A DNA stretch of 64,000 nt. Source: Psychroflexus sp. ALD_RP9. GTDB taxonomy: Bacteria; Bacteroidota; Bacteroidia; Flavobacteriales; Flavobacteriaceae. Below are positions 1 to 64,000 of the stretch, in pieces. Numbering within the stretch: position 1 is the stretch's first letter; each line of letters begins with the position of its first letter. The notes below the pieces were generated by a model. It was given only the letters and a program-made list of their open reading frames with translations. It did not search any database and had not been told where the DNA came from. The position numbers were made by a program, and so were the translations under genes. The stretch is taken from the NCBI RefSeq assembly GCF_017311165.1, contig NZ_CP062973.1, forward strand, positions 930,001 to 994,000, written 5' to 3'.

Positions 1-1
1 T

Positions 2-661
2 GGAAATCGATTTATAAATATAGATGATGAAAATGCCGATTTTTTAAATCAGAATCTAAATTTAAGAGAAATCTACATGTACGATATAGATGGCGGAGAA
101 GTACATATTGAATTTAGTCAGTTAGATGTGAGTCAACTTGAGTTACTTGAATATGTAGACATAAGAGGTAATGGAGAAAGACAGCTTATCATTGATAATC
201 CTAATTTTAACTACTCAGGAATTACGATAGATATTCGCGCAAATAATTTATTAAGACCTTCAGCCGAAAATTCTTTAGATTCAAATTCTATTACGAATCA
301 CACTTGCATCAAAGTTAATCACCCTGAAGATGCCAATAACCAAAATACACCTTATGATACATGGACGATTATTGATAATGAATTTACATCTTATAGTTTT
401 TCATCTAATTGTAATTTGAGCCAAACAAATATTGAAATGCCTAACGATATCTTTATTTATCCAAATCCAGTTAAAGATGTATTAAAATTTAGCAACCCAC
501 ATCAAATTGAGATTAACCATGTTGAAGTGTTTGATATCAATGGAAAATCTGTCATCACTTTTGATGATCCCAATCAAAAAATTAATTTGAGTAATCTAAA
601 AAGCGGTCTATACTTTATCAACATTAATTATATCTTACATCTAAAATTTCTTAAGCAATAA
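2..661 (+). CDS. 3' part of a T9SS type A sorting-domain protein
   Basis: This is the end of a larger secreted or surface protein. The reading frame is open to the left window edge, so the methionine at 77 is probably internal and the true start lies outside. The last ~70 residues form a typical Por secretion system type A sorting domain: a YPNPVKD motif, then FDINGK and LKSGLYFININ. This domain directs export through the outer membrane by the type IX system. The upstream part has SQLDVSQLELLEYVDIRGN-like strands, consistent with a beta-rich repeat, but the family of the passenger cannot be named. It converges with the peptidase operon to the right, and a shared hairpin terminator follows the stop. 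Confidence 0.8.
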   Translation, partial: GNRFINIDDENADFLNQNLNLREIYMYDIDGGEVHIEFSQLDVSQLELLEYVDIRGNGERQLIIDNPNFNYSGITIDIRANNLLRPSAENSLDSNSITNHTCIKVNHPEDANNQNTPYDTWTIIDNEFTSYSFSSNCNLSQTNIEMPNDIFIYPNPVKDVLKFSNPHQIEINHVEVFDINGKSVITFDDPNQKINLSNLKSGLYFININYILHLKFLKQ

Positions 662-673
662 CTTAAGTAAAAC

Positions 674-704
674 AAAAAAGCTTCCAAAACTGGAAGCTTT
701 TTTT
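674..704. terminator. Bidirectional intrinsic terminator
   Basis: A 13-bp stem (674-686 with 691-703, core AAGCTTCCA/TGGAAGCTT) closes a 4-nt loop and is flanked by A and T runs on both sides. It sits between the convergent T9SS gene and the M1 peptidase gene, so it can serve both strands. Confidence 0.85.
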
Positions 705-728
705 GATAAAATTATACTAGCTTAAAAC

Positions 729-2561
729 TTATTCTTCCATAACTTTTACATTATTAGAGCGATCAACATCAGCCATAAGTTGGCTTGGGTCAATTTCGAT
801 CTTAGTTACAGCATAATTTGTAACTGGCAACTCTAATTTGTATGTTGGGTAAGCCCAAGGCCAATCTTCTTCAACTGTTTCAAAGCCAGGTTTTTCCCAG
901 CGCATAATACGTAAAGGAATATAAAATAACTGCTTAGAACCATCTTTATAAGTCAATTCGACTTCAATTGGCATAGGCATCAAGCCTTTTCTTTCTAGAT
1001 TTATTACAATTGTGTTTTGTGTCACATCATTAGAAACTGAAGCAATAGAATAATCAACTTTGTTAGTAGTTCTCGTCCAATCATTTAGATACCAACTCAA
1101 TTCTGCGCCACTAACCTTTTCAGCAACACGAATAAAATCGTTTGGTGTTGGGTGTTTAAACTTCCATTCATTGTAGTAGCGTTTAATCGTTTGGTCAAGT
1201 AAATCTTCACCTATGATATAGCCTAATTGTGCCATAAACACAGCACCTTTTGAATAAGCTGAAATACCATAAGCTTGATTGTATTGATAACGATCGGCAT
1301 GTGTTGTTTGTGGTTGTTCGAAGCCTGAATTAGCTAAACTCACATAACCTCTATAAGTTCGATCAAATGGAAATTCAGGATTGTTGTTCATGACCTCATT
1401 TTCAGCTAAAGTTGAAATATAGGTTGTAAAACCTTCATCCATCCATTCGTGTTGTGCTTCATCAGTAGCTAAAAGGTGTTGAAACCAAGCATGCGCCATT
1501 TCATGAGCAGTTACTCCAACTAAACTTCCAAAACTGCGTTCACCTGTAATTAATGTACACATGGCATATTCCATACCGCCATCACCACCTTGCATAACCG
1601 AATACTGTTCGTAAGGATATTGGCCAATATGCTTATTGAAAAACAAAAGTAAATCCTCAGTTTTAGACTGAAGGTTTTCCCAATTATCTTTTATTTTTTT
1701 ATTGTCCTTGTATAAGAAATGAAGCGTAGTACCATCACTAGCCACACGTTTATCGTGAATATAGTCTGGATCTGCGGCCCAAGTGAAATCATGTACATTG
1801 GGTGCAACAAAATGCCAAGTTAAAGTTTTACCTTTTCGTTTTACTTTAGTGCCTTCATCTTGATAGCCATAGCCAACTTCATTAGGATTTTGGATATAAC
1901 CTGAGCCACCTAAAATATAGTCTTTATCGATGGTGATTTTTACATCAAAATTTCCCCAAACACTATGAAATTCTCGACCAATATAAGGATCTGCATGCCA
2001 ACCTTCGAAATCGTATTCAGCTAATTTTGGATACCATTGCGTCATGGAAAGAGCAACACCTTCAGCATTATTTCGACCTGAACGTCTAATCTGAACTGGA
2101 ACTTGACCTTTAAAATTCATGTCTAAAGTTGTGCTTTCTCCAGGTAAAATTGGGTTGGCTAACTTAACTTCTAAAACTGTTCCAGCGACTTCATAAGCAA
2201 CTTCTTGACCATCTTGATAAAGAGAGTTAACTTTCATAAAACCGATTTCATCATCTTTAAGTTTTGAAATTCGATCGCCAACTCTTGGATCTGGATCTTT
2301 AATTGTTCTTGAACGAACATCCATCTCACTACCTGGCTGAAAAGCATTAAAATAAAGGTGATAAAAAACTTGAGTTAAAGTATCTGGTGAGTTATTAGTA
2401 TATACTAGTTCTTGCTCACCATCATATTGATAATTTTCTACATCAAAGTCAACCTCCATCGTATAATTGACACTTTGCTGCCAATAGTTTGTGTTATTTC
2501 GCTGAGCAAAATTTAAAGTTGACCATAAACAAAGACTTAAAATTAAAAGTTGTTTAAACAT
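729..2561 (-). CDS. M1 family metallopeptidase, exported
   Basis: A zinc aminopeptidase-like protein of the M1 (gluzincin) family. The sequence shows the exopeptidase-type motif GGMEYA (residues 328-333), the zinc motif HEMAH (353-357) and the downstream zinc ligand in MDEGFT (Glu376). A Sec signal peptide (MFKQLLILSLCLWSTLNFAQ) is cleaved near FAQ, so the enzyme acts outside the cytoplasm, probably on peptides in the periplasm or at the surface. I chose the ATG at 2561, because it opens directly with the signal peptide and leaves a 4-nt gap to the preceding gene. The longer reading from 2582 would overlap that gene and add a polar extension. It is the last gene of an S8-M1 pair and likely cotranscribed with it. 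Confidence 0.88.
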   Translation of the reverse strand: MFKQLLILSLCLWSTLNFAQRNNTNYWQQSVNYTMEVDFDVENYQYDGEQELVYTNNSPDTLTQVFYHLYFNAFQPGSEMDVRSRTIKDPDPRVGDRISKLKDDEIGFMKVNSLYQDGQEVAYEVAGTVLEVKLANPILPGESTTLDMNFKGQVPVQIRRSGRNNAEGVALSMTQWYPKLAEYDFEGWHADPYIGREFHSVWGNFDVKITIDKDYILGGSGYIQNPNEVGYGYQDEGTKVKRKGKTLTWHFVAPNVHDFTWAADPDYIHDKRVASDGTTLHFLYKDNKKIKDNWENLQSKTEDLLLFFNKHIGQYPYEQYSVMQGGDGGMEYAMCTLITGERSFGSLVGVTAHEMAHAWFQHLLATDEAQHEWMDEGFTTYISTLAENEVMNNNPEFPFDRTYRGYVSLANSGFEQPQTTHADRYQYNQAYGISAYSKGAVFMAQLGYIIGEDLLDQTIKRYYNEWKFKHPTPNDFIRVAEKVSGAELSWYLNDWTRTTNKVDYSIASVSNDVTQNTIVINLERKGLMPMPIEVELTYKDGSKQLFYIPLRIMRWEKPGFETVEEDWPWAYPTYKLELPVTNYAVTKIEIDPSQLMADVDRSNNVKVMEE

Positions 2562-2565
2562 AAGT

Positions 2566-4242
2566 TTATAGTTTTGAAGCATAAATTAAGGCATTATACA
2601 TATTTACCATTTTGCCAGACTTTGAAAGCTCATTAAAAGCCTTTTTATTTTCTGGGTCTCCACCAACATTCACTAGCATTGAAGAAGATAAACCACTATT
2701 CATGATAGCTTCTTTAACTTGTGCAGCCGTTAATTTTGGATATAAAGAACGAATCATCGCAGCAACTCCAGCAACATTTGGTGATGCCATTGAAGTACCT
2801 TGTAAAAACTCGTATTTATCTAAAGGAACTGTTGAATAAATGGCAGAGCCAGGTGCAAAGACATCAACATCATCTTTTCCGTAATTAGAAAAACTTGAAA
2901 CTAAGTTTTCGCTGTAGCTTGGTGTAATAGAACCAACATTAATAAAGTTATTAGCAATTTCAGAAGTTTGCCCAGGCCATTCATCATTAGGGTAAACACG
3001 GTTTTCATCTAAATCAATACCTTCGTTTCCTGCTGCATTAACAATTAAAACATCGTTTTCTTCTGCATACTTAATAGCATCGTTTACCCAATCTGTGTGT
3101 GTTGAAAAGTATTTTCCGAAAGAGGTATTAATTACTTTTGCGCCGTTATCTACTGCATAACGAATACCTAAAGCAATGTCTTTATCGTACTCATCACCAT
3201 CTGGAACAGCACGAACACTCATGATTTTTACATTTGAAGCAGCACCGCTCATTCCTACATCGTTTTGACGTGATGCTGCTATAATACCTGCGACATGGGT
3301 TCCATGTCTAGCATCTGCTTTTTTTGGGTCTGGTCCTGTAACTTGGTTATTTCCGTAGTATTTAGTTGACCAATCGTCTGGATTATCACCTAATTTTTCA
3401 GCACGTGCGTTTAAATCAAGGTTGTAATGATAATCTAGCTGACTTTGGAAATAATTTATACCACCATCTAACTGTTCGATAGCTGCAGAAATATCTTCAC
3501 CAACATTGTTCATAATATTAAGCATAAACATTTTTTGTTGAGATAATGCTGCATCATTGGTTTCGAGTGCTTTAAGATTTTCGATGGTTAGTGGTTTACC
3601 TTTAAGTGAGTCAGTTAAGTTTACTTGAGCGACTTCAACTTGTTTTTTTAGACCTTTGTAATAATCTGAATTCTGCTTAGCTTTTTGAACATCTTCATCG
3701 AATTCAGCTTTGGCTTTCATGTACATTTCGTACTCGGCTTTATTTTCAGCTGAAATATCTTCAGCTGTTTTACCATCGTACTTAGACTTAAGGTCACGAA
3801 CAATTCTTGTTTTTTCAAGATTTTCTTCAACAATATCTCCTAAGAAATTCCAACCGTAAACATCATCTACATAACCATTTTTATCATCATCAATATTATT
3901 ATTTGGTATTTCATCTTCATTAACCCAAAGTACGTCTTTTAAATCTTCGTGTTCAATGTCTATACCACTATCAACAACCGCAACAATTACTGTTTCGCCT
4001 TCATAATCCTTGATGAGTTCTTCATAAGCGCGATTAATACTCATTCCGGGAATAGTATCGGTCAATAAGTCTAATGACGACCATGATTTACGCTGATTTT
4101 CGTCTAGTTGAGAAACCTTTGTTGTTTCGTTATTCTGATTATTTAAAGCTGATGCTTCAAATTTAGGGCCGCTAGCACAGCCAACTAATAACCCAGATGC
4201 AAGTATAAAGCCTGTGGTTTTTTTAATTGAATTTATATTCAT
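2566..4242 (-). CDS. S8 family subtilisin-like serine peptidase, lipoprotein
   Basis: A subtilisin-type protease. The catalytic triad is visible as Asp91 (VVDSGID), His313 (RHGTHVAG) and Ser484 (GTSMASP). The N-terminus is a lipoprotein signal with lipobox LLVGC, so the protein should be membrane-anchored outside the cytoplasm. The spacing between Asp and His is about 220 residues, much longer than the few dozen usual for compact subtilisins. This segment (about residues 130-300) is Lys/Glu-rich and probably helical. The gene lies 9 nt downstream of the MBL hydrolase gene and 4 nt upstream of the M1 peptidase, which suggests a small hydrolase operon. The family assignment is secure; the substrate is unknown. 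Confidence 0.9.
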   Translation of the reverse strand: MNINSIKKTTGFILASGLLVGCASGPKFEASALNNQNNETTKVSQLDENQRKSWSSLDLLTDTIPGMSINRAYEELIKDYEGETVIVAVVDSGIDIEHEDLKDVLWVNEDEIPNNNIDDDKNGYVDDVYGWNFLGDIVEENLEKTRIVRDLKSKYDGKTAEDISAENKAEYEMYMKAKAEFDEDVQKAKQNSDYYKGLKKQVEVAQVNLTDSLKGKPLTIENLKALETNDAALSQQKMFMLNIMNNVGEDISAAIEQLDGGINYFQSQLDYHYNLDLNARAEKLGDNPDDWSTKYYGNNQVTGPDPKKADARHGTHVAGIIAASRQNDVGMSGAASNVKIMSVRAVPDGDEYDKDIALGIRYAVDNGAKVINTSFGKYFSTHTDWVNDAIKYAEENDVLIVNAAGNEGIDLDENRVYPNDEWPGQTSEIANNFINVGSITPSYSENLVSSFSNYGKDDVDVFAPGSAIYSTVPLDKYEFLQGTSMASPNVAGVAAMIRSLYPKLTAAQVKEAIMNSGLSSSMLVNVGGDPENKKAFNELSKSGKMVNMYNALIYASKL

Positions 4243-4251
4243 GATAAAAGA

Positions 4252-5109
4252 TTAATTAAATAATTCGTTAAATGTATAGGTGTTGTGGTGTCGTGCACCC
4301 TTTTCAGTATCTTTAAGTGTAATGATTTCATTATGCGCATCATGCTCTAAAAACAAGAAGTAATCATTATTAACAGCTTCTTCGAGAAATTCTTTTTTCT
4401 CTTTTAGAGTTAACAAAGGCCTTGTGTCATAACCCATCACAAAAGGTAGCGGCACATGACCAGCAGTTGGAAGTAAATCGGCTGCAAAAACAAGTTTTTT
4501 TCCTTTGTAGTTAATAATAGGTATCATTTGTTTGTCGGTATGGCCATCTACAAATAAAACTTCAAAACCAAGCTCATCATAGAAATGACGTTTTTGGCTT
4601 CGCTGTAAAAATTCAAGCTGTCCTGCTTCCTGCATGGGCAAAAGATTCTCTTTTAAGAAAGAAGCTTTTTCTCGATCGTTAGGATTTATAGCCCAATCCC
4701 AATGCTCTTTATTGGTCCAAAACTTAGCATTTTTAAAAGCTGGCTCATAACCAGTTCGGTCTTTATTCCACTGAACACTACCACCACAATGGTCAAAATG
4801 AAGATGCGTCATAAAAACGTCTGTAATATCATCACGAGTAAACCCTTTTGCTTTCAATGATTTATCTAAGCTGTGGTTGCCCCAGCGATAATAATAACTA
4901 AAAAACTTTTCGCTTTGTTTATCGCCCAAGCCTGTATCTATTAAAATAAGGCGCTTGCCATTTTCTATAAGTAAGCTTGTGGCTGCAATATCAATCATGT
5001 TATTCGAGTCGGCAGGATTAGTCCTTTGCCATAAAGATTTTGGTACTACGCCAAACATAGCGCCTCCATCAAGCTTAAAATTTCCTGTTTCAATAGGATG
5101 TAAGGTCAT
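4252..5109 (-). CDS. MBL-fold metallo-hydrolase
   Basis: A metallo-beta-lactamase-fold hydrolase of 285 residues. The metal-binding signature THLHFDH is at residues 101-107, with further likely ligands in DGHTD and in FAADL. There is no signal peptide or membrane segment, so it is probably cytoplasmic. Its overall architecture resembles the quorum-quenching lactonase / AttM-like branch of the superfamily, but members of this fold act on many esters, thioesters and lactones, so no substrate is assigned. It is the first gene of the minus-strand group that continues with the S8 and M1 peptidases, and is divergent from the antiporter gene to its right. Confidence 0.85.
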   Translation of the reverse strand: MTLHPIETGNFKLDGGAMFGVVPKSLWQRTNPADSNNMIDIAATSLLIENGKRLILIDTGLGDKQSEKFFSYYYRWGNHSLDKSLKAKGFTRDDITDVFMTHLHFDHCGGSVQWNKDRTGYEPAFKNAKFWTNKEHWDWAINPNDREKASFLKENLLPMQEAGQLEFLQRSQKRHFYDELGFEVLFVDGHTDKQMIPIINYKGKKLVFAADLLPTAGHVPLPFVMGYDTRPLLTLKEKKEFLEEAVNNDYFLFLEHDAHNEIITLKDTEKGARHHNTYTFNELFN

Positions 5110-5202
5110 ACAAATAGTTTAAATTGCAAAATACTAAAACTGTCTTAACTATAGCTTTCATATAATTTGAATTATGCTATTTTTAACAACAAAATTTTAA
5201 CA

Positions 5203-7065
5203 ATGGTAGAATTAGCAGGAATTATAATTTTAGGTATCATGGCACAATGGTTTGCTTGGCGGTTTAAAATTCCAGCTATTTTACCCTTAATTTTAATTGG
5301 TTTGCTTGTTGGGCCAATAGCTACACTATTCACCGAAAATGGAACTAAACTAATAGAACCCATCTGGAATGGTGAATCTGGATTGTTTCCTGGAGAAAGT
5401 CTATTCTATTTCGTTTCATTAGCCATTAGTATAATTTTATTTGAAGGTGGTTTGACTTTACGCCGTGGAGAAATATTAAATGTTGGTCCTGTAATTGTAA
5501 AGTTAATTACGGTTGCCGTTGCTATAACATTTGTTGGTGCTGGTATTGCTGCCCACTTTATTCTTGGTCTTAGTTGGCAAATTTCATTATTGTTTTCGGC
5601 ACTGATTATTGTAACCGGACCAACGGTAATATCTCCCATTCTCAGGAACATACCACTTAAGAAAGATGTTTCTGCAATTTTAAAATGGGAAGGTATTTTA
5701 ATTGATCCTATTGGTGCATTAATTTCGGTTTTAGTATTTGAATTTATTATGGCTGGTCAAGGTGAAGCTTACACAACAACAGCTTTAATCGAGTTTGGAA
5801 AAATTGTTTTATTTGGTTTTACGTTTGGTTTTACTTTTGCCCATGCCTTAGCTTTTGCGATAAAGAAGAAGGTAATCCCGCATTACTTATTAAACGTTTT
5901 TACTTTAGCAACTGTCTTAGGTGTTTTTGTTTTAGCAGATCATTTTGCTCATGAAAGCGGCCTTTTAGCGGTTGTTGTAATGGGTATTATCATGGGAAAT
6001 ACCAACTTACCTAATTTAAAAGAACTTCTGTATTTTAAAGAATCTCTGAGTGTGCTTTTAATTTCAATTTTATTTATCCTGCTTGCCGCAAATATTAATT
6101 TTGAAGATCTTATGCTGGTTTACAATTGGGAAACACTTATTCTATTTGTAGTAGTGGTATTTGTTGTAAGACCAGTTGGCGTATTTTTAAGTAGCATAAA
6201 ATCTCCTTTAAAAACCAATGAAAAAATCTTTGTGAGCTGGGTTGGACCTAGAGGAATCGTGGCTGCAGGTATTGCCTCTTTATTTGGGTTACGCTTAATG
6301 GGGCAAAACATACCAAATGCCGAATTAATAACTCCTTTAGTATTTACCGTTGTTTTGGGTACTGTTTTATTAAACGCCACAACAGCGCGCCCATTCGCTA
6401 AATTAATAGGTGTATATCTAACAGATTCAAAAGGTATTTTAATTGTGGGCTCTTCCTCATTTTCGCGTCTTATCGCTAAATATCTTATCGACAATAACCG
6501 CCATGTAGTTATCGTCGATAATAACAAAAGCAACATCGAAAACGCTAAAAAAATGGGTATTGACGCTATTAACTCTAATATTTATTCTGAAGATTTAATC
6601 GATAACATAGAGCTTAGCGATGTTGGTTACTTGATGGCGCTTACAGGAAATGCATCTGTAAACAAAAAAGCTATTGAGAACTTTGCAAAAAATTTTGGTG
6701 AACACGGAACCTTCAGAGTAATCTCTTCTGAAGAAATGGAAAACCCTGAAGAAAATCCTAAAGAAGGCTTATTTTCTCATACAGATGATTACATAAAATT
6801 AGTAAATTTAACAAGACGTTACCCTAAAATTCATGAAATTGAACTTAATTCAAAAGAGCATTATAACGGCTTAATTGAAATAAGTAAAGGAAATAGCGAT
6901 ATTATTCCGTTGTTTATTAAAGACAATGAAGGTAATCTTGAAATTATACCTTCAGACAGTACTTCGGTTGAAGTTGCCGAGGATGATAAACTAGTTTACC
7001 TCGGCAAAGAGTTTGAAAAAGAAAACTCTGACGAAGTCTTAGAAGAAAATACACTAAAAGCCTAA
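5203..7065 (+). CDS. Cation:proton antiporter (CPA1/NhaP type) with C-terminal TrkA-N domain
   Basis: A membrane antiporter that exchanges Na+ or K+ for protons. About 12 hydrophobic segments fill residues 1-390, with family motifs GPTVISPIL, GILIDPIGAL and WVGPRGIVAAG. A cytoplasmic Rossmann-type TrkA-N domain follows (GILIVGSSSFSRLIAKYLI, then VIVDNN), and a short TrkA-C-like end (VAEDDKLVYLG). The nucleotide domain implies ligand gating. I chose the ATG at 5203, since the longer reading starts at a TTG and adds a stretch unlike the family. Downstream by 19 nt is dprA, so the two may share a transcript although their functions are unrelated. Confidence 0.9.
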   Translation: MVELAGIIILGIMAQWFAWRFKIPAILPLILIGLLVGPIATLFTENGTKLIEPIWNGESGLFPGESLFYFVSLAISIILFEGGLTLRRGEILNVGPVIVKLITVAVAITFVGAGIAAHFILGLSWQISLLFSALIIVTGPTVISPILRNIPLKKDVSAILKWEGILIDPIGALISVLVFEFIMAGQGEAYTTTALIEFGKIVLFGFTFGFTFAHALAFAIKKKVIPHYLLNVFTLATVLGVFVLADHFAHESGLLAVVVMGIIMGNTNLPNLKELLYFKESLSVLLISILFILLAANINFEDLMLVYNWETLILFVVVVFVVRPVGVFLSSIKSPLKTNEKIFVSWVGPRGIVAAGIASLFGLRLMGQNIPNAELITPLVFTVVLGTVLLNATTARPFAKLIGVYLTDSKGILIVGSSSFSRLIAKYLIDNNRHVVIVDNNKSNIENAKKMGIDAINSNIYSEDLIDNIELSDVGYLMALTGNASVNKKAIENFAKNFGEHGTFRVISSEEMENPEENPKEGLFSHTDDYIKLVNLTRRYPKIHEIELNSKEHYNGLIEISKGNSDIIPLFIKDNEGNLEIIPSDSTSVEVAEDDKLVYLGKEFEKENSDEVLEENTLKA

Positions 7066-7084
7066 CCACCAATGATTATATTTT

Positions 7085-8191
7085 ATGAACAGCGAAGAAT
7101 TGCAATACCTCATCGCCCTAAAGCAAATTCCTAATGTAGGCGATGCTACTGCCAAAAAATTAATTCAACATTTTGGCTCTGCTAAAGCAGTTTTTTCAGC
7201 CAGCAATACCGACTTACTCGCCGTAAATGGTTTTGGTCAACATAAACTCAAACAATTTAAAGACCCAAGTTATTTAAAACTCGCAGAAGAAGAAGTCCGA
7301 TTTATTGAAGAAGAGCAAATACAAGTAACTTACTTCAAAGACAAAAGTTATCCGCAAAACTTAAAGCACTGCATAGATGGCCCAGTTATTCTTTTTCAAA
7401 AAGGCAATATTGATCTTCAAAAGCAACATATAATTAGTATTGTAGGTACCCGACAAATCACAAGCAGTGGTGTAAACTTTTGTGAAAAACTTATTGAAAC
7501 CTTAGCACCATTAAAACCTGTAATTATTTCAGGATTTGCCTATGGTGCAGATATTTGCGCCCATAAAAAAGCCTTAGATTTAAATTTACAAACCGTAGCC
7601 GTTTTGGCTCATGGACTAAATACACTTTATCCTAAAGCGCACAAAAAATTCGAAGCTAGCATACTAAAGAACGGCGGATTTATGACTGATTTTTGCAGTT
7701 ATCAAAATTTTGATCGTAATAATTTTTTAGGTCGTAATCGTATTATTGCTGGCCTAAGTGAAGCAACAATAGTCATTGAAAGTGCCGAGAAAGGCGGCTC
7801 TCTAGTCACAGCTGATATAGCTAACTCCTATAATCGTGAAGTCTTTGCTGTTCCTGGCAGACCCACAGATAAGTTTAGTAAAGGCTGTAATAACCTCATT
7901 AAAAAACAACAAGCGCATGTCCTAACCGAACCCGCAGATGTTATTTACATGCTCAATTGGGATTTAGAAGAACAAAAACAAGTTCAACAAACTGAATTAT
8001 TTGTCGAGCTTACAACTGAGGAAGAAATATGCATCAATACTTTAAAAGAACAACCTAAAATTGAACTTGATGAAATTTGCAGATTAACCAAACTCCCAAG
8101 TTATAAAATTGCACCAATTTTACTAAATTTGGAGCTAAAAGGTTTAGTAAGACCTTTACCAGGAAAATTATATGAAATCATAAATTATTAG
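7085..8191 (+). CDS. dprA: DNA processing protein DprA (Smf)
   Basis: A single-strand DNA binding protein that loads RecA during natural transformation and is widespread also in non-competent bacteria. An N-terminal helix-hairpin-helix region (IPNVGDATAKKLIQHFG) precedes the Rossmann-like DprA core, with VGTRQITSSG, SGFAYGADICAH and GRNRIIAGLS...EKGGSLVTADIA. The last ~65 residues look like the DprA winged-helix domain (EEEICINTLKEQP). The 368-residue length fits the Bacteroidetes form. The window also encodes a ComEC homologue at 48-50 kb, so two parts of a DNA uptake route are present. The next gene starts after a 1-nt gap. Confidence 0.95.
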   Translation: MNSEELQYLIALKQIPNVGDATAKKLIQHFGSAKAVFSASNTDLLAVNGFGQHKLKQFKDPSYLKLAEEEVRFIEEEQIQVTYFKDKSYPQNLKHCIDGPVILFQKGNIDLQKQHIISIVGTRQITSSGVNFCEKLIETLAPLKPVIISGFAYGADICAHKKALDLNLQTVAVLAHGLNTLYPKAHKKFEASILKNGGFMTDFCSYQNFDRNNFLGRNRIIAGLSEATIVIESAEKGGSLVTADIANSYNREVFAVPGRPTDKFSKGCNNLIKKQQAHVLTEPADVIYMLNWDLEEQKQVQQTELFVELTTEEEICINTLKEQPKIELDEICRLTKLPSYKIAPILLNLELKGLVRPLPGKLYEIINY

Positions 8192-8192
8192 T

Positions 8193-8630
8193 ATGAAAAT
8201 TTTATCAAAACTAGGCTTATTTAGCCTCGCTATTATTGCTTTAAGCTGTTCTAAAGAAACACCACAAGAAGTAGAAGAATTTAAAACTTTAATGGGTGAA
8301 ACAATTGAAATTCATGACGAAGTTATGCCAAAAATGAGTAGCTTAAATCAAAACATCCAAAAGCTAGACACATTAAAAAGTATAGATTCACTGAAGCAGC
8401 AACAGGCGATTAAAGACTTAAAATCAGCTCACGACCAAATGATGTCTTGGATGAAGGATTTTAGCAACACATTTTCTAGAGCTGAAATAAATCAAGGCTT
8501 ACAAACAGAAAATCTAGACAGCATAAAATTAAAATTAAACGACTTAAAAAACTTGAACAAAGAAGCTAGCGAGATGAAAAAAGCTATTTTAAATAGTTTG
8601 GAAGATGCCCAAATGCTCTTAAAAAATTAA
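8193..8630 (+). CDS. Small helical lipoprotein, function unknown
   Basis: A 145-residue protein with a lipoprotein signal (lipobox ALSC at residues ~16-19). The mature part is almost entirely predicted helix, with Lys/Asp/Leu-rich heptad-like spacing and MMSWMKDF in the middle, so it may form a coiled coil on the outer face of a membrane. Such proteins occur in flavobacteria and have been labelled as viral A-type inclusion-like, which says nothing about function. It follows dprA by 1 nt and a strong terminator lies just after it, so it is the last gene of the antiporter-dprA transcript. Confidence 0.75.
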   Translation: MKILSKLGLFSLAIIALSCSKETPQEVEEFKTLMGETIEIHDEVMPKMSSLNQNIQKLDTLKSIDSLKQQQAIKDLKSAHDQMMSWMKDFSNTFSRAEINQGLQTENLDSIKLKLNDLKNLNKEASEMKKAILNSLEDAQMLLKN

Positions 8631-8652
8631 GGTTTTAAAAAATATTTTATAT

Positions 8653-8684
8653 AAAAAAGCGACTTAAAAGTCGCTTTTTTTTTT
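8653..8684. terminator. Bidirectional intrinsic terminator
   Basis: A 13-bp stem with core GCGACTT/AAGTCGC (8653-8665 with 8668-8680) is followed by a T run reaching 8684 and preceded by an A run. It separates the small lipoprotein gene from the convergent DUF3078 gene, whose stop codon lies at its edge. Confidence 0.85.
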
Positions 8685-9582
8685 AAATCTTGAAGTTAAC
8701 ACCTACACCTAAAACTTCCCTTATTTGAAAGCCTTTAACTGCATTGTCATCATAAATAGCTTGAAAGGTAAAGTTAGTTGAAATGTATTTATTAATACTC
8801 ATCACAATGTTCATTGTGTAATCTATATCAATATTTTGAGGGTCTTCAATATAATTAGAGTATAAGTTTAGGATATTTTCCATGGTAATATCCTCCATCA
8901 GAGTAAATTTTCCATAGGCGTTAACAGACGCACCAAATTCTGTTCTAATCCAATCATTTTCATCTATACCAAAAAAATCGCCATCCTGATAGCCAGGCGT
9001 CGTTGTAAATTTTTTATTAGCAGTAATAATTCTACCTGTAACTGGAGAAAAATTAACTTTTAAATTTTCGCTTTTTTTCCAAAGAAAACCTACACCTAAC
9101 TGCGTATAGGCTGGTGATAAAAATTCAGTTTGTGTTGTTCTAAGTTCTTCGCCTGTATTTGGGTCTTCACTAAAACTGTATCCTTTGTCAAATTGAGTTC
9201 TAAAATTTAACAAAGCTGAAGCATACCATTTACTATCTTTAATTTGTCTGCCAACAACCGAATTAATTTCTAAACGGTCACTTGTTTTACGATAAAAATC
9301 TTGATCTTTTGTTTTATTAATACCGAAATCGCCTAAAAATTTGGTATCCCAAGTATAATTACCTTTCTTATAATTCAGATCATAATTTACAATGATGTTA
9401 GCCGAGTAATTTGAGGTACCACCACCTTGCCATTCGGCGTTAAACGCAGACTGATTAATAAGTAGCGAAAAGTTACCGCCAGTTGTCCAAGTAGAATCTT
9501 TTGCTGTTTGTGCTTGAGCACTAACCGAATAGCTAATTAAGCTAAGAACGATGAAGGATAATAAATTGAAGTTTTTTTTCAT
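8683..9582 (-). CDS. DUF3078 domain-containing protein, exported
   Basis: A 299-residue protein with a Sec signal peptide (MKKNFNLLSFIVLSLISYSVSAQAQ) and a DUF3078 body: WTTGGNFSLLINQSAFNAEW near the start, then alternating aromatic and polar strands typical of an outer-membrane beta barrel. It ends in VGVNFKI with an aliphatic last residue, compatible with BAM-dependent insertion. The biochemical role of the family is not known. It follows the Suf genes on the same strand after 35 nt, and a TACATTTG box in that gap may give it its own promoter. Confidence 0.85.
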   Translation of the reverse strand: MKKNFNLLSFIVLSLISYSVSAQAQTAKDSTWTTGGNFSLLINQSAFNAEWQGGGTSNYSANIIVNYDLNYKKGNYTWDTKFLGDFGINKTKDQDFYRKTSDRLEINSVVGRQIKDSKWYASALLNFRTQFDKGYSFSEDPNTGEELRTTQTEFLSPAYTQLGVGFLWKKSENLKVNFSPVTGRIITANKKFTTTPGYQDGDFFGIDENDWIRTEFGASVNAYGKFTLMEDITMENILNLYSNYIEDPQNIDIDYTMNIVMSINKYISTNFTFQAIYDDNAVKGFQIREVLGVGVNFKI

Positions 9583-9601
9583 GGTTTAAAAATTTAGAAC
9601 G

Positions 9602-9609
9602 CAAATGTA
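9602..9609 (-). promoter_or_regulatory. Candidate -7 box for the DUF3078 gene
   Basis: On the minus strand this reads TACATTTG, a perfect match to the Bacteroidetes -7 consensus TAnnTTTG, about 20 nt before the start codon. No TTG was found at the expected -33 distance, so the call rests on one box. Confidence 0.35.
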
Positions 9610-9617
9610 TTAAATTT

Positions 9618-10136
9618 TTAAACTTTATTTCTTGATTGTTTATATAAAGGCACTGCTGAACAAGCTTCACCAAACATTATACTCTTAACCTCTGGTTGAA
9701 GTTTTTGCTGTAAAAGCAAATAAGCATTCTGAGGTACTGGTTTATTACTGCATCCCTTTATGATGATTGGTTTATTTTTGAACTCTGAAGCATCAAAACT
9801 TTGCAAGACTTCTGCGTATAGTATGCTTTCAAGTGTTTCAAGATTTCCGTAAATTATTTTTTTTGCAAACTGACTTAAGTGTGATGATATCAGCATATAA
9901 GCCCATGCAGGTACAATAGCGTCAGTCGAGCAATGAAGGGAAACATAAGCATCTTTATAAACTGACCAGTTATGAGACTTTAATTCGGCTCTAAATTCCT
10001 TTTCTCGAAGTATAAATCCTTCAACAAGCCAATTTTTAAGATCAATTTCAAAACGTGGACCGTCTTGATAAAAATCTTCAAGATTAATCGTTACTAACTT
10101 GCTATTGGCAACCCGATTAATAATTTCTTCAGCCAT
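9618..10136 (-). CDS. DUF2480 family protein
   Basis: A 172-residue cytoplasmic protein matching the flavobacterial DUF2480 family (MAEEIINRVANSKLVTINLEDF at the start, ending in a FGEACSAVPLYK segment). A cysteine near KGCSNKPVP and another in GEACSAVP are notable in an Fe-S assembly context, but no cofactor binding is shown. It begins 3 nt after the DUF59 gene, at the tail of the Suf operon, so a role in Fe-S metabolism is plausible by position only. Confidence 0.8.
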   Translation of the reverse strand: MAEEIINRVANSKLVTINLEDFYQDGPRFEIDLKNWLVEGFILREKEFRAELKSHNWSVYKDAYVSLHCSTDAIVPAWAYMLISSHLSQFAKKIIYGNLETLESILYAEVLQSFDASEFKNKPIIIKGCSNKPVPQNAYLLLQQKLQPEVKSIMFGEACSAVPLYKQSRNKV

Positions 10137-10139
10137 AAT

Positions 10140-10466
10140 TTAAAGCATTCCTAATTCTAACTTTGCCTCTTCACTCATTAAGTCTTGTGACCAAGGCGGA
10201 TCAAAAGTAAGCTCAATTTCTGAATCTTTAACTTGATCAAGTGATTTTACTTTTTCATTAACCTCTTGTGGTAATGATTCGGCAACTGGACAGTTAGGAG
10301 AAGTTAAAGTCATAAGTATTTTGACCTCATAATCTTCATTTACGAAGACATCGTAAATTAAACCGAGTTCGTAAATATCAACAGGTATTTCTGGGTCGTA
10401 AATTGTTTTTAAAACACGAACAATTTCTTCGCCTAATTTTTCGGTATCAATTGTTTGTTCAGACAT
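10140..10466 (-). CDS. DUF59 / SufT-like Fe-S assembly protein
   Basis: A 108-residue MIP18/PaaD-type (DUF59) protein: IVRVLKTIYDPEIPVDIYELGLIYDV near the start and TLTSPNCPVAESLPQEV with the conserved cysteine. Members assist maturation of Fe-S proteins, probably by helping transfer clusters. It lies 5 nt after sufE and 3 nt before DUF2480, as expected for the extended Suf operon of Bacteroidetes. The name SufT is sometimes used for this protein; the symbol is left empty because that name covers more than one architecture. Confidence 0.88.
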   Translation of the reverse strand: MSEQTIDTEKLGEEIVRVLKTIYDPEIPVDIYELGLIYDVFVNEDYEVKILMTLTSPNCPVAESLPQEVNEKVKSLDQVKDSEIELTFDPPWSQDLMSEEAKLELGML

Positions 10467-10471
10467 AGTTT

Positions 10472-10900
10472 TTAAGAATTTTTAGATGAGTTTAAAGCAA
10501 TCGCATACATTTTAATTTGTTTAATCATACTTACCAAACCGTTTGCTCTAGTTGGTGATAAGTGTTCTTTTAAACCTATTTCATCTATGAATTGAGTATC
10601 AGCTTGCATGATATCTTCAGGTTTTTGTCCTGAGAAAACACGAATTAGTATAGCGATAATACCTTTAGTAATCACAGCATCGCTATCAGCTGTAAACTCT
10701 ATGTTTTCGTCATTTTTTTCGGCATGAACCCAAACTCGACTTTGACAACCTTTTATAATGTTATCTTCGGTTTTATATTTTTCGTCTATTAATGGCAGAG
10801 ATTTACCAAGTTCAATCATATATTCGTAACGTTGCATCCAATCGTCGAACATACTAAATTCATCTATGATTTCGGCTTGTTTATCTTGAATAGAACTCAT
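10472..10900 (-). CDS. sufE: SufE, cysteine desulfuration protein
   Basis: SufE accepts persulfide sulfur from SufS and passes it to the SufBCD scaffold. The active-site cysteine is Cys52 in IIKGCQSRVW, and the fold signature continues with DSDAVITKGIIAIL. At 142 residues it has the usual length. It starts 5 nt after the META lipoprotein gene and precedes the DUF59 gene by 5 nt, so translation is likely coupled along this part of the operon. Confidence 0.93.
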   Translation of the reverse strand: MSSIQDKQAEIIDEFSMFDDWMQRYEYMIELGKSLPLIDEKYKTEDNIIKGCQSRVWVHAEKNDENIEFTADSDAVITKGIIAILIRVFSGQKPEDIMQADTQFIDEIGLKEHLSPTRANGLVSMIKQIKMYAIALNSSKNS

Positions 10901-10905
10901 TCTTT

Positions 10906-11313
10906 TTAGTTTGTTTTTACGGCTTTAACTTCAACTTGACCTTTATTATTAAGCAATTCGAGACTTGTTTTAGTTTGCTTAAATGCTTTCACTTGAGAAG
11001 ATGCTTCAAAAAAGCTATCTTCAATAGCTTGTGTATCTTGACAGTACATTTTTGAAGAAACGCCGTAGCCTAAGTCTAGTTGCTCTTCAGACTCTTCATA
11101 ATTAAATCTGTAGTTATTACAACCTGAATAGCCTGATATGATTTTCTTTTCTGCTTCAATATTTAGTGTCAGATTATGTTTGCTTACGTCATTATTATCG
11201 ATATAAATAATTTTATATTCTCCTGAAGACAAGCCTGTTGTTTTAATTTGTTGTGCTTTACATGCTACTAACATGAAAGCAATTAATAAACCTAGGAACT
11301 TTAGATATTTCAT
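10906..11313 (-). CDS. META (HslJ-like) domain lipoprotein
   Basis: A 135-residue lipoprotein (lipobox MLVAC) with a META/HslJ-type core: a central ISGYSGCNNYRFNYE motif, where the GCNxY segment is the family hallmark, and a second cysteine in MYCQDTQ. Its start codon overlaps the sufS stop as ATGA, so it is probably translationally coupled to sufS. META proteins are periplasmic or surface-exposed and some are heat- or stress-linked; no direct role in Fe-S assembly is known. An exported protein inside a cytoplasmic pathway operon is unusual. Confidence 0.82.
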   Translation of the reverse strand: MKYLKFLGLLIAFMLVACKAQQIKTTGLSSGEYKIIYIDNNDVSKHNLTLNIEAEKKIISGYSGCNNYRFNYEESEEQLDLGYGVSSKMYCQDTQAIEDSFFEASSQVKAFKQTKTSLELLNNKGQVEVKAVKTN

Positions 11314-12548
11314 AATAACATGCTTTTAGCTTTTTTAACGCCTTCAATAAAACGATCTATTTCGGTTTTGGTATTATAAAATGAAAATGATGCACGGACT
11401 GTTCCAGGTATTTTATAAAAGTTCATGATTGGTTGTGCACAATGATGGCCTGTACGAACTGCGATGCCCATTTTATCAAGTAAAGTTCCCATGTCGTAAG
11501 GGTGAATACCTTCTATATTGAATGAAATTACCGCAGTTTTTTGTTCTGGCTTTGCGCCATAAATTCGAACATCTTCGATTGTACCAAGTTGTTTTGTAGC
11601 GTAATCTAACAGTTCATGCTCATAAGTTGCAATGGCATCAAAACCGATTGCATTCATATAATCGAGAGCTTCTCCAAAAGCTATTCCTCCTGCAATATTA
11701 GGTGTTCCGGCTTCAAATTTATGAGGTAGGCCTGCATAAGTAGTTTTTTCGAAAGTAACTTCAGCTATCATTTCGCCACCACCTTGGTATGGAGGCAATT
11801 CTTCTAAGAGCGCTTCTTTACCGTATAACATTCCCACACCGGTTGGACCACAAATTTTATGTGCAGAAACCGTATAGAAATCTATATCTAACTCTTGTAC
11901 ATCAGCTTTTAAATGCGGTGCTGCTTGGGCACCATCAACTAAAACCTTAGCACCAACTTCATGTGCTTTTGTTATAATATGTTTTATTGGGTTAATGCTT
12001 CCTAAAGCGTTTGAGACATGATTAACAAAAACTAATTTAGTCTTACTTGACAGCATGGCTTCAAATTGATCTATTTCTAGCATGCCGTCTTCATTCATAG
12101 GTATAACCTTCAAATTAGCACCTGTTTTTTCGCAAAGCATTTGCCAAGGTACAATATTAGAATGATGCTCCATTGCTGAAACCAAAACTTCATCTTCTTC
12201 AGTTATAGATTTCGCATAGCCATTTGCAACAAGATTAATACTGTGGGTTGTTCCTGAAGTTAAAATGATTTCGTGCGCATGTTTAGCATTAAAATGCTGC
12301 TGGACCTTTTGGCGTGCTTTTTCATAAGCATCGGTAGCTATTTGCGACAAACTATGCACACCTCGATGAATATTTGCATTGTAATTGCTATAATAATCTA
12401 CAATACAATCTATAACCTGTTGTGGTGTTTGCGATGTTGCCGCATTATCGAAATATATGAGTGGTTGACCGTTAATCTTCCGGTTAAGTATCGGAAAATC
12501 AGCTCGAATTGCTTCAACATTAAATAACTGCTTAGAAGTCGTTTGCAT
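11310..12548 (-). CDS. sufS: SufS, class II cysteine desulfurase
   Basis: A PLP enzyme that removes sulfur from cysteine for Fe-S cluster assembly. The PLP lysine is Lys231 in SAHKICGPTG and the persulfide-carrying cysteine is Cys370 in RTGHHCAQP, the class II (SufS) pattern. I chose the ATG at 12548, since the longer reading begins at a TTG and adds a ten-residue polar tail not seen in the family. The gene lies 50 nt after sufD and overlaps the META lipoprotein gene by 4 nt. Confidence 0.95.
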   Translation of the reverse strand: MQTTSKQLFNVEAIRADFPILNRKINGQPLIYFDNAATSQTPQQVIDCIVDYYSNYNANIHRGVHSLSQIATDAYEKARQKVQQHFNAKHAHEIILTSGTTHSINLVANGYAKSITEEDEVLVSAMEHHSNIVPWQMLCEKTGANLKVIPMNEDGMLEIDQFEAMLSSKTKLVFVNHVSNALGSINPIKHIITKAHEVGAKVLVDGAQAAPHLKADVQELDIDFYTVSAHKICGPTGVGMLYGKEALLEELPPYQGGGEMIAEVTFEKTTYAGLPHKFEAGTPNIAGGIAFGEALDYMNAIGFDAIATYEHELLDYATKQLGTIEDVRIYGAKPEQKTAVISFNIEGIHPYDMGTLLDKMGIAVRTGHHCAQPIMNFYKIPGTVRASFSFYNTKTEIDRFIEGVKKAKSMLL

Positions 12549-12598
12549 GTGTTTTTGTTTTCTAAAATTCGCTCCCAAACAATTGTGATGTGCTAAAA

Positions 12599-13912
12599 TT
12601 ATAGGTCAAACCCTAGTTCAACACCTATTTTTAGAGCAATTTGTTTGGTAATTCTTTTTTTAATTTCTGGTATTTTTACACTGTCAAGTACATTGTTAGC
12701 AAAAGCAAACATAAGTAATGCACGTGCCTCTTTGTAAGGTATACCACGAGTTTGTAAATAATATAATGCCTCATTGTCAAGTTGACCAATGGTACAACCA
12801 TGACTGCACTTTACATCATCTGCAAAAATTTCAAGTTGTGGTTTTGAATTGCAAGTTGAAGTATCATCAATTAAAATATTATTATTGCTTTGGTATGCGT
12901 CTGTCTTTTGTGCAATTTTATCTACATAAACTTTACCGTTAAAAACACCAACTGATTTATCAGAAAAAATTCCTTTGTAATCTTGATGACTTTCGCAATT
13001 AGGCTGTTGATGATGAACAAGTGTGTTATGATCTACATGTTGTTTATCCTCTAAAATAGTGACACCTTTTAAGATAGAGTTGATATTTTCACCATTTTGG
13101 TAAAAGTTTAAATTATTACGAGTTAATTTACCTCCTAATGAAAAGGTGTGAACAGAAGCAACGCTATCACGATCTTGCTTAACGTATGTACTATCAATTA
13201 ATGAAGCCGAGGTTTTATCATTTTGAATTTTATAATAATCTACATTTGCATTTTTACCCACAAAAACTTCAGTTACTGAATTAGTTAAAACAGCATTATC
13301 AGTTAAGCTTTGATGACGTTCAATAATTTGAAGTTGCGAACCATCTTCAGCAATAATCAAATTACGAGGTTGAACCATTAGTGCAGTTTCACTTCCCGTA
13401 GAGAAATTAATAATCTGTACAGGTTTTTCTGCAGCTACATTTTTGGGAACACGAATGTATGCGCCTTCACGCGTGAAGGCCGTGTTTAGTGAAACCAAAC
13501 TATCTTCTGGAGTGGCTTTGTTAAAATAAGTATCGATTATAGATTTATACTTTGCTTTATTTAATGCAGACGACATTAAACAAGCGTCGAATTTATCATG
13601 TGTTGTGCTTGATAAATGACTAGAATAAATACCATCTACAAATACAATAGTGTAAGTATCGATATCATGAATAAAATATTTTTTGACATCTTTGTAGTCT
13701 AAGGCAAATTCTTTTTTAGGAAAAATGCTATAATCTTCTTTTAAAACAGATTTTAAAGAAGTGTATTTCCAAGCCTCATCTTTTTTTGTAGGAAATCCTC
13801 TATTTTCAAAATATTTTATAGCGGAATCACGTTGAGTATGAATATCGTTTTCTAAGTCGATGTTTTCTTCAAAAGCTAAAAAAGATGATATGAGTTTATC
13901 TTTTAATGACAT
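12599..13912 (-). CDS. sufD: SufD, Fe-S scaffold component
   Basis: The SufD subunit of the SufBC2D scaffold, 437 residues. The C-terminal beta-helix core shows KCSHGCTIGQLDNEALYYLQTRGIP, with the conserved histidine-containing CSHG segment, followed by the helical end with EARALLMFAFANNVLD. The N-terminal helical region contains PTKKDEAWKYTSL, a SufD marker. It lies 16 nt after sufC and upstream of sufS in the operon. The catalytic contribution is structural; sulfur enters through SufE and SufB. Confidence 0.93.
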   Translation of the reverse strand: MSLKDKLISSFLAFEENIDLENDIHTQRDSAIKYFENRGFPTKKDEAWKYTSLKSVLKEDYSIFPKKEFALDYKDVKKYFIHDIDTYTIVFVDGIYSSHLSSTTHDKFDACLMSSALNKAKYKSIIDTYFNKATPEDSLVSLNTAFTREGAYIRVPKNVAAEKPVQIINFSTGSETALMVQPRNLIIAEDGSQLQIIERHQSLTDNAVLTNSVTEVFVGKNANVDYYKIQNDKTSASLIDSTYVKQDRDSVASVHTFSLGGKLTRNNLNFYQNGENINSILKGVTILEDKQHVDHNTLVHHQQPNCESHQDYKGIFSDKSVGVFNGKVYVDKIAQKTDAYQSNNNILIDDTSTCNSKPQLEIFADDVKCSHGCTIGQLDNEALYYLQTRGIPYKEARALLMFAFANNVLDSVKIPEIKKRITKQIALKIGVELGFDL

Positions 13913-13928
13913 AATTGTACTTAATTTA

Positions 13929-14687
13929 TTAAACCTTAGCTGTAGATTCTTCTTTTAACCAGTCGTAGCCGCGTTCTTCAAGCTCTTTTGCAAGCTCTTT
14001 ATCACCGGTTTTTACAATTTTACCATCTAGTAATACATGAACAACATCTGGAACAATATAGTCAAGTAAACGTTGGTAATGTGTAATGACTAAAGTTGCA
14101 TTTTCATTAGTTCTAAGCCTATTAACACCTTCAGAAACAATACGTAAAGCATCTATATCAAGACCTGAATCGGTTTCATCAAGAATTGCTAATTTTGGTT
14201 CAAGCATAGCCATTTGAAAAATCTCGTTACGCTTTTTCTCACCACCTGAAAAACCATCATTTAACGAACGCGATAAAAACTTACGATCCATCTCTAATAA
14301 AGCAGATTTTTCTCTAATTTTTTTCAACATTTCGTTAGCTGGCATATCTTCTTGCCCTCGTGACTTTCTAACTTGATTAATTGAAGTTTTAATGAAGTTT
14401 GTAACACTCACACCTGGAATTTCAACTGGGTACTGAAATGATAAGAATATACCTTTATGAGCACGCTCATCTGGAGACAGCTCAGAAATATTCGACTTTT
14501 CAAATAAAATATCTCCCTCAGTTACCTCAAAATCTTCATTGCCGGCGATTACCGAAGCTAATGTACTCTTACCAGAACCATTTGACCCCATAATAGCATG
14601 TACTTCACCTGGATTAATTTCAAGATTAATCCCTTTTAATATCTCTTCGCCTTCAACGCTGGCGTGTAAATTTTTTATCTTTAACAT
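13929..14687 (-). CDS. sufC: SufC, Fe-S assembly ATPase
   Basis: An ABC-type ATPase that drives the SufBD scaffold. Walker A is GSNGSGKST, the signature is FSGGEKKR and Walker B ends in [12 protein letters not shown]; the protein is 252 residues from the chosen start. I used the ATG at 14687 ([13 protein letters not shown]), the normal SufC start; the upstream in-frame ATGs lie inside the preceding lipoprotein gene. Only 1 nt separates it from that gene's stop. It acts in the cytoplasm with SufB and SufD. Confidence 0.95.
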
Positions 14688-14688
14688 A

Positions 14689-15090
14689 TTACTGCGTTTG
14701 TAGTTGTATTTGGTTTGATTTTGGAGCATTAACTTCAACTATATCTTTAATTTCAAGCCATTGCTGCCATGTATCTTTTGAATCTTTTTCAATAATTTCT
14801 CCTGTTAAAATCACTGGAAACATATCGTATTTGTCTGTTTTAAGCGCATTTGTCTTTTCAATTAACGCTTGTGCTTTACTATCTAGAACAACTCCATAAA
14901 TAAAATCACTTCCCTTTAAAACAGCTGAACTATCAACATAAATAAATTCACCTTTAATTAAATCTTCAGCTTTGTATATTTTAGTTTTAGCTGAAGTTGA
15001 AGTATTTTCGGTCTTGCCTTTAGTTTTAGTTGAAGATTGACAAGCAACTAAACTTAAAAGAATAATTAATAGGCTTAAAACAGATTTCAT
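14689..15090 (-). CDS. Small lipoprotein inserted between sufB and sufC
   Basis: A 133-residue protein with a clear lipoprotein signal (lipobox SLVAC), then a Ser/Thr/Lys linker and a globular part of about 90 residues with [18 protein letters not shown] and [13 protein letters not shown]. The latter segment resembles a small beta-barrel, but I cannot place the family. It interrupts the core scaffold genes, 13 nt after sufB and 1 nt before sufC, so it must be cotranscribed with them. Why an exported lipoprotein should be made with the scaffold is not apparent. Confidence 0.72.
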
Positions 15091-15103
15091 ATATCAATTA
15101 TAT

Positions 15104-16549
15104 TTAACCAACTGAACCTTCAAGTGAAATTTCAAGTAATTTTTGAGCTTCCACAGCAAATTCCATTGGTAATTTATTTAATACTTCTTTGCTAAATCCA
15201 TTTACAATTAGAGCTATCGCTTTTTCAGTATCAATACCGCGTTGGTTACAATAAAATATTTGATCTTCGCCAATTTTACTTGTTGTAGCTTCGTGCTCTA
15301 TTTGAGCTGTTTTGTTTTTAGCTTCTATATATGGAAAAGTATGAGCTCCACACTTATTACCCATTAATAAGGAATCACATTGTGAAAAATTACGGGCATT
15401 TTCAGCTCGTTTATTCACTTGTACAAGTCCGCGATATGAATTTTGAGATTGTCCCGCAGATATACCTTTTGAAATAATGGTACTTTTAGTGTTTTTGCCA
15501 AGATGCACCATCTTAGTTCCTGTATCGGCTTGTTGAAAATTATTGGTAACTGCAATAGAGTAAAATTCTCCTACTGAATTATCTCCTTTTAAAACACAGC
15601 TGGGATACTTCCAGGTTACTGCAGAGCCAGTTTCAACTTGTGTCCAACTTATTTTAGCATTTTTTTCGCAAAGACCTCTTTTGGTAACAAAATTAAATAC
15701 ACCACCTTTACCTTCTTTATTTCCTGGAAACCAGTTTTGAACTGTACTATATTTTATTTCAGCATTGTCTAAAGCTACTAATTCTACAACAGCTGCATGT
15801 AACTGATTTTCATCTCGCATTGGCGCTGTACAACCTTCAAGGTAACTCACATAACTTGATTCTTCAGCAATAACCAAAGTACGCTCAAACTGACCTGTAC
15901 CTGCTTGATTGATTCTAAAATAAGTAGAAAGCTCCATCGGACATCTCACACCTTTTGGAATATAACAAAATGAACCATCGCTAAAAACAGCAGAATTTAA
16001 AGCTGCAAAAAAGTTATCTTTTGGTGGAACAACACTACCTATATATTTTTTAACAAGTTCTGGATGCTCAGAAATCGCTTCAGAGATGGAGCAAAAAATA
16101 ATACCTTTTTCAGCTAAGTTTTTTTTGAAGGTGGTGGCAACTGAAACTGAATCCATGACAACATCTACTGCCACACCTGCTAATTTTTTTTGTTCATCGA
16201 GTGAAATTCCGAGCTTGTTGAAAGTATCTAACAATTCTGGATCAACTTCATCTAAACTTTCGTATTTAGGCTTCTTATTGGGTGCCGAATAATAAGAAAT
16301 ATTTTGGTAATCTGGCTTTTCATAACCTACATTTGCCCAATCAGGTTCAGTCATCGTCTTCCAGTGCCTATAGGCTTCTAAACGCCATTCAGTCATCCAG
16401 TCTGGTTCGTTTTTACGTTTAGATATAGCTATTACAATATCTTCATTTAAACCTGGCGGCAATGTATCAGATTCTATATCTGTATAAAAGCCATATTCAT
16501 ACTCTTTATCTTTTAACTCTTGTTCTAATTCATGTTCTGTGTACGCCAT
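15104..16549 (-). CDS. sufB: SufB, Fe-S scaffold component
   Basis: The SufB subunit that carries the nascent cluster, 481 residues. Visible family segments include [13 protein letters not shown] [39 protein letters not shown] and [20 protein letters not shown], with conserved cysteines, followed by [23 protein letters not shown] chose the ATG at 16549 ([10 protein letters not shown]); the longer reading would overlap sufA and has no family support. It lies 11 nt after sufA and is the second gene of the operon. Confidence 0.95.
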
Positions 16550-16560
16550 AATATAAGCTT

Positions 16561-16890
16561 TTAGAGTGAAAAACTTTCGCCACAACCGCATGTGCGTTGG
16601 GCATTAGGGTTGTTAAAAACAAACCCTTTACCATTTAAACCACCTGAATATTCTAAAGTGGTTCCGACAAGGTATAAAAAGCTACTTTTGTTCACGACAA
16701 TTTTTACGCCGTTATCCTCAAATATTTTATCGGTATCTTGATTATTTTGGTCAAAATTAAGATCGTAAGATAAACCTGAACATCCGCCACTTTTCACACC
16801 AACTCTCACAAAGTGATCATCTGTATTATAGCCTTCTTCAGCCATAAGCGAGATGAGTTTTTGTTTTGCTGATTCACTTACTTTAATCAT
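16561..16890 (-). CDS. sufA: SufA/IscA-type (HesB) Fe-S carrier
   Basis: An A-type carrier of 109 residues that accepts a cluster from the scaffold and hands it to target proteins. The three conserved cysteines are present, one in SGGCSGLSY and two in TCGCGESF at the C-terminus. It is the first gene of the Suf operon, preceded by a well-formed promoter at 16920-16949. The symbol is assigned from the operon context; IscA and SufA cannot be told apart by sequence alone. Confidence 0.92.
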
Positions 16891-16919
16891 TTGTTTTTAG
16901 ATTAATTCTAATTAATTTA

Positions 16920-16949
16920 CAAATATACGTTTTGAAGAATTAATTGCAA
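16920..16949 (-). promoter_or_regulatory. Promoter of the suf operon
   Basis: On the minus strand a -33 TTG (16949-16947) is followed after 19 nt by TATATTTG (16927-16920). Both boxes and the spacing match the Bacteroidetes consensus TTG, 17-23 nt, TAnnTTTG. The predicted transcript would start about 24 nt before sufA. Confidence 0.65.
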
Positions 16950-16996
16950 CATGCATTAACAATATTATTACTTATGTAAAAGTCTCAATATTTTAA

Positions 16997-18049
16997 TTAA
17001 TCTTCATCTTCAATAGCACTCCAACCTCTTGCTTTCATAGGGATTTTCGTGTTCATTCTAGAGATTAAATGAATACCATCAGAGGCATCACACATATGGC
17101 CAATTACGCTTAAATGAGGATTTGATTTAATCTTATCAAAATCATTTTGATTTATCGTGAATAGAAGCTCATAATCTTCGCCACCATTTAAAACAACGGT
17201 TGTACTATCTAATTTAAATTCTTCGCAAGTAGAAATAACTTTTGGGTCTAACGGCAACTTATCTTCAAATAAATTAGCACCAACTTTAGAGTTTTTACAC
17301 AAATGCATAATTTCTGACGAAAGCCCATCACTAATATCAATCATTGCTGTTGGCTGAACATCTAAAGCTGCTAGTAGCTCTACAATATCTTTACGTGCTT
17401 CAGGCTTTAACTGTCGTTGTACAAGGTAAGTGTACTCGCTTAAATCTGGCTGAGCATTTGGGTTAACTTTAAAGACTTCTTTTTCTCTTTCTAAAATTTT
17501 TAAACCTAAAAAAGCACCACCTAAATCTCCTGAGACCACTAATAAATCATTTGGTTTTGCACCATTTCTATAGGTAATGTTTTCTTTTGAAGATTCACCG
17601 ATAGCTGTAATACTAATTTGCAAACCTTTCACAGATGAAGTTGTGTCACCACCTACAACATCAACATTATAAACCTCACAAGCTGTAGAGATACCAGCAT
17701 ATAATTCTTCTAAAGCTTCAACTGTAAATCGATTTGAGCATGCAATTGAAACTGTAATTTGTTTTGCTTGCGCATTCATTGCATATACATCAGACAAGTT
17801 AACCATTACAGCTTTATAACCTAAGTGTTTTAATGGCATGTAAGCCAAATCAAAATGGACTCCTTCAACTAATAAATCGGTGGTAACAACTATTTCATTT
17901 TCATGTTTTAAAACAGCTGCATCATCACCAATACTTTTTAAAGTACTTGCTTTATGCTTGATTTTAAAGTGTTGTGTTAGATGATCTATTAAACCAAACT
18001 CGCCTAGTTCAGACAGTTTTGTTTTACTATTATTGGTATTCTCAAACAT
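16997..18049 (-). CDS. thiL: Thiamine-monophosphate kinase
   Basis: ThiL phosphorylates thiamine monophosphate to the active cofactor thiamine diphosphate. Family motifs include LKSIGDDAAVL near residue 40, VTTDLLVEGVHFD, NLSDVYAMNA, VGGDTTSS and IDISDGLSSEIMHL, and GGEDYELLF. The length of 350 residues is usual. The gene stands alone between the suf operon and the fabH-accB-accC group; a 106-nt gap to sufA with its own promoter argues against cotranscription. No thiamine riboswitch was seen upstream. Confidence 0.95.
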   Translation of the reverse strand: MFENTNNSKTKLSELGEFGLIDHLTQHFKIKHKASTLKSIGDDAAVLKHENEIVVTTDLLVEGVHFDLAYMPLKHLGYKAVMVNLSDVYAMNAQAKQITVSIACSNRFTVEALEELYAGISTACEVYNVDVVGGDTTSSVKGLQISITAIGESSKENITYRNGAKPNDLLVVSGDLGGAFLGLKILEREKEVFKVNPNAQPDLSEYTYLVQRQLKPEARKDIVELLAALDVQPTAMIDISDGLSSEIMHLCKNSKVGANLFEDKLPLDPKVISTCEEFKLDSTTVVLNGGEDYELLFTINQNDFDKIKSNPHLSVIGHMCDASDGIHLISRMNTKIPMKARGWSAIEDED

Positions 18050-18063
18050 GAATTAATTTTTTG

Positions 18064-18080
18064 CAAAGGTAGCAAACTTA
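18064..18080 (-). promoter_or_regulatory. Candidate -7 boxes upstream of thiL
   Basis: Two minus-strand matches to TAnnTTTG occur in tandem, TAAGTTTG (18080-18073) and TACCTTTG (18071-18064), 15 to 31 nt before the thiL start. No -33 TTG was found at the right distance from either. Confidence 0.35.
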
Positions 18081-18210
18081 AATTTGGAATTTAAATTGAT
18101 TAAACTTCTTGTTTTAAGAAAAAAGCTTCAAGTTGTATCCTAGCTAAAACCTGACAGCTTGGTTTAAGTTTTAGTTGAAGTAACTAGTTTGCAAAGGGTT
18201 TCAGAAGCAA

Positions 18211-18240
18211 AAAAACCGCTTCAAAATAGAAACGGTTTTT
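18211..18240 (-). terminator. Intrinsic terminator after accC
   Basis: Stem AAAAACCG/CGGTTTTT (18211-18218 with 18233-18240), with a further three base pairs inside (TTC/GAA), lies 24 nt past the accC stop. On the minus strand it is followed by a run of T. The symmetrical A/T flanks could also act on the other strand. Confidence 0.7.
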
Positions 18241-18263
18241 AGAATATGTAAATCGTAAATTAT

Positions 18264-19640
18264 TTATTCATCGTCATCGTCATCATCTTCTTGATTGACG
18301 GATTGTTTCAACTCGAAATCTTCCATAAATTTTGTGGTGTAATTTCCTGAAACATAATCCTCATTTTTCATTAATTGCTTATGAAACGGAATAGTTGTTT
18401 TAACACCTTCAACAACAAATTCACTTAAGGCACGACGCATTTTACTGATGGCTTCTTCTCGCGATTGAGCAGTTACAATAAGTTTAGCAATCATTGAATC
18501 ATAATTCGGTGGAATTATATAACCGCTATAAACATGTGTATCAACGCGAACACCATGACCACCTGGAATGTGTAAAGTTGTTATTTTCCCTGGTGATGGC
18601 CTAAAGTTATTAAAAGGATCTTCAGCATTAATTCGGCATTCTATGGAATGTAACTTTGGATAATAATTTTTACCTGAAATTGGTATGCCAGCTGCAACTA
18701 AAATTTGTTCTTTAATTAAGTCATGGTCCACAACTTCATCTGTAATTGGATGCTCAACTTGAATTCTTGTATTCATTTCCATGAAGTAGAAATTACGATG
18801 TTTATCTACAAGAAACTCAATAGTTCCAGCGCCTTCATACTTGATATATTCTGCAGCTTTTACAGCAGCATTACCCATTTTTTCACGAAGTTCATCGGTC
18901 ATAAATGGCGATGGTGTTTCTTCGGTTAATTTTTGATGGCGGCGCTGTACTGAGCAATCGCGTTCTGATAAATGGCAAGCCTTGCCGGTTTGGTCTCCCA
19001 CAATCTGGATTTCGATATGGCGAGGCTCTTCAATCAGCTTTTCCATATACATATCGTCATTACCAAAGCCAATTTTAGCCTCTTGACGTGCTGATTCCCA
19101 TGCATGCTCTAAATCTTCTTCTTTCCAAACAGCACGCATACCTTTACCACCACCACCAGCAGTTGCTTTAAGCATTACAGGATAACCTACTTTTTTTGCT
19201 GTTTTTTTACACTCTTGGAAATCTTTAATAATTCCATCTGAGCCAGGAACACAAGGAACACCTGCAGCTTTCATGGTTGCCTTTGCTGTGGCTTTATCTC
19301 CCATTTTACTAATCATTTCAGCAGAAGCACCTATAAACTTGATATCATGTTCGGCACAAATTTTTGAAAAATTAGCATTTTCTGATAAAAAACCATAACC
19401 TGGATGTATGGCATCTGCATTTGTAATTTCAGCAGCTGAAATAATACTAGGTATTTTTAAATAAGAATCGCTTGAGGCAGCTGGACCAATGCAAACTGCT
19501 TCGTCTGCGAAACGAACGTGAAGGCTTTCTTTGTCTGCAGTAGAATATACTGCAACTGTTTTAATGCCCATTTCTTTACATGTTCTGATTACACGTAAGG
19601 CTATTTCGCCACGGTTGGCGATAAGAATTTTCTTAAACAT
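18264..19640 (-). CDS. accC: Biotin carboxylase subunit of acetyl-CoA carboxylase
   Basis: AccC carboxylates biotin on AccB at the expense of ATP and bicarbonate, the first half-reaction of malonyl-CoA formation. Seen are [17 protein letters not shown] at the start, the ATP-grasp glycine loop [12 protein letters not shown], the biotin carboxylase segment ECRINAED and [15 protein letters not shown] with catalytic Glu and Arg. It ends in an unusually acidic tail of Asp/Glu after QSVNQE. It follows accB by 31 nt in a fabH-accB-accC operon. Confidence 0.96.
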
Positions 19641-19671
19641 AGGCGTAATTTTGTTTATGGGGAAAGTGGAT

Positions 19672-20175
19672 TTATGACGGATCTACCAAAAATAATGGTT
19701 GATCAAACTCGACTGGTGATGAATCATCAACCAGGACCTTCACAATTTTACCTGAAATTTCACTTTCAATTTCATTAAAAAGCTTCATTGCTTCAATTGT
19801 ACAAAGTACATCTCCTTCATTAACAGAATCACCAACTTCGACAAAGGCAGGTTTATCTGGCGAAGGTTTTCTATAAAATGTGCCAATAATTGGTGATTTT
19901 ACAGTGACATATTTGTCATTTTCTTTCGTTTCATTGTTTGCAGATTCTGATGTTGCTTCAGTTTGTTGAGCTGCAGGCTGCACAGGCTGTTGTTGCTGAG
20001 GCATAACTTGTTGCTGAGGCATTCCCATAGGAACTTGCTGTATAACAGCACGTTCTCCTGAATCTTCAGAGCCAGTTTTAATGGTGATTTTAACGTCGTC
20101 CATTTCTAACTTTACCTCGCTAGCGCCTGATTTAGCAACAAACTTAATAAGATTCTGAATTTGTTTAATATCCAT
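19672..20175 (-). CDS. accB: Biotin carboxyl carrier protein of acetyl-CoA carboxylase
   Basis: AccB carries biotin between the carboxylase and transferase subunits. The biotinylated lysine is Lys131 in IEAMKLFNE. Residues 44-80 form a Pro/Gln/Met-rich flexible linker between an N-terminal helical part and the C-terminal biotinyl domain. At 167 residues its length is normal. It lies between fabH and accC, all reading on the minus strand. Confidence 0.95.
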
Positions 20176-20194
20176 AATTTAAGGTATTTTAGGC

Positions 20195-21190
20195 TTAAGC
20201 ATTATATGCCCATTTTAAATAAATAGATCCCCAAGAGAATCCACCACCAAATGCTGCAAAAATAATGTTATCGCCTTTTTTTAATTGTTTTTCGTAATCG
20301 CTTAATAATAATGGTAGCGTTGCAGAAGTTGTATTTCCATAACGCTGAATATTCATGAGTACTTTATCTTGGTCTAGATTCATTCGTTTGGATGTTGCAT
20401 CTATAATTCGCTTATTAGCTTGGTGAGCAACTAGCCAGTTAACATCTTGTGCTGTAAGGTTATTTTTTAACATTATTTTTTCGCTTACATCTGCCATATT
20501 AGACACAGCAAATTTAAAGACGGTTTTCCCATCTTGAAAAACATAATGTTGTTTATTTTTCACGGTTTCTTCACTTGCAGGCAATTGTGATCCTCCAGCA
20601 TCTATTTTTAAAAATTCGCGGCCTATGCCATCGGTTCTTAAAATTTCGTCTTGTAAACCCAAGCCTTCAGTATTTGGCTCAAACAAAACAGCGCCTGCTC
20701 CGTCTCCAAAAATAATACAAGTTGCTCTGTCTGTATAGTCTATAATTGAAGACATTTTATCAGCACCGACAAGAAGTACTTTTTTGTAGCGACCAGATTC
20801 TATGTAGCTTGATGCTGTTGACATACCAAATAAAAAGCTTGAACATGCTGCTTGCAGATCATATGAAAAGGCGTTTTTTGCGCCAATCTGAGTCGCTAAA
20901 TAAGCAGCAGATGAAGCTACTGGCATATCTGGCGTTGCAGTTGCAAAAAGTACAAGATCGATTTCTAAAGGATCTAAGCCTGTTTTTTCAATTAGATTTT
21001 CTACAGCCTTTATGCCTAGGTAAGAAGAGCCTTTGCCTTCTTCTTTTAATATTCTTCTTTCTTTAATTCCAGTTCGTGTGGTTATCCAATCATCATTGGT
21101 ATCTACCATTTCTTCAAGCATTTGATTGGTTAATTTATGCTCTGGAACAAAAGAACCTACAGCTGTAATTGCTGCTTTAATTTGACTCAT
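20195..21190 (-). CDS. fabH: Beta-ketoacyl-ACP synthase III
   Basis: FabH condenses acetyl-CoA (or a branched acyl-CoA) with malonyl-ACP to start fatty acid synthesis. The catalytic triad is visible as Cys116 (LQAACSSFL), His in VAHQANKRI and Asn in RYGNTTSAT. The 331-residue length is usual. It leads the operon with accB and accC, so chain initiation and malonyl-CoA supply are expressed together. A promoter with both boxes lies just upstream. In flavobacteria the enzyme often prefers branched primers, but specificity cannot be read here. Confidence 0.95.
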   Translation of the reverse strand: MSQIKAAITAVGSFVPEHKLTNQMLEEMVDTNDDWITTRTGIKERRILKEEGKGSSYLGIKAVENLIEKTGLDPLEIDLVLFATATPDMPVASSAAYLATQIGAKNAFSYDLQAACSSFLFGMSTASSYIESGRYKKVLLVGADKMSSIIDYTDRATCIIFGDGAGAVLFEPNTEGLGLQDEILRTDGIGREFLKIDAGGSQLPASEETVKNKQHYVFQDGKTVFKFAVSNMADVSEKIMLKNNLTAQDVNWLVAHQANKRIIDATSKRMNLDQDKVLMNIQRYGNTTSATLPLLLSDYEKQLKKGDNIIFAAFGGGFSWGSIYLKWAYNA

Positions 21191-21208
21191 ATAAAGATTA
21201 TTTTATTG

Positions 21209-21237
21209 CAAAATTAAGTAGACCTAAATTTCACAAA
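21209..21237 (-). promoter_or_regulatory. Promoter of fabH-accB-accC
   Basis: The minus strand shows TTTG (21237-21234), a 17-nt spacer, then TAATTTTG (21216-21209), matching the Bacteroidetes -33/-7 pattern. The predicted start site is about 15 nt before the fabH start codon. Confidence 0.6.
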
Positions 21238-21365
21238 CTAAAAAACACTGCAAAGTAAAATGTTTTTTGTTGTTACACAAAAAACTAGCTAAACAATTAT
21301 TTAACATTGACTTAATACTATTCAAATTAATACTAAAGAAAATGTTGTTCTATTCATTAAAAAAT

Positions 21366-21397
21366 AAAAAAGCCGATGAGATACAACATCGGCTTTT
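21366..21397 (-). terminator. Intrinsic terminator after the aldehyde dehydrogenase gene
   Basis: Stem AAAAGCCGATG/CATCGGCTTTT (21368-21378 with 21387-21397) with an 8-nt loop, followed on the minus strand by a T-rich stretch. It is 10 nt past the dehydrogenase stop. Confidence 0.8.
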
Positions 21398-21406
21398 GAA
21401 TTGAAA

Positions 21407-22960
21407 TTATAAATCAAATTTTATGCCTTGTGCAAGCGGCAACTCAGTTGTATAATTAATTGTATTAGTTTGGCGTCTCATATAAACTTTCCAAGCATCT
21501 GAGCCAGATTCTCTACCGCCACCTGTTTCTTTTTCACCACCAAATGCACCTCCAATTTCAGCACCTGATGTTCCAATGTTTACATTGGCAATACCACAAT
21601 CTGAGCCTTCAGCTGATAAGAATTTTTCTGCTTCTCTAAGGTTATTAGTCATAATCGCTGAGGACAATCCTTGCACCACACCATTTTGTAGTTCTAATGC
21701 ATTTTCAACATCACCAGAATATTTCATAATATACAATACTGGTGCAAAAGTTTCGTGCTGAACAATTTCAAAATGATTTTCTGCCTCGGCTATGGCTGGT
21801 TTAACATAGCATCCACTTTCGTAACCTTCACCTTCTAAAACACCACCTTCTACTAAAATCTTACCGCCTTCAGCTTCAACTTTTTCTAAAGCATGCTGAT
21901 AATTTTTTACAGCATCTTGATCAATCAATGGTCCAACATGATTATTTTCATCTAATGGATTTCCAATTTTTATTTGCTTATAGGCGTCTACAATTGCATT
22001 TTTTACTTTATCGTAAATTGAATCGTGTATAATTAAACGTCTAGTTGAAGTACAACGTTGACCACAAGTCCCTACAGCTCCAAAAACGGCACCAATTACA
22101 GTATTTTTGATATCTGCATCTGGTGTTACAATAATGGCATTATTTCCACCTAATTCTAATAAAGATTTACCTAAGCGTTTAGCTACAGCTTGAGCAACAA
22201 TTTTACCCATTCTAATTGAGCCAGTTGCTGAAACTAAAGGAATTCGTTTATCGTTCGTCATTAATTCACCAACCTTATAATCACCAGTAATTAACGATGA
22301 AACACCAGCTGGCACATTGTTTTTCTCAAATACTCGAGCAGCGATTTTTTGACATGCTACCGATGTAAGTGGTGTTTTTTCTGAACCTTTCCAAACACAA
22401 GCATCTCCACAAACCCAAGCTAAAGCTGTATTCCAAGACCAAACAGCTACTGGAAAATTAAAGGCTGAAATAATACCGACTACGCCTAAAGGATGCCACT
22501 GCTCATACATGCGGTGTCCTGGACGTTCCGAATGCATTGTTAAACCATGAAGCTGTCTTGATAAACCTACTGCAAAGTCACAGATATCAATCATTTCTTG
22601 AACTTCTCCTAAACCTTCTTGATAAGATTTACCCATTTCATAAGATACAAGTTTCCCTAGTGGTTCTTTTAAGCGTCTGAGTTCATCATTAAATTGGCGA
22701 ACCACTTCACCACGTGCTGGAGCCGTCCATTTTCGCCATTCTAAAAAGCCTTTATGGGCTGTTTCAATTGTTTTTTGGTAGTCTGCTTCTGTAGTTGCTT
22801 GAACTTTTCCAATTAAAGCACCATCAACTGGCGAGTAAGATTCGATTGTTTCGCCATTAGCAAAAAAATCTGTTCCTACCGATGTCCCTTTATTTTCATG
22901 TTCTAAACCTAATTCTTGAAGTGCTTTATCAATTCCGAAGTTTTTAGCAATTTCACTCAT
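21407..22960 (-). CDS. ALDH7-type aldehyde dehydrogenase
   Basis: An NAD-dependent aldehyde dehydrogenase of 517 residues. The catalytic cysteine lies in GTCGQRCTSTRR and the general-base glutamate in LLELGGNNA. The N-terminal FGIDKALQELG and the MHSERPGHRMYEQWHPLGVVG segment fit the antiquitin / alpha-aminoadipate semialdehyde branch (ALDH7), which in bacteria takes part in lysine breakdown; the substrate is inferred from family only. I chose the ATG at 22960 (MSEIAKNFG), since the longer reading adds 30 residues with no family support. It is a single-gene unit with its own terminator. Confidence 0.9.
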   Translation of the reverse strand: MSEIAKNFGIDKALQELGLEHENKGTSVGTDFFANGETIESYSPVDGALIGKVQATTEADYQKTIETAHKGFLEWRKWTAPARGEVVRQFNDELRRLKEPLGKLVSYEMGKSYQEGLGEVQEMIDICDFAVGLSRQLHGLTMHSERPGHRMYEQWHPLGVVGIISAFNFPVAVWSWNTALAWVCGDACVWKGSEKTPLTSVACQKIAARVFEKNNVPAGVSSLITGDYKVGELMTNDKRIPLVSATGSIRMGKIVAQAVAKRLGKSLLELGGNNAIIVTPDADIKNTVIGAVFGAVGTCGQRCTSTRRLIIHDSIYDKVKNAIVDAYKQIKIGNPLDENNHVGPLIDQDAVKNYQHALEKVEAEGGKILVEGGVLEGEGYESGCYVKPAIAEAENHFEIVQHETFAPVLYIMKYSGDVENALELQNGVVQGLSSAIMTNNLREAEKFLSAEGSDCGIANVNIGTSGAEIGGAFGGEKETGGGRESGSDAWKVYMRRQTNTINYTTELPLAQGIKFDL

Positions 22961-23065
22961 ATTATTTTCAAATTTTAATCGATTATTAAATAATTTAATG
23001 CGAAAGTAACAATTTTTAGGCGCTTTTAAATTGAAATCAACTGAAATCATTTAAAGCATCACATC

Positions 23066-23098
23066 AAAAAAAAACCACAAACTCTAAGCTTGTGGTTT
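23066..23098 (-). terminator. Intrinsic terminator after alr
   Basis: Stem AAACCACAA/TTGTGGTTT (23072-23080 with 23090-23098) followed on the minus strand by nine T residues. A second small hairpin, AGTGCA/TGCACT (23115-23130), lies between it and the alr stop. Confidence 0.8.
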
Positions 23099-23141
23099 GG
23101 TTAAACATCTATGTAGTGCAGCGGTGCACTTTTCTGAAATT

Positions 23142-24245
23142 TTAAGATTCTATAACTCTTGTAACACGTTGCGATATACGTGTAATAATTTCATAAGGAA
23201 TACTTTGGTGAAACTTATCAAACTTTAAAGCAGAATGTTCTTTTCCGAAAATGGTTACGTGGTCGCCTTCTTTACAATCTATATCTGTAACATCAACCAT
23301 CATTGTGTCCATACAAACATTACCTATAATTGGTGCTGTTTTACCGTTAATTAGCACCTCAGCTTTTAAATTACCAAATTGTCGTGCTATGCCATCTACA
23401 TACCCTAAAGGTAAAGTAGCTACTTTTGTTTTGCGTGAAGCTTTAAATGAACGCTCGTAGCCGACACTATCACCAACCTGAATGCTTCTTAATTGAGTAA
23501 TCACTGTTTTTAAGCTTGATATAGGCTTTAGCTGCTCATCTTCTTTTGAGTTGTTACCGTAACCATACAAGGCAATTCCAGCACGAACCATATCATACTC
23601 TGCTTCTGGATAATTAAAAATAGCACTTGAGTTACACAAATGCGCTATTAATTTTTGGTCGAATTTAGATTGAAAAAAACGCTTAGCAAATTCGAATTTT
23701 TCAATTTGTGATTGGGTAAATTTAACTTCATTCGCATTTCCTGAGGCTGCTAGGTGTGAAAACAAACCTACTAGTTTAATACATTTAGACTGGTTAATTT
23801 CATTATAAATTGGTTCGAGTTCATTTAAGTCAAAACCCAATCTGTTTAAACCCGTATTTATTTTAATATGTATTTGAAAGTCTTCAATAGCTTCTTTTCT
23901 TAAAGTTGCATTTAATTTTTTAAGATATCTAAAGTTATAGATGCTAGGTGTTAAATTGTAGGTAAGTAATTGTTTTAATTCTTCTACTTGCGGGTAAAAT
24001 ACTAAAATCGGTATGGTTATGCCCGATTGACGCAGCCGGACTCCTTCTTCAATATAAGCAACCGCTAAATAATCAACGCCTAAATCAACTAATTTTTGAG
24101 CTACAACAACAGAATCTGTACCATAAGCGAAAGCTTTTACAACACCCATTATTTTAGTCTCTGACTTAAGCTTTTCTTTTATAACAGCATAATTATAAGC
24201 TAAATCGTTTAGGTTAATAACAAGTCTGGTTTCTTTAATTGGCAT
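23142..24245 (-). CDS. alr: Alanine racemase
   Basis: A PLP enzyme that interconverts L- and D-alanine for peptidoglycan. The PLP lysine is in GVVKAFAYGTD, which has Phe where many alanine racemases have Asp (KADAYG). The C-terminal part shows the catalytic tyrosine in VGYERSF and the substrate-binding GNVCMDTMMVDVT. At 367 residues it is full length. Its start codon overlaps the tdk stop by 1 nt (TAATG), so the two genes form a coupled tdk-alr pair. Confidence 0.93.
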   Translation of the reverse strand: MPIKETRLVINLNDLAYNYAVIKEKLKSETKIMGVVKAFAYGTDSVVVAQKLVDLGVDYLAVAYIEEGVRLRQSGITIPILVFYPQVEELKQLLTYNLTPSIYNFRYLKKLNATLRKEAIEDFQIHIKINTGLNRLGFDLNELEPIYNEINQSKCIKLVGLFSHLAASGNANEVKFTQSQIEKFEFAKRFFQSKFDQKLIAHLCNSSAIFNYPEAEYDMVRAGIALYGYGNNSKEDEQLKPISSLKTVITQLRSIQVGDSVGYERSFKASRKTKVATLPLGYVDGIARQFGNLKAEVLINGKTAPIIGNVCMDTMMVDVTDIDCKEGDHVTIFGKEHSALKFDKFHQSIPYEIITRISQRVTRVIES

Positions 24246-24883
24246 TAGCGTGATGAATCTTTTGTGATTTCCTCAGAATTATTCACTTCAATAGTTTTTA
24301 GCTTTTCTTTATTCATGGCTTTATAAAAAGCGGCACGACTCAGTGGTTCATAAGCTTCGGTTTCACCAAGTAAAACAATATCATTTTGACTTGTTTTTCT
24401 GAAGCTGTATTGGGCTAAATTTCCTGTTCGTGTACATACTGCATGAACTTTGGTTACATATTCAGCAGTAGCCATTAAATTTGGCATAGGTCCAAAAGGA
24501 TTGCCTTTAAAATCCATATCTAAGCCAGCTACAACAACACGAATACCTTTGTTAGCAAGGTCGTTACAAACGCTTACAATTTCATCGTCAAAGAATTGAG
24601 CTTCATCTATACCAACTACTTGGCAATCATCTGCTAGAAGTCTAATATTAGCAGCTGCAGGCACTGGCGTAGAGCGAATTTCATTGTCATCATGAGAGAC
24701 AACGTTTTCATCATCATAACGCGTATCTATCTGTGGCTTGAAGATTTCAACTCTTTGTTTGGCAAATTGGGCTCGTTTTAAACGGCGAATTAGCTCTTCG
24801 GTTTTACCCGAAAACATACTGCCACAAATAACTTCTATCCAACCAAATTGCTCTTCTGGATTTACTGTATTTTCAAGAAACAT
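24245..24883 (-). CDS. tdk: Thymidine kinase, type II
   Basis: It phosphorylates thymidine in the salvage pathway. The P-loop is [12 protein letters not shown], the Walker B-like segment is [10 protein letters not shown] and the following [14 protein letters not shown] is characteristic. In the lasso region, where other type II enzymes hold zinc with four cysteine or histidine ligands, only one cysteine remains (HAVCTRTGN), so zinc binding is probably lost; this appears in several Bacteroidetes as far as I recall. The C-terminal ~25 residues are charged. It is the first gene of the tdk-alr pair. Confidence 0.93.
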
Positions 24884-24984
24884 TTTGTAATTTAGGCGTT
24901 TAAATTAAAGTTGAAATTAATCACTATTAATTGCTAAAATTAGTAAAAATTTAAGCGCCATAACAAGGCCAAACGCTAAAAGTT

Positions 24985-26088
24985 ATGAAGAAAGTTTTAG
25001 AAGACGAGTTAATAAGTCTAGCACACAGAATTTTAAAGTTAAAAAGTCGGGCTGATATTCATCAATTAAAAAAAGAAGCTGGCATTTTATATGAAAAACT
25101 CTCTGTTTTGTCATTTGCTGAACAACATTTTGGCGGTATAAGACCAACGATAGGAAAAAAAGAGTTTACTGAAGCTTACTTTAAACAATATGAAGATTTT
25201 GATGATGATGGTGATCAAAAATATCCTGATGGCACCGAATATAATGAAGATGCCATCTCTGAACCTAATACAGAAAAGATAAAAGATATTGTCTCTCAAA
25301 TGCCTCCAGAAGCCGAGCAGGTAGATTACTTAATGGCGCAATTTCAAAAACTTACGAGTGAAGATTTAGGGCAAACTACACCTAAACAATCAAGCGACTC
25401 AACTGAAACTAACATTGATCCTGAGGTAAACCAAACTGAAGCCAACAAAAATCATAATAACACAAAACCTGACCCAGAAAATAAGAGCGATACAACGTCT
25501 AAAGAAAACTTAAGCCAACAACCAACTGAAGATATTAAAGATTCATCAAACAAAGCCTCGTCGTTAGAAGAAGATTTCGGCGTTCACTTTGATGATTTGC
25601 CTGACTTTGAACCCAAGCAAGCTGAAGATTTAAACCAAAAAAAACCAACTGAAACTACCGATTCAAGTCAACAGAAAAACACTAAAAACTCAACCGATAA
25701 TTCTACAAACGAAGTAACTTCGGAAACTTCAACTAAGAACGATTTACCAACCGAGCAAGACAAAAAAGAACGTAATGTTGAAGAAAAACCGTCAACACCT
25801 AAGCGTACCTTAGATTTATTTCAACAAGAAAAAAAATCACTAAACGATCAACTCAAAAAAGGTATAAAAATAGGCCTTAATGATCGTCTTGCACTTACCA
25901 AACAACTATTTGAGGGAAAAGTTGAAGACTATAATCGTGTACTTTCTCAGTTAGATTCTTTTAATCAATTTGATGAAGCTAAATCATTTATAGAACTTAC
26001 AATAAAACCAGAATATCCTAGCTTTGAACAAAAGCCAGAAGTTTACGAACGCTTTTTAACTATTATAGAACGTAAATTTGATGCCTAA
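24985..26088 (+). CDS. Conserved unknown protein with acidic, Asn/Gln/Thr-rich middle
   Basis: I do not recognise a function. The N-terminus (residues 1-75) is helical, with LISLAHRILKLKSRADIHQLK and FAEQHFGGIRPTIGKKEF. Residues ~80-270 are low-complexity and rich in Asp, Glu, Asn, Gln, Ser, Thr and Lys, so probably disordered. The last ~90 residues form a compact helical domain (GLNDRLALTKQLFEGKVEDYNRV, ending FLTIIERKFDA) that recurs in Bacteroidetes proteins. There is no signal peptide or membrane segment. Its end overlaps rsmI by 8 nt, so the two are likely translated together. Confidence 0.75.
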   Translation: MKKVLEDELISLAHRILKLKSRADIHQLKKEAGILYEKLSVLSFAEQHFGGIRPTIGKKEFTEAYFKQYEDFDDDGDQKYPDGTEYNEDAISEPNTEKIKDIVSQMPPEAEQVDYLMAQFQKLTSEDLGQTTPKQSSDSTETNIDPEVNQTEANKNHNNTKPDPENKSDTTSKENLSQQPTEDIKDSSNKASSLEEDFGVHFDDLPDFEPKQAEDLNQKKPTETTDSSQQKNTKNSTDNSTNEVTSETSTKNDLPTEQDKKERNVEEKPSTPKRTLDLFQQEKKSLNDQLKKGIKIGLNDRLALTKQLFEGKVEDYNRVLSQLDSFNQFDEAKSFIELTIKPEYPSFEQKPEVYERFLTIIERKFDA

Positions 26089-26752
26089 GTTATTTATTGT
26101 TCCAACACCGATTGGCAACCTGAAAGACATGACGTTTCGTGCTGTTGAAGTTTTAAAGTCTGTCGATTTTATTTTAGCTGAAGATACGCGCGTTACTGGT
26201 AAATTGTTAAAACATTATGCTATTGAAACGCCAATGTTAAGTTATCACCAACATAATGAGCATCAAAAAACAGAGCAAATCATCATGCGAATTAAGCAAG
26301 GTGAACAATTTGCATTGGTTACAGATGCTGGTACACCTGCAATTTCAGACCCTGGATTTTTAATGAGTCGCGCTTGTGTTGAGCATAAAATTTCTGTTGA
26401 TTGCCTGCCAGGTGCTACAGCTTTTGTTCCTGCATTAGTTAATAGCGGTTTACCTAATGATAAATTTGTATTTGAAGGCTTTTTGCCAGCTAAAAAGGGA
26501 CGACAAAAACGATTAAACATTCTTGCTGAAGAACAGCGGACAATTATTTTGTATGAATCTCCTTACAAAATTTTAAAAACTTTAGAACATCTAGCCAAAT
26601 ATTTAGGAGAAAATAGACAGGCCTCGATATCACGTGAGTTAACGAAGCTGTATGAGGAAACTTTAAATGGCAGTTTATTAGAATTAATTAAACATTTTAA
26701 AACTCAAACACCAAAAGGTGAATTTGTAATTATTGTTTCTGGTAAATCATAA
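26081..26752 (+). CDS. rsmI: 16S rRNA (cytidine(1402)-2'-O)-methyltransferase RsmI
   Basis: It adds the 2'-O-methyl group to C1402 in the decoding centre of 16S rRNA, using S-adenosylmethionine. Motifs of the tetrapyrrole methylase fold are present: LFIVPTPIGNLKDMT, ILAEDTRVTGKLL, TDAGTPAISDPG and PGATAFVPALVNSGLP. At 223 residues it is of the shorter form common in Bacteroidetes. I chose the ATG at 26081; the longer reading begins at a TTG one codon earlier. It overlaps the preceding gene by 8 nt. Confidence 0.94.
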   Translation: MPKLFIVPTPIGNLKDMTFRAVEVLKSVDFILAEDTRVTGKLLKHYAIETPMLSYHQHNEHQKTEQIIMRIKQGEQFALVTDAGTPAISDPGFLMSRACVEHKISVDCLPGATAFVPALVNSGLPNDKFVFEGFLPAKKGRQKRLNILAEEQRTIILYESPYKILKTLEHLAKYLGENRQASISRELTKLYEETLNGSLLELIKHFKTQTPKGEFVIIVSGKS

Positions 26753-26754
26753 AA

Positions 26755-26781
26755 AAACACCGCTTTCTAAAAGCAGTGTTT
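26755..26781. terminator. Terminator between convergent rsmI and pyk
   Basis: Stem AAACAC/GTGTTT with an inner GCTTT/AAAGC after one mismatch (26755-26766 with 26770-26781). A run precedes it; the T run after it on the plus strand is short. Confidence 0.6.
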
Positions 26782-26804
26782 AATTATTTAAAACTATTTA
26801 TCTT

Positions 26805-28235
26805 TTAATCTATTTCAGAAACACGAAGTGTATTTACCATACCTTTTGCTTCAATAGGCATTGAAGCCAAGTTAATTGTAAAGTCGCCTTTTTCAACATA
26901 TTTTTTCTCTTTGGCAATTGTATTTACATCTTCAATGGTTTGATCAGTACTTTCAAATTTATCATAAAACTGAGCATTAACACCCCAAAGTAAACTTAGT
27001 TGAGTTAATATTCTCTTATTAGAGGTGAATGCTAGGATATGGGATTGTGGTCGCCATGCTGAGATTTGAAAAGCCGTATAACCACTATTGGTTAATGTGC
27101 AAATGGCACTTGCATTAATTTCATTTGCCATAACAGCAGCATGATAACATACCGATTTTGTAATGTAGCGTTTTGTTTTAATATGAGGAGCTTCATGAGG
27201 TACACGAATAAGCGGTGAATTCTCGACACTTTTAACAATTTGAGCCATTTTTTGAATTACCTGTACTGGATATTTACCAACAGAGGTTTCACCACTTAGC
27301 ATTACGGCGTCTGCGCCATCCATGACTGAATTAGCAACATCGTTAACTTCGGCACGTGTTGGTGTTAGGCTAGTAATCATGGTTTCCATCATTTGCGTAG
27401 CGATAATAACCGGAATTCTAGCTTGTTTTGCTTTAAGTACGAGTTGCTTTTGTATAAGCGGTACTTCATGCGCTGGAACCTCTACACCAAGATCGCCACG
27501 TGCGACCATTAAGCCATCACAATAAGCAATAATTTTATCGATATTTTTAACGCCTTCTGGTTTCTCTATTTTTGAAATAATAGGAATTTTATGTTCGCTA
27601 TGTTCTGCAATTAATTTTTGTAAAATTTTAAGGTCGCTAGCATAGCGTACAAATGAAAGCGCAATCCAATCAACTTCTAATTCGCAAGCAAAAATGGCGT
27701 CTTTAACATCTTTTTCGGTTAAGGCTGGCAATGAAATTTTTGTATTAGGTAAGTTAACACCTTTTCTAGAGCGTAAAGGTCCGCCTTGAACAACTTCGGT
27801 TAAAACTTCATCTTTTTTATTGGTTTTAACAACTTCAAAAATCAATTTACCATCATCAAGTAAAATTCGCTCACCAGGCTTAACATCTTGTGGGAAAGTT
27901 TCGTAATTCATATAAACACGATCTTTTGTCCCTTCAAATTCTTCACCTGTTGCGAAAGTAATGCGATCACCTTTTTCAACAACTACTTCATCTTTCATTT
28001 TACCGACACGAAGTTTAGGGCCTTGTAAGTCTCCTAATATACCGACATTAAAGCCATGTTCTTTATTAAGGTCTCTAATCATTTTTACACGTTCACGTAC
28101 ATCACTGTAGTCAGCATGAGAGAAATTAATTCTAAAAATATTTACGCCTTCTTCCATCATTGCCTTTAAAATATCTTTTTGGCTAGTTGCTGGACCTAAG
28201 GTTGAAACTATCTTTGTTTTTTTAGTTGTTTTCAT
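26805..28235 (-). CDS. pyk: Pyruvate kinase
   Basis: It converts phosphoenolpyruvate and ADP to pyruvate and ATP, the last step of glycolysis. Visible motifs are KIVSTLGPATS and RINFSHADY at the start, the active-site signature IISKIEKPEGVKNIDKI, MVARGDLGVEVP and MDGADAVMLSGETSVGKYP. The C-terminal domain is present; total length is 476 residues. It is the last gene of the acpP-fabF-rnc-IPExxxVDY-pyk run, 1 nt after the preceding gene, and faces rsmI across a terminator. Confidence 0.96.
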   Translation of the reverse strand: MKTTKKTKIVSTLGPATSQKDILKAMMEEGVNIFRINFSHADYSDVRERVKMIRDLNKEHGFNVGILGDLQGPKLRVGKMKDEVVVEKGDRITFATGEEFEGTKDRVYMNYETFPQDVKPGERILLDDGKLIFEVVKTNKKDEVLTEVVQGGPLRSRKGVNLPNTKISLPALTEKDVKDAIFACELEVDWIALSFVRYASDLKILQKLIAEHSEHKIPIISKIEKPEGVKNIDKIIAYCDGLMVARGDLGVEVPAHEVPLIQKQLVLKAKQARIPVIIATQMMETMITSLTPTRAEVNDVANSVMDGADAVMLSGETSVGKYPVQVIQKMAQIVKSVENSPLIRVPHEAPHIKTKRYITKSVCYHAAVMANEINASAICTLTNSGYTAFQISAWRPQSHILAFTSNKRILTQLSLLWGVNAQFYDKFESTDQTIEDVNTIAKEKKYVEKGDFTINLASMPIEAKGMVNTLRVSEID

Positions 28236-28236
28236 T

Positions 28237-28716
28237 TTACTTAAAAATTAAATATTCAGGATTTTTAATACTTTCATTATTGATTAAATAAGCCTTTTTA
28301 ATGTAATCTATAGAATTTATGGTGTTTAAAATATGCTGGCTGTCAAATATATCTAATTCATCTTCAACTTTAATGAAGTAATCGATATGTTTCATGCTAC
28401 TAAAGAGGTAAAACGTTTGAGTTGCAGTTTGAGTCTCATCAAACAAAGAGCCAGAACTTTTCAGATTCGGAATATCATCGCTAAATTTATTAGCAATTAA
28501 ATACATATCGCAATCCCAATTTTTATCGTAATAATTGAATAATGGAAAGTGCGCAAAACTATCTTTATAAGTCATATCTAAATCATAAGTTGCTCGTTTA
28601 AAGCTGATATTAAAATGCTTATTGATTAAATAGGCTAATTTATAGGCTTCTAAAGAGGTGTGAATACCGATTAACTTATAATCGTCTTCTAAGACGAGTG
28701 ATTTTAACTTATACAA
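28237..28716 (-). CDS. IPExxxVDY family protein
   Basis: A 159-residue cytoplasmic protein. It fits the IPExxxVDY family of flavobacteria, although here the motif region reads FSSMKHIDYFIKVED, so only the DYF core of the name-giving pattern is kept. Other family segments are LEAYKLAYLINKHFNISF and DLDMTY. Its function is unknown. The position between rnc and pyk is constant in flavobacteria as far as I recall, which supports the call. It ends 1 nt before pyk, so translation is likely coupled. Confidence 0.75.
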   Translation of the reverse strand: MYKLKSLVLEDDYKLIGIHTSLEAYKLAYLINKHFNISFKRATYDLDMTYKDSFAHFPLFNYYDKNWDCDMYLIANKFSDDIPNLKSSGSLFDETQTATQTFYLFSSMKHIDYFIKVEDELDIFDSQHILNTINSIDYIKKAYLINNESIKNPEYLIFK

Positions 28717-28762
28717 TTGTTTTTAGCGTAAATATACTAAGATTGAAATAGTTTAAGAATGC

Positions 28763-29515
28763 TTAAATGTTTAAACTTTTACTTTCAATTTTATTTTGCA
28801 AAGCATAATATGCCCGTTTAGCTGCTTTTTCTTCAGCTCTTTTCTTTGAAGTTTCTCGGGCTTTAGAAACGAGTTCGTTATTAATATAGAAGCAAACTGA
28901 AAAGTGCTTTTCATGATCTTTACCATCATCGGCCTTGGTACAAAACTCAAACTCGAATTTATGTTTCTGGCACCACTTAATGATAAGACTTTTATAGCTG
29001 GTTACTTTTTTTTCAAGTTCTGAGAGGTTGACGTAAACAGAGATTAAATGCTTTTGGATAAACTTTTCTGTAAATTTAAATCCACGATCTAAATAAATTG
29101 CTCCAATTAAAGCTTCAAATAAGTTACCAGAGATATTTTTACCATGCTGGTGTTCTGGCATATTAGTTATTAATAAATCTACTAAACCGAGATCATTTCC
29201 TATCTGGTTTAAGTTTTTACGACTTACAATTTTAGATCGCATCACAGTTAAGTAACCTTCATTGCCTTCTGGAGAATTTTCAAACAAATAGGTTGAAATC
29301 ACCGTACTTAAAACAGCATCACCAAGAAATTCAAGCCTTTCGTAATTTACAGGATGTCCAAATTCATTTTTCTCTTGCATTGAACGATGTGTAAAAGCTC
29401 TTAAGTAATAATTAGAGGCTTTAGGTTTAAAGCCTAATATTTTTTCTAGAGAAGCAAAAAAAATCCCGTTCGCTTCAGAACGGGATTTTGACAATAAGTT
29501 TTGTAAAAAATTCAT
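28763..29515 (-). CDS. rnc: Ribonuclease III
   Basis: A double-strand RNA endonuclease for rRNA and mRNA processing. The RNase III signature is NYERLEFLGDAVL (Glu62, Asp66) and the second metal site GNLFEALIGAIYLD (Glu134). Here Asn131 stands where the third acidic metal ligand (Asp) sits in the Aquifex and E. coli enzymes. A C-terminal double-strand RNA-binding domain follows (YKSLIIKWCQKHKFEF, ending SKKRAEEKAAKRAYYAL). It lies 13 nt after fabF. A strong terminator-like hairpin lies within codons 9-20, described separately. Start at 29515 is supported by the N-terminal match to relatives. Confidence 0.93.
   Translation of the reverse strand: MNFLQNLLSKSRSEANGIFFASLEKILGFKPKASNYYLRAFTHRSMQEKNEFGHPVNYERLEFLGDAVLSTVISTYLFENSPEGNEGYLTVMRSKIVSRKNLNQIGNDLGLVDLLITNMPEHQHGKNISGNLFEALIGAIYLDRGFKFTEKFIQKHLISVYVNLSELEKKVTSYKSLIIKWCQKHKFEFEFCTKADDGKDHEKHFSVCFYINNELVSKARETSKKRAEEKAAKRAYYALQNKIESKSLNI
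29456..29489 (-). promoter_or_regulatory. Intragenic terminator-like hairpin at the start of rnc
   Basis: Inside the rnc coding region the minus strand can form a perfect 12-bp stem (AAAATCCCGTTC paired with GAACGGGATTTT, arms 29489-29478 and 29471-29460) with a 6-nt loop, followed at once by eight U residues. This has the shape of an intrinsic terminator. It could end acpP-fabF transcripts, act as an attenuator, or be an RNase III self-target; the sequence alone does not say which. Confidence 0.6.
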
Positions 29516-29528
29516 AAAAATGAATTTA

Positions 29529-30779
29529 TTATTCTAATGTTTTAAAAGCTACACAAGCATTATGACCACCAAAACCAAAAGTATTACTTAAAGCAACTTT
29601 AAGGTCTCGCTTTTGAGGTTTATTAAGTGTCAGGTTTAGCTCTGGGTCAATATTTTCATCAGCTTGCGAGTGGTTTATTGTAGGAGGAACAATTCCATTT
29701 TGCATAGCTAAAATCGAAGAAATTGCTTCGATAGCGCCAGCTGCTCCCAACAAGTGACCTGTCATTGACTTTGTAGAATTTATATTGATATTCTTTGCGT
29801 GTTCACCAAAAACTTCTTTAATGGCTTTTAACTCAGCTACATCTCCTAATGGTGTAGAAGTACCATGTGTATTAATGGCATCAACGTCTTCAGGATTTAA
29901 GCCTGCATTTTTAAGACAGTTTTTCATTACAGCAATAACGCCTTGACCTTCAGGATGTGGTGCTGTCATGTGGTAAGCATCTGAAGATAAACCTCCACCA
30001 ACAACTTCAGCGTAAATTTTTGCTCCTCTAGCCTTAGCATGTTCATATTCTTCTAAAATTAAAGCACCTGAACCTTCTCCTAGCACAAAACCATCTCTAT
30101 TAGCATCAAATGGTCTTGAGGCTGTTTCTGGGCTTTCATTTCGAGTTGATAATGCATGCATAGAATTGAAGCCACCCATTCCGGCTTCAGTTACAGCAGC
30201 TTCGCTTCCGCCTGAAACAATGACATCGCTATATCCTAGTCTGATGTAATTCAACGCGTCGATTAATGCATTAGCTGATGAAGCACAAGCTGAAACTGTG
30301 GTATAATTTGGCCCCATAAACCCATGTTTAATTGAAATATTGCCAGGAGCAATATCAGCAATCATTTTAGGGATAAAAAATGGATTGAAACGCGGTTTAC
30401 CATCGCCTTTAGCATAGCTCATCACTTCATTTTGAAATGTTTCTAAACCGCCTATTCCAGCGCCCCAAATTACACCAACTCTGTACTTATCAACATTATT
30501 TAAATCTATTCCAGAATCGGCAATAGCTTCATCAGAAGAAACCATCGCGTATTGGGCAAATTTATCTAGACGCCTAAGTTCTTTTCTGTCAAAGTAATCT
30601 TTGGTATCAAAGTTTTTAATTTCACAAGCGAACTTTGTTTTGAAATGCTCTGTATCAAAATAAGTTATAGGCGCAGCACCGCTTCTCCCATTGATAAGTC
30701 CATCCCAGTATTCTGAAATATTATTACCAATAGGTGTGAGTGCACCAAGACCCGTAACAACAACTCGCTTTAATTCCAT
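29529..30779 (-). CDS. fabF: Beta-ketoacyl-ACP synthase II
   Basis: FabF elongates acyl-ACP chains by condensation with malonyl-ACP. The catalytic cysteine is Cys165 (VSACASSANA), the two histidines lie in INTHGTSTP and SMTGHLLGAAG, and the C-terminus has NTFGFGGHNACV. The length of 416 residues is typical. It starts 9 nt after acpP and precedes rnc by 13 nt, so these genes form one transcript. Confidence 0.96.
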   Translation of the reverse strand: MELKRVVVTGLGALTPIGNNISEYWDGLINGRSGAAPITYFDTEHFKTKFACEIKNFDTKDYFDRKELRRLDKFAQYAMVSSDEAIADSGIDLNNVDKYRVGVIWGAGIGGLETFQNEVMSYAKGDGKPRFNPFFIPKMIADIAPGNISIKHGFMGPNYTTVSACASSANALIDALNYIRLGYSDVIVSGGSEAAVTEAGMGGFNSMHALSTRNESPETASRPFDANRDGFVLGEGSGALILEEYEHAKARGAKIYAEVVGGGLSSDAYHMTAPHPEGQGVIAVMKNCLKNAGLNPEDVDAINTHGTSTPLGDVAELKAIKEVFGEHAKNININSTKSMTGHLLGAAGAIEAISSILAMQNGIVPPTINHSQADENIDPELNLTLNKPQKRDLKVALSNTFGFGGHNACVAFKTLE

Positions 30780-30788
30780 TAAATTAAA

Positions 30789-31022
30789 TTATTTTGCTTC
30801 TTCAATATAAGCTACGGCTTGACCTACTGTTGAAATGTTTTCTGCTTGGTCGTCTGGTATTTGAATATCAAATTCTTTTTCAAACTCCATAATTAATTCA
30901 ACGGTGTCTAAAGAATCCGCACCTAAGTCGTTTGTAAAGCTAGCTTCTGTAACAACTTCGTTTTCGTCAACTCCTAGCTTGTCAACGATAATTGCTTTTA
31001 CTCTTGATGCAATGTCTGACAT
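30789..31022 (-). CDS. acpP: Acyl carrier protein
   Basis: The 77-residue carrier of growing fatty acyl chains. The phosphopantetheine serine is Ser37 in [11 protein letters not shown], and the helix after it ([15 protein letters not shown]) is typical. The net charge is strongly acidic. It opens the acpP-fabF-rnc group and has a promoter with both boxes directly upstream. A short coding region like this is easily missed, but the match is complete. Confidence 0.96.
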
Positions 31023-31050
31023 GATTTTTATGTTTTATGTTATCAGTCAG

Positions 31051-31079
31051 CAAAAATAAAAAACTTTATTTTAAAACAA
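31051..31079 (-). promoter_or_regulatory. Promoter of acpP-fabF-rnc
   Basis: Minus strand: TTG (31079-31077), 18-nt spacer, TATTTTTG (31058-31051), matching the Bacteroidetes consensus. The start site would be about 22 nt before the acpP start codon. Confidence 0.65.
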
Positions 31080-31175
31080 GTTTTAATTAAAAAAATGTGA
31101 ATAAAATTACAAGGATTAATCTTAAAAGCAGATATTTGTTGCTATTAGACGACTTTCAGTAACACGTATTTGAAG

Positions 31176-31757
31176 ATGAAACAATCAAAAAAAATCAAGA
31201 AAATTGTCATTTTTGCCTCTGGAAACGGCACTAATGCCATCAACATTTATCATTATTTCAATAAAGTTGAAGAAATTAGCGTTAGTCATATTTTTTCGAA
31301 TAATAAGCAGGCTAAAGTTTTAAAAAAGGCCAATGATTTAGGTATTACTGCCATTCATTTTGATAAAGAAGCCTTCTATGCGACAACTGAATTACTTGAC
31401 TACATCGAAGCACTTCAACCGGATTTGATTGTTCTTGCAGGGTTTTTATGGAAAATACCTGAAAATTTCATTAAAGCTTTTCCAAAAAAAATAATCAATA
31501 TACATCCTGCTTTGTTACCTCATTATGGCGGTAAAGGTATGTATGGAGAAAAAGTTCATAAAGCAGTTATAAAAGATGGCGCAACAAAAAGTGGGATTAC
31601 AATACATTATGTAAATGAAGTTTATGATGAAGGTGAAATTATTGCACAATATCAATTAGATGTTACAAGCGATGACAGTCATAAAACCCTTGCTGAAAAA
31701 ATACATAGCTTAGAATACAAGCATTTTCCTAAAGAAATTCACAAGCTTTTAAGTTAA
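31176..31757 (+). CDS. purN: Phosphoribosylglycinamide formyltransferase
   Basis: PurN transfers a formyl group from 10-formyl-tetrahydrofolate to GAR in purine synthesis. Motifs are IVIFASGNGTNAINIYHYF at the start, the catalytic LIVLAGFLWKIPENFI and NIHPALLPHYGGKGMYG with the active-site His. The 193-residue length is normal. I chose the ATG at 31176; the longer reading begins at a TTG two codons upstream. It is divergent from acpP, and its stop overlaps the start of the next gene by 1 nt. Confidence 0.94.
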   Translation: MKQSKKIKKIVIFASGNGTNAINIYHYFNKVEEISVSHIFSNNKQAKVLKKANDLGITAIHFDKEAFYATTELLDYIEALQPDLIVLAGFLWKIPENFIKAFPKKIINIHPALLPHYGGKGMYGEKVHKAVIKDGATKSGITIHYVNEVYDEGEIIAQYQLDVTSDDSHKTLAEKIHSLEYKHFPKEIHKLLS

Positions 31758-32371
31758 TGGCAAATAAAAAGTTTTATGTGGTTTGGGATGGCTGGGAACC
31801 AGGAATTTACGATAGCTGGAGCACTTGTAAACGAATGATTAATAATTACCCAAACGCCAAGTATAAGTCCTTTAAAACTAAAACTGAAGCAAATAAAGCT
31901 TACAACGAAGGTTTTTTTAATTATAAAAAATCTAAACAAAATTTATCTTCAAAAGCACTTTCTGAAATCAATTTTAATAGCATTTCTGTTGATGCCGCTT
32001 CAAGTGGAAATCCTGGAAAAATGGAATATCGCGGTGTAATTACTAAAACTAAAGCTCAGTTATTTCATATTGGTCCATTTTCACAAGGTACTAACAACAT
32101 TGGAGAATTTTTAGCCTTAGTACATGGTTTAGCATTTTTAAAGGCTAAAAAAAGTAATGCAGCAATTTATTCTGATTCTAAAATTGCTATCAGTTGGGTA
32201 AAACAAAAAAAATGTAAAACCAAATTGGTAAAAAACACAAAAAACCAAAAATTGTTTGACCTCATCACTCGTGCTGAAGATTGGCTTAAAAAAAACACTT
32301 ACCATACTCAAATCTTAAAATGGAATACAAAAGAATGGGGCGAAATTCCAGCAGATTTCGGTCGTAAATAA
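31757..32371 (+). CDS. Ribonuclease H with N-terminal viroplasmin domain
   Basis: An RNase HI-type enzyme that cleaves RNA in RNA-DNA hybrids. The first ~45 residues form a viroplasmin/caulimovirus-type hybrid-binding domain (KKFYVVWDGWEPGIYDSWSTC, ending TKTEANKAY). The catalytic part has the acidic residues in ISVDAASSGNPG, NIGEFLALVHGL and IYSDSKIA, with a final Asp in IPADFGRK. The length is 204 residues. Its ATG overlaps the purN stop (TAATG). An ordinary housekeeping partner of PurN is unexpected, but this order recurs in flavobacteria as far as I recall. Confidence 0.9.
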   Translation: MANKKFYVVWDGWEPGIYDSWSTCKRMINNYPNAKYKSFKTKTEANKAYNEGFFNYKKSKQNLSSKALSEINFNSISVDAASSGNPGKMEYRGVITKTKAQLFHIGPFSQGTNNIGEFLALVHGLAFLKAKKSNAAIYSDSKIAISWVKQKKCKTKLVKNTKNQKLFDLITRAEDWLKKNTYHTQILKWNTKEWGEIPADFGRK

Positions 32372-32402
32372 TGCTTTAAATAAGTTTTATACTTCTATTA
32401 GT

Positions 32403-34031
32403 TTATTGAATAGAGTCTATCACACTACCACACTTAAGCATTGCTGAGCCAAAGTAAGGATTACGAATTGCATCAGAATTACTCAACCAATCTGCGCCAG
32501 AATTATGATCTGCCATCGGGCAATTTTGAATGTATATTGTTTCAGGTAAATTTTTAGCCTTTTTAACGATCTTAATCATTATTTCAGAGATGAGCTGAAA
32601 TTCATTTCTTAAGGCTTCAATATTTCTAAAATCTTGTTGAATTTTAAGATTTAAATTTTGCTTTTTTAAAATGGTAAAAAAACTTTTAAAGCTGTCTTGG
32701 GCTTGGTTAAAATCATCATTAACCAAAGTATTCTTCAACTCAAGATATTTCGAAAGTAATTGCTCTAGATTACTAATTGAACTTTCGGTTTCAGAAATTT
32801 CAATTTCTCGATGAGATTTTGAAGGATTCATCATACTTGGTTTATTAGAAAGTTGAGCTTCAGAATCTATACTAAAAGCACCTTGAACAACAACTTTATC
32901 GCCTGCTTTTAATCCTGAAAGAATTTCGATATTGCTTGATGAAGCCTTTCCTATTTCTACTTCTCTCATTTTAAAATAAATACCATTTTCATTTTCTAAT
33001 TCTTGGTAAACCACCGAACGTTTTCCCGTCCAAAGTACAGCCGATTGCGGAATCATCAAAGTCTGTTTCTGGGTTGACTTTAATTTTGTGTTTTCTAGTT
33101 TAGCTTTAATAAAAACACCTGGCTTTAAGTATTGATTGGGATTTTGAATTACCACTCTTGCTTTTGCCGTTCTCGTTTTATCATCTAAAACTGGAGAAAT
33201 AAAGCTTATAAATCCTGTAACCTGATTTTCGTTAGGTATTTTAATATTAAGTTTATCACCTTTTTTAATTCGATTTAAATCACTTTCATACACATCTACA
33301 ATCGCCCAAAGTGTCGATAAATCAGCAATACGCATTAATTGTTGATCCGCTTTTAAATTATCGCCTTGCTGTACGTTTAAACTAGAAATCACTCCGCTTT
33401 TAGGCGATCTTAGCTTCAAGCGCCCATTTTCTAGAGATTGAATATCACTAACTGAGAGTTCGTAATTTTTAATTTTTTGAGTAATCGCCTTCAAAAGAAC
33501 TTTATTTTGCTGTTTTTTGGCCAAATCGAGTTCTTCTTTCAAAACTTGAATTTCTGGTGCATACAACTCGGCAATTACTTGTCCTTTTTGCACTTTTTCT
33601 CCATCTTCATTTACGTAAAGTCGTTCAATTCTAGCCTTAAAATTAGCTGATATAGATTGTGTTTTATCCTGGTTAATTTCTAAGCGACCAGAGAAATTCA
33701 TGCTCGGTTTTTGGTCTTCGTTACCGACAGACATGGTTTCGACTTGTGCCAATTTACGTGCGGTTTTACTCATCCTGATGGCATCTGGATCGACATCATC
33801 TTCCATTGAAGATGCCGGAATCAAATCCATTCCACAAATGGGGCAATCTCCAGGTTCATCTTTACGAATTTGCGGATGCATGGAGCAGGTCCAAACGGTC
33901 TCATCTGCCTGCTCCTGAGAATGATCGTGTGCTTCTTTATTGTCTTCTGAAGAAAACAAAATAGCACCAAGAAAGACACCTAGGACTAGAATAAGCCCTG
34001 CAATACTAAAGGTTTTTAATTTATTGTTCAT
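32403..34031 (-). CDS. CusB-like periplasmic adaptor of a heavy-metal efflux pump
   Basis: The membrane-fusion subunit of an RND efflux system. After an N-terminal anchor (IAGLILVLGVFLGAILF) comes a heavy-metal-binding domain with WTCSMHPQIRKDEPGDCPICGMDLIP-type Cys and His residues, then the HlyD/CusB barrel-sandwich core. A C-terminal region ending YFGSAMLKCGSVIDSI with NCPMADH resembles DUF3347, a small metal-handling domain. The 542-residue protein therefore has metal-binding modules at both ends. It is the last gene of the operon, 10 nt after the permease. Copper or silver is the likely substrate by family; this is inference. Confidence 0.88.
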   Translation of the reverse strand: MNNKLKTFSIAGLILVLGVFLGAILFSSEDNKEAHDHSQEQADETVWTCSMHPQIRKDEPGDCPICGMDLIPASSMEDDVDPDAIRMSKTARKLAQVETMSVGNEDQKPSMNFSGRLEINQDKTQSISANFKARIERLYVNEDGEKVQKGQVIAELYAPEIQVLKEELDLAKKQQNKVLLKAITQKIKNYELSVSDIQSLENGRLKLRSPKSGVISSLNVQQGDNLKADQQLMRIADLSTLWAIVDVYESDLNRIKKGDKLNIKIPNENQVTGFISFISPVLDDKTRTAKARVVIQNPNQYLKPGVFIKAKLENTKLKSTQKQTLMIPQSAVLWTGKRSVVYQELENENGIYFKMREVEIGKASSSNIEILSGLKAGDKVVVQGAFSIDSEAQLSNKPSMMNPSKSHREIEISETESSISNLEQLLSKYLELKNTLVNDDFNQAQDSFKSFFTILKKQNLNLKIQQDFRNIEALRNEFQLISEIMIKIVKKAKNLPETIYIQNCPMADHNSGADWLSNSDAIRNPYFGSAMLKCGSVIDSIQ

Positions 34032-34041
34032 TTTAAGTTGT

Positions 34042-35274
34042 TTAAAAATTGAATATATATTTGACTAAAATTCCACCTGCTAACCAGAAGTAACTTACAA
34101 AAGCAAGGTATTTTAAAACCTTCTCCAAAAGTGGACTTTTAGGGGCCATTTCCTTCATATAGGAAATGTCTTTTTGTTTTGAAAAGAAACCCAGATAGAC
34201 TAAAATCCCCGAGATGATTAAAAATCCGATGTTCATGAAAAAGGTGTAATTAAATTGAAAATGTTCTTTTTCTGAAATATTATTTGATGTAAAATCTGGA
34301 ATTAAATCAAACACTTCAAAGCTGTAATGCAAGACCAATGATGTGATGATTAATGCCGTAAACAAAATAGAAAGTATGAAAAGTGACATTTTCCAACCGT
34401 AATATTTAGCATTGATTCTCAATACTGGAAACACCACCAAATCGCTAAATATGAATGCCATAACCCCTGCAAAGCTAACGCCTTTTCCAAAAAGCAAAGC
34501 CGCCAAAGGTATATTTCCCATCGAACCAATAAAGGTGATAAAAGCGGCAAAAGGCCCAACAATAACATGTTCTAACAGCGTGAAAAAACCAAAACTGCTT
34601 TGTCCTTCTCCTGTGTTGATGAATAAAGTTTGGAAGAAAGCATCTGGCACAAAAGCAGAAATTATCCCGGCAATGGTAAAACCGATAGTGACATCTTTCC
34701 AGACCATTTTCCATTCCATGCCATATTGTTTCCCGACTTTTACCCAATTGGTTGTATTTCTTAATTTTTCTGAAATGGGGTTAGAATCGGCTTTTTCTTT
34801 CTCTGCTTCACCAAGGTTTTTTCTAGCTTTTGAAATGATAGATTTGGGATTGATTAACCCAACCAATAGCCAACTGATGAGAATGAGCAAAATCCCTCCG
34901 ACGTATTCACCAACCACAAACTGCCAACCCAAAAAGATGGAAATCACGATTCCGAGTTCTATCACCAAGTTGGTTGAAGCCAACAAGAACGCCATAGACG
35001 ACACAAAACTTGCTCCTTTTTGGAAAAGCGATTTGGTAGTCGCTAAAGCAGAAAAACTACACGAACTGCTGATAAAGCCAAAGAAAGTTCCAAAAAGCAC
35101 AGATTTGGCATCGGATTCTCCCATGGTTTTTTGCATGTTCTTTTTGGTCACAAAAACTTGAATAAGACTACTTAAAGCATAACCTAAGATGAATGCCCAA
35201 AGTGCCATCCAGAAAAATCCTAAGGCCGTATTGGCCGCATTTCCCCAATTTTCTAAGAAGTTATCGATGTTCAT
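34042..35274 (-). CDS. Permease (YraQ/ArsP_1-like family)
   Basis: An integral membrane protein with about ten hydrophobic segments in 410 residues. The N-terminal half has FFGFISSSCSFSALATTKSLFQKGASFVSSMAFLLAS-type sequence with a paired-cysteine-like SSCSFSA motif, and the second half repeats the pattern around GSMGNIPLAALLFGKGVSF, both typical of the predicted permease family PF03773. Some members export arsenic compounds or other toxic species. It sits between the tolC-like and cusB-like genes, with its start overlapping the tolC stop by 1 nt, so it probably serves metal export too. Confidence 0.8.
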   Translation of the reverse strand: MNIDNFLENWGNAANTALGFFWMALWAFILGYALSSLIQVFVTKKNMQKTMGESDAKSVLFGTFFGFISSSCSFSALATTKSLFQKGASFVSSMAFLLASTNLVIELGIVISIFLGWQFVVGEYVGGILLILISWLLVGLINPKSIISKARKNLGEAEKEKADSNPISEKLRNTTNWVKVGKQYGMEWKMVWKDVTIGFTIAGIISAFVPDAFFQTLFINTGEGQSSFGFFTLLEHVIVGPFAAFITFIGSMGNIPLAALLFGKGVSFAGVMAFIFSDLVVFPVLRINAKYYGWKMSLFILSILFTALIITSLVLHYSFEVFDLIPDFTSNNISEKEHFQFNYTFFMNIGFLIISGILVYLGFFSKQKDISYMKEMAPKSPLLEKVLKYLAFVSYFWLAGGILVKYIFNF

Positions 35275-36536
35275 TATTCTGAATTTGATGTGAGGTAACT
35301 TAAAGTTTCATTTGTTTTTTGAAGTTTCGCCAAAGTTTTAGCACATTGTTTTTCATAAAGCAAACGTTCTTCATGTAGACGTAGTACTTCTTCAATTTCC
35401 ATGGAGGCGTTGGCTAATGCGGTTTCTGAGAGTTGCAAAATATCTTCCAAACGCAAGAGTTGCTGCTCATATAAATCCAAAAGACTATAGAGTTCATCGC
35501 GTTGGTATTGAGCGACTTGAATTTCAGTTTCCAAGCGGGTTTCTTCATTTTCAAATTGAAATTGAAGCGACTCTCCTTGAAGTGAAGTTGCCTTTTTTCT
35601 GGACTTATTTTTCTTACCAAAAATGGGTAAGCTTACCGAAATCATTGGCATAACAGCGTCTTGGCCAGCATTGGCAGTTGCCAAACTGCCGTCTTGAATA
35701 ATAACATAATCTAAACCTATACCAAATTGAGGTAGAGCTTGCTTTTGGGCTAAAAGCCGCTTTGATTGATTAGATGCTTGTAAATTACGAATGGCTTTCA
35801 ATCGCGGATGATTACTGGAAATAGAATCCGTTTCTACGATTTCTTTTTGCTCCAAAATTTGTTTTGGATTTGAAATGAGAATGGGTGTTTTCAACGGTCG
35901 ATTCATCAATTGATTGAGTTGTGCAACCATTGCAGCGTCTTGGTCTTTCAGTACTTGAAGCACATTGGCTTGTTTGTCTATTTGAAGTTCAACTCTTAAA
36001 ATATCCACCAAATTTGCTTTGTTGTTTTCGTAATTCGACTCCACAATAGATTTCAAATCTTCTAAAATTTGAAGTTGTTCGGCTTCCAATTCGGTGATGT
36101 GTCTTAACGCAGAAAGGTCGAAATACTTTTCAGCAACATCGAGATATAATTTCAATTTTTGATTCTGAAACTTTTCAAATTCAGCTTCAGCTCTATATGA
36201 TGCGATATCGCCTTTGGCTTTATAGGTTCCGAACCAAGGCAGCATTTGTGTCAGTGAAAATCTGGCGATTTGTGGTCCCACCCGAGTTTCAATCGGACTG
36301 ATAAAATAGCCGAAACTTAAGTTAGGATCCTGCCAAGACTTGGCTTGGGTGACGCCTTCCAATTGCGATTCAAAGGCTTTGAATTGCGCTTTCAATTCCA
36401 AATTGTTTTCTGCTGAAATGGTTTTGAGTTCATCTAAAGTTTGTGCCTTCAAGTTGAAACCAAAGCAAAGCAAAACTCCAACGAATACGAGTTGAGTTGA
36501 AATGCTTTTGGATTTTATATAAAATGTTTTAAACAT
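35274..36536 (-). CDS. TolC-family outer-membrane efflux protein
   Basis: The outer-membrane channel of the efflux system, 420 residues. A signal peptide is followed by the two helical repeats of the OEP fold: LDELKTISAENNLELKAQ near the start and the second repeat from SSNHPRLKAIRNLQA on. It lies 21 nt after the cusA-like gene and overlaps the permease start by 1 nt. Base composition seems somewhat higher in GC than in neighbouring housekeeping genes. Confidence 0.9.
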   Translation of the reverse strand: MFKTFYIKSKSISTQLVFVGVLLCFGFNLKAQTLDELKTISAENNLELKAQFKAFESQLEGVTQAKSWQDPNLSFGYFISPIETRVGPQIARFSLTQMLPWFGTYKAKGDIASYRAEAEFEKFQNQKLKLYLDVAEKYFDLSALRHITELEAEQLQILEDLKSIVESNYENNKANLVDILRVELQIDKQANVLQVLKDQDAAMVAQLNQLMNRPLKTPILISNPKQILEQKEIVETDSISSNHPRLKAIRNLQASNQSKRLLAQKQALPQFGIGLDYVIIQDGSLATANAGQDAVMPMISVSLPIFGKKNKSRKKATSLQGESLQFQFENEETRLETEIQVAQYQRDELYSLLDLYEQQLLRLEDILQLSETALANASMEIEEVLRLHEERLLYEKQCAKTLAKLQKTNETLSYLTSNSE

Positions 36537-36557
36537 AGTTTTATCGTTTTTTGAAAT

Positions 36558-39500
36558 TTAGCTGAGATCAATTTCAGAAGTGTTTTTTAAGGCTCTGCTG
36601 TAAATGACGTAAAATAAAATAGGCAGTAAAAAGTAGGTTAAACTTGCCATCAGCATCCCACCAAAAGCTGGAATAGCCATCGGCACCATAATGTTTGAGC
36701 CTTTTCCTGTAGAAGACAACACTGGTAAAAGCGCAATAACCGTAGTTACGGAAGTCATCACCGCTGGACGAATTCGTTTCAATCCACCTTCCATCACCGC
36801 TTCACGCAGTTCTTTTTTGGTTTTGGTAGGATTCGCTTTGAAGGATTGCCTTAAATAGGTTGCCATCAACACCGCATCATCAGTAGCAATACCGAACAAA
36901 GCAATAAATCCCACCCAAACCGCGACACTCAAGTTGATGGTTTTTAGCTGAAAAATATCGCGAAGATTTTCTCCAAACCAACTAAAATTCAGAAACCAAT
37001 CCTGACCGTAAAACCAAATCATGATAAATCCACCACTAAAGGCCAAAGCGATAGACGAAAACACCATCAGACTAATGCGCACCGACTTAAACTGAAAATA
37101 CAAAATCAAGAAAATCACGACAAAAACCACAGGAATAATCATGGATAATCGCTTTTCGGAACGCACTTGATTTTCAAAACTTCCTGCAAAACGGTAGCTA
37201 ACGCCGCTTGGCACTTTCAGGCTTCCATTCTCTATTTCAGTTAAAATTGCATCTTTGGCTGCTTCTACAGCAGTAACTTCTGCGACGCCTTTGGCACGAT
37301 CAAATAATACGTAAGAATTCAAAAATGTTTCTTCACGTTTAATCATTTGTGGACCGCGTTGATATTCAATATCTACCAACTCACCTAAAGGTATTTGTAT
37401 GCCCGAAGGTGTAGATATCAACATATTTTCGATAGCTTTAGGAGAGTTTCTTAATTCTCGTGGATAACGTACACGCACATTGAAGCGTTCTCGACCTTCT
37501 ACAGTTTGAGTTAAAGCTTGGCCACCAATGGCAACAGAAATATAATCCTGAACATCGTTTACACTTAATCCGTATCGTGCTAATTTTTTTCGATTAAGGT
37601 TTAAGTGCAAATAAGGTTTTGCCACCACTCGATCAGCAAAAACAGCTTGAGATTTGATATCAGGAACTTCTTTTAAAATACCTTCTAATTCTTGTCCAAA
37701 ACCTTCAATACTTTCTAAATCGGGTCCAGAAACTTTGATGCCCATCGGCGCACGCATCCCGGTTTGCAACATGACTTGGCGGGTTTCAATAGGCTGTAAT
37801 TTAGGCGCAGAAGTTATGCCTGGAATTTTTGTAAAATTCGCTATTTCATTCCAAATATCATCAGGCGATTGAATGTGCTTTCGCCAATTTCTGAAATAAT
37901 TTCCATCTTCATCTTGAACTAAATAGGCTTCAAAATCATTTTCAATTTGATATAAAATTTCAGACTGAATTTGTTCTAAATATGCTTCATTAGAATTATT
38001 TTTAAATACAAATTCATCATTATCGAACCACAATACATCTTTTGCGTCATGAGTTATTTCAACCTTATTGTTTTTGACTTTAATACCTTTAAACTTAAAG
38101 AATCCTTGAGCGTTAACCTTGAATGCTTGAAGTTTAGCATTTTCATTTAAAATATATTCGGGTTTGTAGGTAATTAAATTTTCAAACATCGAAATCGGTG
38201 CTGGATCGATAGCTGATTCTACTCGTCCTAATTTACCAACCACGGTTTCCACTTCTGGGATTTGCTTCACCAGCATATCCATTTGCTGAAGTTTCTCTTT
38301 GTTGAATTCGATCCCGGAATGCGTCATGCTAGTTGGCATTAAAATAAAACTACCTTCAGCTAAACTCGGCATAAATTCTTTTCCAATCCCTGGAAATGCA
38401 TTGTCCATGCTTTTCCAAATCCCTGTTTTTTCAATTGAAAACCCAACAGCATTAGCCGCTTGTTTTGACCAATTAAAAACACTTGAAAAGCCCAACCAAA
38501 CCATGAGTCCAATTAAAATAGACAGTATTGGAAGAATTAAAAAGCCTTTGAGATGGTTCAAGAAAAATGCTAAAATTTGAGCATAATAATTTTGTAGCAA
38601 AAGGTAGAATCCTAACAAAATACCCACTAAAATCGCTACAAAAATGATATTTGATAACATGGATTGTTGTGGGCCAAGTGGCAACCAAAAATTAGAAAGC
38701 AATACCAAAACCCCAACAATCAACACATAAAAATGTAGGTTCTTGTATTGAAATTTCGCAATGTAATTTTGATAAGACAGGAAGTAACTAATGGTGTATA
38801 CCAAGATAAAAAAGCCCAACCAAAACGCATTAAAAATAGTCCAAAGTCCGATGAATAGAAGAAGCAAATTAAGGTAATAAGCAGTTTTTTGTTTGTTGAT
38901 TTTAATCTTAAACACCGCGTACATTAGTGTAGGCAAAATAAAAACCGTGACCAAAAAGGCTGAAATAAGTGCAAAAGTTTTGGTGTATGCTAAAGGAATA
39001 AACAATTTCCCTTCTGCTGCTTCTAATGCAAAAACGGGCACAAAACTAATTACAGTTGTTAAAACCGCAGTTAATATGGCTGAACTCACTTCGGCTGAGC
39101 CTTCGTAAATGTTTTTAACTAAAGAATCCTGTGGTGAATCTTCAAGCTTTTTCAACACATTTTCAGTGAGTATAATTGCTAAATCGACCATAGTACCAAT
39201 AGCAATGGCTATTCCTGACAAGGCCACAATATTGGCTTGAATATTAAAAAGCTTCATGGCGATAAACACCAGTAATACTGAAATAGGTAAAATAGCAGAA
39301 ATCACTACCGAAGCACGTAAATTAAATACGATAATTATTACTACCAAAAGTGCAATAATTAATTGCAAGCTTATGGCTTCTTCTAACGTGCTTATGGTTT
39401 CATTTATCAATTCGGAACGGTCGTAAAACGGGACAATTTTCAGCTGACTTTCAGTACCATCTGCTAAAGTTTTGCTGGGTAAACCTGGAGAAATTTCATC

Positions 39501-40472
39501 TATTTTATCTTTAATATTATTAATAGCTTGCATAGGATTAAAACCATCGCGAGCTACCACCACACCACCAACCACATCAGCACCAGCTTTATCCAAAATA
39601 CCACGTCGCTGCGCTGGACCCGTTTTAATATGAGCAACTTCTTTTAAATAAATCGGCACATTGTTGTTTTCATCCACAACAATGCTTTCAAAGTCTTCTA
39701 AACTTTCTAAATAACCGAGTCCACGAACAATATATTCTACCTGGTTAATCTCTAGGGTTTTTGCGCCTACATCCCGGTTGCTCTCTTTAACCGCTTTAGC
39801 GACTTGCATTAAAGAAATGCCATAAGACTTTAAAACCTCAGGATTAACATCGATTTGGTATTCTTTCACAAATCCGCCGATAGAAGCCACTTCAGAAATG
39901 CCTTTAGCACTGCTTAAGCCATATTTTACATAGAAGTCTTGAACGCTTCGAATTTCATCTAGACTCCAACCACCAGTTGGTTGATTGTTTACGCCTCTAG
40001 GTTCGAGTGTGTACCAAAATACTTGTCCAAGTGCTGTGGCATCTGGGCCAAGCGTGGGTTTGGTTTCTGCAGGAAGAAGTCCTTGTGGAATAGAACTCAA
40101 CTTCTCGAGAATGCGTGAGCGCGACCAATAAAACTCTACATCATCATCAAAAATAATGTAGATACTGGAAAAGCCAAACATGGAGTTACTCCTTACCGAC
40201 TCTACACCTGGTAAACCCAATAAATACGTAGTTAATGGATAAGTAATTTGGTCGTCAATATCTTGTGGCGAACGCCCAGACCACTCGGTAAAAACGATTT
40301 GCTGGTTAGCGCCAGTGTTGGGAATGGCATCTACAGGAATAGGATTATTGGGTAAAACCGAGTCTGCCCATTGAAAGGGCGAAACAATTAAACCACCTAT
40401 AATTATAGCTGACAATAGAATGAACGACACCAGTCGCTGATTCAGAAAAAATTGAATGATTTTATTAAGCAT
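36558..40472 (-). CDS. CusA/CzcA-type heavy-metal RND transporter, oversized
   Basis: The inner-membrane pump of a heavy-metal efflux system, driven by the proton gradient. Family segments include PVDAIPNTGANQQIVFTEW near the start, IAIAIGTMVDLAIILTENVLKKL in the membrane domain and FGIATDDAVLMATYL near the end. At 1304 residues it is about 250 longer than the usual ~1040. The extra length comes from an additional membrane-rich block (about residues 530-690) and a periplasmic insert (about 790-880). It is followed by tolC after 21 nt. Copper/silver export is likely but not proven. Confidence 0.92.
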   Translation of the reverse strand: MLNKIIQFFLNQRLVSFILLSAIIIGGLIVSPFQWADSVLPNNPIPVDAIPNTGANQQIVFTEWSGRSPQDIDDQITYPLTTYLLGLPGVESVRSNSMFGFSSIYIIFDDDVEFYWSRSRILEKLSSIPQGLLPAETKPTLGPDATALGQVFWYTLEPRGVNNQPTGGWSLDEIRSVQDFYVKYGLSSAKGISEVASIGGFVKEYQIDVNPEVLKSYGISLMQVAKAVKESNRDVGAKTLEINQVEYIVRGLGYLESLEDFESIVVDENNNVPIYLKEVAHIKTGPAQRRGILDKAGADVVGGVVVARDGFNPMQAINNIKDKIDEISPGLPSKTLADGTESQLKIVPFYDRSELINETISTLEEAISLQLIIALLVVIIIVFNLRASVVISAILPISVLLVFIAMKLFNIQANIVALSGIAIAIGTMVDLAIILTENVLKKLEDSPQDSLVKNIYEGSAEVSSAILTAVLTTVISFVPVFALEAAEGKLFIPLAYTKTFALISAFLVTVFILPTLMYAVFKIKINKQKTAYYLNLLLLFIGLWTIFNAFWLGFFILVYTISYFLSYQNYIAKFQYKNLHFYVLIVGVLVLLSNFWLPLGPQQSMLSNIIFVAILVGILLGFYLLLQNYYAQILAFFLNHLKGFLILPILSILIGLMVWLGFSSVFNWSKQAANAVGFSIEKTGIWKSMDNAFPGIGKEFMPSLAEGSFILMPTSMTHSGIEFNKEKLQQMDMLVKQIPEVETVVGKLGRVESAIDPAPISMFENLITYKPEYILNENAKLQAFKVNAQGFFKFKGIKVKNNKVEITHDAKDVLWFDNDEFVFKNNSNEAYLEQIQSEILYQIENDFEAYLVQDEDGNYFRNWRKHIQSPDDIWNEIANFTKIPGITSAPKLQPIETRQVMLQTGMRAPMGIKVSGPDLESIEGFGQELEGILKEVPDIKSQAVFADRVVAKPYLHLNLNRKKLARYGLSVNDVQDYISVAIGGQALTQTVEGRERFNVRVRYPRELRNSPKAIENMLISTPSGIQIPLGELVDIEYQRGPQMIKREETFLNSYVLFDRAKGVAEVTAVEAAKDAILTEIENGSLKVPSGVSYRFAGSFENQVRSEKRLSMIIPVVFVVIFLILYFQFKSVRISLMVFSSIALAFSGGFIMIWFYGQDWFLNFSWFGENLRDIFQLKTINLSVAVWVGFIALFGIATDDAVLMATYLRQSFKANPTKTKKELREAVMEGGLKRIRPAVMTSVTTVIALLPVLSSTGKGSNIMVPMAIPAFGGMLMASLTYFLLPILFYVIYSRALKNTSEIDLS

Positions 40473-40514
40473 AAAAATTTGAAATTAAAACACATACATA
40501 AAAATGATTCCTAA

Positions 40515-40531
40515 ACTGAAGTTACTTCAGT
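40515..40531. promoter_or_regulatory. Palindromic operator-like site upstream of the cusA-like gene
   Basis: ACTGAAGT and ACTTCAGT form a perfect inverted repeat around a single central base, 43-59 nt before the pump start codon and between it and the HYC_CC_PP gene. Size and position fit a dimeric repressor site; no regulator gene is adjacent. Confidence 0.35.
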
Positions 40532-40556
40532 AGAAATACTGTAACGTATTTTAATA

Positions 40557-40973
40557 TCAAATCAAGAAAACTTGGTAAAGGACTTGAAAATCTCGTAGAA
40601 GTAAAGGTGGTGGATTTTCAGAATAATTTACTTTTTCTAAAGCTTTAAAAGATGTATTAAAGATAAATGTATAAACGAAAGCTTCAACAAAGTAAGGATT
40701 AGGCAACTCAAATTCATATGACTGTACCTTAAGTTGGTCTTGCCCTTCAATTAAATTTACTTCATCATCACAACATTCGTCTTTTTGGTCTTGATGTGTA
40801 TGTTTAGATTGTAAGGATGTTTTGTGCATAGCACATTTTTTTGCCGGCTTCATAATGGCTTTGTCTACCAATATATTACCACAATAGTGAGACTTTACAC
40901 TAAAAGACATCGTAGAACACATGACAAGAGCTGCCATAAAAAAACTCAATATTTGTAATAAGCTTTTTTTCAT
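40557..40973 (-). CDS. HYC_CC_PP family protein
   Basis: A 138-residue exported protein. The three name-giving features are all present: SHYC near residue 30, ECCDDE in the middle and PPPLLLRDFQVLYQVFLI at the C-terminus. A hydrophobic N-terminal segment (IEILSFFMAALVMCST-like) should act as signal or anchor. The Cys/His pattern suggests metal binding. These proteins are usually found next to metal efflux genes in Bacteroidetes, as here, 84 nt upstream of the pump. The function is unproven. Confidence 0.85.
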   Translation of the reverse strand: MKKSLLQILSFFMAALVMCSTMSFSVKSHYCGNILVDKAIMKPAKKCAMHKTSLQSKHTHQDQKDECCDDEVNLIEGQDQLKVQSYEFELPNPYFVEAFVYTFIFNTSFKALEKVNYSENPPPLLLRDFQVLYQVFLI

Positions 40974-40981
40974 ATCTAAAG

Positions 40982-40989
40982 CAAATTTA
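40982..40989 (-). promoter_or_regulatory. Candidate -7 box for the HYC_CC_PP/metal efflux operon
   Basis: The minus strand reads TAAATTTG here, a perfect -7 match, 9-16 nt before the HYC_CC_PP start and in the 23-nt gap after the exosortase-associated gene. No -33 TTG was seen at a suitable distance. Confidence 0.35.
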
Positions 40990-40996
40990 CATAAAA

Positions 40997-41440
40997 TTAT
41001 TTATGCGCTACCTTCTTTTGATAATATAAAGCTGGTACTAAAAGAATTAAAAATAATGGTTGAATTAGAAACCGGCGTACATAAAACAATGTCATATAAT
41101 CTTCAGGCTTGAGTTGATATAACAAAATTGAAAATACAGATATTAAAACCACTAAAGCAAGACAGTAAAACCAAATTATAAATTTTAAAGTTTTAGTTGA
41201 AGGAAATAATAAATATATAATTAAAATCGATAAGACTGAATTAACTAAATATCTAAGTATAGTAGTAGAAATTAAGTTGAACCAATTAAAATTTGGCGGT
41301 TCACTAAAGCTGTAAGTTGTTGTATAAAAGTCTAGTAAAACCTCTGGAAATAATGACCGTTCAAACAATCTAACTGCTATTAGCGCAACAATTAAACTAA
41401 TTATATAAACTATTTTAAAGCTTTTAGGTATTGATTTCAC
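40997..41440 (-). CDS. Exosortase F system-associated membrane protein
   Basis: A 147-residue membrane protein with about four hydrophobic segments and several Phe/Tyr/Leu-rich loops. Its start codon overlaps the xrtF stop by 4 nt, the usual arrangement for the small partner of exosortase F in flavobacteria. The FNWFNLISTTILRYLVNS and YVRRFLIQPLFLILLVPALY segments match that family as I know it. The partner's role, perhaps stabilising the exosortase or handling its substrates, is not established. Confidence 0.8.
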   Translation of the reverse strand: MKSIPKSFKIVYIISLIVALIAVRLFERSLFPEVLLDFYTTTYSFSEPPNFNWFNLISTTILRYLVNSVLSILIIYLLFPSTKTLKFIIWFYCLALVVLISVFSILLYQLKPEDYMTLFYVRRFLIQPLFLILLVPALYYQKKVAHK

Positions 41441-41976
41441 TCTTTTTTAGGCTTAAAATTCTTAATCCAAATAAACCAAAGTAAAAAAACTACGCCATAA
41501 ATTATAGCGGGAAATACAGTGCCATGCAAAAAATGTTCATATTGAGGATATTCATACAAAGCTATAGTTAACAGAGCAATACGAAAAATATTTAGCACAT
41601 AAATAATAGCTACGCCTGCAAAAATATAAAGTAAGGTTTTTTTCCAAGAGGTTTTAAATGCCAAAATAAATGCCATAAATAAAATCATTACACTTATGGC
41701 ATTACAACCTTCTACAATACGAACTAAATACTGGCCATTAACACCAAGCCGCATTGATGGATCATTAAGGCTTTTAATACTTTTTGTAGTATAACCAAAA
41801 GTTTCTATTAATTCTTGACTTTGAAGTGCTACAAAATGAGTAATGACTTCTGGATAATAAGTATCTGATGAGAAGTTAGTCAGGTAATAATTATACACAA
41901 ACGTAAAGACAAGGTAACTTCCAAAGAAAATTCCTAAAAATTTTAAAACGGCTCTATTTTTCTTAATCAGTTCCAT
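41437..41976 (-). CDS. xrtF: Exosortase family protein XrtF
   Basis: A membrane-embedded cysteine transpeptidase-like sorting enzyme. The catalytic trio is visible as Cys91 (VEGCNAISV), Arg132 (LNIFRIALL) and His151 (FLHGTVFP), each at or near a membrane segment. At 179 residues it has the compact XrtF size. I chose the ATG at 41976: the longer reading would start inside the candidate -7 box at 41992-41999. The gene sits beside the polysaccharide module, and exosortases are typically linked to surface polysaccharide. No obvious target protein with a PEP-CTERM-like tail lies in this window. Confidence 0.9.
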   Translation of the reverse strand: MELIKKNRAVLKFLGIFFGSYLVFTFVYNYYLTNFSSDTYYPEVITHFVALQSQELIETFGYTTKSIKSLNDPSMRLGVNGQYLVRIVEGCNAISVMILFMAFILAFKTSWKKTLLYIFAGVAIIYVLNIFRIALLTIALYEYPQYEHFLHGTVFPAIIYGVVFLLWFIWIKNFKPKKE

Positions 41977-41991
41977 CTCTATTATATTTAA

Positions 41992-41999
41992 CAAATTTA
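41992..41999 (-). promoter_or_regulatory. Candidate -7 box for xrtF
   Basis: Minus-strand TAAATTTG, perfect -7 consensus, 16-23 nt before the chosen xrtF start. It supports that start over the longer one. No -33 element at the expected spacing. Confidence 0.4.
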
Positions 42000-42036
42000 T
42001 AGTTTTTAGATGAGCTAATTAATTAAGATTTCTAAA

Positions 42037-42044
42037 TACTTTTG
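42037..42044 (+). promoter_or_regulatory. Candidate -7 box for the GAF protein gene
   Basis: TACTTTTG matches TAnnTTTG and lies 17-24 nt before the start codon, divergent from the xrtF box 38 nt to the left. A clear -33 TTG is missing. Confidence 0.4.
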
Positions 42045-42060
42045 CCCAAAATTTAAGATT

Positions 42061-42513
42061 ATGAGTTTATCCCTTTTAAAACCTGAAATTGAGACGATCC
42101 TGAGCAGTGAAGAAACTGTAGACTCAAAACTTGAGAACATATGCCATGTGTTAAAACAAAATGTAAAACACTACGATTGGGTAGGCTTTTACTTTAAAAA
42201 CGGGGATAAACCTGAGCTGAAACTTAAAACATACGCTGGTAAACCTACAGACCACATTATTATTCCTTTTGGGAAAGGCATATGTGGCCAAGTTGCTGTA
42301 AGTAATGAAAATTTTTTAGTTGAAGATGTAAGTGCCCAAGACAATTACATTGCTTGTAGTATAGATGTAAAATCTGAAATTGTAATTCCTTTATTTGTTA
42401 ATGGCGAAAACATTGGTCAAATAGATATCGATTCAAATACCGCAAATGCTTTCACTCAAGAAGATAAAAACTTTCTAGTTTGGCTTAACGCAGAAGTTGC
42501 AAAACTATATTAA
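42061..42513 (+). CDS. GAF-domain protein, fRMsr-like
   Basis: A 150-residue single GAF domain resembling free methionine-(R)-sulfoxide reductase. Two of the reductase cysteines are present, Cys75 (GKGICGQVA) and Cys99 (NYIACSIDVKSEIVIP), the latter at the catalytic position; the third cysteine of the E. coli enzyme is absent. It may therefore reduce free methionine sulfoxide in the cytoplasm. Its stop codon overlaps that of the convergent capD-like gene in the sequence TTAA. Placement beside xrtF is common in flavobacteria. Confidence 0.85.
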   Translation: MSLSLLKPEIETILSSEETVDSKLENICHVLKQNVKHYDWVGFYFKNGDKPELKLKTYAGKPTDHIIIPFGKGICGQVAVSNENFLVEDVSAQDNYIACSIDVKSEIVIPLFVNGENIGQIDIDSNTANAFTQEDKNFLVWLNAEVAKLY

Positions 42514-44408
42514 CCGATTTTTCGGTTTTCAAGCTTATTGTGGTTAAACTCTGGAACAAGCTGATACAATATTTTTAGCGCAGCTAAAGTTTGATTTTGG
42601 ATAATTTGATTAGATAAATTTTCTAATAAAATAGTATTTTCTTTATCAAACTCAAAAGATGACTTAGCAATTAAAATTTTCTGATGATGAGTTGGTAAAG
42701 TATTTTCTTTATCAGCAAGCAACTCTTCGTAGAGCTTTTCACCAGGACGCAGACCTGTATAGGTAATATTAATATCTACATTAGGTGTAAAACCTGATAA
42801 TCGTATCATTTGTTTGGCTAAATCTACTATTTTAACTGGTTTGCCCATATCAAACACAAAAATTTCGCCTCCTTTACCTAAAGCGCCAGCCTCAAGAACT
42901 AATTGACAAGCTTCATCGATTGTCATAAAATATCGAGTAATATCAGGGTGAGTTACAGTCACAGGTCCATTTTGCAAAATTTGCTTTTTAAAATGCGGGA
43001 TCACAGAACCATTAGACCCTAAAACATTACCAAAACGTGTGGTTATAAATAAGGTTTTATTACTTTTTTGGCGTGAGACAAACTGTACAAAAATTTCGGC
43101 GCTTCGCTTTGTGGCACCCATTATATTTGTAGGATTTACTGCCTTATCTGTAGAAACAAACACAAACCTATTAACTTGATGCTTTGATGCTAAGTTAACT
43201 AAGTTTTGAGTACCCAAGTAATTTACGTGCATTGCTTCAATTGGATTATCTTCCATCATTGGAACATGCTTATAAGCTGCACCATGAAATACCACATCAG
43301 GCTTAAATTGTTCAAAAACTTCAGCTAAACGCTCATAATTTCTAACATCAGCAATAATAGCTTTAAACTGGGTCTCAGGGTGCTCTTTTCTAATATAAAT
43401 ACACATATCGTGTAATGGCGTTTCAGCTTGGTCGAGAAGTAATATTTCTTTCGGACCAAATGGAATTAACTGCCGTACAATATCACTTCCTATTGAGCCA
43501 GCTGCACCTGTTACTAAAATAGTTTTCCCTAGATAAATTGACTTCAACTTTTCCTTATTTAATTTTATTGGGTTCCGTTGAAGCAAATCTTCTAAATTAA
43601 TCTCCTTGATTTGAGATAAGACATTAGTTGTATCATTCCAATCTTGGATTTCAGGAAGTTTATATACTTTAATATTATTTTCAAGAAGTACATCTATTTT
43701 TTTTTGAAGCGATTGATCTAACTGATCTAATTTACTACTATTTATGATAACGCATTGCTCATTTTGGCTACCTAACAAATCATCTACCTGTACAATTGGG
43801 AGGTTAAAAATTCTATTGCGTTTTATTTTTGAATTTACGTTTACAAAACCAGAAAGTTTAAATTTGGTTTGGGTATCAGAAATAATCCCTTCGGCAATAG
43901 CAACATCAGCTAGGCTCGTACCTAAAATATAAGCGTTGGTCGTGGTTTGAGTGGCATGAATTAATTGATAAGCTCTCTTAACTACAATTCTGAATAAAAA
44001 TAATATTGAAAACAATATGAAGCCATACATAATTAAACCAGCATCAACAATTATTTTTATTTCATAAGCCATGTAATAAATATTATTGATTATCAACAAG
44101 ATAGCTACTGAAAAGATAGTGGTTTGAATTAACTTAATGGCATCTCGAAAACCTGTATATCTTACAATCCCTGAATAACTTCTGAACATTAAAAAAGCTA
44201 TAATTTGTACTGCTAGAATTGTAAAAAGTTTCCAAGAAAACTCAAAATAAATTAGCCGTGGCGACTGAATCGAGGATATTAAAAAAAAAGTGGTTTGAGC
44301 TGAAATAAAAGCGATTAGAAAATCGATAGAAAAAATTAGATATCGAGGAACGTAATTTCTAGAAAGCTTTTTAAGGATACTTATAGTTAGTAACTTTAAT
44401 TTCAGCAC
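42510..44408 (-). CDS. CapD/WbpM-like nucleoside-diphosphate-sugar epimerase/dehydratase
   Basis: A 632-residue membrane protein for surface polysaccharide synthesis, probably a UDP-GlcNAc 4,6-dehydratase or C6-dehydratase-like enzyme. The N-terminal part has four membrane segments and a CoA-binding-like region. The catalytic NAD-binding domain begins at ILVTGAAGSIGSDIVRQL, with HGAAYKHVPMMEDNPIEA and FVSTDKAVNPTNIMGATKR; a Lys of that last motif lies at the active site. A run of nine A (44281-44289 on the plus strand) within the first membrane region could slip. It has its own promoter and is divergent from the export genes. Confidence 0.9.
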   Translation of the reverse strand: MLKLKLLTISILKKLSRNYVPRYLIFSIDFLIAFISAQTTFFLISSIQSPRLIYFEFSWKLFTILAVQIIAFLMFRSYSGIVRYTGFRDAIKLIQTTIFSVAILLIINNIYYMAYEIKIIVDAGLIMYGFILFSILFLFRIVVKRAYQLIHATQTTTNAYILGTSLADVAIAEGIISDTQTKFKLSGFVNVNSKIKRNRIFNLPIVQVDDLLGSQNEQCVIINSSKLDQLDQSLQKKIDVLLENNIKVYKLPEIQDWNDTTNVLSQIKEINLEDLLQRNPIKLNKEKLKSIYLGKTILVTGAAGSIGSDIVRQLIPFGPKEILLLDQAETPLHDMCIYIRKEHPETQFKAIIADVRNYERLAEVFEQFKPDVVFHGAAYKHVPMMEDNPIEAMHVNYLGTQNLVNLASKHQVNRFVFVSTDKAVNPTNIMGATKRSAEIFVQFVSRQKSNKTLFITTRFGNVLGSNGSVIPHFKKQILQNGPVTVTHPDITRYFMTIDEACQLVLEAGALGKGGEIFVFDMGKPVKIVDLAKQMIRLSGFTPNVDINITYTGLRPGEKLYEELLADKENTLPTHHQKILIAKSSFEFDKENTILLENLSNQIIQNQTLAALKILYQLVPEFNHNKLENRKIG

Positions 44409-44432
44409 GTTTACTTAGATTGGTTAGGGTTA

Positions 44433-44463
44433 CAAATTTAAAAAATTATTCTAATTAATTCAA
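44433..44463 (-). promoter_or_regulatory. Promoter of the capD-like gene
   Basis: Minus strand: TTG (44463-44461), 20-nt spacer, TAAATTTG (44440-44433). Both boxes and spacing fit the Bacteroidetes consensus, about 25 nt before the start codon. Confidence 0.6.
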
Positions 44464-44515
44464 CTTCATTGCTTCAAACCATTTAATGTAAAGCTTATAA
44501 AATCAATATTTAATT

Positions 44516-44523
44516 TATATTTG
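44516..44523 (+). promoter_or_regulatory. -7-like box immediately before the Wza-like gene
   Basis: TATATTTG matches the -7 consensus but ends only 4 nt before the ATG. If used, the transcript would begin at or next to the start codon. No -33 TTG at the expected distance. Confidence 0.25.
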
Positions 44524-44527
44524 TAAC

Positions 44528-45292
44528 ATGAAAAAATTTGGATTCCTGCTTTTAATCGTAATGATTGTTACTTCATGCGCTACCCGAAAAGAAGTTGTTT
44601 ATTATCAAAACAGTAGTGATGTTAATTTATCGGCAATAGAAAAAGTCTATACACATCCCGTCATACAGACCAATCACATTTTACATATTAGCATATCTTC
44701 TGCTAACCCTGAAAGTATAGCTGCGTTCTCTAGAGAAGCTGGAGCCCAACAAATGCAGGCGAGACAGATACAAATGCTTAAAGTTGAAGGCTATCTCGTT
44801 AACGAAAATGGTGAAATTAATTTCCCTGAATTAGGCAAAATAAAAGTTAGAGGACTCACAACCCAAAAAGCACAAGACTTAATAGAATCACAATTGAAGG
44901 CTTACGTTAAAGATGCAACCGTAAATATCAGAATTATCAACAATTCATTTACTGTACAAGGTGAAGTGAGACAACCCGGAACTTATGAAATTATTGATGA
45001 ACGCGTTACCCTACCACAGGCGCTTGGTTTAGCTGGTGGCTTAACGATTCGAGGACAACGAGACAACATAAAAATATTTAGACAACTTGAAGATAAACGC
45101 GTAGTTAAAACTATAGACTTAACTTCAGTAGATTGGATGAATACCGATTATTATTACATTAACCCTAACGACATTATTTATATAGAACCTAACGACCCTC
45201 AAATAAAATCGGCTGGTTTCATAACAAATGTAGGTACTTTGCTTTCTGTATTTTCTATTCTACTTTCAACAGCTGTACTTTTATTTAGATAA
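44528..45292 (+). CDS. Wza-like polysaccharide export lipoprotein
   Basis: An outer-membrane-associated export protein of 254 residues. It has a lipoprotein signal (lipobox VTSC), the poly-export domain with ILHISISSANPESIAAF and EGYLVNENGEINFPELGKIKVRG, and a SLBB-type segment (NSFTVQGEVRQPGTYEI). Its C-terminus has a hydrophobic helix (LLSVFSILLSTAVLLF), consistent with an outer-membrane helix as in Wza. It is followed after 9 nt by the Wzc-like kinase, its expected partner. Confidence 0.93.
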   Translation: MKKFGFLLLIVMIVTSCATRKEVVYYQNSSDVNLSAIEKVYTHPVIQTNHILHISISSANPESIAAFSREAGAQQMQARQIQMLKVEGYLVNENGEINFPELGKIKVRGLTTQKAQDLIESQLKAYVKDATVNIRIINNSFTVQGEVRQPGTYEIIDERVTLPQALGLAGGLTIRGQRDNIKIFRQLEDKRVVKTIDLTSVDWMNTDYYYINPNDIIYIEPNDPQIKSAGFITNVGTLLSVFSILLSTAVLLFR

Positions 45293-45301
45293 ACTAATTT
45301 T

Positions 45302-47695
45302 ATGAATAACAACTCTTCAACGCAATACCATCAAAACGAGCCAGAAAAAGAAGAAGACATTAAAGCTATTATTCTTCAATACCTCCGCTACTGGCCATGG
45401 TTTGTAATTTGCGTTATAATAAGCTTAGGCATATCTTTCATTTTTTTAAAGTACGCAACCAACATTTACACAACAAATTCTAAAATTAAGGTTTTGAAAG
45501 AGCAAGAAGGTCTTGATTTGTCTGGCTTACAAGGCAGTTCACCTTTAATTGATATGAGTAAAGTTAATCTCGAAAATGAAATTCAAATTTTGAAATCTAG
45601 ACGGCTTTCCAAAAAAATTATTCAAACTTTAAACTTAGAAACACAATACTATAAATTAGGCACATTAAAAGCTTCTGAGGTTTGGGGACATCAAATACCG
45701 TTTACAGTAAACTGGAGCATAGATGATAGTGCACAATATAGGTCAACACCACTTTTAAATTTAAAGTTTACCTCTCAAAGCAACTTTAAAGTCACAGAAG
45801 AAGAGTCTGGCTTTTCTGCAAGTCTAGATGCTGGAGACACACTTCAATTTGAAAACACTAAAGCCATCATTGATATAAACCCTTATTACAAAGGTGATTA
45901 TACAGAATTAACAGGTTCAATTTACAGCTTTAAAAAACACAACTTAGAGAATCTTACCACTTCATTGTCTAATAAAATTAAAGCTGAAGCAGTTGAAGCA
46001 AGAGCTGATATTATTAATATCTCATTAAACGGTGAGAACCAAACAAAAAATGAAGCCATTCTTGACGAATTAATGCGCCAATTTAACCAAGACGGTATAG
46101 ATGATAACCGAGTGGTCGCTAAACGAACAGGCGAATTTATTAAAGAACGGCTGAAATATTTAGTCGAAGAATTAGATACGGTTGAAACTGCTATTGTTAA
46201 CTTTAAATCGGATAATGAGTTAGTTGATATTGAAGCCAGCACAGAAGCTTTATTTGGTAAGTACAGTGAAACTGAAATGCGCGTTTTTGAAGTCGAAACT
46301 CAATTAGAAATTACTAAAAACTTTAGAAATATTCTTGTAAAAAACACTGAAATTGACTTACTGCCTGCAAATTTAGGTATTGAAAATGCTAATGTAAATG
46401 CGCTCACTGGTGCCTACAATCAACTTGTTAATGAGCGTAATAATATATTAGTAACAGCAACGCCTCAAAACCCAACTATTATTGCCATTAATGACCGTTT
46501 AGAAGCTATTAAACGTAATATTATAAATTCAGTTGACAATTACATCAACAACTTAGAAACCAGCTTACAAAATACAGCAAGACGAGAATCAAGCTTTAAT
46601 TCAAGGTTAGAAAAACTACCTGGGCAGAGCAAAGAAATCAGAAGTATAGAACGTGAACGCTTAATTAAAGAAAAACTATTTTTGTTTTTACTTCAAAAAC
46701 GTGAAGAAGCCGCCTTAACATACGCTATTACTGCGCCAGTAATTAAAACAGTTGATTATGCCTACACAAACCCGATGCCTGTTAGTCCAAAACGTAAAAT
46801 TATTATGTTGGGTGGATTAATTGTCGGTTTAATTATTCCTTTTGGTGTGCTTTATTTAAAATTTTTATTTAATACAAAGCTTAATTCTGTAGATGTTCTA
46901 AAATCTAATTTAAAAGAAATTCCGATACTAGGAGAAATACCAGAAAATGAGGCCAAAACGTTTAAACTTATAACACCAAACGACAGAAGTGCTTTGGCAG
47001 AATCTTTTAGAATTTTAAGAACAAATATTAATTTTATTAAGGTATCAGGCCAAACTCAAGAAAATAAGCAACAAGTCATTTACGTGACATCTTCAACTAA
47101 AGGTGAAGGAAAAACTTATGTTGCCTTGAACCTTGCAACAGTGATGTCTTCAAAATCTAAAAAAGTATTACTCGTCGGTTGTGATTTAAGAAATCCTCAA
47201 ATTCATAGTTATATTGGCTTAAATAAAAACACAAAAGGTTTAAGTAACTATTTGTACAACCCAAATATTAATTTTGAAGATATTAGAATTTCTAATATAA
47301 ACGGTTCACATTTAGATCTTATTTTATCAGGAGATATTCCTCCAAATCCTTCTGAAATCCTAACAAGTGATCGCTTCGAAACTTTCATAGAAGAAGCTAG
47401 GTCAAAATATGATTATGTTATTATTGATACTGCACCAACTATATTAGTAACTGACACTATCATGATTTCTCAATATGCTGATGTAACTTTATACTTAACT
47501 CGTGCTGGTTACACAGACATCAGATTAATAGAGCATATTAAAGACCTTAACAAGCATCATAAACTCAAAAACATAGGTATTGTTATGAATGGCCTTGTAG
47601 AAAAAGGCGCCTATACCTATAATTATGGTTATGGTTACGGTTATAACGAACATGCTGAAAAAAGTTCTCCTAAATGGAAATTCTGGCAAAAATAA
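45302..47695 (+). CDS. Wzc-like tyrosine-protein kinase / chain length regulator
   Basis: A 797-residue fusion of a polysaccharide co-polymerase and a cytoplasmic BY-kinase. A first membrane segment is near residue 35-55 (WFVICVIISLGISFIFL), a second near 505-525 after the coiled-coil part. The kinase has Walker A SSTKGEGKTYVAL (about residues 597-609), Walker A' GCDLRNPQ and Walker B VIIDTAPTILVTD. A C-terminal Tyr cluster (YTYNYGYGYGYNEH) supplies the usual autophosphorylation sites. It controls export and length of the polymer with the Wza-like protein. Its 3' end overlaps the next gene by 22 nt. Confidence 0.93.
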   Translation: MNNNSSTQYHQNEPEKEEDIKAIILQYLRYWPWFVICVIISLGISFIFLKYATNIYTTNSKIKVLKEQEGLDLSGLQGSSPLIDMSKVNLENEIQILKSRRLSKKIIQTLNLETQYYKLGTLKASEVWGHQIPFTVNWSIDDSAQYRSTPLLNLKFTSQSNFKVTEEESGFSASLDAGDTLQFENTKAIIDINPYYKGDYTELTGSIYSFKKHNLENLTTSLSNKIKAEAVEARADIINISLNGENQTKNEAILDELMRQFNQDGIDDNRVVAKRTGEFIKERLKYLVEELDTVETAIVNFKSDNELVDIEASTEALFGKYSETEMRVFEVETQLEITKNFRNILVKNTEIDLLPANLGIENANVNALTGAYNQLVNERNNILVTATPQNPTIIAINDRLEAIKRNIINSVDNYINNLETSLQNTARRESSFNSRLEKLPGQSKEIRSIERERLIKEKLFLFLLQKREEAALTYAITAPVIKTVDYAYTNPMPVSPKRKIIMLGGLIVGLIIPFGVLYLKFLFNTKLNSVDVLKSNLKEIPILGEIPENEAKTFKLITPNDRSALAESFRILRTNINFIKVSGQTQENKQQVIYVTSSTKGEGKTYVALNLATVMSSKSKKVLLVGCDLRNPQIHSYIGLNKNTKGLSNYLYNPNINFEDIRISNINGSHLDLILSGDIPPNPSEILTSDRFETFIEEARSKYDYVIIDTAPTILVTDTIMISQYADVTLYLTRAGYTDIRLIEHIKDLNKHHKLKNIGIVMNGLVEKGAYTYNYGYGYGYNEHAEKSSPKWKFWQK

Positions 47696-48159
47696 AATAC
47701 GTCTTTTTAAGTATAGCTTTAAGCTTACTCTTTTTAAGTTGTGGCACAAAGAAGTCAGCACTAAGCAAGCAGGCAGATAATTATAAAATTGCTAATTATG
47801 CCAAGCGTTATTTAGGAACACCTTATCAATACGGTGGCACATCAAGAAATGGTTTAGATTGCTCTGGTTTAATACAACTGAGTTATTCACAATTTGGCTA
47901 CAACATGCCTAGAACAACTAAGCAACTCAGTAAATCTGGAAAAAAAACCAAAAAACGCAAAGCTAAAGTTGGTGATTTAATTTTCTTTAGAACCTTGAAA
48001 CGTTCGCGTAAAAAAAGTCATGTGGGCTTAATAACCTTAATTGAAGGTGATGAAATTGAGTTTATACATTCAAGCTCATCAAGAGGCGTAATCATATCAA
48101 GCCTCAGTAACCCTTATTGGCGAAAAAACTTTGCTGAAATAAGGCGTTACATTAAATAA
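47674..48159 (+). CDS. NlpC/P60 family lipoprotein (peptidoglycan hydrolase)
   Basis: A 161-residue lipoprotein (lipobox FLSC) with an NlpC/P60 domain. The catalytic cysteine lies in GLDCSGLIQLSYS and the histidine in KSHVGLITL, with a second His in FIHSSSSRGV. The middle is strongly basic (KSGKKTKKRKAKVGD). It probably cleaves peptidoglycan stem peptides, perhaps to make room for the export channel; this is inferred from its place after the Wza- and Wzc-like genes. The start is within the 3' end of the kinase gene and no later start gives a full signal peptide. Confidence 0.9.
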   Translation: MEILAKIKYVFLSIALSLLFLSCGTKKSALSKQADNYKIANYAKRYLGTPYQYGGTSRNGLDCSGLIQLSYSQFGYNMPRTTKQLSKSGKKTKKRKAKVGDLIFFRTLKRSRKKSHVGLITLIEGDEIEFIHSSSSRGVIISSLSNPYWRKNFAEIRRYIK

Positions 48160-48179
48160 GTAACCAATCAAAAACCAAA

Positions 48180-50243
48180 TTGAGGTTTTTAAATTATAAA
48201 TTTATACTCTTCACCATTATTTTTGGTATTGGTGTTATTTTGGGATTCCACATCACGATTCCTTATGCTTTATTGGGTTTTATCCTGAGCCTATTAATAG
48301 GTATAACAACTCATTTTATAGTTAAAAAACATCGATTATTTCTTAGTTTAAATTATGTTTTTATAAATATTAGCGTCTTACTTTTAGGGTATTTTAATAC
48401 TCAGGTTCACTTACCAAAACACCAAGAGCAGCACTATGTTAATTCTAAATTAACTTATAATACGCCAAGCGCATTTAAGCTAAAAATTACTGATAAGTTA
48501 AAACCAAACGCCTTTAATTACAAGTTCTATGCTCAGGTTCTTGAGGTCAACAACAAAAAACTTGAAGGTAAAGTTTTACTAAAAATTGATAGAGACTCTA
48601 TTAGCAAAATTGAGCTTAATATTGGAGATTTGGTTCACGGTGCTGGAGAATTACAAAAATTTCATGCACCAGAAAACCCACAAAACTTTAACTATGCAAC
48701 TTACATGGCTCATCAAAATGTGTATATGGCCATTTCAGCAGAGCCATCTCACCTAAGCATCAATAAAAATCAAAAATTTAATTTATTTAATTCACTTGAT
48801 AAAATTAGAACTAATTTAAGGAATCAATTAAAGCAATACAGCTTTAAGGAAGAAAATATTAGCTTAATTGAAGCCTTTTTGTTAGGGCAACGCCAGAACA
48901 TTTCTGATAAAACTTATGATGATTTTAAAAATGCTGGCGTCATACATATTCTAGCAGTTTCTGGTCTACATGTTGGTATTATTTTACTCATTTTAAACGC
49001 TTTAACGCATTTTTGTATCTACACGAAATTCGGTAGAAGATTGCGCCCTTTTTTAATACTTATTGGTTTGTGGGGATTTGCATTCTTAGCAGGGCTATCT
49101 CCTTCAGTTTTTCGCGCGACCGTTATGTTTAGCTTTTTAAGTCTTGGTATGTTACTACAAAAACGTACAAATTCACTGAACACTTTATTTATGTCGGCTT
49201 TGGTGTTAGTTCTAATAAATCCTTTTATTATTTTTCAGGTAGGCTTTCAACTAAGTTACTTAGCAGTATTTGGTATAGTAACACTTCAACCCCGATTGTA
49301 TAAATTATATGAACCGAGATATTATATCGATCGATTATTTTGGGGAATTATTACGGTTACACTTGCTGCTCAGTTTAGTATCCTACCGCTAAGTTTATAC
49401 TATTTTAATCAATTTTCTGGGGTGTTCTTACTAGCTAATATTCTTATTTTACCAACATTAAGTTTAATTTTAGGCTTCGGAATTTTAGTGCTTTTATTAG
49501 CAAAATTAGGTTGGTTGCCATCTATTTTAGTTGAAGCTTACGATTTCATTTTAACTAAATTACGCTTACTCATTCATTGGTTGGGTAGCTTTGAGCAATT
49601 TCAATTTGAGCATATCTTGTTTACTAAAACCTTGTTATGGTCAAGTTTAATTGTTGTTTTATGTGCTTGCTTGTGGTCGAGATATGCTAAAGTAAAATCT
49701 TATATAGCCCTAAATATTTCATTTGCAATACTTTGCTTGCTCATATTTTTCATCTATCGTGATCATCAGTCTCAAGACGAATTGATCCTACTTAAGGCTT
49801 ATAATTCATTAGAAATTGCTCATATTAAAGGCGCTCAACTCAATTTACACACCAACCGGCTACACGATTCAACTCAACTCAAACAAAGTTATCGCATTCA
49901 ATCTCTAGCTAATGTGTATGGCTTACAGTCGATTGAAGTTAAAGCTTTAGCCTATCAATACAATTATAAAAAGAAGTTTAAAATTCATTATATCGACTCT
50001 ACTGGTGTTTATGAAAATACCCAACATCAATCACCAACAATAGTCGTTATAAGTGAATCGCCAAAACTTAACCTAGAACGCTTAATTACTGATTTAAAGC
50101 CAAAACTGCTAATTGCCAGTACAAATAATTATAAATCTTATGTTGAGCGTTGGCGTGAAACCTGTGAGGCTAATGAGGTTAGTTTTTACTCTATTTACGA
50201 AGAAGGCGCATTAAAGTTTTCTGAAATTAAAAAGTTGAAGTAA
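48180..50243 (+). CDS. ComEC/Rec2-type DNA uptake channel
   Basis: A 687-residue membrane protein related to the channel that moves single-strand DNA into the cytoplasm in competent bacteria. There is an N-terminal pair of membrane segments, a DUF4131-like periplasmic part (FHAPENPQNFNYATYMAHQNVYM), then the competence domain with AVSGLHVGIILLIL and LAGLSPSVFRATVMF. The usual C-terminal metallo-beta-lactamase domain is absent or reduced to a degenerate segment. The gene begins with TTG (48180); no ATG suits. Its 3' end overlaps the convergent thioredoxin-like gene by 17 nt. Confidence 0.9.
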   Translation: MRFLNYKFILFTIIFGIGVILGFHITIPYALLGFILSLLIGITTHFIVKKHRLFLSLNYVFINISVLLLGYFNTQVHLPKHQEQHYVNSKLTYNTPSAFKLKITDKLKPNAFNYKFYAQVLEVNNKKLEGKVLLKIDRDSISKIELNIGDLVHGAGELQKFHAPENPQNFNYATYMAHQNVYMAISAEPSHLSINKNQKFNLFNSLDKIRTNLRNQLKQYSFKEENISLIEAFLLGQRQNISDKTYDDFKNAGVIHILAVSGLHVGIILLILNALTHFCIYTKFGRRLRPFLILIGLWGFAFLAGLSPSVFRATVMFSFLSLGMLLQKRTNSLNTLFMSALVLVLINPFIIFQVGFQLSYLAVFGIVTLQPRLYKLYEPRYYIDRLFWGIITVTLAAQFSILPLSLYYFNQFSGVFLLANILILPTLSLILGFGILVLLLAKLGWLPSILVEAYDFILTKLRLLIHWLGSFEQFQFEHILFTKTLLWSSLIVVLCACLWSRYAKVKSYIALNISFAILCLLIFFIYRDHQSQDELILLKAYNSLEIAHIKGAQLNLHTNRLHDSTQLKQSYRIQSLANVYGLQSIEVKALAYQYNYKKKFKIHYIDSTGVYENTQHQSPTIVVISESPKLNLERLITDLKPKLLIASTNNYKSYVERWRETCEANEVSFYSIYEEGALKFSEIKKLK

Positions 50244-50769
50244 AGTTTTCTTGATAGGCTTTCCAAGCTTCTTGTGTTTTAATTTCGGCGTACTTATCGG
50301 TTGCAATCATTTTTAAATAGAGCTCAAGTTGTTGTGGTGTTTTGTAACCAACAACAGGTGAAATTACATCAGAGTTTTCATCAAAAAAGACCACTGTAGG
50401 ATAAGCTGATACTTTTAACGCATTGGCAAATAAGTGCTGACCATTGCGCTGTTTTGGAGATCGCGATTCATCAAAATGAATATTTTTATAGGTATAGTCT
50501 TTATAGGTGATTTCTTCTGTCCCTTCTGCATTAAATTTTACCGCATAAAAATGCTTATTGATGTATTTGGCGACTTCTGGATGAGAAAAAGTGCGTTTAT
50601 CCATCAACTTACAAGGTCCACACCAATTGGTATAAACATCTACAATAATTTTTTTAGGTTCATCTTTTTGAGCTTTAAGCGCTTCATTCATGCTCATCCA
50701 GTTGATAGATTGGGCATTAATGTTTGTTAGGCAAACAACTAATAAGCTAATAGAAAATAATAGTTTCAT
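50227..50769 (-). CDS. Thioredoxin-family protein, exported
   Basis: A 180-residue protein with a signal peptide (MKLLFSISLLVVCLTNINAQ) and a thioredoxin fold. The redox motif is NWCGPCKLMDKRTF, and the cis-proline lies in SAYPTVVFF. The spacing and the WCGPC plus DKRTFSHPEV region fit the DUF255/thioredoxin_7 type of periplasmic reductases. Its role is probably disulfide reduction outside the cytoplasm. Its stop lies inside the 3' end of comEC on the opposite strand. Confidence 0.88.
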   Translation of the reverse strand: MKLLFSISLLVVCLTNINAQSINWMSMNEALKAQKDEPKKIIVDVYTNWCGPCKLMDKRTFSHPEVAKYINKHFYAVKFNAEGTEEITYKDYTYKNIHFDESRSPKQRNGQHLFANALKVSAYPTVVFFDENSDVISPVVGYKTPQQLELYLKMIATDKYAEIKTQEAWKAYQENFTSTF

Positions 50770-50781
50770 TGAATTAAAATT

Positions 50782-50810
50782 TAGAGCGCTACTTTATAAG
50801 TAACGCTCTA
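50782..50810 (-). terminator. Possible terminator or leader hairpin after the peptide transporter gene
   Basis: Stem TAGAGCG/CGCTCTA with an inner ACTT/AAGT lies between the transporter stop and the thioredoxin-like gene, both on the minus strand. There is no strong U run, so termination is uncertain. Confidence 0.4.
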
Positions 50811-50819
50811 TAGATAATA

Positions 50820-52403
50820 TTATTTTATGCCGTGCATTTTGTTAACAAGTAACTTACTTATAGCAAGCATTACAACTCCTGCGCCAGCTGGGATAATCGT
50901 AAAAATTAAGAAGAAGGTTGACATTGAATAGTTTTCTGTGATAATGTCGATATAACTTCCTGTAACACCTGCTAACAAATTAGCTAGGAAGTTGGCAAAA
51001 AACCAAACACCAAACATAAGTCCAACTAACTTAGCCGGCGACAATTTACTAACGTAAGACAATCCAACTGGAGACACACAAAGCTCACCAAGTGTATGAA
51101 ATAAGTAGGCAAAAATTAACCATATCATACTTACAGATGCAGTTTTAGCTCCTTGAGGTATACCAAACGAACCATAGGATAAAAAAGCAAAACCTAAGCC
51201 TAATAATACAAGGCCAATTGCAAACTTTACAGGACCAGAAGGATTAAGCTTACTTTCCCAAATCTTAGAAAATAATGGTGCAAAAATAATGATGAATAAA
51301 GAGTTAAGTACCGTAAACCAACTTGCAGGAACTTCTGCAACATCATTTGTAAACTCTCTATAAAGCATCCAAATTACAACTCCCCAAATAATCACAAAGC
51401 TTGTTGCTAAGAATATATTTGAAAGCGGATGAACACCGAAAGTTTGACGAAACAGCATCACTAAAACCCATGTGATTACAAGCATAGGAATTACGGTAAT
51501 CACAGCGTTAATTATTTTAAATATATAAGCTGTTTTATCAGTTAAAAGTCTATCTGTATAATCACCAGCAAAAATTGTCATAGAACCACCAGCCTGTTCA
51601 AATGCCCACCAAAAGAATATTGAGAAAAATGCAAGTACACCTATAACAATTAGACGATCATTTTTCACTTTATTACTTACAGATTTATCAGCTTTTTGAT
51701 CAATATGTTCTGTCTCTCCTTCGATAGCGGTGCTATCAATAAAATTATCATCTTTATCTGGCTTCAAACCAATGTTTCCAAATATAGATTGTGCATAAAA
51801 AAACTGCAACATTCCAAAAAACATAAAAACACCTGCTAGTCCAAAACCCCAATGCCAGCCAACTTTTTCTCCTAAATAACCACACATCAAGATCCCTAAA
51901 AAGGCGCCTGCATTAATTCCCATATAAAAAATAGTATAACCAGCATCTTTCTTTTTTCCTTCATCTTTGTATAATTTCCCAACGATTGATGAAATATTTG
52001 GCTTAAACAAGCCATTACCTATAATTAAAAACAATAAGCCTAAATAAAAGAAAGCACCTGTAAAGCCTTCTAAAGCCATAGAAGCATGACCTAAGGTCAT
52101 AATTAATGCACCCCAAACTACCGCTTTTCTGTAGCCCAATAACTTGTCGGCTATATAACCACCTATTACCGGCGTAATATATACTAAACCTGTGTACCAA
52201 CCGTATAATAACAAGGCATCATCTCTTTCCCAAGCCCAACCTTCGTCTAGTAATGATGCTGTTAAGAATAAAACCAAAAGTGCTCGCATTCCATAATATG
52301 AAAAGCGCTCCCACATTTCAGTGAAAAATAATACAAAAAGGCCTGAGGGCTGACCTAGAACTGTTTTTTGATTTAACTCAGAACCACCAAATTTAAATTC
52401 CAT
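50820..52403 (-). CDS. Proton-dependent di/tripeptide transporter (POT/PTR2 family)
   Basis: A major-facilitator membrane protein of 527 residues importing short peptides. The family signatures are MWERFSYYGMRALLVLFLT near the N-terminus and AGYTIFYMGINAGAFLGI in the fifth helix region; about 14 hydrophobic segments are visible. It begins 10 nt after the stop of the DPP-IV-type peptidase gene, so peptides released by that exported enzyme could be imported directly. A cytoplasmic loop (about residues 205-245) is charged. Confidence 0.92.
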   Translation of the reverse strand: MEFKFGGSELNQKTVLGQPSGLFVLFFTEMWERFSYYGMRALLVLFLTASLLDEGWAWERDDALLLYGWYTGLVYITPVIGGYIADKLLGYRKAVVWGALIMTLGHASMALEGFTGAFFYLGLLFLIIGNGLFKPNISSIVGKLYKDEGKKKDAGYTIFYMGINAGAFLGILMCGYLGEKVGWHWGFGLAGVFMFFGMLQFFYAQSIFGNIGLKPDKDDNFIDSTAIEGETEHIDQKADKSVSNKVKNDRLIVIGVLAFFSIFFWWAFEQAGGSMTIFAGDYTDRLLTDKTAYIFKIINAVITVIPMLVITWVLVMLFRQTFGVHPLSNIFLATSFVIIWGVVIWMLYREFTNDVAEVPASWFTVLNSLFIIIFAPLFSKIWESKLNPSGPVKFAIGLVLLGLGFAFLSYGSFGIPQGAKTASVSMIWLIFAYLFHTLGELCVSPVGLSYVSKLSPAKLVGLMFGVWFFANFLANLLAGVTGSYIDIITENYSMSTFFLIFTIIPAGAGVVMLAISKLLVNKMHGIK

Positions 52404-52413
52404 ATAAGTGTTT

Positions 52414-54588
52414 TTACAATTTATTATTAATAAAATTCGTCATTAAAGTATATAAGTGTAAGCGCGTGTTACCGCCATAAATACCATGATTTTTATCGGG
52501 ATAAATTCGCCAGTCGAATTGTTTATTCGCCTGTACTAAGGCTTCAATAAGTTGCATGGTATTTTGCACGTGAACATTATCATCAGCACTACCATGAATA
52601 AGTAAATAATTCCCTTTTGTAAATTCTTCAACATGTGTAATTGGTGAATTTTCATCATATCCTGAAGCATTTTCTTGAGGTGTGGTCATGTATCGTTCGG
52701 TATAAATCGTATCATAAAATCGCCAGCTGGTTACTGGTGCAACAGCAATAGCAGCTTTAAACACATCGTTAGCTCTAAATATAGCATTAGACGACATATA
52801 GCCTCCAAAACTCCAGCCCCAAATTCCTATACGGTCTTTGTTAATGTAAGACCTTGATCCGAGTAATTTTGCCGCTTCAATTTGATCTTCTAATTCGTAT
52901 TTTCCTAACTGCTTTTGCGTCACTTTTTTAAAGTCTCGACCTTTAAAACCTGTTCCTCGACCATCTACACACGCAATGATATAACCTTGGTTAGCCAACA
53001 TTTGATACCAGTAATCATTTGTACCAAAAAAGCTATTAGACACTGATTGTGAGCCTGGACCTGAATATTGATACATCAATAAAGGGTAAGATTTGTTAGG
53101 ATCAAAATCTTTTGGTTTTATCATCCACATGTTAAGTTTATTACCCTTAACTTCAATTGTTGAAAGCTCTTTATCAGACAATTCATAATCTTCTAAAGTT
53201 TGAATTAAATCTGAGTTGTTTTTAATTTCACGTACTAATTTTCCATTTTTAGCTAAATGCAAAGTGTACACATTAGGTGTTTTTACCGAGTTGAAGGTAT
53301 TGATGTAATAGGTATAATCAGCACTAAATGAAGCTGAATTGGTACCCGTTTTGGTGCTTAAATCTCGCTTTGAACGGCCATTAATTTTAATAGAATAAAC
53401 CGCTCGGTTTACACTACCCGTTTCTGTACTTTGGTAAAAAATACGTTTAGATTTATTGTCATAACCATAGTAATTGGTGACTTCCCAATTACCTTTAGTA
53501 ACTTGATTCAAGAGTGTACCTTCAGCTGAATAGTGGTAAATATGTCGCCAACCGTCTTTTTCACTCGTCCAAATAAAGCTATTATCCTCTAGGTAAGTCA
53601 GGTCATCAGTAATATCTACATAAGCAGGATCTGTTTCATTTAAAACTAAATTTGCTTGAGCAGTTTTGCCATTTACATGGTATAGTTTAAGTTCATTTTG
53701 ATGCCTGTTTGTGGTTTGAACGCTAAAGGTGTTTTCATTTTGAGTTGTTCCTAAGCGTGGGATATATTCGTAATTCCCTAGCTTAACATCTAAAGTAGAC
53801 TTTTGGTTTAAATCATAAATATGTAAGCTAACTTTGGCATTATCTTCACCAGCTTTTGGATATTTAAAAACATCTTGTGTTGGGTACAAATCTTGCCCAT
53901 AACGACCATACATATCCATTGAAAATTCGGGCACATCAGATTCATCAAAACGCAAAAAAGCAATCTGCTCACCATTTTTACTCCACTGGTAAGCTTTTAC
54001 GAATGCAAATTCTTCTTCGTAAACCCAATCGGTTAAACCATTAATCACGCTATTCTTCTCGCCATCTGTGGTGACTTGACTCACTTCATTGGTATTTAAG
54101 TCTTTTATAAAAATATTATTTCGCTTTACAAAAGCTACTTTAGCGTTATCTGGAGAAAAAGCTGGCTGCTGAATTTTTGCTTCATCAATTTGCATCAATT
54201 TTTTTGTTGATAAATCATACACATAGTAAACCGCTTTTTTAGAGCGTCTAAAAATTGACTCTACACTAACTCCTAAAATGGCTTTTTTCTCATCAGCCGA
54301 AAGTTGAAAAGTTTCAAAATATGGCAAAGCCATATCAGCACTATTAATCAGCGTTCCTGTTTGTTTTCCGGTTTTATAGCTGTAAATATCGACCGTCATT
54401 TCACGTGTTTCCCGGTCAAAATTTTGAACGATATAGGATTGGCCATCATTCAACGATTGTAAAGACTCTAAGTAATCTTGTCTAAACTCACCACCCCAAA
54501 TTTTTTCAAGTGTAATTTCTTTAGTTTGAGCTTGTGTAAAAGAACTTATTAAAACGAAACAAATGAAACTAAATAGACTTCTTTTCAT
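52414..54588 (-). CDS. Exported S9 family peptidase (dipeptidyl peptidase IV type)
   Basis: A serine exopeptidase of 724 residues that releases N-terminal dipeptides, usually after proline. It has a signal peptide (MKRSLFSFICFVLISSFTQA), an eight-bladed propeller part with the DPP-IV double-Glu segment WVYEEEFAF, and the alpha/beta-hydrolase domain with nucleophile GWSFGGYMS, Asp in HGSADDNVHV and His in DKNHGIYG. It forms an operon with the POT transporter, a logical pair for peptide feeding. Confidence 0.93.
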   Translation of the reverse strand: MKRSLFSFICFVLISSFTQAQTKEITLEKIWGGEFRQDYLESLQSLNDGQSYIVQNFDRETREMTVDIYSYKTGKQTGTLINSADMALPYFETFQLSADEKKAILGVSVESIFRRSKKAVYYVYDLSTKKLMQIDEAKIQQPAFSPDNAKVAFVKRNNIFIKDLNTNEVSQVTTDGEKNSVINGLTDWVYEEEFAFVKAYQWSKNGEQIAFLRFDESDVPEFSMDMYGRYGQDLYPTQDVFKYPKAGEDNAKVSLHIYDLNQKSTLDVKLGNYEYIPRLGTTQNENTFSVQTTNRHQNELKLYHVNGKTAQANLVLNETDPAYVDITDDLTYLEDNSFIWTSEKDGWRHIYHYSAEGTLLNQVTKGNWEVTNYYGYDNKSKRIFYQSTETGSVNRAVYSIKINGRSKRDLSTKTGTNSASFSADYTYYINTFNSVKTPNVYTLHLAKNGKLVREIKNNSDLIQTLEDYELSDKELSTIEVKGNKLNMWMIKPKDFDPNKSYPLLMYQYSGPGSQSVSNSFFGTNDYWYQMLANQGYIIACVDGRGTGFKGRDFKKVTQKQLGKYELEDQIEAAKLLGSRSYINKDRIGIWGWSFGGYMSSNAIFRANDVFKAAIAVAPVTSWRFYDTIYTERYMTTPQENASGYDENSPITHVEEFTKGNYLLIHGSADDNVHVQNTMQLIEALVQANKQFDWRIYPDKNHGIYGGNTRLHLYTLMTNFINNKL

Positions 54589-54795
54589 GTAAATTAATTT
54601 TGAGTCTTCAATTTTACTAAAAAAACATTAATTTTCGGTTAAGTTTTCATACAAAAAGCTGTTTTAGTTTGCAGTTTAAAAATATCTAAGGCTAAAATTA
54701 TTTCCATGGGTTGAAGTCTAATAATTTCTCTTTGTTGCCCTCTCAATGTTAATGATCTAATTGTATCTTTACCATTTCATATTAAGTAACTTAAA

Positions 54796-56103
54796 ATGGC
54801 AAACATAAGCGGATTTTCAAAGCTTTCTAAACAAGAAAAAGTCGACTGGATTTGTAAACATTATCTCAACAATCATCAGGAGGCAAAACATAAAATCACA
54901 CAATATTGGAACAGCGATGCTAAACTTCAAAAGCTACATGACGAGTTTGCCGAAAATACTATCTCTAATTATTATTTACCTTTTGGAGTTGCTCCTAATT
55001 TTAAGATTAATCAAAAAATTTACGCGATTCCCATGGCTATTGAAGAAAGCTCTGTTGTGGCAGCAGCAAGCAAAGCTGCTAAATTTTGGGGCGACAAAGG
55101 TGGTTTTAAAGCGAGAGTTCTTGGTACAACTAAGGTAGGTCATGTTCACTTTATATGCCCGGCTAAGGCTCAACAAGTCGAAGATTTTTTTGAGCACATC
55201 AAGACTCAACTCTTTGCTGATGCTAAGCCTATAACTCATAATATGGAAAAGCGCGGAGGTGGCATTACAAAAATTACTTTAGTAAATAAAACTGCTGAAC
55301 TCGCTCATTATTATCAACTGCACTGTCATTTTGAAACCAAAGACGCGATGGGTGCCAACTTTATTAACTCTTGCTTAGAGCAATTCGCTAAAACATTAGA
55401 AGCACAAGCAGAACATTATGAAGGTTTTACTTCAAAAAACCGACCTGAAGTGATAATGAGTATTTTATCTAATTATGTTCCTGAATGTCTCGTTAAAGCT
55501 GAAGTTTCTTGCCCTATAGAACAACTTGGTACAACAGAAGCCAAGGCCCATGAGTTTGCTAAACGCTTTAAACAAGCTATTGACATAGCAACAATTGAGC
55601 CGTATCGCGCGGTAACTCACAATAAAGGCATCATGAATGGTATTGATGCTGTGGTTTTAGCGACTGGAAACGACTTTAGAGCCGTTGAAGCTGGTATTCA
55701 TGCGTATGCTGCAAAAGACGGTCAGTATCGCAGCTTAACTCAAGTTGAACTTACAGATACTCAATTTACATTTTCAATTGAAATTCCTTTAGCCATTGGC
55801 ACTATTGGCGGCTTAACTAGCTTGCATCCATTGGTCAAGGTTGCACTGGCGATGTTAGGTGAACCTTCAGCCGAAGAATTAATGCAAATTATAGCTGTTG
55901 CTGGACTAGCACAAAACTTCGCTGCTGTCAATTCATTAGTGACAACTGGTATTCAAAAAGGTCACATGAAAATGCATTTAATGAATATCCTCAATCAGTT
56001 TGAAGCTACAGAAGCTGAGCGTCAAAAAGCCGTCGAATTTTTTAAAAATCACACCGCCACACACAGCGAAGTGGTTAAATATATTACACAACTAAGAGCT
56101 TAA
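54796..56103 (+). CDS. Class II (degradative-type) hydroxymethylglutaryl-CoA reductase
   Basis: It interconverts HMG-CoA and mevalonate. Class II features are ENTISNYYLPFGVAPNF, EESSVVAAASKAAKFW, DAMGANFINSCLEQ, LATGNDFRAVEAG and the catalytic histidine in GIQKGHMKMHL. The length of 435 residues is usual for class II. Although this class is called degradative, flavobacteria make isoprenoids through mevalonate, so it probably works in the biosynthetic direction. The adjacent GHMP kinase, sharing 1 nt with its stop, supports this. Confidence 0.94.
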   Translation: MANISGFSKLSKQEKVDWICKHYLNNHQEAKHKITQYWNSDAKLQKLHDEFAENTISNYYLPFGVAPNFKINQKIYAIPMAIEESSVVAAASKAAKFWGDKGGFKARVLGTTKVGHVHFICPAKAQQVEDFFEHIKTQLFADAKPITHNMEKRGGGITKITLVNKTAELAHYYQLHCHFETKDAMGANFINSCLEQFAKTLEAQAEHYEGFTSKNRPEVIMSILSNYVPECLVKAEVSCPIEQLGTTEAKAHEFAKRFKQAIDIATIEPYRAVTHNKGIMNGIDAVVLATGNDFRAVEAGIHAYAAKDGQYRSLTQVELTDTQFTFSIEIPLAIGTIGGLTSLHPLVKVALAMLGEPSAEELMQIIAVAGLAQNFAAVNSLVTTGIQKGHMKMHLMNILNQFEATEAERQKAVEFFKNHTATHSEVVKYITQLRA

Positions 56104-57026
56104 TGCATCAAAAAGCCTACAGTCACGGAAAATTACTCATTACTGGTGAGTATGCCATTTTAGACGGTGCTTGGGGTCTTGCTTTACCTACAAAACTTGG
56201 GCAATCTTTAAGCTTACATCCCATCGAAGGCAAGAGTTGGCAGTGGAATAGTTATTTACACAACAAGAAACTATGGCAACAAATTGAATTTGAAACCAAA
56301 GACATTTTAGAATTTGATATAGACTTAAATAAACTAGATTTTAAGGGCAGAATTTTACAATTGTTACATGCAATTTACCAGCTGAAATCGCCTTTGTTAA
56401 GTGCTAATCAGGCCTTTCAAGTTAAGACTCAACTTGAGTTTCCTAAAGATTGGGGATTAGGTTCATCTTCTACTTTAGTTGCTAATTTAGCCGAGTGCTT
56501 TCAGGTCAATGCTTACGAATTGTTAGAGCTTAGCTTTGGTGGTAGCGGTTATGATTTGGCTTGTGCTAAGGCTAAACAAGCTCTTATTTATGAACGCCAA
56601 GGCTTTACGCCTAAAATTAGCTACACAGCATTAAGCCCAAAGTTAACATCGCATGTTTATTTTGTCTATCGTAATCAAAAACAAAACAGCAGAGAAGCTA
56701 TACAATACTATCGACAAACGCCAAAACCTAACTTAAATACTGCTATTAAGCAGCTCAATCTAATTACAAAAGACTTAACTTCAACCGATGATCTTAATCA
56801 AGCTGAAGATTTGTTATTAAAGCATGAAGCCATCATAGGCAAGCTGATTAATCAAATTCCGGTTCAGCAAAAATTATTTTCAGATTACAGCTCGGGAATT
56901 GTAAAAAGCCTTGGTGCTTGGGGTGGCGATTTTATGTTAGTAACAGCAAAGCAACCTCAAGATTTAGATTATTTTAGAGATAAAGGCTACTCAATTATCA
57001 AAACCTATTCTAGCTTTGTTTTGTAA
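56103..57026 (+). CDS. GYDIA-type GHMP kinase
   Basis: A 307-residue GHMP-superfamily kinase found next to HMG-CoA reductase in flavobacteria. The ATP-binding loop appears as DWGLGSSSTLVANL. The family-naming motif reads SGYDLACAKAKQ here, with Leu for Ile. The N-terminus AYSHGKLLITGEYAILDG is a GHMP start. It is likely a mevalonate-pathway kinase, but which step it catalyses cannot be read from the sequence. Its ATG overlaps the upstream stop (TAATG). The long repeat tract begins about 95 nt after its stop. Confidence 0.9.
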   Translation: MHQKAYSHGKLLITGEYAILDGAWGLALPTKLGQSLSLHPIEGKSWQWNSYLHNKKLWQQIEFETKDILEFDIDLNKLDFKGRILQLLHAIYQLKSPLLSANQAFQVKTQLEFPKDWGLGSSSTLVANLAECFQVNAYELLELSFGGSGYDLACAKAKQALIYERQGFTPKISYTALSPKLTSHVYFVYRNQKQNSREAIQYYRQTPKPNLNTAIKQLNLITKDLTSTDDLNQAEDLLLKHEAIIGKLINQIPVQQKLFSDYSSGIVKSLGAWGGDFMLVTAKQPQDLDYFRDKGYSIIKTYSSFVL

Positions 57027-57120
57027 ATGTATTTTATAAATTCAATCTCAAACCCTTTATAGTTAAACGCTGTTTTTTAATCGGTCTTTTAAAGCTCAAT
57101 TAAACGAATAATCAAACACA

Positions 57121-57530
57121 TAGACGTACGAGTTACTGATAACTGCTAACCAAAAAACAGCTATAAGCTGTAAGCCTTAAGCAATAAGCAAAAAATACCT
57201 AGAGACTAGAACTAACAAAACGGCTCACTAATCACAACTCACCATTCACGATTCACGAATCACGAACCACAGAAAATTGCCAACCGCTAACTATAAACCG
57301 GTTCTCGATACACTTTTTCTTTCCACAAGGTTTCAAGAAAAACCACTCGAACTGACAGTAGATAACAGATAACCGACAACTGTCTATAGCCTATTGCTTA
57401 AAGCCTAGAGCTGATAAAACGATTCACTAATCACGATTCACTGACAACTGATAACAGCTATAAGCTGTAAGCAAAGAATGCATAGAGCCAACTAAGCAAT
57501 TCACGAATATAGTAAAACTGCTTACCAATT
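57121..57530 (-). repeat. Heptamer-word repeat tract 1 (opposite orientation)
   Basis: In the 565-nt gap between the GHMP kinase gene and the convergent ppiD-type gene, most sequence consists of degenerate 7-nt words. On the plus strand they are reverse complements of those at 59.8-64 kb: GATTCAC/GAATCAC (H family), GATAACA/GACAACT (Q family), and GCTTAAA/GCCTAGA or CTATAAG/CTGTAAG (T family). The register holds for eight words in a row at 57361-57416. Read on the minus strand, the order is Q, H, T, Q, H, T, Q. A separate hairpin repeat interrupts it at 57300-57356. The remaining ~95 nt (57027-57120) hold nothing I can name. Confidence 0.8.
57300..57356. repeat. Hairpin repeat with GGTTCTCGATACA and ACTCGAACTGAC ends
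   Basis: The unit begins GGTTCTCGATACA and ends ACTCGAACTGAC, with TTTTTC (57314-57319) and GAAAAA (57337-57342) pairing inside and a further CC/GG at the tip. I recall this pair of ends from intergenic repeats in many flavobacteria; that memory could not be checked here. Confidence 0.55.
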
Positions 57531-57543
57531 ACTGAGAAGAAAT

Positions 57544-57577
57544 AAAAAAAGCCATCTTAAAAGACAGCTTTTTTTAG
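57544..57577. terminator. Bidirectional terminator near the ppiD-type gene
   Basis: AAAAAAAGC, two unpaired bases and TCTT pair with AAGA, two unpaired bases and GCTTTTTTT. It is 15 nt past the ppiD-type stop and has A and T runs on both sides. Confidence 0.65.
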
Positions 57578-57591
57578 TGATCAGAGTTTTC

Positions 57592-59748
57592 TTAGTAAAA
57601 TAAAGTCCTTTTATCTTCAATCTCCGTCCCTTCTTTTAGGGCTTTATAAACAGGATTAAGTTTTGGGTTGGTATAACTTCTTGAAGTTGGTTGTACTTTC
57701 TGGTCAAAAGTCTGAATACGGCGTTTAGTTTCTTGTGTGGCCATACCGACATAAGAAGGTAGTTCAGCTGCAGGTTGTGTACCGGTTAGTTTAATAAAAT
57801 AAACTCCTTTTTCACCTTGAATTGGTTGACTTACTTCATTTTCTGAAAGTGCAAAAGCTGCTCCAACCACTTTCGGCTCACTACCACTACCTGGTAAAAC
57901 AGGGCTGCTCATATTAACCGCAGATGCTTTTTGAACTGAAACTTCAAATTTGCTTGCAACAGCGTTTAAATCCTTAGTTTGAATTTGAGCTATAAGTTCT
58001 TCAGCTTGTTTTTGCTTTTTTAAGATTGGTGTTACAGTTGCTGAAGCTTCTTCAACACTTTGAACACCTTCATTAGTAGCGTTTACTAATTCTGCCACAA
58101 CATATCCATTTGAAATGTCAAAACGTTTAACTGAACCCACTTTGGCTTCATCTGAAAAAGCCCATTTAACGATAGAACGCTGTTGACCTAAACCGGAAAT
58201 GGTTTCGTCAAGCGCTTTCATATTATTAACGGGTTTTACCTTTAGGTTTTCTGCTTTAGCGGCTTCTTCTAAAGAGGTATCTTCAGCTGCTAACTCAAAG
58301 TTAGAGGCTTTTCTATATAGATTGTTTAAAGTTAACTCAGATGGGTTTACTGTTTTTACAATCGTTGCTAGTTTAACTGCTGGTTTAGGCTCGGTTTTAT
58401 CTTCTACAAAAACCACGTGGTAGCCAAATTCAGTTTCAACAACGCCTTTATGATTTGGTTGCTGATCGAAAACATAATCATTAAAATCTTCTACTAATCG
58501 GCCGTAAGTTACCCAATTTAAATCTCCACCATTTCCTGCACTTTGACGATCTGCTGAAAATTTCTCAGCTAAATCTCCAAATTGCTCAATATCATTAGAA
58601 ATTAATGTTTGTAAGCTATCGGCTAAAGCTTTGGCTTCATCTTGTGTTCTCGTCACTTGAGGATCAACTCCTGTACCTTCATAAGTGACTAAGATATGCT
58701 TTAATTTAATAGAATCTGGTAAGTTAGTTTGCTCTAACATTTTAATTAAACGAAACTGTTGGCCTGATTTAATAGGCTCTAAAACTTCACCTTCAGTTAA
58801 GGCTAATATCTCGTCTTTATTTTCTTTTAAGTTATAGTTGAAGGTATAAACATCAGCAAATGGAACATCTGAATTACGATTCACAAAACCCTCGACATCA
58901 TCAGTGGTTTTAAAACCTTTTATAACTTGGTTGCTATCTGAAACCTGATCGTATTCTTCACGGTCAGTTAGTAATTCTTTTAAGTCGTCTTCAACTGCTG
59001 TAAAGTCTTCAGCTGAAGGCTCTTCTTTAAAATGTACTAATTTAATATCACGTTCAGCTTCTTGTTTAAACTGCGTTTTATTCTGATTGATATAAGCTTT
59101 AATGTCGGCTTTAGAAACTTCAACATCAGTAGCCTTAGTATAAGGAATTTTTACAAAGTCGATATTAAGTCTATCGTTTTGTTGTTTGTAAGCTTGTTTA
59201 GCTTCTAGTTTTGTAGCACCGATACCTGCTTTAATCATATCATAATATAATTCAGACTTAGCAATGGTTTCTATACTTTCTTCAAAGTCTAACCATTGTT
59301 GGTATTGTTGAGGTGAAGTTAATTTGATTTCAGCAACGTATTGTTTCATTTTAGCCTCATCAAAAAAACCAGCTTCATTTGAGAATTGTGGATTTCCAGC
59401 TAAACGTTCGGCCATCACATTTATAATTTGGTCTTGACCAACTTGTAAACCTAAGCTTTCGAACTCTTGGTCTAAAAGCATTTGGTACACTTTAGAGTCC
59501 CAAACCTGATTGACAGCTTGAATTGTTGAAACACGGCCTTGTGATTGTTGTACTCTATTTTCAACAATTTGAACAAATTCTTCTCTTGAGATTTCTTCGT
59601 CTCCAACGACTCCTATATTACTTAAGGATTTGTTTGAAGTGAAACCACCTTGCTTGATTAAATCTGCTAAAACAAATGAGAATAAAGCTAAAGCTATGAT
59701 TACAATTAAAAAGACGGTACGTTGTCTAATCTTATTTAAAATCGCCAT
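57592..59748 (-). CDS. PpiD/SurA-type peptidyl-prolyl isomerase, membrane-anchored
   Basis: A 718-residue folding factor for exported proteins. The N-terminus (MAILNKIRQRTVFLIVIIALALFSFVLADLI) is a single membrane anchor, as in PpiD. A SurA-N-like chaperone region follows, then a parvulin rotamase domain near residues 345-455 (KLKHILVTYEGTG, GGDLNWVTYGRLVEDF, ETEFGYHVVFVED). The remainder resembles a second, degenerate rotamase-like part. It would work in the periplasm next to the inner membrane. It is flanked on both sides by word-repeat tracts in opposite orientations. Confidence 0.92.
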   Translation of the reverse strand: MAILNKIRQRTVFLIVIIALALFSFVLADLIKQGGFTSNKSLSNIGVVGDEEISREEFVQIVENRVQQSQGRVSTIQAVNQVWDSKVYQMLLDQEFESLGLQVGQDQIINVMAERLAGNPQFSNEAGFFDEAKMKQYVAEIKLTSPQQYQQWLDFEESIETIAKSELYYDMIKAGIGATKLEAKQAYKQQNDRLNIDFVKIPYTKATDVEVSKADIKAYINQNKTQFKQEAERDIKLVHFKEEPSAEDFTAVEDDLKELLTDREEYDQVSDSNQVIKGFKTTDDVEGFVNRNSDVPFADVYTFNYNLKENKDEILALTEGEVLEPIKSGQQFRLIKMLEQTNLPDSIKLKHILVTYEGTGVDPQVTRTQDEAKALADSLQTLISNDIEQFGDLAEKFSADRQSAGNGGDLNWVTYGRLVEDFNDYVFDQQPNHKGVVETEFGYHVVFVEDKTEPKPAVKLATIVKTVNPSELTLNNLYRKASNFELAAEDTSLEEAAKAENLKVKPVNNMKALDETISGLGQQRSIVKWAFSDEAKVGSVKRFDISNGYVVAELVNATNEGVQSVEEASATVTPILKKQKQAEELIAQIQTKDLNAVASKFEVSVQKASAVNMSSPVLPGSGSEPKVVGAAFALSENEVSQPIQGEKGVYFIKLTGTQPAAELPSYVGMATQETKRRIQTFDQKVQPTSRSYTNPKLNPVYKALKEGTEIEDKRTLFY

Positions 59749-59847
59749 TGTTAGTTATTTATAATATAGTTGGCGAAAATAAAACAATTAACCAATAAAT
59801 AAAACATTAAGGCTTTGAAAGTTTTTTTAATAGCGCTGATGTTTATC

Positions 59848-60195
59848 CGTGAGTCGTGAATGGTGTAGTTGGCTTTAAGCTTTAGGCAATAGGCCTTTTC
59901 TGCTTATTAGTGTAATGGTGTAGTGGTATAATGGTAGATGTCGGTTTTCAGTGAATGGTGAATGGTGAATAGTGAATGGTGAATAGTGAATGGTGATTCG
60001 TGGTTGTGAATGGTGAATAGTGAATGGTGAATGGTTGATTAGTTGACTATTTGACTGGGCTTGGAGTTAACTAATAGCTGTTATCAGTTGTCTGTTGTCA
60101 GTGATTCGTGATTTGTGAGTCGTGATTTGTGAATCGTGAATCGTGAGTCGTTTTTTGGCTTTAGGCTTTAGACTGTAGCTTTATCACTTTAAAGG
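59848..60195 (+). repeat. Heptamer-word repeat tract 2
   Basis: In the 901-nt gap between the ompA-type and ppiD-type genes. It holds H words (GTGAATG, GTGAATA, GTGAGTC, GTGATTT), T words (GGCTTTA at 60157-60163 and 60164-60170, AGCTTTA, GACTGTA), P octamers (GTGTAATG 59910-59917, GTGTAGTG, GTATAATG) and Q words (TGTTATC, AGTTGTC). The order is H, T, linker TTTTCTGCTTATTA, P, Q-like, H, then a non-repeat insert (about 60035-60078), Q, H, T. The Q to H junction AGTGATTC is at 60100-60107. Confidence 0.8.
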
Positions 60196-60208
60196 TTCTC
60201 AGTACTGG

Positions 60209-60233
60209 GATTTCACTGATTGTTGGTGAAATC
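60209..60233. repeat. Small hairpin GATTTCAC/GTGAAATC
   Basis: A perfect 8-bp stem with a 9-nt loop in the intergenic region. No U run follows, so it is not an obvious terminator. GGTTCTC (60194-60200) and GAGAACC (60302-60308) enclose it as a longer inverted pair. Confidence 0.5.
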
Positions 60234-60285
60234 GAATTTAAATTAATCTTTTTAAACTTTATTTCTATTCATTTTGTCTTGACAC

Positions 60286-60328
60286 AATCCCGAAATTTCG
60301 GGAGAACCAAATCCCGAAGCATCGGGAT
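60286..60328. repeat. Two adjacent REP-like CCCGA palindromes
   Basis: TCCCGAAATTTCGGGA (60288-60303) is a perfect palindrome and ATCCCGAAGCATCGGGAT (60311-60328) a second hairpin with the same arms and a different tip. They lie 7 nt apart. Short GC-rich palindromes of this type resemble REP elements. Confidence 0.65.
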
Positions 60329-60330
60329 TA

Positions 60331-60453
60331 GACTAATTTAAGGAAATTTTTGCGGCGCTAGGCTCTGCAAAACCATTGCTGGTATTTTTGCTGCATGCTT
60401 ATCACTGCGTGATGCACTTCCGCAAATACCACAATTATTTCTGGAAATTAGTC
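60331..60453. repeat. Inverted-repeat element of ~120 bp (MITE-like or structured RNA)
   Basis: The left arm (60331-60355, GACTAATTT...TTTGCGG) and the reverse complement of the right arm (60420-60453) both begin GACTAATTT, share GAAAT and end TTTGCGG, so the element could fold into a long imperfect stem. Inside, ATCAC/GTGAT (60401-60405 with 60409-60413) forms a tip hairpin near TGCAT/ATGCA. No coding potential was seen. It contrasts sharply in composition with the word tracts around it. Confidence 0.6.
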
Positions 60454-60464
60454 GAATTTGACTA

Positions 60465-60590
60465 TTTGTGTAATGATGTAGTGGTATAATATTGAATCGT
60501 GAGTCGTTTTTTTGGCTTTAGACTGTAGGCTGTAGGTGCTTTTCGCTTATGGCTGTTTTGTGTAGTGTTGTAGTGACGTAATAGTATTCT
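60465..60590 (+). repeat. Heptamer-word repeat tract 3
   Basis: Follows the inverted-repeat element directly. P octamers (GTGTAATG, ATGTAGTG), H words (TGAATC, GTGAGTC 60499-60505), a T run, then T words GGCTTTA, GACTGTA, GGCTGTA (60514-60534), linker TTTTCGCTTATGG and P-like GTGTAGTG, TTGTAGTG. The order P, H, T, linker, P fits the cycle seen elsewhere, with Q lost. Confidence 0.75.
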
Positions 60591-60593
60591 AAT

Positions 60594-60628
60594 AAAAAAA
60601 GCCTTCAACTTTTTGTTGAAGGCTTTTT
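60594..60628. terminator. Intrinsic terminator after the ompA-type gene
   Basis: Stem AAAAAGCCTTCAAC/GTTGAAGGCTTTTT (60596-60609 with 60615-60628) with a 5-nt loop, flanked by A and T runs. Strong and symmetrical; on the minus strand it lies 22 nt past the ompA-type stop. Confidence 0.9.
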
Positions 60629-60649
60629 ACATATAATTAAGATTTTTTA

Positions 60650-61951
60650 TTATTTGATTTCGAAAATTACTCGTCTTACAAGTTGTCTTGCATCTTTAGA
60701 AGACTTATTAACCGAGTTGTCAATTCCTCCACCTTGATATGATAAGCGCGATTTTTCTATTCCCGAAGCGACTAAGATGTCATAAACGCGTTTCGCACGA
60801 TTTTCAGATAAAGTTTTATTGAATTCAGCATTTCCGATTTCATCAGCATAACCTGTTAGGCTTGCTGTTGCTGTATTGTTGGCTCTCAAGTAAAGTAAAA
60901 TTTTGTTGATTGCATCGTATGAATAAGTTTCTGGCTTAGTGCTTCCAAACTCAAAATACACACTTATAGCACCATCATTAGCCATTGCTTTAACGCTCTC
61001 AAGACCAGCTTTTGCGATAGCTGACTCTGCTTCATTTTTAGACATGAATCGTTTTTCAAGCGACTTTTCTAACTCATCAGGCACACCGTTTTGATTTTTA
61101 TCAACGGCTTGACCTTTTGTATTAACGGCTACACCATTAACCGTATTAGGTTCTAAGTCAAGATAATTTGGCACACCGTCACGGTCGTCATCTTGAAGCT
61201 CTGATTCTAATTTAGCTAAACGGTTTTCTACAGAGTTAACTTGTTCTTCGAACTGATCTGTTTTACTAATATTTACCCAATCAGCATGTTGATCATTACT
61301 ACCTAAGTAAATCGATAAACCAGCTGTTGCATTAACAATCATCCCATCGAAATCACGTGAAACAGTTCTTGCTTGACCGTCAATAGTGTAGTCTTGTTTA
61401 AAGTTACCTATTGTTGTTAGATCGACATAAAAAGCGAACCGATCTGATAATTTGATTTGTGGCGTAATACCAAACATGAAATTTACTGTAGCTTCGTTAT
61501 CGACAAGACTAGACTCTGGATAAGTGAAAAAACTTACACCTGCACCACCATGACCTAACACATTAAAACGTTGAGTAAAGCTTTGGAAGTTTAAAATTGA
61601 GCCAAAATTTAATACGGCTTGCGCATTGATTCTTGCATAATCTGTTGAAAAGTCAAACGGTGACTCATCATCGGCAGATATTTCGCCGAAACCACCATCA
61701 AGTTTAAGTCCGAACTTATCATTAAACATGTACCTTACACCTAAGTCAATCATGAAATCTGAAAACATTCCAGCTTCAATTGAAGGGTCAGAAAATGGAT
61801 TTGAAGCCTTGCTCACGCCACCACCAAAATCAAGCGACCACTTATTGTAATTTACTTCAGAAGATTTCTGCTCAGAAGATTGGTCTGTTTGCGCAAATGA
61901 CTGAAATACAGTAAAAATCATCACAGCCAATAATAGAGTTGTTTTTTTCAT
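60650..61951 (-). CDS. OmpA-family outer-membrane protein
   Basis: A 433-residue protein with a signal peptide (MKKTTLLLAVMIFTVFQSFAQ), an N-terminal beta barrel of about 210 residues, a calcium-binding type-3 repeat-like linker (DDDRDGVPNYLDLEPNTV and DKNQNGVPDELE) and a C-terminal OmpA peptidoglycan-binding domain (GYADEIGNAEFNKTLSENRAKRVYDIL). It links the outer membrane to the cell wall. I chose the ATG at 61951, where the signal peptide begins; the earlier start adds nine residues and overlaps the promoter side. Such proteins are usually abundant. Confidence 0.92.
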   Translation of the reverse strand: MKKTTLLLAVMIFTVFQSFAQTDQSSEQKSSEVNYNKWSLDFGGGVSKASNPFSDPSIEAGMFSDFMIDLGVRYMFNDKFGLKLDGGFGEISADDESPFDFSTDYARINAQAVLNFGSILNFQSFTQRFNVLGHGGAGVSFFTYPESSLVDNEATVNFMFGITPQIKLSDRFAFYVDLTTIGNFKQDYTIDGQARTVSRDFDGMIVNATAGLSIYLGSNDQHADWVNISKTDQFEEQVNSVENRLAKLESELQDDDRDGVPNYLDLEPNTVNGVAVNTKGQAVDKNQNGVPDELEKSLEKRFMSKNEAESAIAKAGLESVKAMANDGAISVYFEFGSTKPETYSYDAINKILLYLRANNTATASLTGYADEIGNAEFNKTLSENRAKRVYDILVASGIEKSRLSYQGGGIDNSVNKSSKDARQLVRRVIFEIK

Positions 61952-61975
61952 GGTTAAGTTTTTTGTTTCAATTAG

Positions 61976-61983
61976 CAAATATA
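61976..61983 (-). promoter_or_regulatory. Candidate -7 box for the ompA-type gene
   Basis: Minus-strand TATATTTG, a perfect -7 match, 25-32 nt before the start codon. No TTG at the -33 position; the boundary of word tract 4 is about 100 nt further upstream. Confidence 0.4.
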
Positions 61984-62089
61984 GTTAATATTCAATTACT
62001 TAAAAGATTTTAGTTTCTTTTTTACGATTTGTTAATCCTATTGACTTGATTTAAGTGGAATTTTAAGGTTTTTTGTTATCAGTAACCAT

Positions 62090-62275
62090 TGAATCGTGAG
62101 TCGTGAGTCGTGAATCGTGAGTCGTGAGTCGTGAGTCGTGAATCGTGAATCGTGAATGGTGAGTCGTGATGCGTGTAATAGTGTAATCGTATAATGGTGT
62201 AGTAGTAGTAGTAAAATCGGTTGTCGGTTGTCGGTTGTCGGTGAATCATGAGTCGTGATTCGTGAGTCGTGCTTT
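62090..62275 (+). repeat. Heptamer-word repeat tract 4
   Basis: Upstream of the ompA-type gene. About ten H words (GTGAGTC, GTGAATC, GTGAATG, GTGATGC) run in strict 7-nt register from 62096 to 62172, then P octamers (GTGTAATA, GTGTAATC, GTATAATG, GTGTAGTA) to 62204, the junction word GTAAAATC (62211-62218), three Q words GGTTGTC (62219-62239) and again H words. A reverse-strand open frame over it is a product of the repeat. The remaining gap sequence (61984-62089 and 62276-62407) holds only a small AAAAGGT/ACCTTTT hairpin at 62350-62368. Confidence 0.85.
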
Positions 62276-62407
62276 GTGAAATGCTTGTTAGTGTTCTTGG
62301 CTTCGAGCGAACATAAATATATCTTTTTTTAATTTGTGAACGTTGGGTGAAAAGGTTCATGACCTTTTAAAAAGAAAGCATATGAGCTTAGAAAAGATTT
62401 TGAATAA

Positions 62408-62435
62408 AAACCACTCCAGTAGACTGAAGTGGTTT
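62408..62435 (-). terminator. Probable terminator after the conserved unknown gene
   Basis: AAACCACT/AGTGGTTT (62408-62415 with 62428-62435) with inner AGT/ACT pairing, 27 nt past the stop at 62463. On the minus strand it is followed by a short T run. Confidence 0.6.
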
Positions 62436-62462
62436 CATTTGATCACATCAATTCAACCTGGG

Positions 62463-63215
62463 TTAAATTATTTCTATGATTTGAAGGGCATTAAACGCAC
62501 CATTTAACAAAGGGTATTGTTCCCCATTAAATTCCTGAAAATAAGCTACCTTCATGAAATAATAGGTTTCTCCTGCTGCCGATGGTGTACTACTAAAATT
62601 AAGGTTAATAGTTGAGGCGGTGCTGTCTATCATTAAATTTTCGACATTACTTATTGCCACTTCACCTTGACCTGTTGCAAAATCAAAATTCATTATTGCC
62701 GCACTTAATTCGACATGGGTAGCACCCTGAGGAATACCCAAATTAAGTTGAGGTATAAAATCATTAATGATAATTTCATTGGTCGCTGTGTCAAGGTTAT
62801 AATTAGATTTTAGCACTGCATCTAATGTTGCTTTTTTATTGAAGTCGAAAAACTTCAAAGCTTCTTTCCCTTCTGGACTTGCAATTCCTACACTTACTTT
62901 TCGTTGACCGCGACTTGAGGTTAAATCGTATTTTTTTACCTGATTAAGTCGACTAGTTAGCCTGTAAATTTTGGAACGATCGGGCACATCAGCTAATAAA
63001 TTAGCAATTGCTCTTCTATACATTTTACCGCTTTTTGCGATATGCCCAAATTCTTGTCCATTTTCACGTGTTCTTATAAAAGCCGGATCGTTTTCTATTC
63101 GACTTTTTGATACTCCGCTTTTGGTCTTGACCAAGTATTCGCCATCTTGGTTCTTATAGAAGGTCATCCCATCCAGGGTTCCTTCAATTTTTAATAACGA
63201 CTTTAGTTTTGCCAT
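62463..63215 (-). CDS. Conserved flavobacterial protein of unknown function
   Basis: A 250-residue protein I recognise only as a recurring Bacteroidetes family, beginning MAKLKSLLKIEGTLDGMTFYKN and followed by GVSKSRIENDPAFIRTRENGQEFG. There is no signal peptide or membrane segment. The N-terminal ~100 residues are basic and look nucleic-acid- or surface-binding-like; the C-terminal half is beta-rich, with LNLNFSSTPSAAGETYYFMKVAYFQEFNG. No function is assigned. It lies alone, with word-repeat tracts on both sides, and a terminator at its end. I recall relatives occurring in several copies per genome, but cannot check this here. Confidence 0.7.
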   Translation of the reverse strand: MAKLKSLLKIEGTLDGMTFYKNQDGEYLVKTKSGVSKSRIENDPAFIRTRENGQEFGHIAKSGKMYRRAIANLLADVPDRSKIYRLTSRLNQVKKYDLTSSRGQRKVSVGIASPEGKEALKFFDFNKKATLDAVLKSNYNLDTATNEIIINDFIPQLNLGIPQGATHVELSAAIMNFDFATGQGEVAISNVENLMIDSTASTINLNFSSTPSAAGETYYFMKVAYFQEFNGEQYPLLNGAFNALQIIEII

Positions 63216-63574
63216 CTCTTTAAATTTTAAGCCTATTATTTCAAGGCATGTTAATAATTGAATTAGAATCTTAAGAGTCTTACCTTGCGCGCAAAAACTT
63301 CAACTTATTGTCGACTTTCAAATTTTAAAGTTTCTGTTTTTTTTAAATCCGGTACACTTTCTTAAGTATTACTATGGCAAATTTAAGGCGGCTATTTATT
63401 TGATTATGCGCAGTTTAGTGTATCCTCATAGATTTTGATAAAATTAGTGGTTTTAATAATTTTTGACGCTTAATGCGTTTTTTGACGCTTTTTGCACCTG
63501 AGTACGTTCCTTGAATTAATACTTGAGCTATACTTAAGCTATACTTAAGCTCTGGGTGAGGTATGGTAGAAAAT
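63216..63574. other. Intergenic region without a recognisable gene
   Basis: AT-rich sequence upstream of the conserved unknown gene. It holds TTGCGCGCAA (63283-63292), two copies of TTTTGACGCTT (near 63462 and 63480), and an exact 11-nt tandem duplication AGCTATACTTA (63526-63536 and 63537-63547). No -7 box matching TAnnTTTG was found near the gene start. Confidence 0.5.
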
Positions 63575-64000
63575 GGTTGGCTGTTGTCGGTTGTCAGTTT
63601 TCTGTTATCGGTTGTCAGTGATTCGTGAGTCGTGATGCGTGATGCGTGATGCGTGATGCGTGTAATAGTATCCCGTGATTTGTGAATAGTGAATCGTGAC
63701 TGGTGTGAAGAGGTGTTGTCTGTTTGCAGTTTTCTGTGAATCGTGATGCGTGTAATTGCGTGTAATAGTGTAATCGTATAATGGTGCAGTAGTAAAATCG
63801 GTTGTCGGTTGTCGGTTGTCCGTTGTCAGTTTTCTGTTATCGGTTGTCAGTGATTCGTGAGTCGTGAATGGTGAATCGTGAGTTGTTTTGTTGGCTTTAG
63901 GCTTTAAGCTCTAGGCTTTAGGCGCTATTTTCCTATTAGTGTAATGGTATAGTGGTTTAGTAGTAAAATCGGTTGTCGGTTGTCGGTTGTCTGTTTTCTG
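63575..64000 (+). repeat. Heptamer-word repeat tract 5, running off the window
   Basis: The longest tract. It shows nearly the full cycle: Q (GGTTGTC, AGTTTTC, TGTTATC), H (GTGAGTC, four GTGATGC at 63632-63659), P, H, P (GTGTAATA, GTGTAATC, GTATAATG, 63760-63783), GTAAAATC (63792-63799), Q (63800-63848), H, T (GGCTTTA, AGCTCTA, GGCGCTA, 63893-63927), linker TTTTCCTATTA, P, GTAAAATC, Q. A 46-nt stretch occurs twice without change (63590-63635 and 63822-63867). The tract continues beyond 64000. Confidence 0.85.

What the first reader, a model, noticed from the sequence alone, without database searches (positions are those of the whole stretch)
57121..64000. Repeat tracts built from four short word families in a fixed cyclic order
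Five intergenic tracts (about 1.5 kb in total) parse almost completely into 7- and 8-nt words. Family H is GTGANTC and variants, Q is GGTTGTC/AGTTTTC/TGTTATC, T is GGCTTTA/AGCTCTA/GACTGTA, and P is GTGTAATG/GTATAATG. The families follow one order, Q to H to T to P and back to Q, with T or P sometimes skipped. The junctions themselves are conserved: AGTGATTC from Q to H (60100, 63617, 63849), a T-rich spacer from H to T (60150, 60506, 63881), TTTTC..TATTA-like from T to P (59896, 63928; variant near 60540) and GTAAAATC from P to Q (62211, 63792, 63963). A simple microsatellite would not keep several unrelated words in order. Inference: a higher-order repeat copied by some process that works in short units, comparable in scale to the heptamer STRR repeats of cyanobacteria but with an added grammar.
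Basis: partly seen in the sequence, partly recalled or inferred. Interest (0 to 1): 0.85.

Follow-up and report, generated by a model that had tools for sequence, protein, structure and literature searches.

The report
Ordered word-repeat tracts with gene-linked words
Gaps between genes in this bacterium are filled with 7- and 8-letter DNA words in a preferred order, and words of the same families bracket a widespread small protein gene (S23) in related bacteria, which may help to explain repeats that have puzzled microbiologists for years.

Summary
Five spacers of a Psychroflexus-type genome are built from 7-nt (Q, H, T) and 8-nt (P) words; the 57.1-kb tract is the weakest. Word order is non-random in this genome and in P. 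salarius (109 of 166 word changes go one step forward; no shuffle reaches it). It is not significant in seven other species' loci, five of them small samples. The usual path is Q>H, then T or P, and P>Q; direct T>P is rare.

Most likely these are composite, gene-less arrays of words that bracket S23/IVP (PF05635, four-helix-bundle) genes. In Flavobacteriaceae, a Bacteroidota sample and cyanobacterial plasmids, S23 flanks show 7-nt periodicity, absent at ParE and GIY-YIG genes. At one orthologous site the arms are H words in two species, P in two, Q in four, and S23 sequences group the same way (loci ascertained by word matches). Related S23 proteins at unrelated sites carry similar words more than chance, also without word-ascertained loci; agreement in word length is only marginal with one gene per site group. 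Searches found no paper making this link.

Against: no S23 gene or relic in the window; 28 of 30 H-array loci elsewhere have none within 1.5 kb. Mechanism is inferred.

The parts
57121..57540 (-). Word tract, G-rich words on the - strand (Q, T, H words), between a + gene ending at 57026 and the PPIase gene; weakest of the five
   Evidence: coverage 0.35 vs shuffle mean 0.07
59850..60185 (+). Word tract with H, T, P, Q words upstream of the PPIase gene
   Evidence: coverage 0.72 vs 0.11; order
60034..60057 (+). Short run of a possible fifth word family (GTTGATTA GTTGACTA TTTGACTG, 8 nt), a family seen in S23 arms of other Psychroflexus loci; weak
   Evidence: window 60034; arms L209, L230, L250, L253; the pattern also occurs once in 40 kb of control
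60465..60595 (+). Short word tract (P, H, T, P) beyond the end of the OmpA-family gene
   Evidence: coverage 0.45 vs 0.08, shuffle max 0.34
62085..62290 (+). Word tract Q, H run, P, Q, H upstream of the OmpA-family gene
   Evidence: coverage 0.73 vs 0.16; order
63570..64000 (+). Longest tract; runs past the window end to 994013 of the chromosome
   Evidence: coverage 0.78 vs 0.10; L031:18582-19013
62211..62218 (+). P-to-Q junction GTAAAATC (also 63792 and 63963)
   Evidence: counts

Best explanation
The tracts are composite arrays of 7- and 8-nt words that belong to the lexicon of S23/IVP elements. An S23 element, as seen in many genomes here, is a gene for a small four-helix-bundle protein (PF05635) lying between two arms made of 7- or 8-nt words, and related S23 genes tend to have the same word. 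Q, H, T (7 nt) and P (8 nt) are four such word families. In the ancestor of this genome and P. salarius, arms of different families came to lie side by side without their S23 genes. They then grew and shrank by whole words (slippage or template switching between repeats), and the composite was copied between spacers in two regions; this froze the order Q>H>(T or P), P>Q. Shown: the arrays, the order, the periodic arms at S23 genes, and the statistical link between S23 relatedness and word. Inferred: that the S23 protein recognises its word, that the window tracts descend from S23 arms, and how they grow.
For: Periodic arms: of 191 S23 genes in loci fetched for S23 itself, 81 have a called 7-nt and 20 an 8-nt period in their flanks, against 3 and 2 of 190 control windows 700-810 nt away (with 14 genes from word-fetched loci, 91 and 23 of 205). 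Flank complementarity z>4 in 26 of 50 S23 genes vs 11 of 192 other ORFs of the same regions, 5 of those 11 carrying the S23-like NIAEG motif. Lag-7 excess 0.136 vs 0.023; 0.060, 0.093 and 0.060 in three further S23 sets but -0.008 at ParE and -0.004 at GIY-YIG genes; 0.216 vs 0.022 on cyanobacterial plasmids. Same families in the genus: at the ABC2-S23-ABC site of eight genomes the arms are H words in G000 and G003, P in G022 and G001, Q in G016, G008, G021 and G012 (loci fetched for word matches), and S23 identities group likewise (77%; 94%; 70-99%; about 32-48% between groups). T words flank S23 in L231, L248 and L072. S23 relatedness predicts words at unrelated sites: mean word similarity 56.7 vs null 30.1 for 30 component pairs at 60% identity or more, 0/2000 permutations, word-fetched loci excluded (59.2 vs 29.0 for 34 pairs with them). 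Nearest different-context neighbour shares the word class in 13 of 20 labelled representatives (null 4.7, 0/2000). In this genome 3 of 4 S23 loci (1 intact, 2 broken) lie within the span of cluster B.
Against: No S23 gene or relic in the window or cluster A (best E 0.95). Only 2 of 30 H-array loci in Flavobacteriaceae have S23 within 1.5 kb (some loci overlap, three are cut short). 80 of 191 S23 genes show no clear period, and 156 of 205 have arms in none of the five word classes tried, so the lexicon is far wider than four words. Agreement in word length is 85 of 96 over all genes (null 64.7, 0/1000) but only 45 of 57 with one gene per site group (null 39.1, 105/2000). Over all 18,839 different-context pairs the rank correlation is 0.10 and at least one of 200 permutations exceeded it; 11 of 34 pairs at 60% or more exceed the 99th percentile of background, and many single pairs have background-level word similarity. 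In the 60-locus set H and T two-word hits were enriched (12 vs 0; 4 vs 1) but Q and P gave 0 in S23 flanks and controls alike. Complementarity z>4 in only 3 of 10 cyanobacterial loci that could be scored. The G-rich-up, C-rich-down skew of S23 flanks is also seen at ParE genes (20 and 21 of 27), and is weak in Psychroflexus S23 (20 and 14 of 28). The link between S23 and word could be arms travelling with the gene rather than recognition.
Confidence: 0.55

Rival explanations
1. Plain slippage: the tracts are ordinary heptamer/octamer microsatellites of the STRR/TAACTGA kind that arise by polymerase slippage in weakly constrained spacers; the order is only shared ancestry and duplication. S23 genes merely tend to sit in such arrays.
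For: 28 of 30 H-array loci have no S23 within 1.5 kb. The backwards control pattern occurs in 22 of 199 Flavobacteriaceae genomes (my count of the table) against 24 of 199 for the H pattern, so H itself is not special. Order weakens once similar tracts are removed strictly. Heptamer excess has been put down to polymerase slippage (passage in PMC4692102).
Against: Does not explain why S23 genes, but not ParE or GIY-YIG genes, are bracketed by 7/8-nt words, nor why S23 relatedness predicts words at unrelated sites.
Confidence: 0.29
2. Recombination platform: the tracts are homology islands that let polysaccharide genes and small cassettes be swapped between spacers and strains; the order is kept because long shared composites recombine best.
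For: Cluster B lies among polysaccharide genes with ParE, HU-HIG and PIN genes between tracts; P. salarius has ParE, PIN and HigB/HTH genes and G021 a PemK gene between tracts. Cluster A leads into a sugar-transferase gene. In the PPIase-OmpA spacer P. salarius holds a HigB/HTH pair that this genome lacks, while about the first 108 nt of the spacer are identical (by eye).
Against: ParE genes in general are not bracketed by words. No toxin-antitoxin gene was identified in cluster A of this genome. Explains location, not word structure. No recombination junction was traced.
Confidence: 0.12
3. Regulatory RNA or protein-binding sites: the words act in the transcripts of neighbouring genes, as proposed for TAACTGA repeats upstream of start codons in Beggiatoaceae.
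For: MacGregor 2015 proposes this for other bacteria (PMC4679880, abstract and sections 10 and 24 read).
Against: Tracts here differ between two species whose flanking PPIase and OmpA proteins are 96 and 98% identical, lie in convergent as well as codirectional spacers, and match no Rfam family at the gathering score.
Confidence: 0.04

Closest known systems
TAACTGA heptamer direct repeats of Beggiatoaceae, Cyanobacteria and some Bacteroidetes (MacGregor 2015, PMC4679880; abstract, sections 10 and 24 read)
   Same: Intergenic direct repeats with a 7-nt unit, mixed with other heptamers in some Bacteroidetes and Microcystis; in two Cyanothece strains they differ mostly by 7-nt indels. The AGTTATC form of Q is a rotation of the reverse complement of TAACTGA.
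   Different: Here several word families, one of them 8 nt, stand in a preferred order with conserved junctions. A word search of the paper's main text found no S23, four-helix or intervening.
GGGAATC heptamers of Xanthomonas and related heptamers of Nostoc (PMC4692102, passages read); STRR repeats of cyanobacteria (name recalled, listing only)
   Same: 7-nt unit, degenerate at fixed positions (GGGANTN there, GTGANTC here), mostly intergenic, with an example of an inverted pair.
   Different: By the passages read that study followed one motif per species and reports no order; 90% of repeats lie between the same ORFs in two species.
S23/IVP intervening-sequence elements (Coxiella IVS, PMC4990558, passages read; PF05635; nearest PDB sequence 2gsc)
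   Same: S23 gene between complementary arms, as in 26 of 50 S23 loci tested; words of the arms include those of the tracts.
   Different: The window tracts hold no S23 gene and are not in 23S rRNA; the Coxiella arms are a 28-bp stem, not described as word arrays in the passages read.

Membership tests
Heptamer (STRR/TAACTGA-type) intergenic arrays | Tandem direct repeats with a 7-nt unit | tested here: met
   H, Q, T words 7 nt apart in 101 of 107 steps in cluster A; P is 8 nt
Heptamer (STRR/TAACTGA-type) intergenic arrays | Intergenic position | tested here: met
   The five tracts lie between the larger ORFs; the 93-aa ORF at 62079-62360 only reads through a tract
Heptamer (STRR/TAACTGA-type) intergenic arrays | Exact TAACTGA direct repeats | not tested
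   Only the wider Q family was counted
S23/IVP element | S23 (PF05635) open reading frame | tested here: not met
   None in the window or cluster A; present in cluster B
S23/IVP element | Arms of 7/8-nt words of the same families | tested here: met
   H, P, Q at one site and T at others in the genus; loci partly ascertained by words
S23/IVP element | Arms on both sides of an S23 ORF | tested here: not met
   Window tracts are solo
23S rRNA intervening sequence | Location inside 23S rRNA | tested here: not met
   Spacers between protein genes; no Rfam match in the window
23S rRNA intervening sequence | Excision by RNase III | not testable with these tools
   -
Simple microsatellite | One repeated unit per array | tested here: not met
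   Up to four families per tract in a preferred order

The most novel reading that the evidence does not exclude
S23/IVP proteins are word readers: each S23 lineage recognises its own 7- or 8-nt word and maintains or spreads arrays of it. The heptamer repeats of cyanobacteria, Beggiatoaceae and Bacteroidota are then recognition arrays of one family of small mobile elements, and the ordered tracts here are stacked, gene-less arrays of at least four of them. This would give the S23 family a molecular role and the repeats a cause.
Probability: 0.36. Interest if true: 0.9.

Novelty: new variant of a known kind. Interest (0 to 1): 0.73.

Why it matters
Heptamer repeats have, as far as I know, no accepted cause, and the S23 family no settled function, although it is found in 113 of 149 Flavobacteriaceae genomes sampled, one per genus. 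A link between protein lineage and word turns both puzzles into one testable binding question. The ordered tracts are a natural record of how such words are stacked and copied.

Tried and rejected
Rfam scan of the window: no match at gathering scores. DGR-like adenine mutagenesis of the words was considered and dropped without computing it, since H and P vary at other positions. Replication-strand orientation: dnaA lies at 415 (+) and the two clusters have opposite main orientation, but both hold exceptions and 7 of 8 GC-skew windows of the window are negative, so no claim is made. The H word as a specially favoured sequence: rejected. Toxin-antitoxin genes as general carriers of word arms: rejected for ParE (2 of 27 with z>4, no lag-7 excess). 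GIY-YIG genes have complementary flanks (8 of 26) but no 7-nt period. A 220-nt element between tracts was searched (12 of 40 genomes, this one included, all of the genus) and not resolved. A scan of named genomes with the Q-to-H junction gave 4 stretches: two on one P. salarius contig, one in P. sediminis beside an S23 gene, and one in Myroides indicus with a single match and no array around it. A tree count gave 6 changes of word class among 20 labelled representatives with no null printed, so the nearest-neighbour test is used instead.

Paper searches: ten in all; those that bear on an S23-heptamer link are 33, 44, 61 and 86. Their listings are capped (20 of 48, 4 of 4, 12 of 232, 12 of 40 papers shown) and none of the papers shown makes the link by title or start of abstract. 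Read: PMC4679880 (abstract, sections 10 and 24, word finds); PMC4990558, PMC4853749 and PMC4692102 (passages only). The library lacks most subscription journals.

Full report
Setting. The window is bases 930001-994000 of a one-contig genome of 2,555,922 bases. The genus is Psychroflexus by inference: contig C19 of relative G022 has the length of NZ_FQTW01000007.1 (P. salarius), and contig C10 of G024 that of NZ_FNCW01000023.1 (P. sediminis).

The observation. The five tracts are there and are made of the stated words. A one-cycle query taken from the window has 38 matches in the genome: 37 in two clusters, A at 987-996 kb (mostly + strand) and B at 1718-1759 kb (mostly - strand), and one at 1015 kb. 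Of 60 genomes searched, this one included, 15 have matches: 13 of this genus, one of another genus of the family and one of another family.

The order. Collapsing runs and counting changes of word family between neighbours at most 12 nt apart, the one-step-forward changes (Q>H, H>T, T>P, P>Q) exceed all 1000 shuffles in cluster A, cluster B and P. salarius. The counts over 166 changes are Q>H 63, H>P 31, P>Q 23, H>T 20, H>Q 10 and T>P 3, the rest smaller than 10 each. The order holds when one tract per similarity group is kept (85% over 50 nt: 45 of 69, 0/2000) and becomes marginal under strict grouping, where sharing words is nearly enough to link tracts. It is not significant in the fetched loci of G003 and G021, nor in five small sets. 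GTAAAATC before Q was seen only in this genome and P. salarius among the loci examined. In P. salarius a unit of about 76 nt (P words, GTAAAATC, Q words, A, H words) repeats many times in a row. The order is therefore real and, as far as tested, lineage-specific.

Where they lie. Genes around cluster B include Poly_export, an AAA_31/GNVR (Wzc-like) protein, a UDP-sugar dehydrogenase, ABC transporter parts and glycosyltransferases; cluster A leads into an ATP-grasp-like and a sugar-transferase gene. The window genes beside the tracts are a PPIase, an OmpA-family protein and a 250-aa protein without Pfam match. Small genes between tracts are ParE, HU-HIG and PIN in cluster B, ParE, PIN and HigB/HTH in P. 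salarius and PemK in G021. Between this genome and P. salarius the PPIase-OmpA spacer is identical for about its first 108 nt and then differs through the tract, including a 7-nt gap and the HigB/HTH pair present only in P. salarius (by eye).

The S23 link. Small genes flanked on both sides by word arrays proved to be PF05635 (23S rRNA intervening-sequence protein, S23). The nearest solved sequence is 2gsc, with five chains. PF05635 occurs in 113 of 149 Flavobacteriaceae genomes, 26 of 27 of this genus and 90 of 118 in a phylum sample, this genome included each time. For 60 of the listed matches, 50 with both flanks of at least 20 nt, the flanks complement each other (z>4 in 26 of 50 against 11 of 192 other ORFs of the same regions; 5 of those 11 carry the NIAEG motif of S23 and one is a GIY-YIG gene), with an excess at lags 7, 14 and, less, 8. 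In three other sets z>4 is rarer: 10 of 30, 9 of 28 and 14 of 28. Strict period calling in 191 S23 genes fetched for S23 itself gives 7 nt for 81 and 8 nt for 20, against 3 and 2 of 190 control windows; 80 have no clear period. ParE (27 genes) and GIY-YIG (26 genes) flanks lack the period. On cyanobacterial plasmids (11 loci of the 25 matching records) the lag-7 excess is 0.216 in 21 arms against 0.022 in 33 other gaps, with GGGAGTA, AAAGCTA and GGAGTCA words around S23 genes, some of which lie within cas operons or between nrd genes; complementarity z>4 holds in only 3 of the 10 that could be scored. A Riemerella plasmid S23 has AAGGTTC-like arms (z 8.7). The G-over-C skew upstream and C-over-G skew downstream (86% of 58 and 83% of 52) is not specific: ParE flanks show it too.

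The same families. At the ABC2-S23-ABC site in eight Psychroflexus genomes the arms are H words in two, P in two and Q in four; complementarity z>4 in 6 of 8. These loci had been fetched because of word matches, so the choice of genomes is biased towards these words. S23 identity is 77% between the H pair, 94% between the P pair and 70-99% among the Q set, but about 32-48% between sets. T words flank other S23 genes of the genus. Across unrelated sites, the nearest relatives of the H-type S23 of this genome carry GTGA words (L277, L270, L273), those of the P type carry 8-nt GTGTATTC-like words (L212, L215, L252), and the Q type's nearest relative in another genus (L040, 68%, itself fetched by words) carries Q words. 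Formally, with word-fetched loci left out, 30 component pairs at 60% identity or more have mean word similarity 56.7 against 30.1 (0 of 2000 permutations). Over all pairs the rank correlation is weak, 0.10, and many single pairs are at background level. Word length agrees with the nearest relative in 85 of 96 over all genes (null 64.7) but in 45 of 57 with one gene per site group (null 39.1, 105/2000), so that part is only suggestive.

Limits. No S23 gene or convincing relic lies in the window's tracts. H arrays in Flavobacteriaceae mostly stand alone (2 of 30 loci with S23 within 1.5 kb), and their backwards control is about as common. So S23 genes often have word arms, but word arrays often have no S23 gene. 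That the solo tracts descend from S23 arms is the inference on which the best explanation rests; its support is the shared word families within one genus and the S23 loci, intact and broken, within cluster B of the same genome (3 of 4).

Mechanism, marked. Shown: words, order, periodic S23 arms, statistical S23-to-word correspondence. Inferred: S23 proteins recognise their words; arms grow by whole words through slippage or template switching; arms of several families were stacked in an ancestor and the composite was copied between spacers, which fixed the order. The solo tracts most likely have no function of their own beyond being remnants and recombination substrates (inference).

Novelty. 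Heptamer repeats in Bacteroidota and Cyanobacteria are known (PMC4679880, PMC4692102), as is the S23 gene in a stem-loop in rRNA (PMC4990558). Ordered multi-family tracts, and the correspondence of S23 relatedness with word, were not found in the searches named in Tried and rejected, whose listings were capped.

Noticed in passing
window 57300-57360: Copy of a dispersed repeat (TTCTCGATACA ... CACTCGAACTGACAG). Sequences that look alike flank some GIY-YIG genes in other Flavobacteriaceae, whose flanks are complementary (8 of 26 with z>4) but without a 7-nt period, so GIY-YIG genes may have their own arm type.
   Followed up: partly
L036:5811-6413 (chromosome 1750.8-1751.4 kb): An S23 gene is split in two by a GIY-YIG gene lying inside it: one small selfish-looking gene nested in another.
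   Followed up: partly
L065:7513-8962 (P. salarius): HigB/HTH pair between word tracts in the PPIase-OmpA spacer, absent from the same spacer in the window genome.
   Followed up: partly
L110, L117, L120, L126: S23 genes in at least these four genera sit between what look like the same two genes; from reading the flanks I take them for fadB and fadA, not checked with a family search.
   Followed up: no
L235, L240, L243: Four-helix-bundle (S23) genes sit inside cyanobacterial CRISPR-cas operons (type I-D between cas6 and cas4; type III-B between cas10 and a Cmr3-family gene) with word-like flanks.
   Followed up: no
L035:3880-4100, L067, L078: Dispersed element of about 220 nt between tracts, matches in 12 of 40 genomes, all of the genus; nature unknown.
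   Followed up: partly
L065 and L068 contig ends: Two P. salarius contigs end within about 310 and 120 bases of word tracts, so draft assemblies may undercount them.
   Followed up: no
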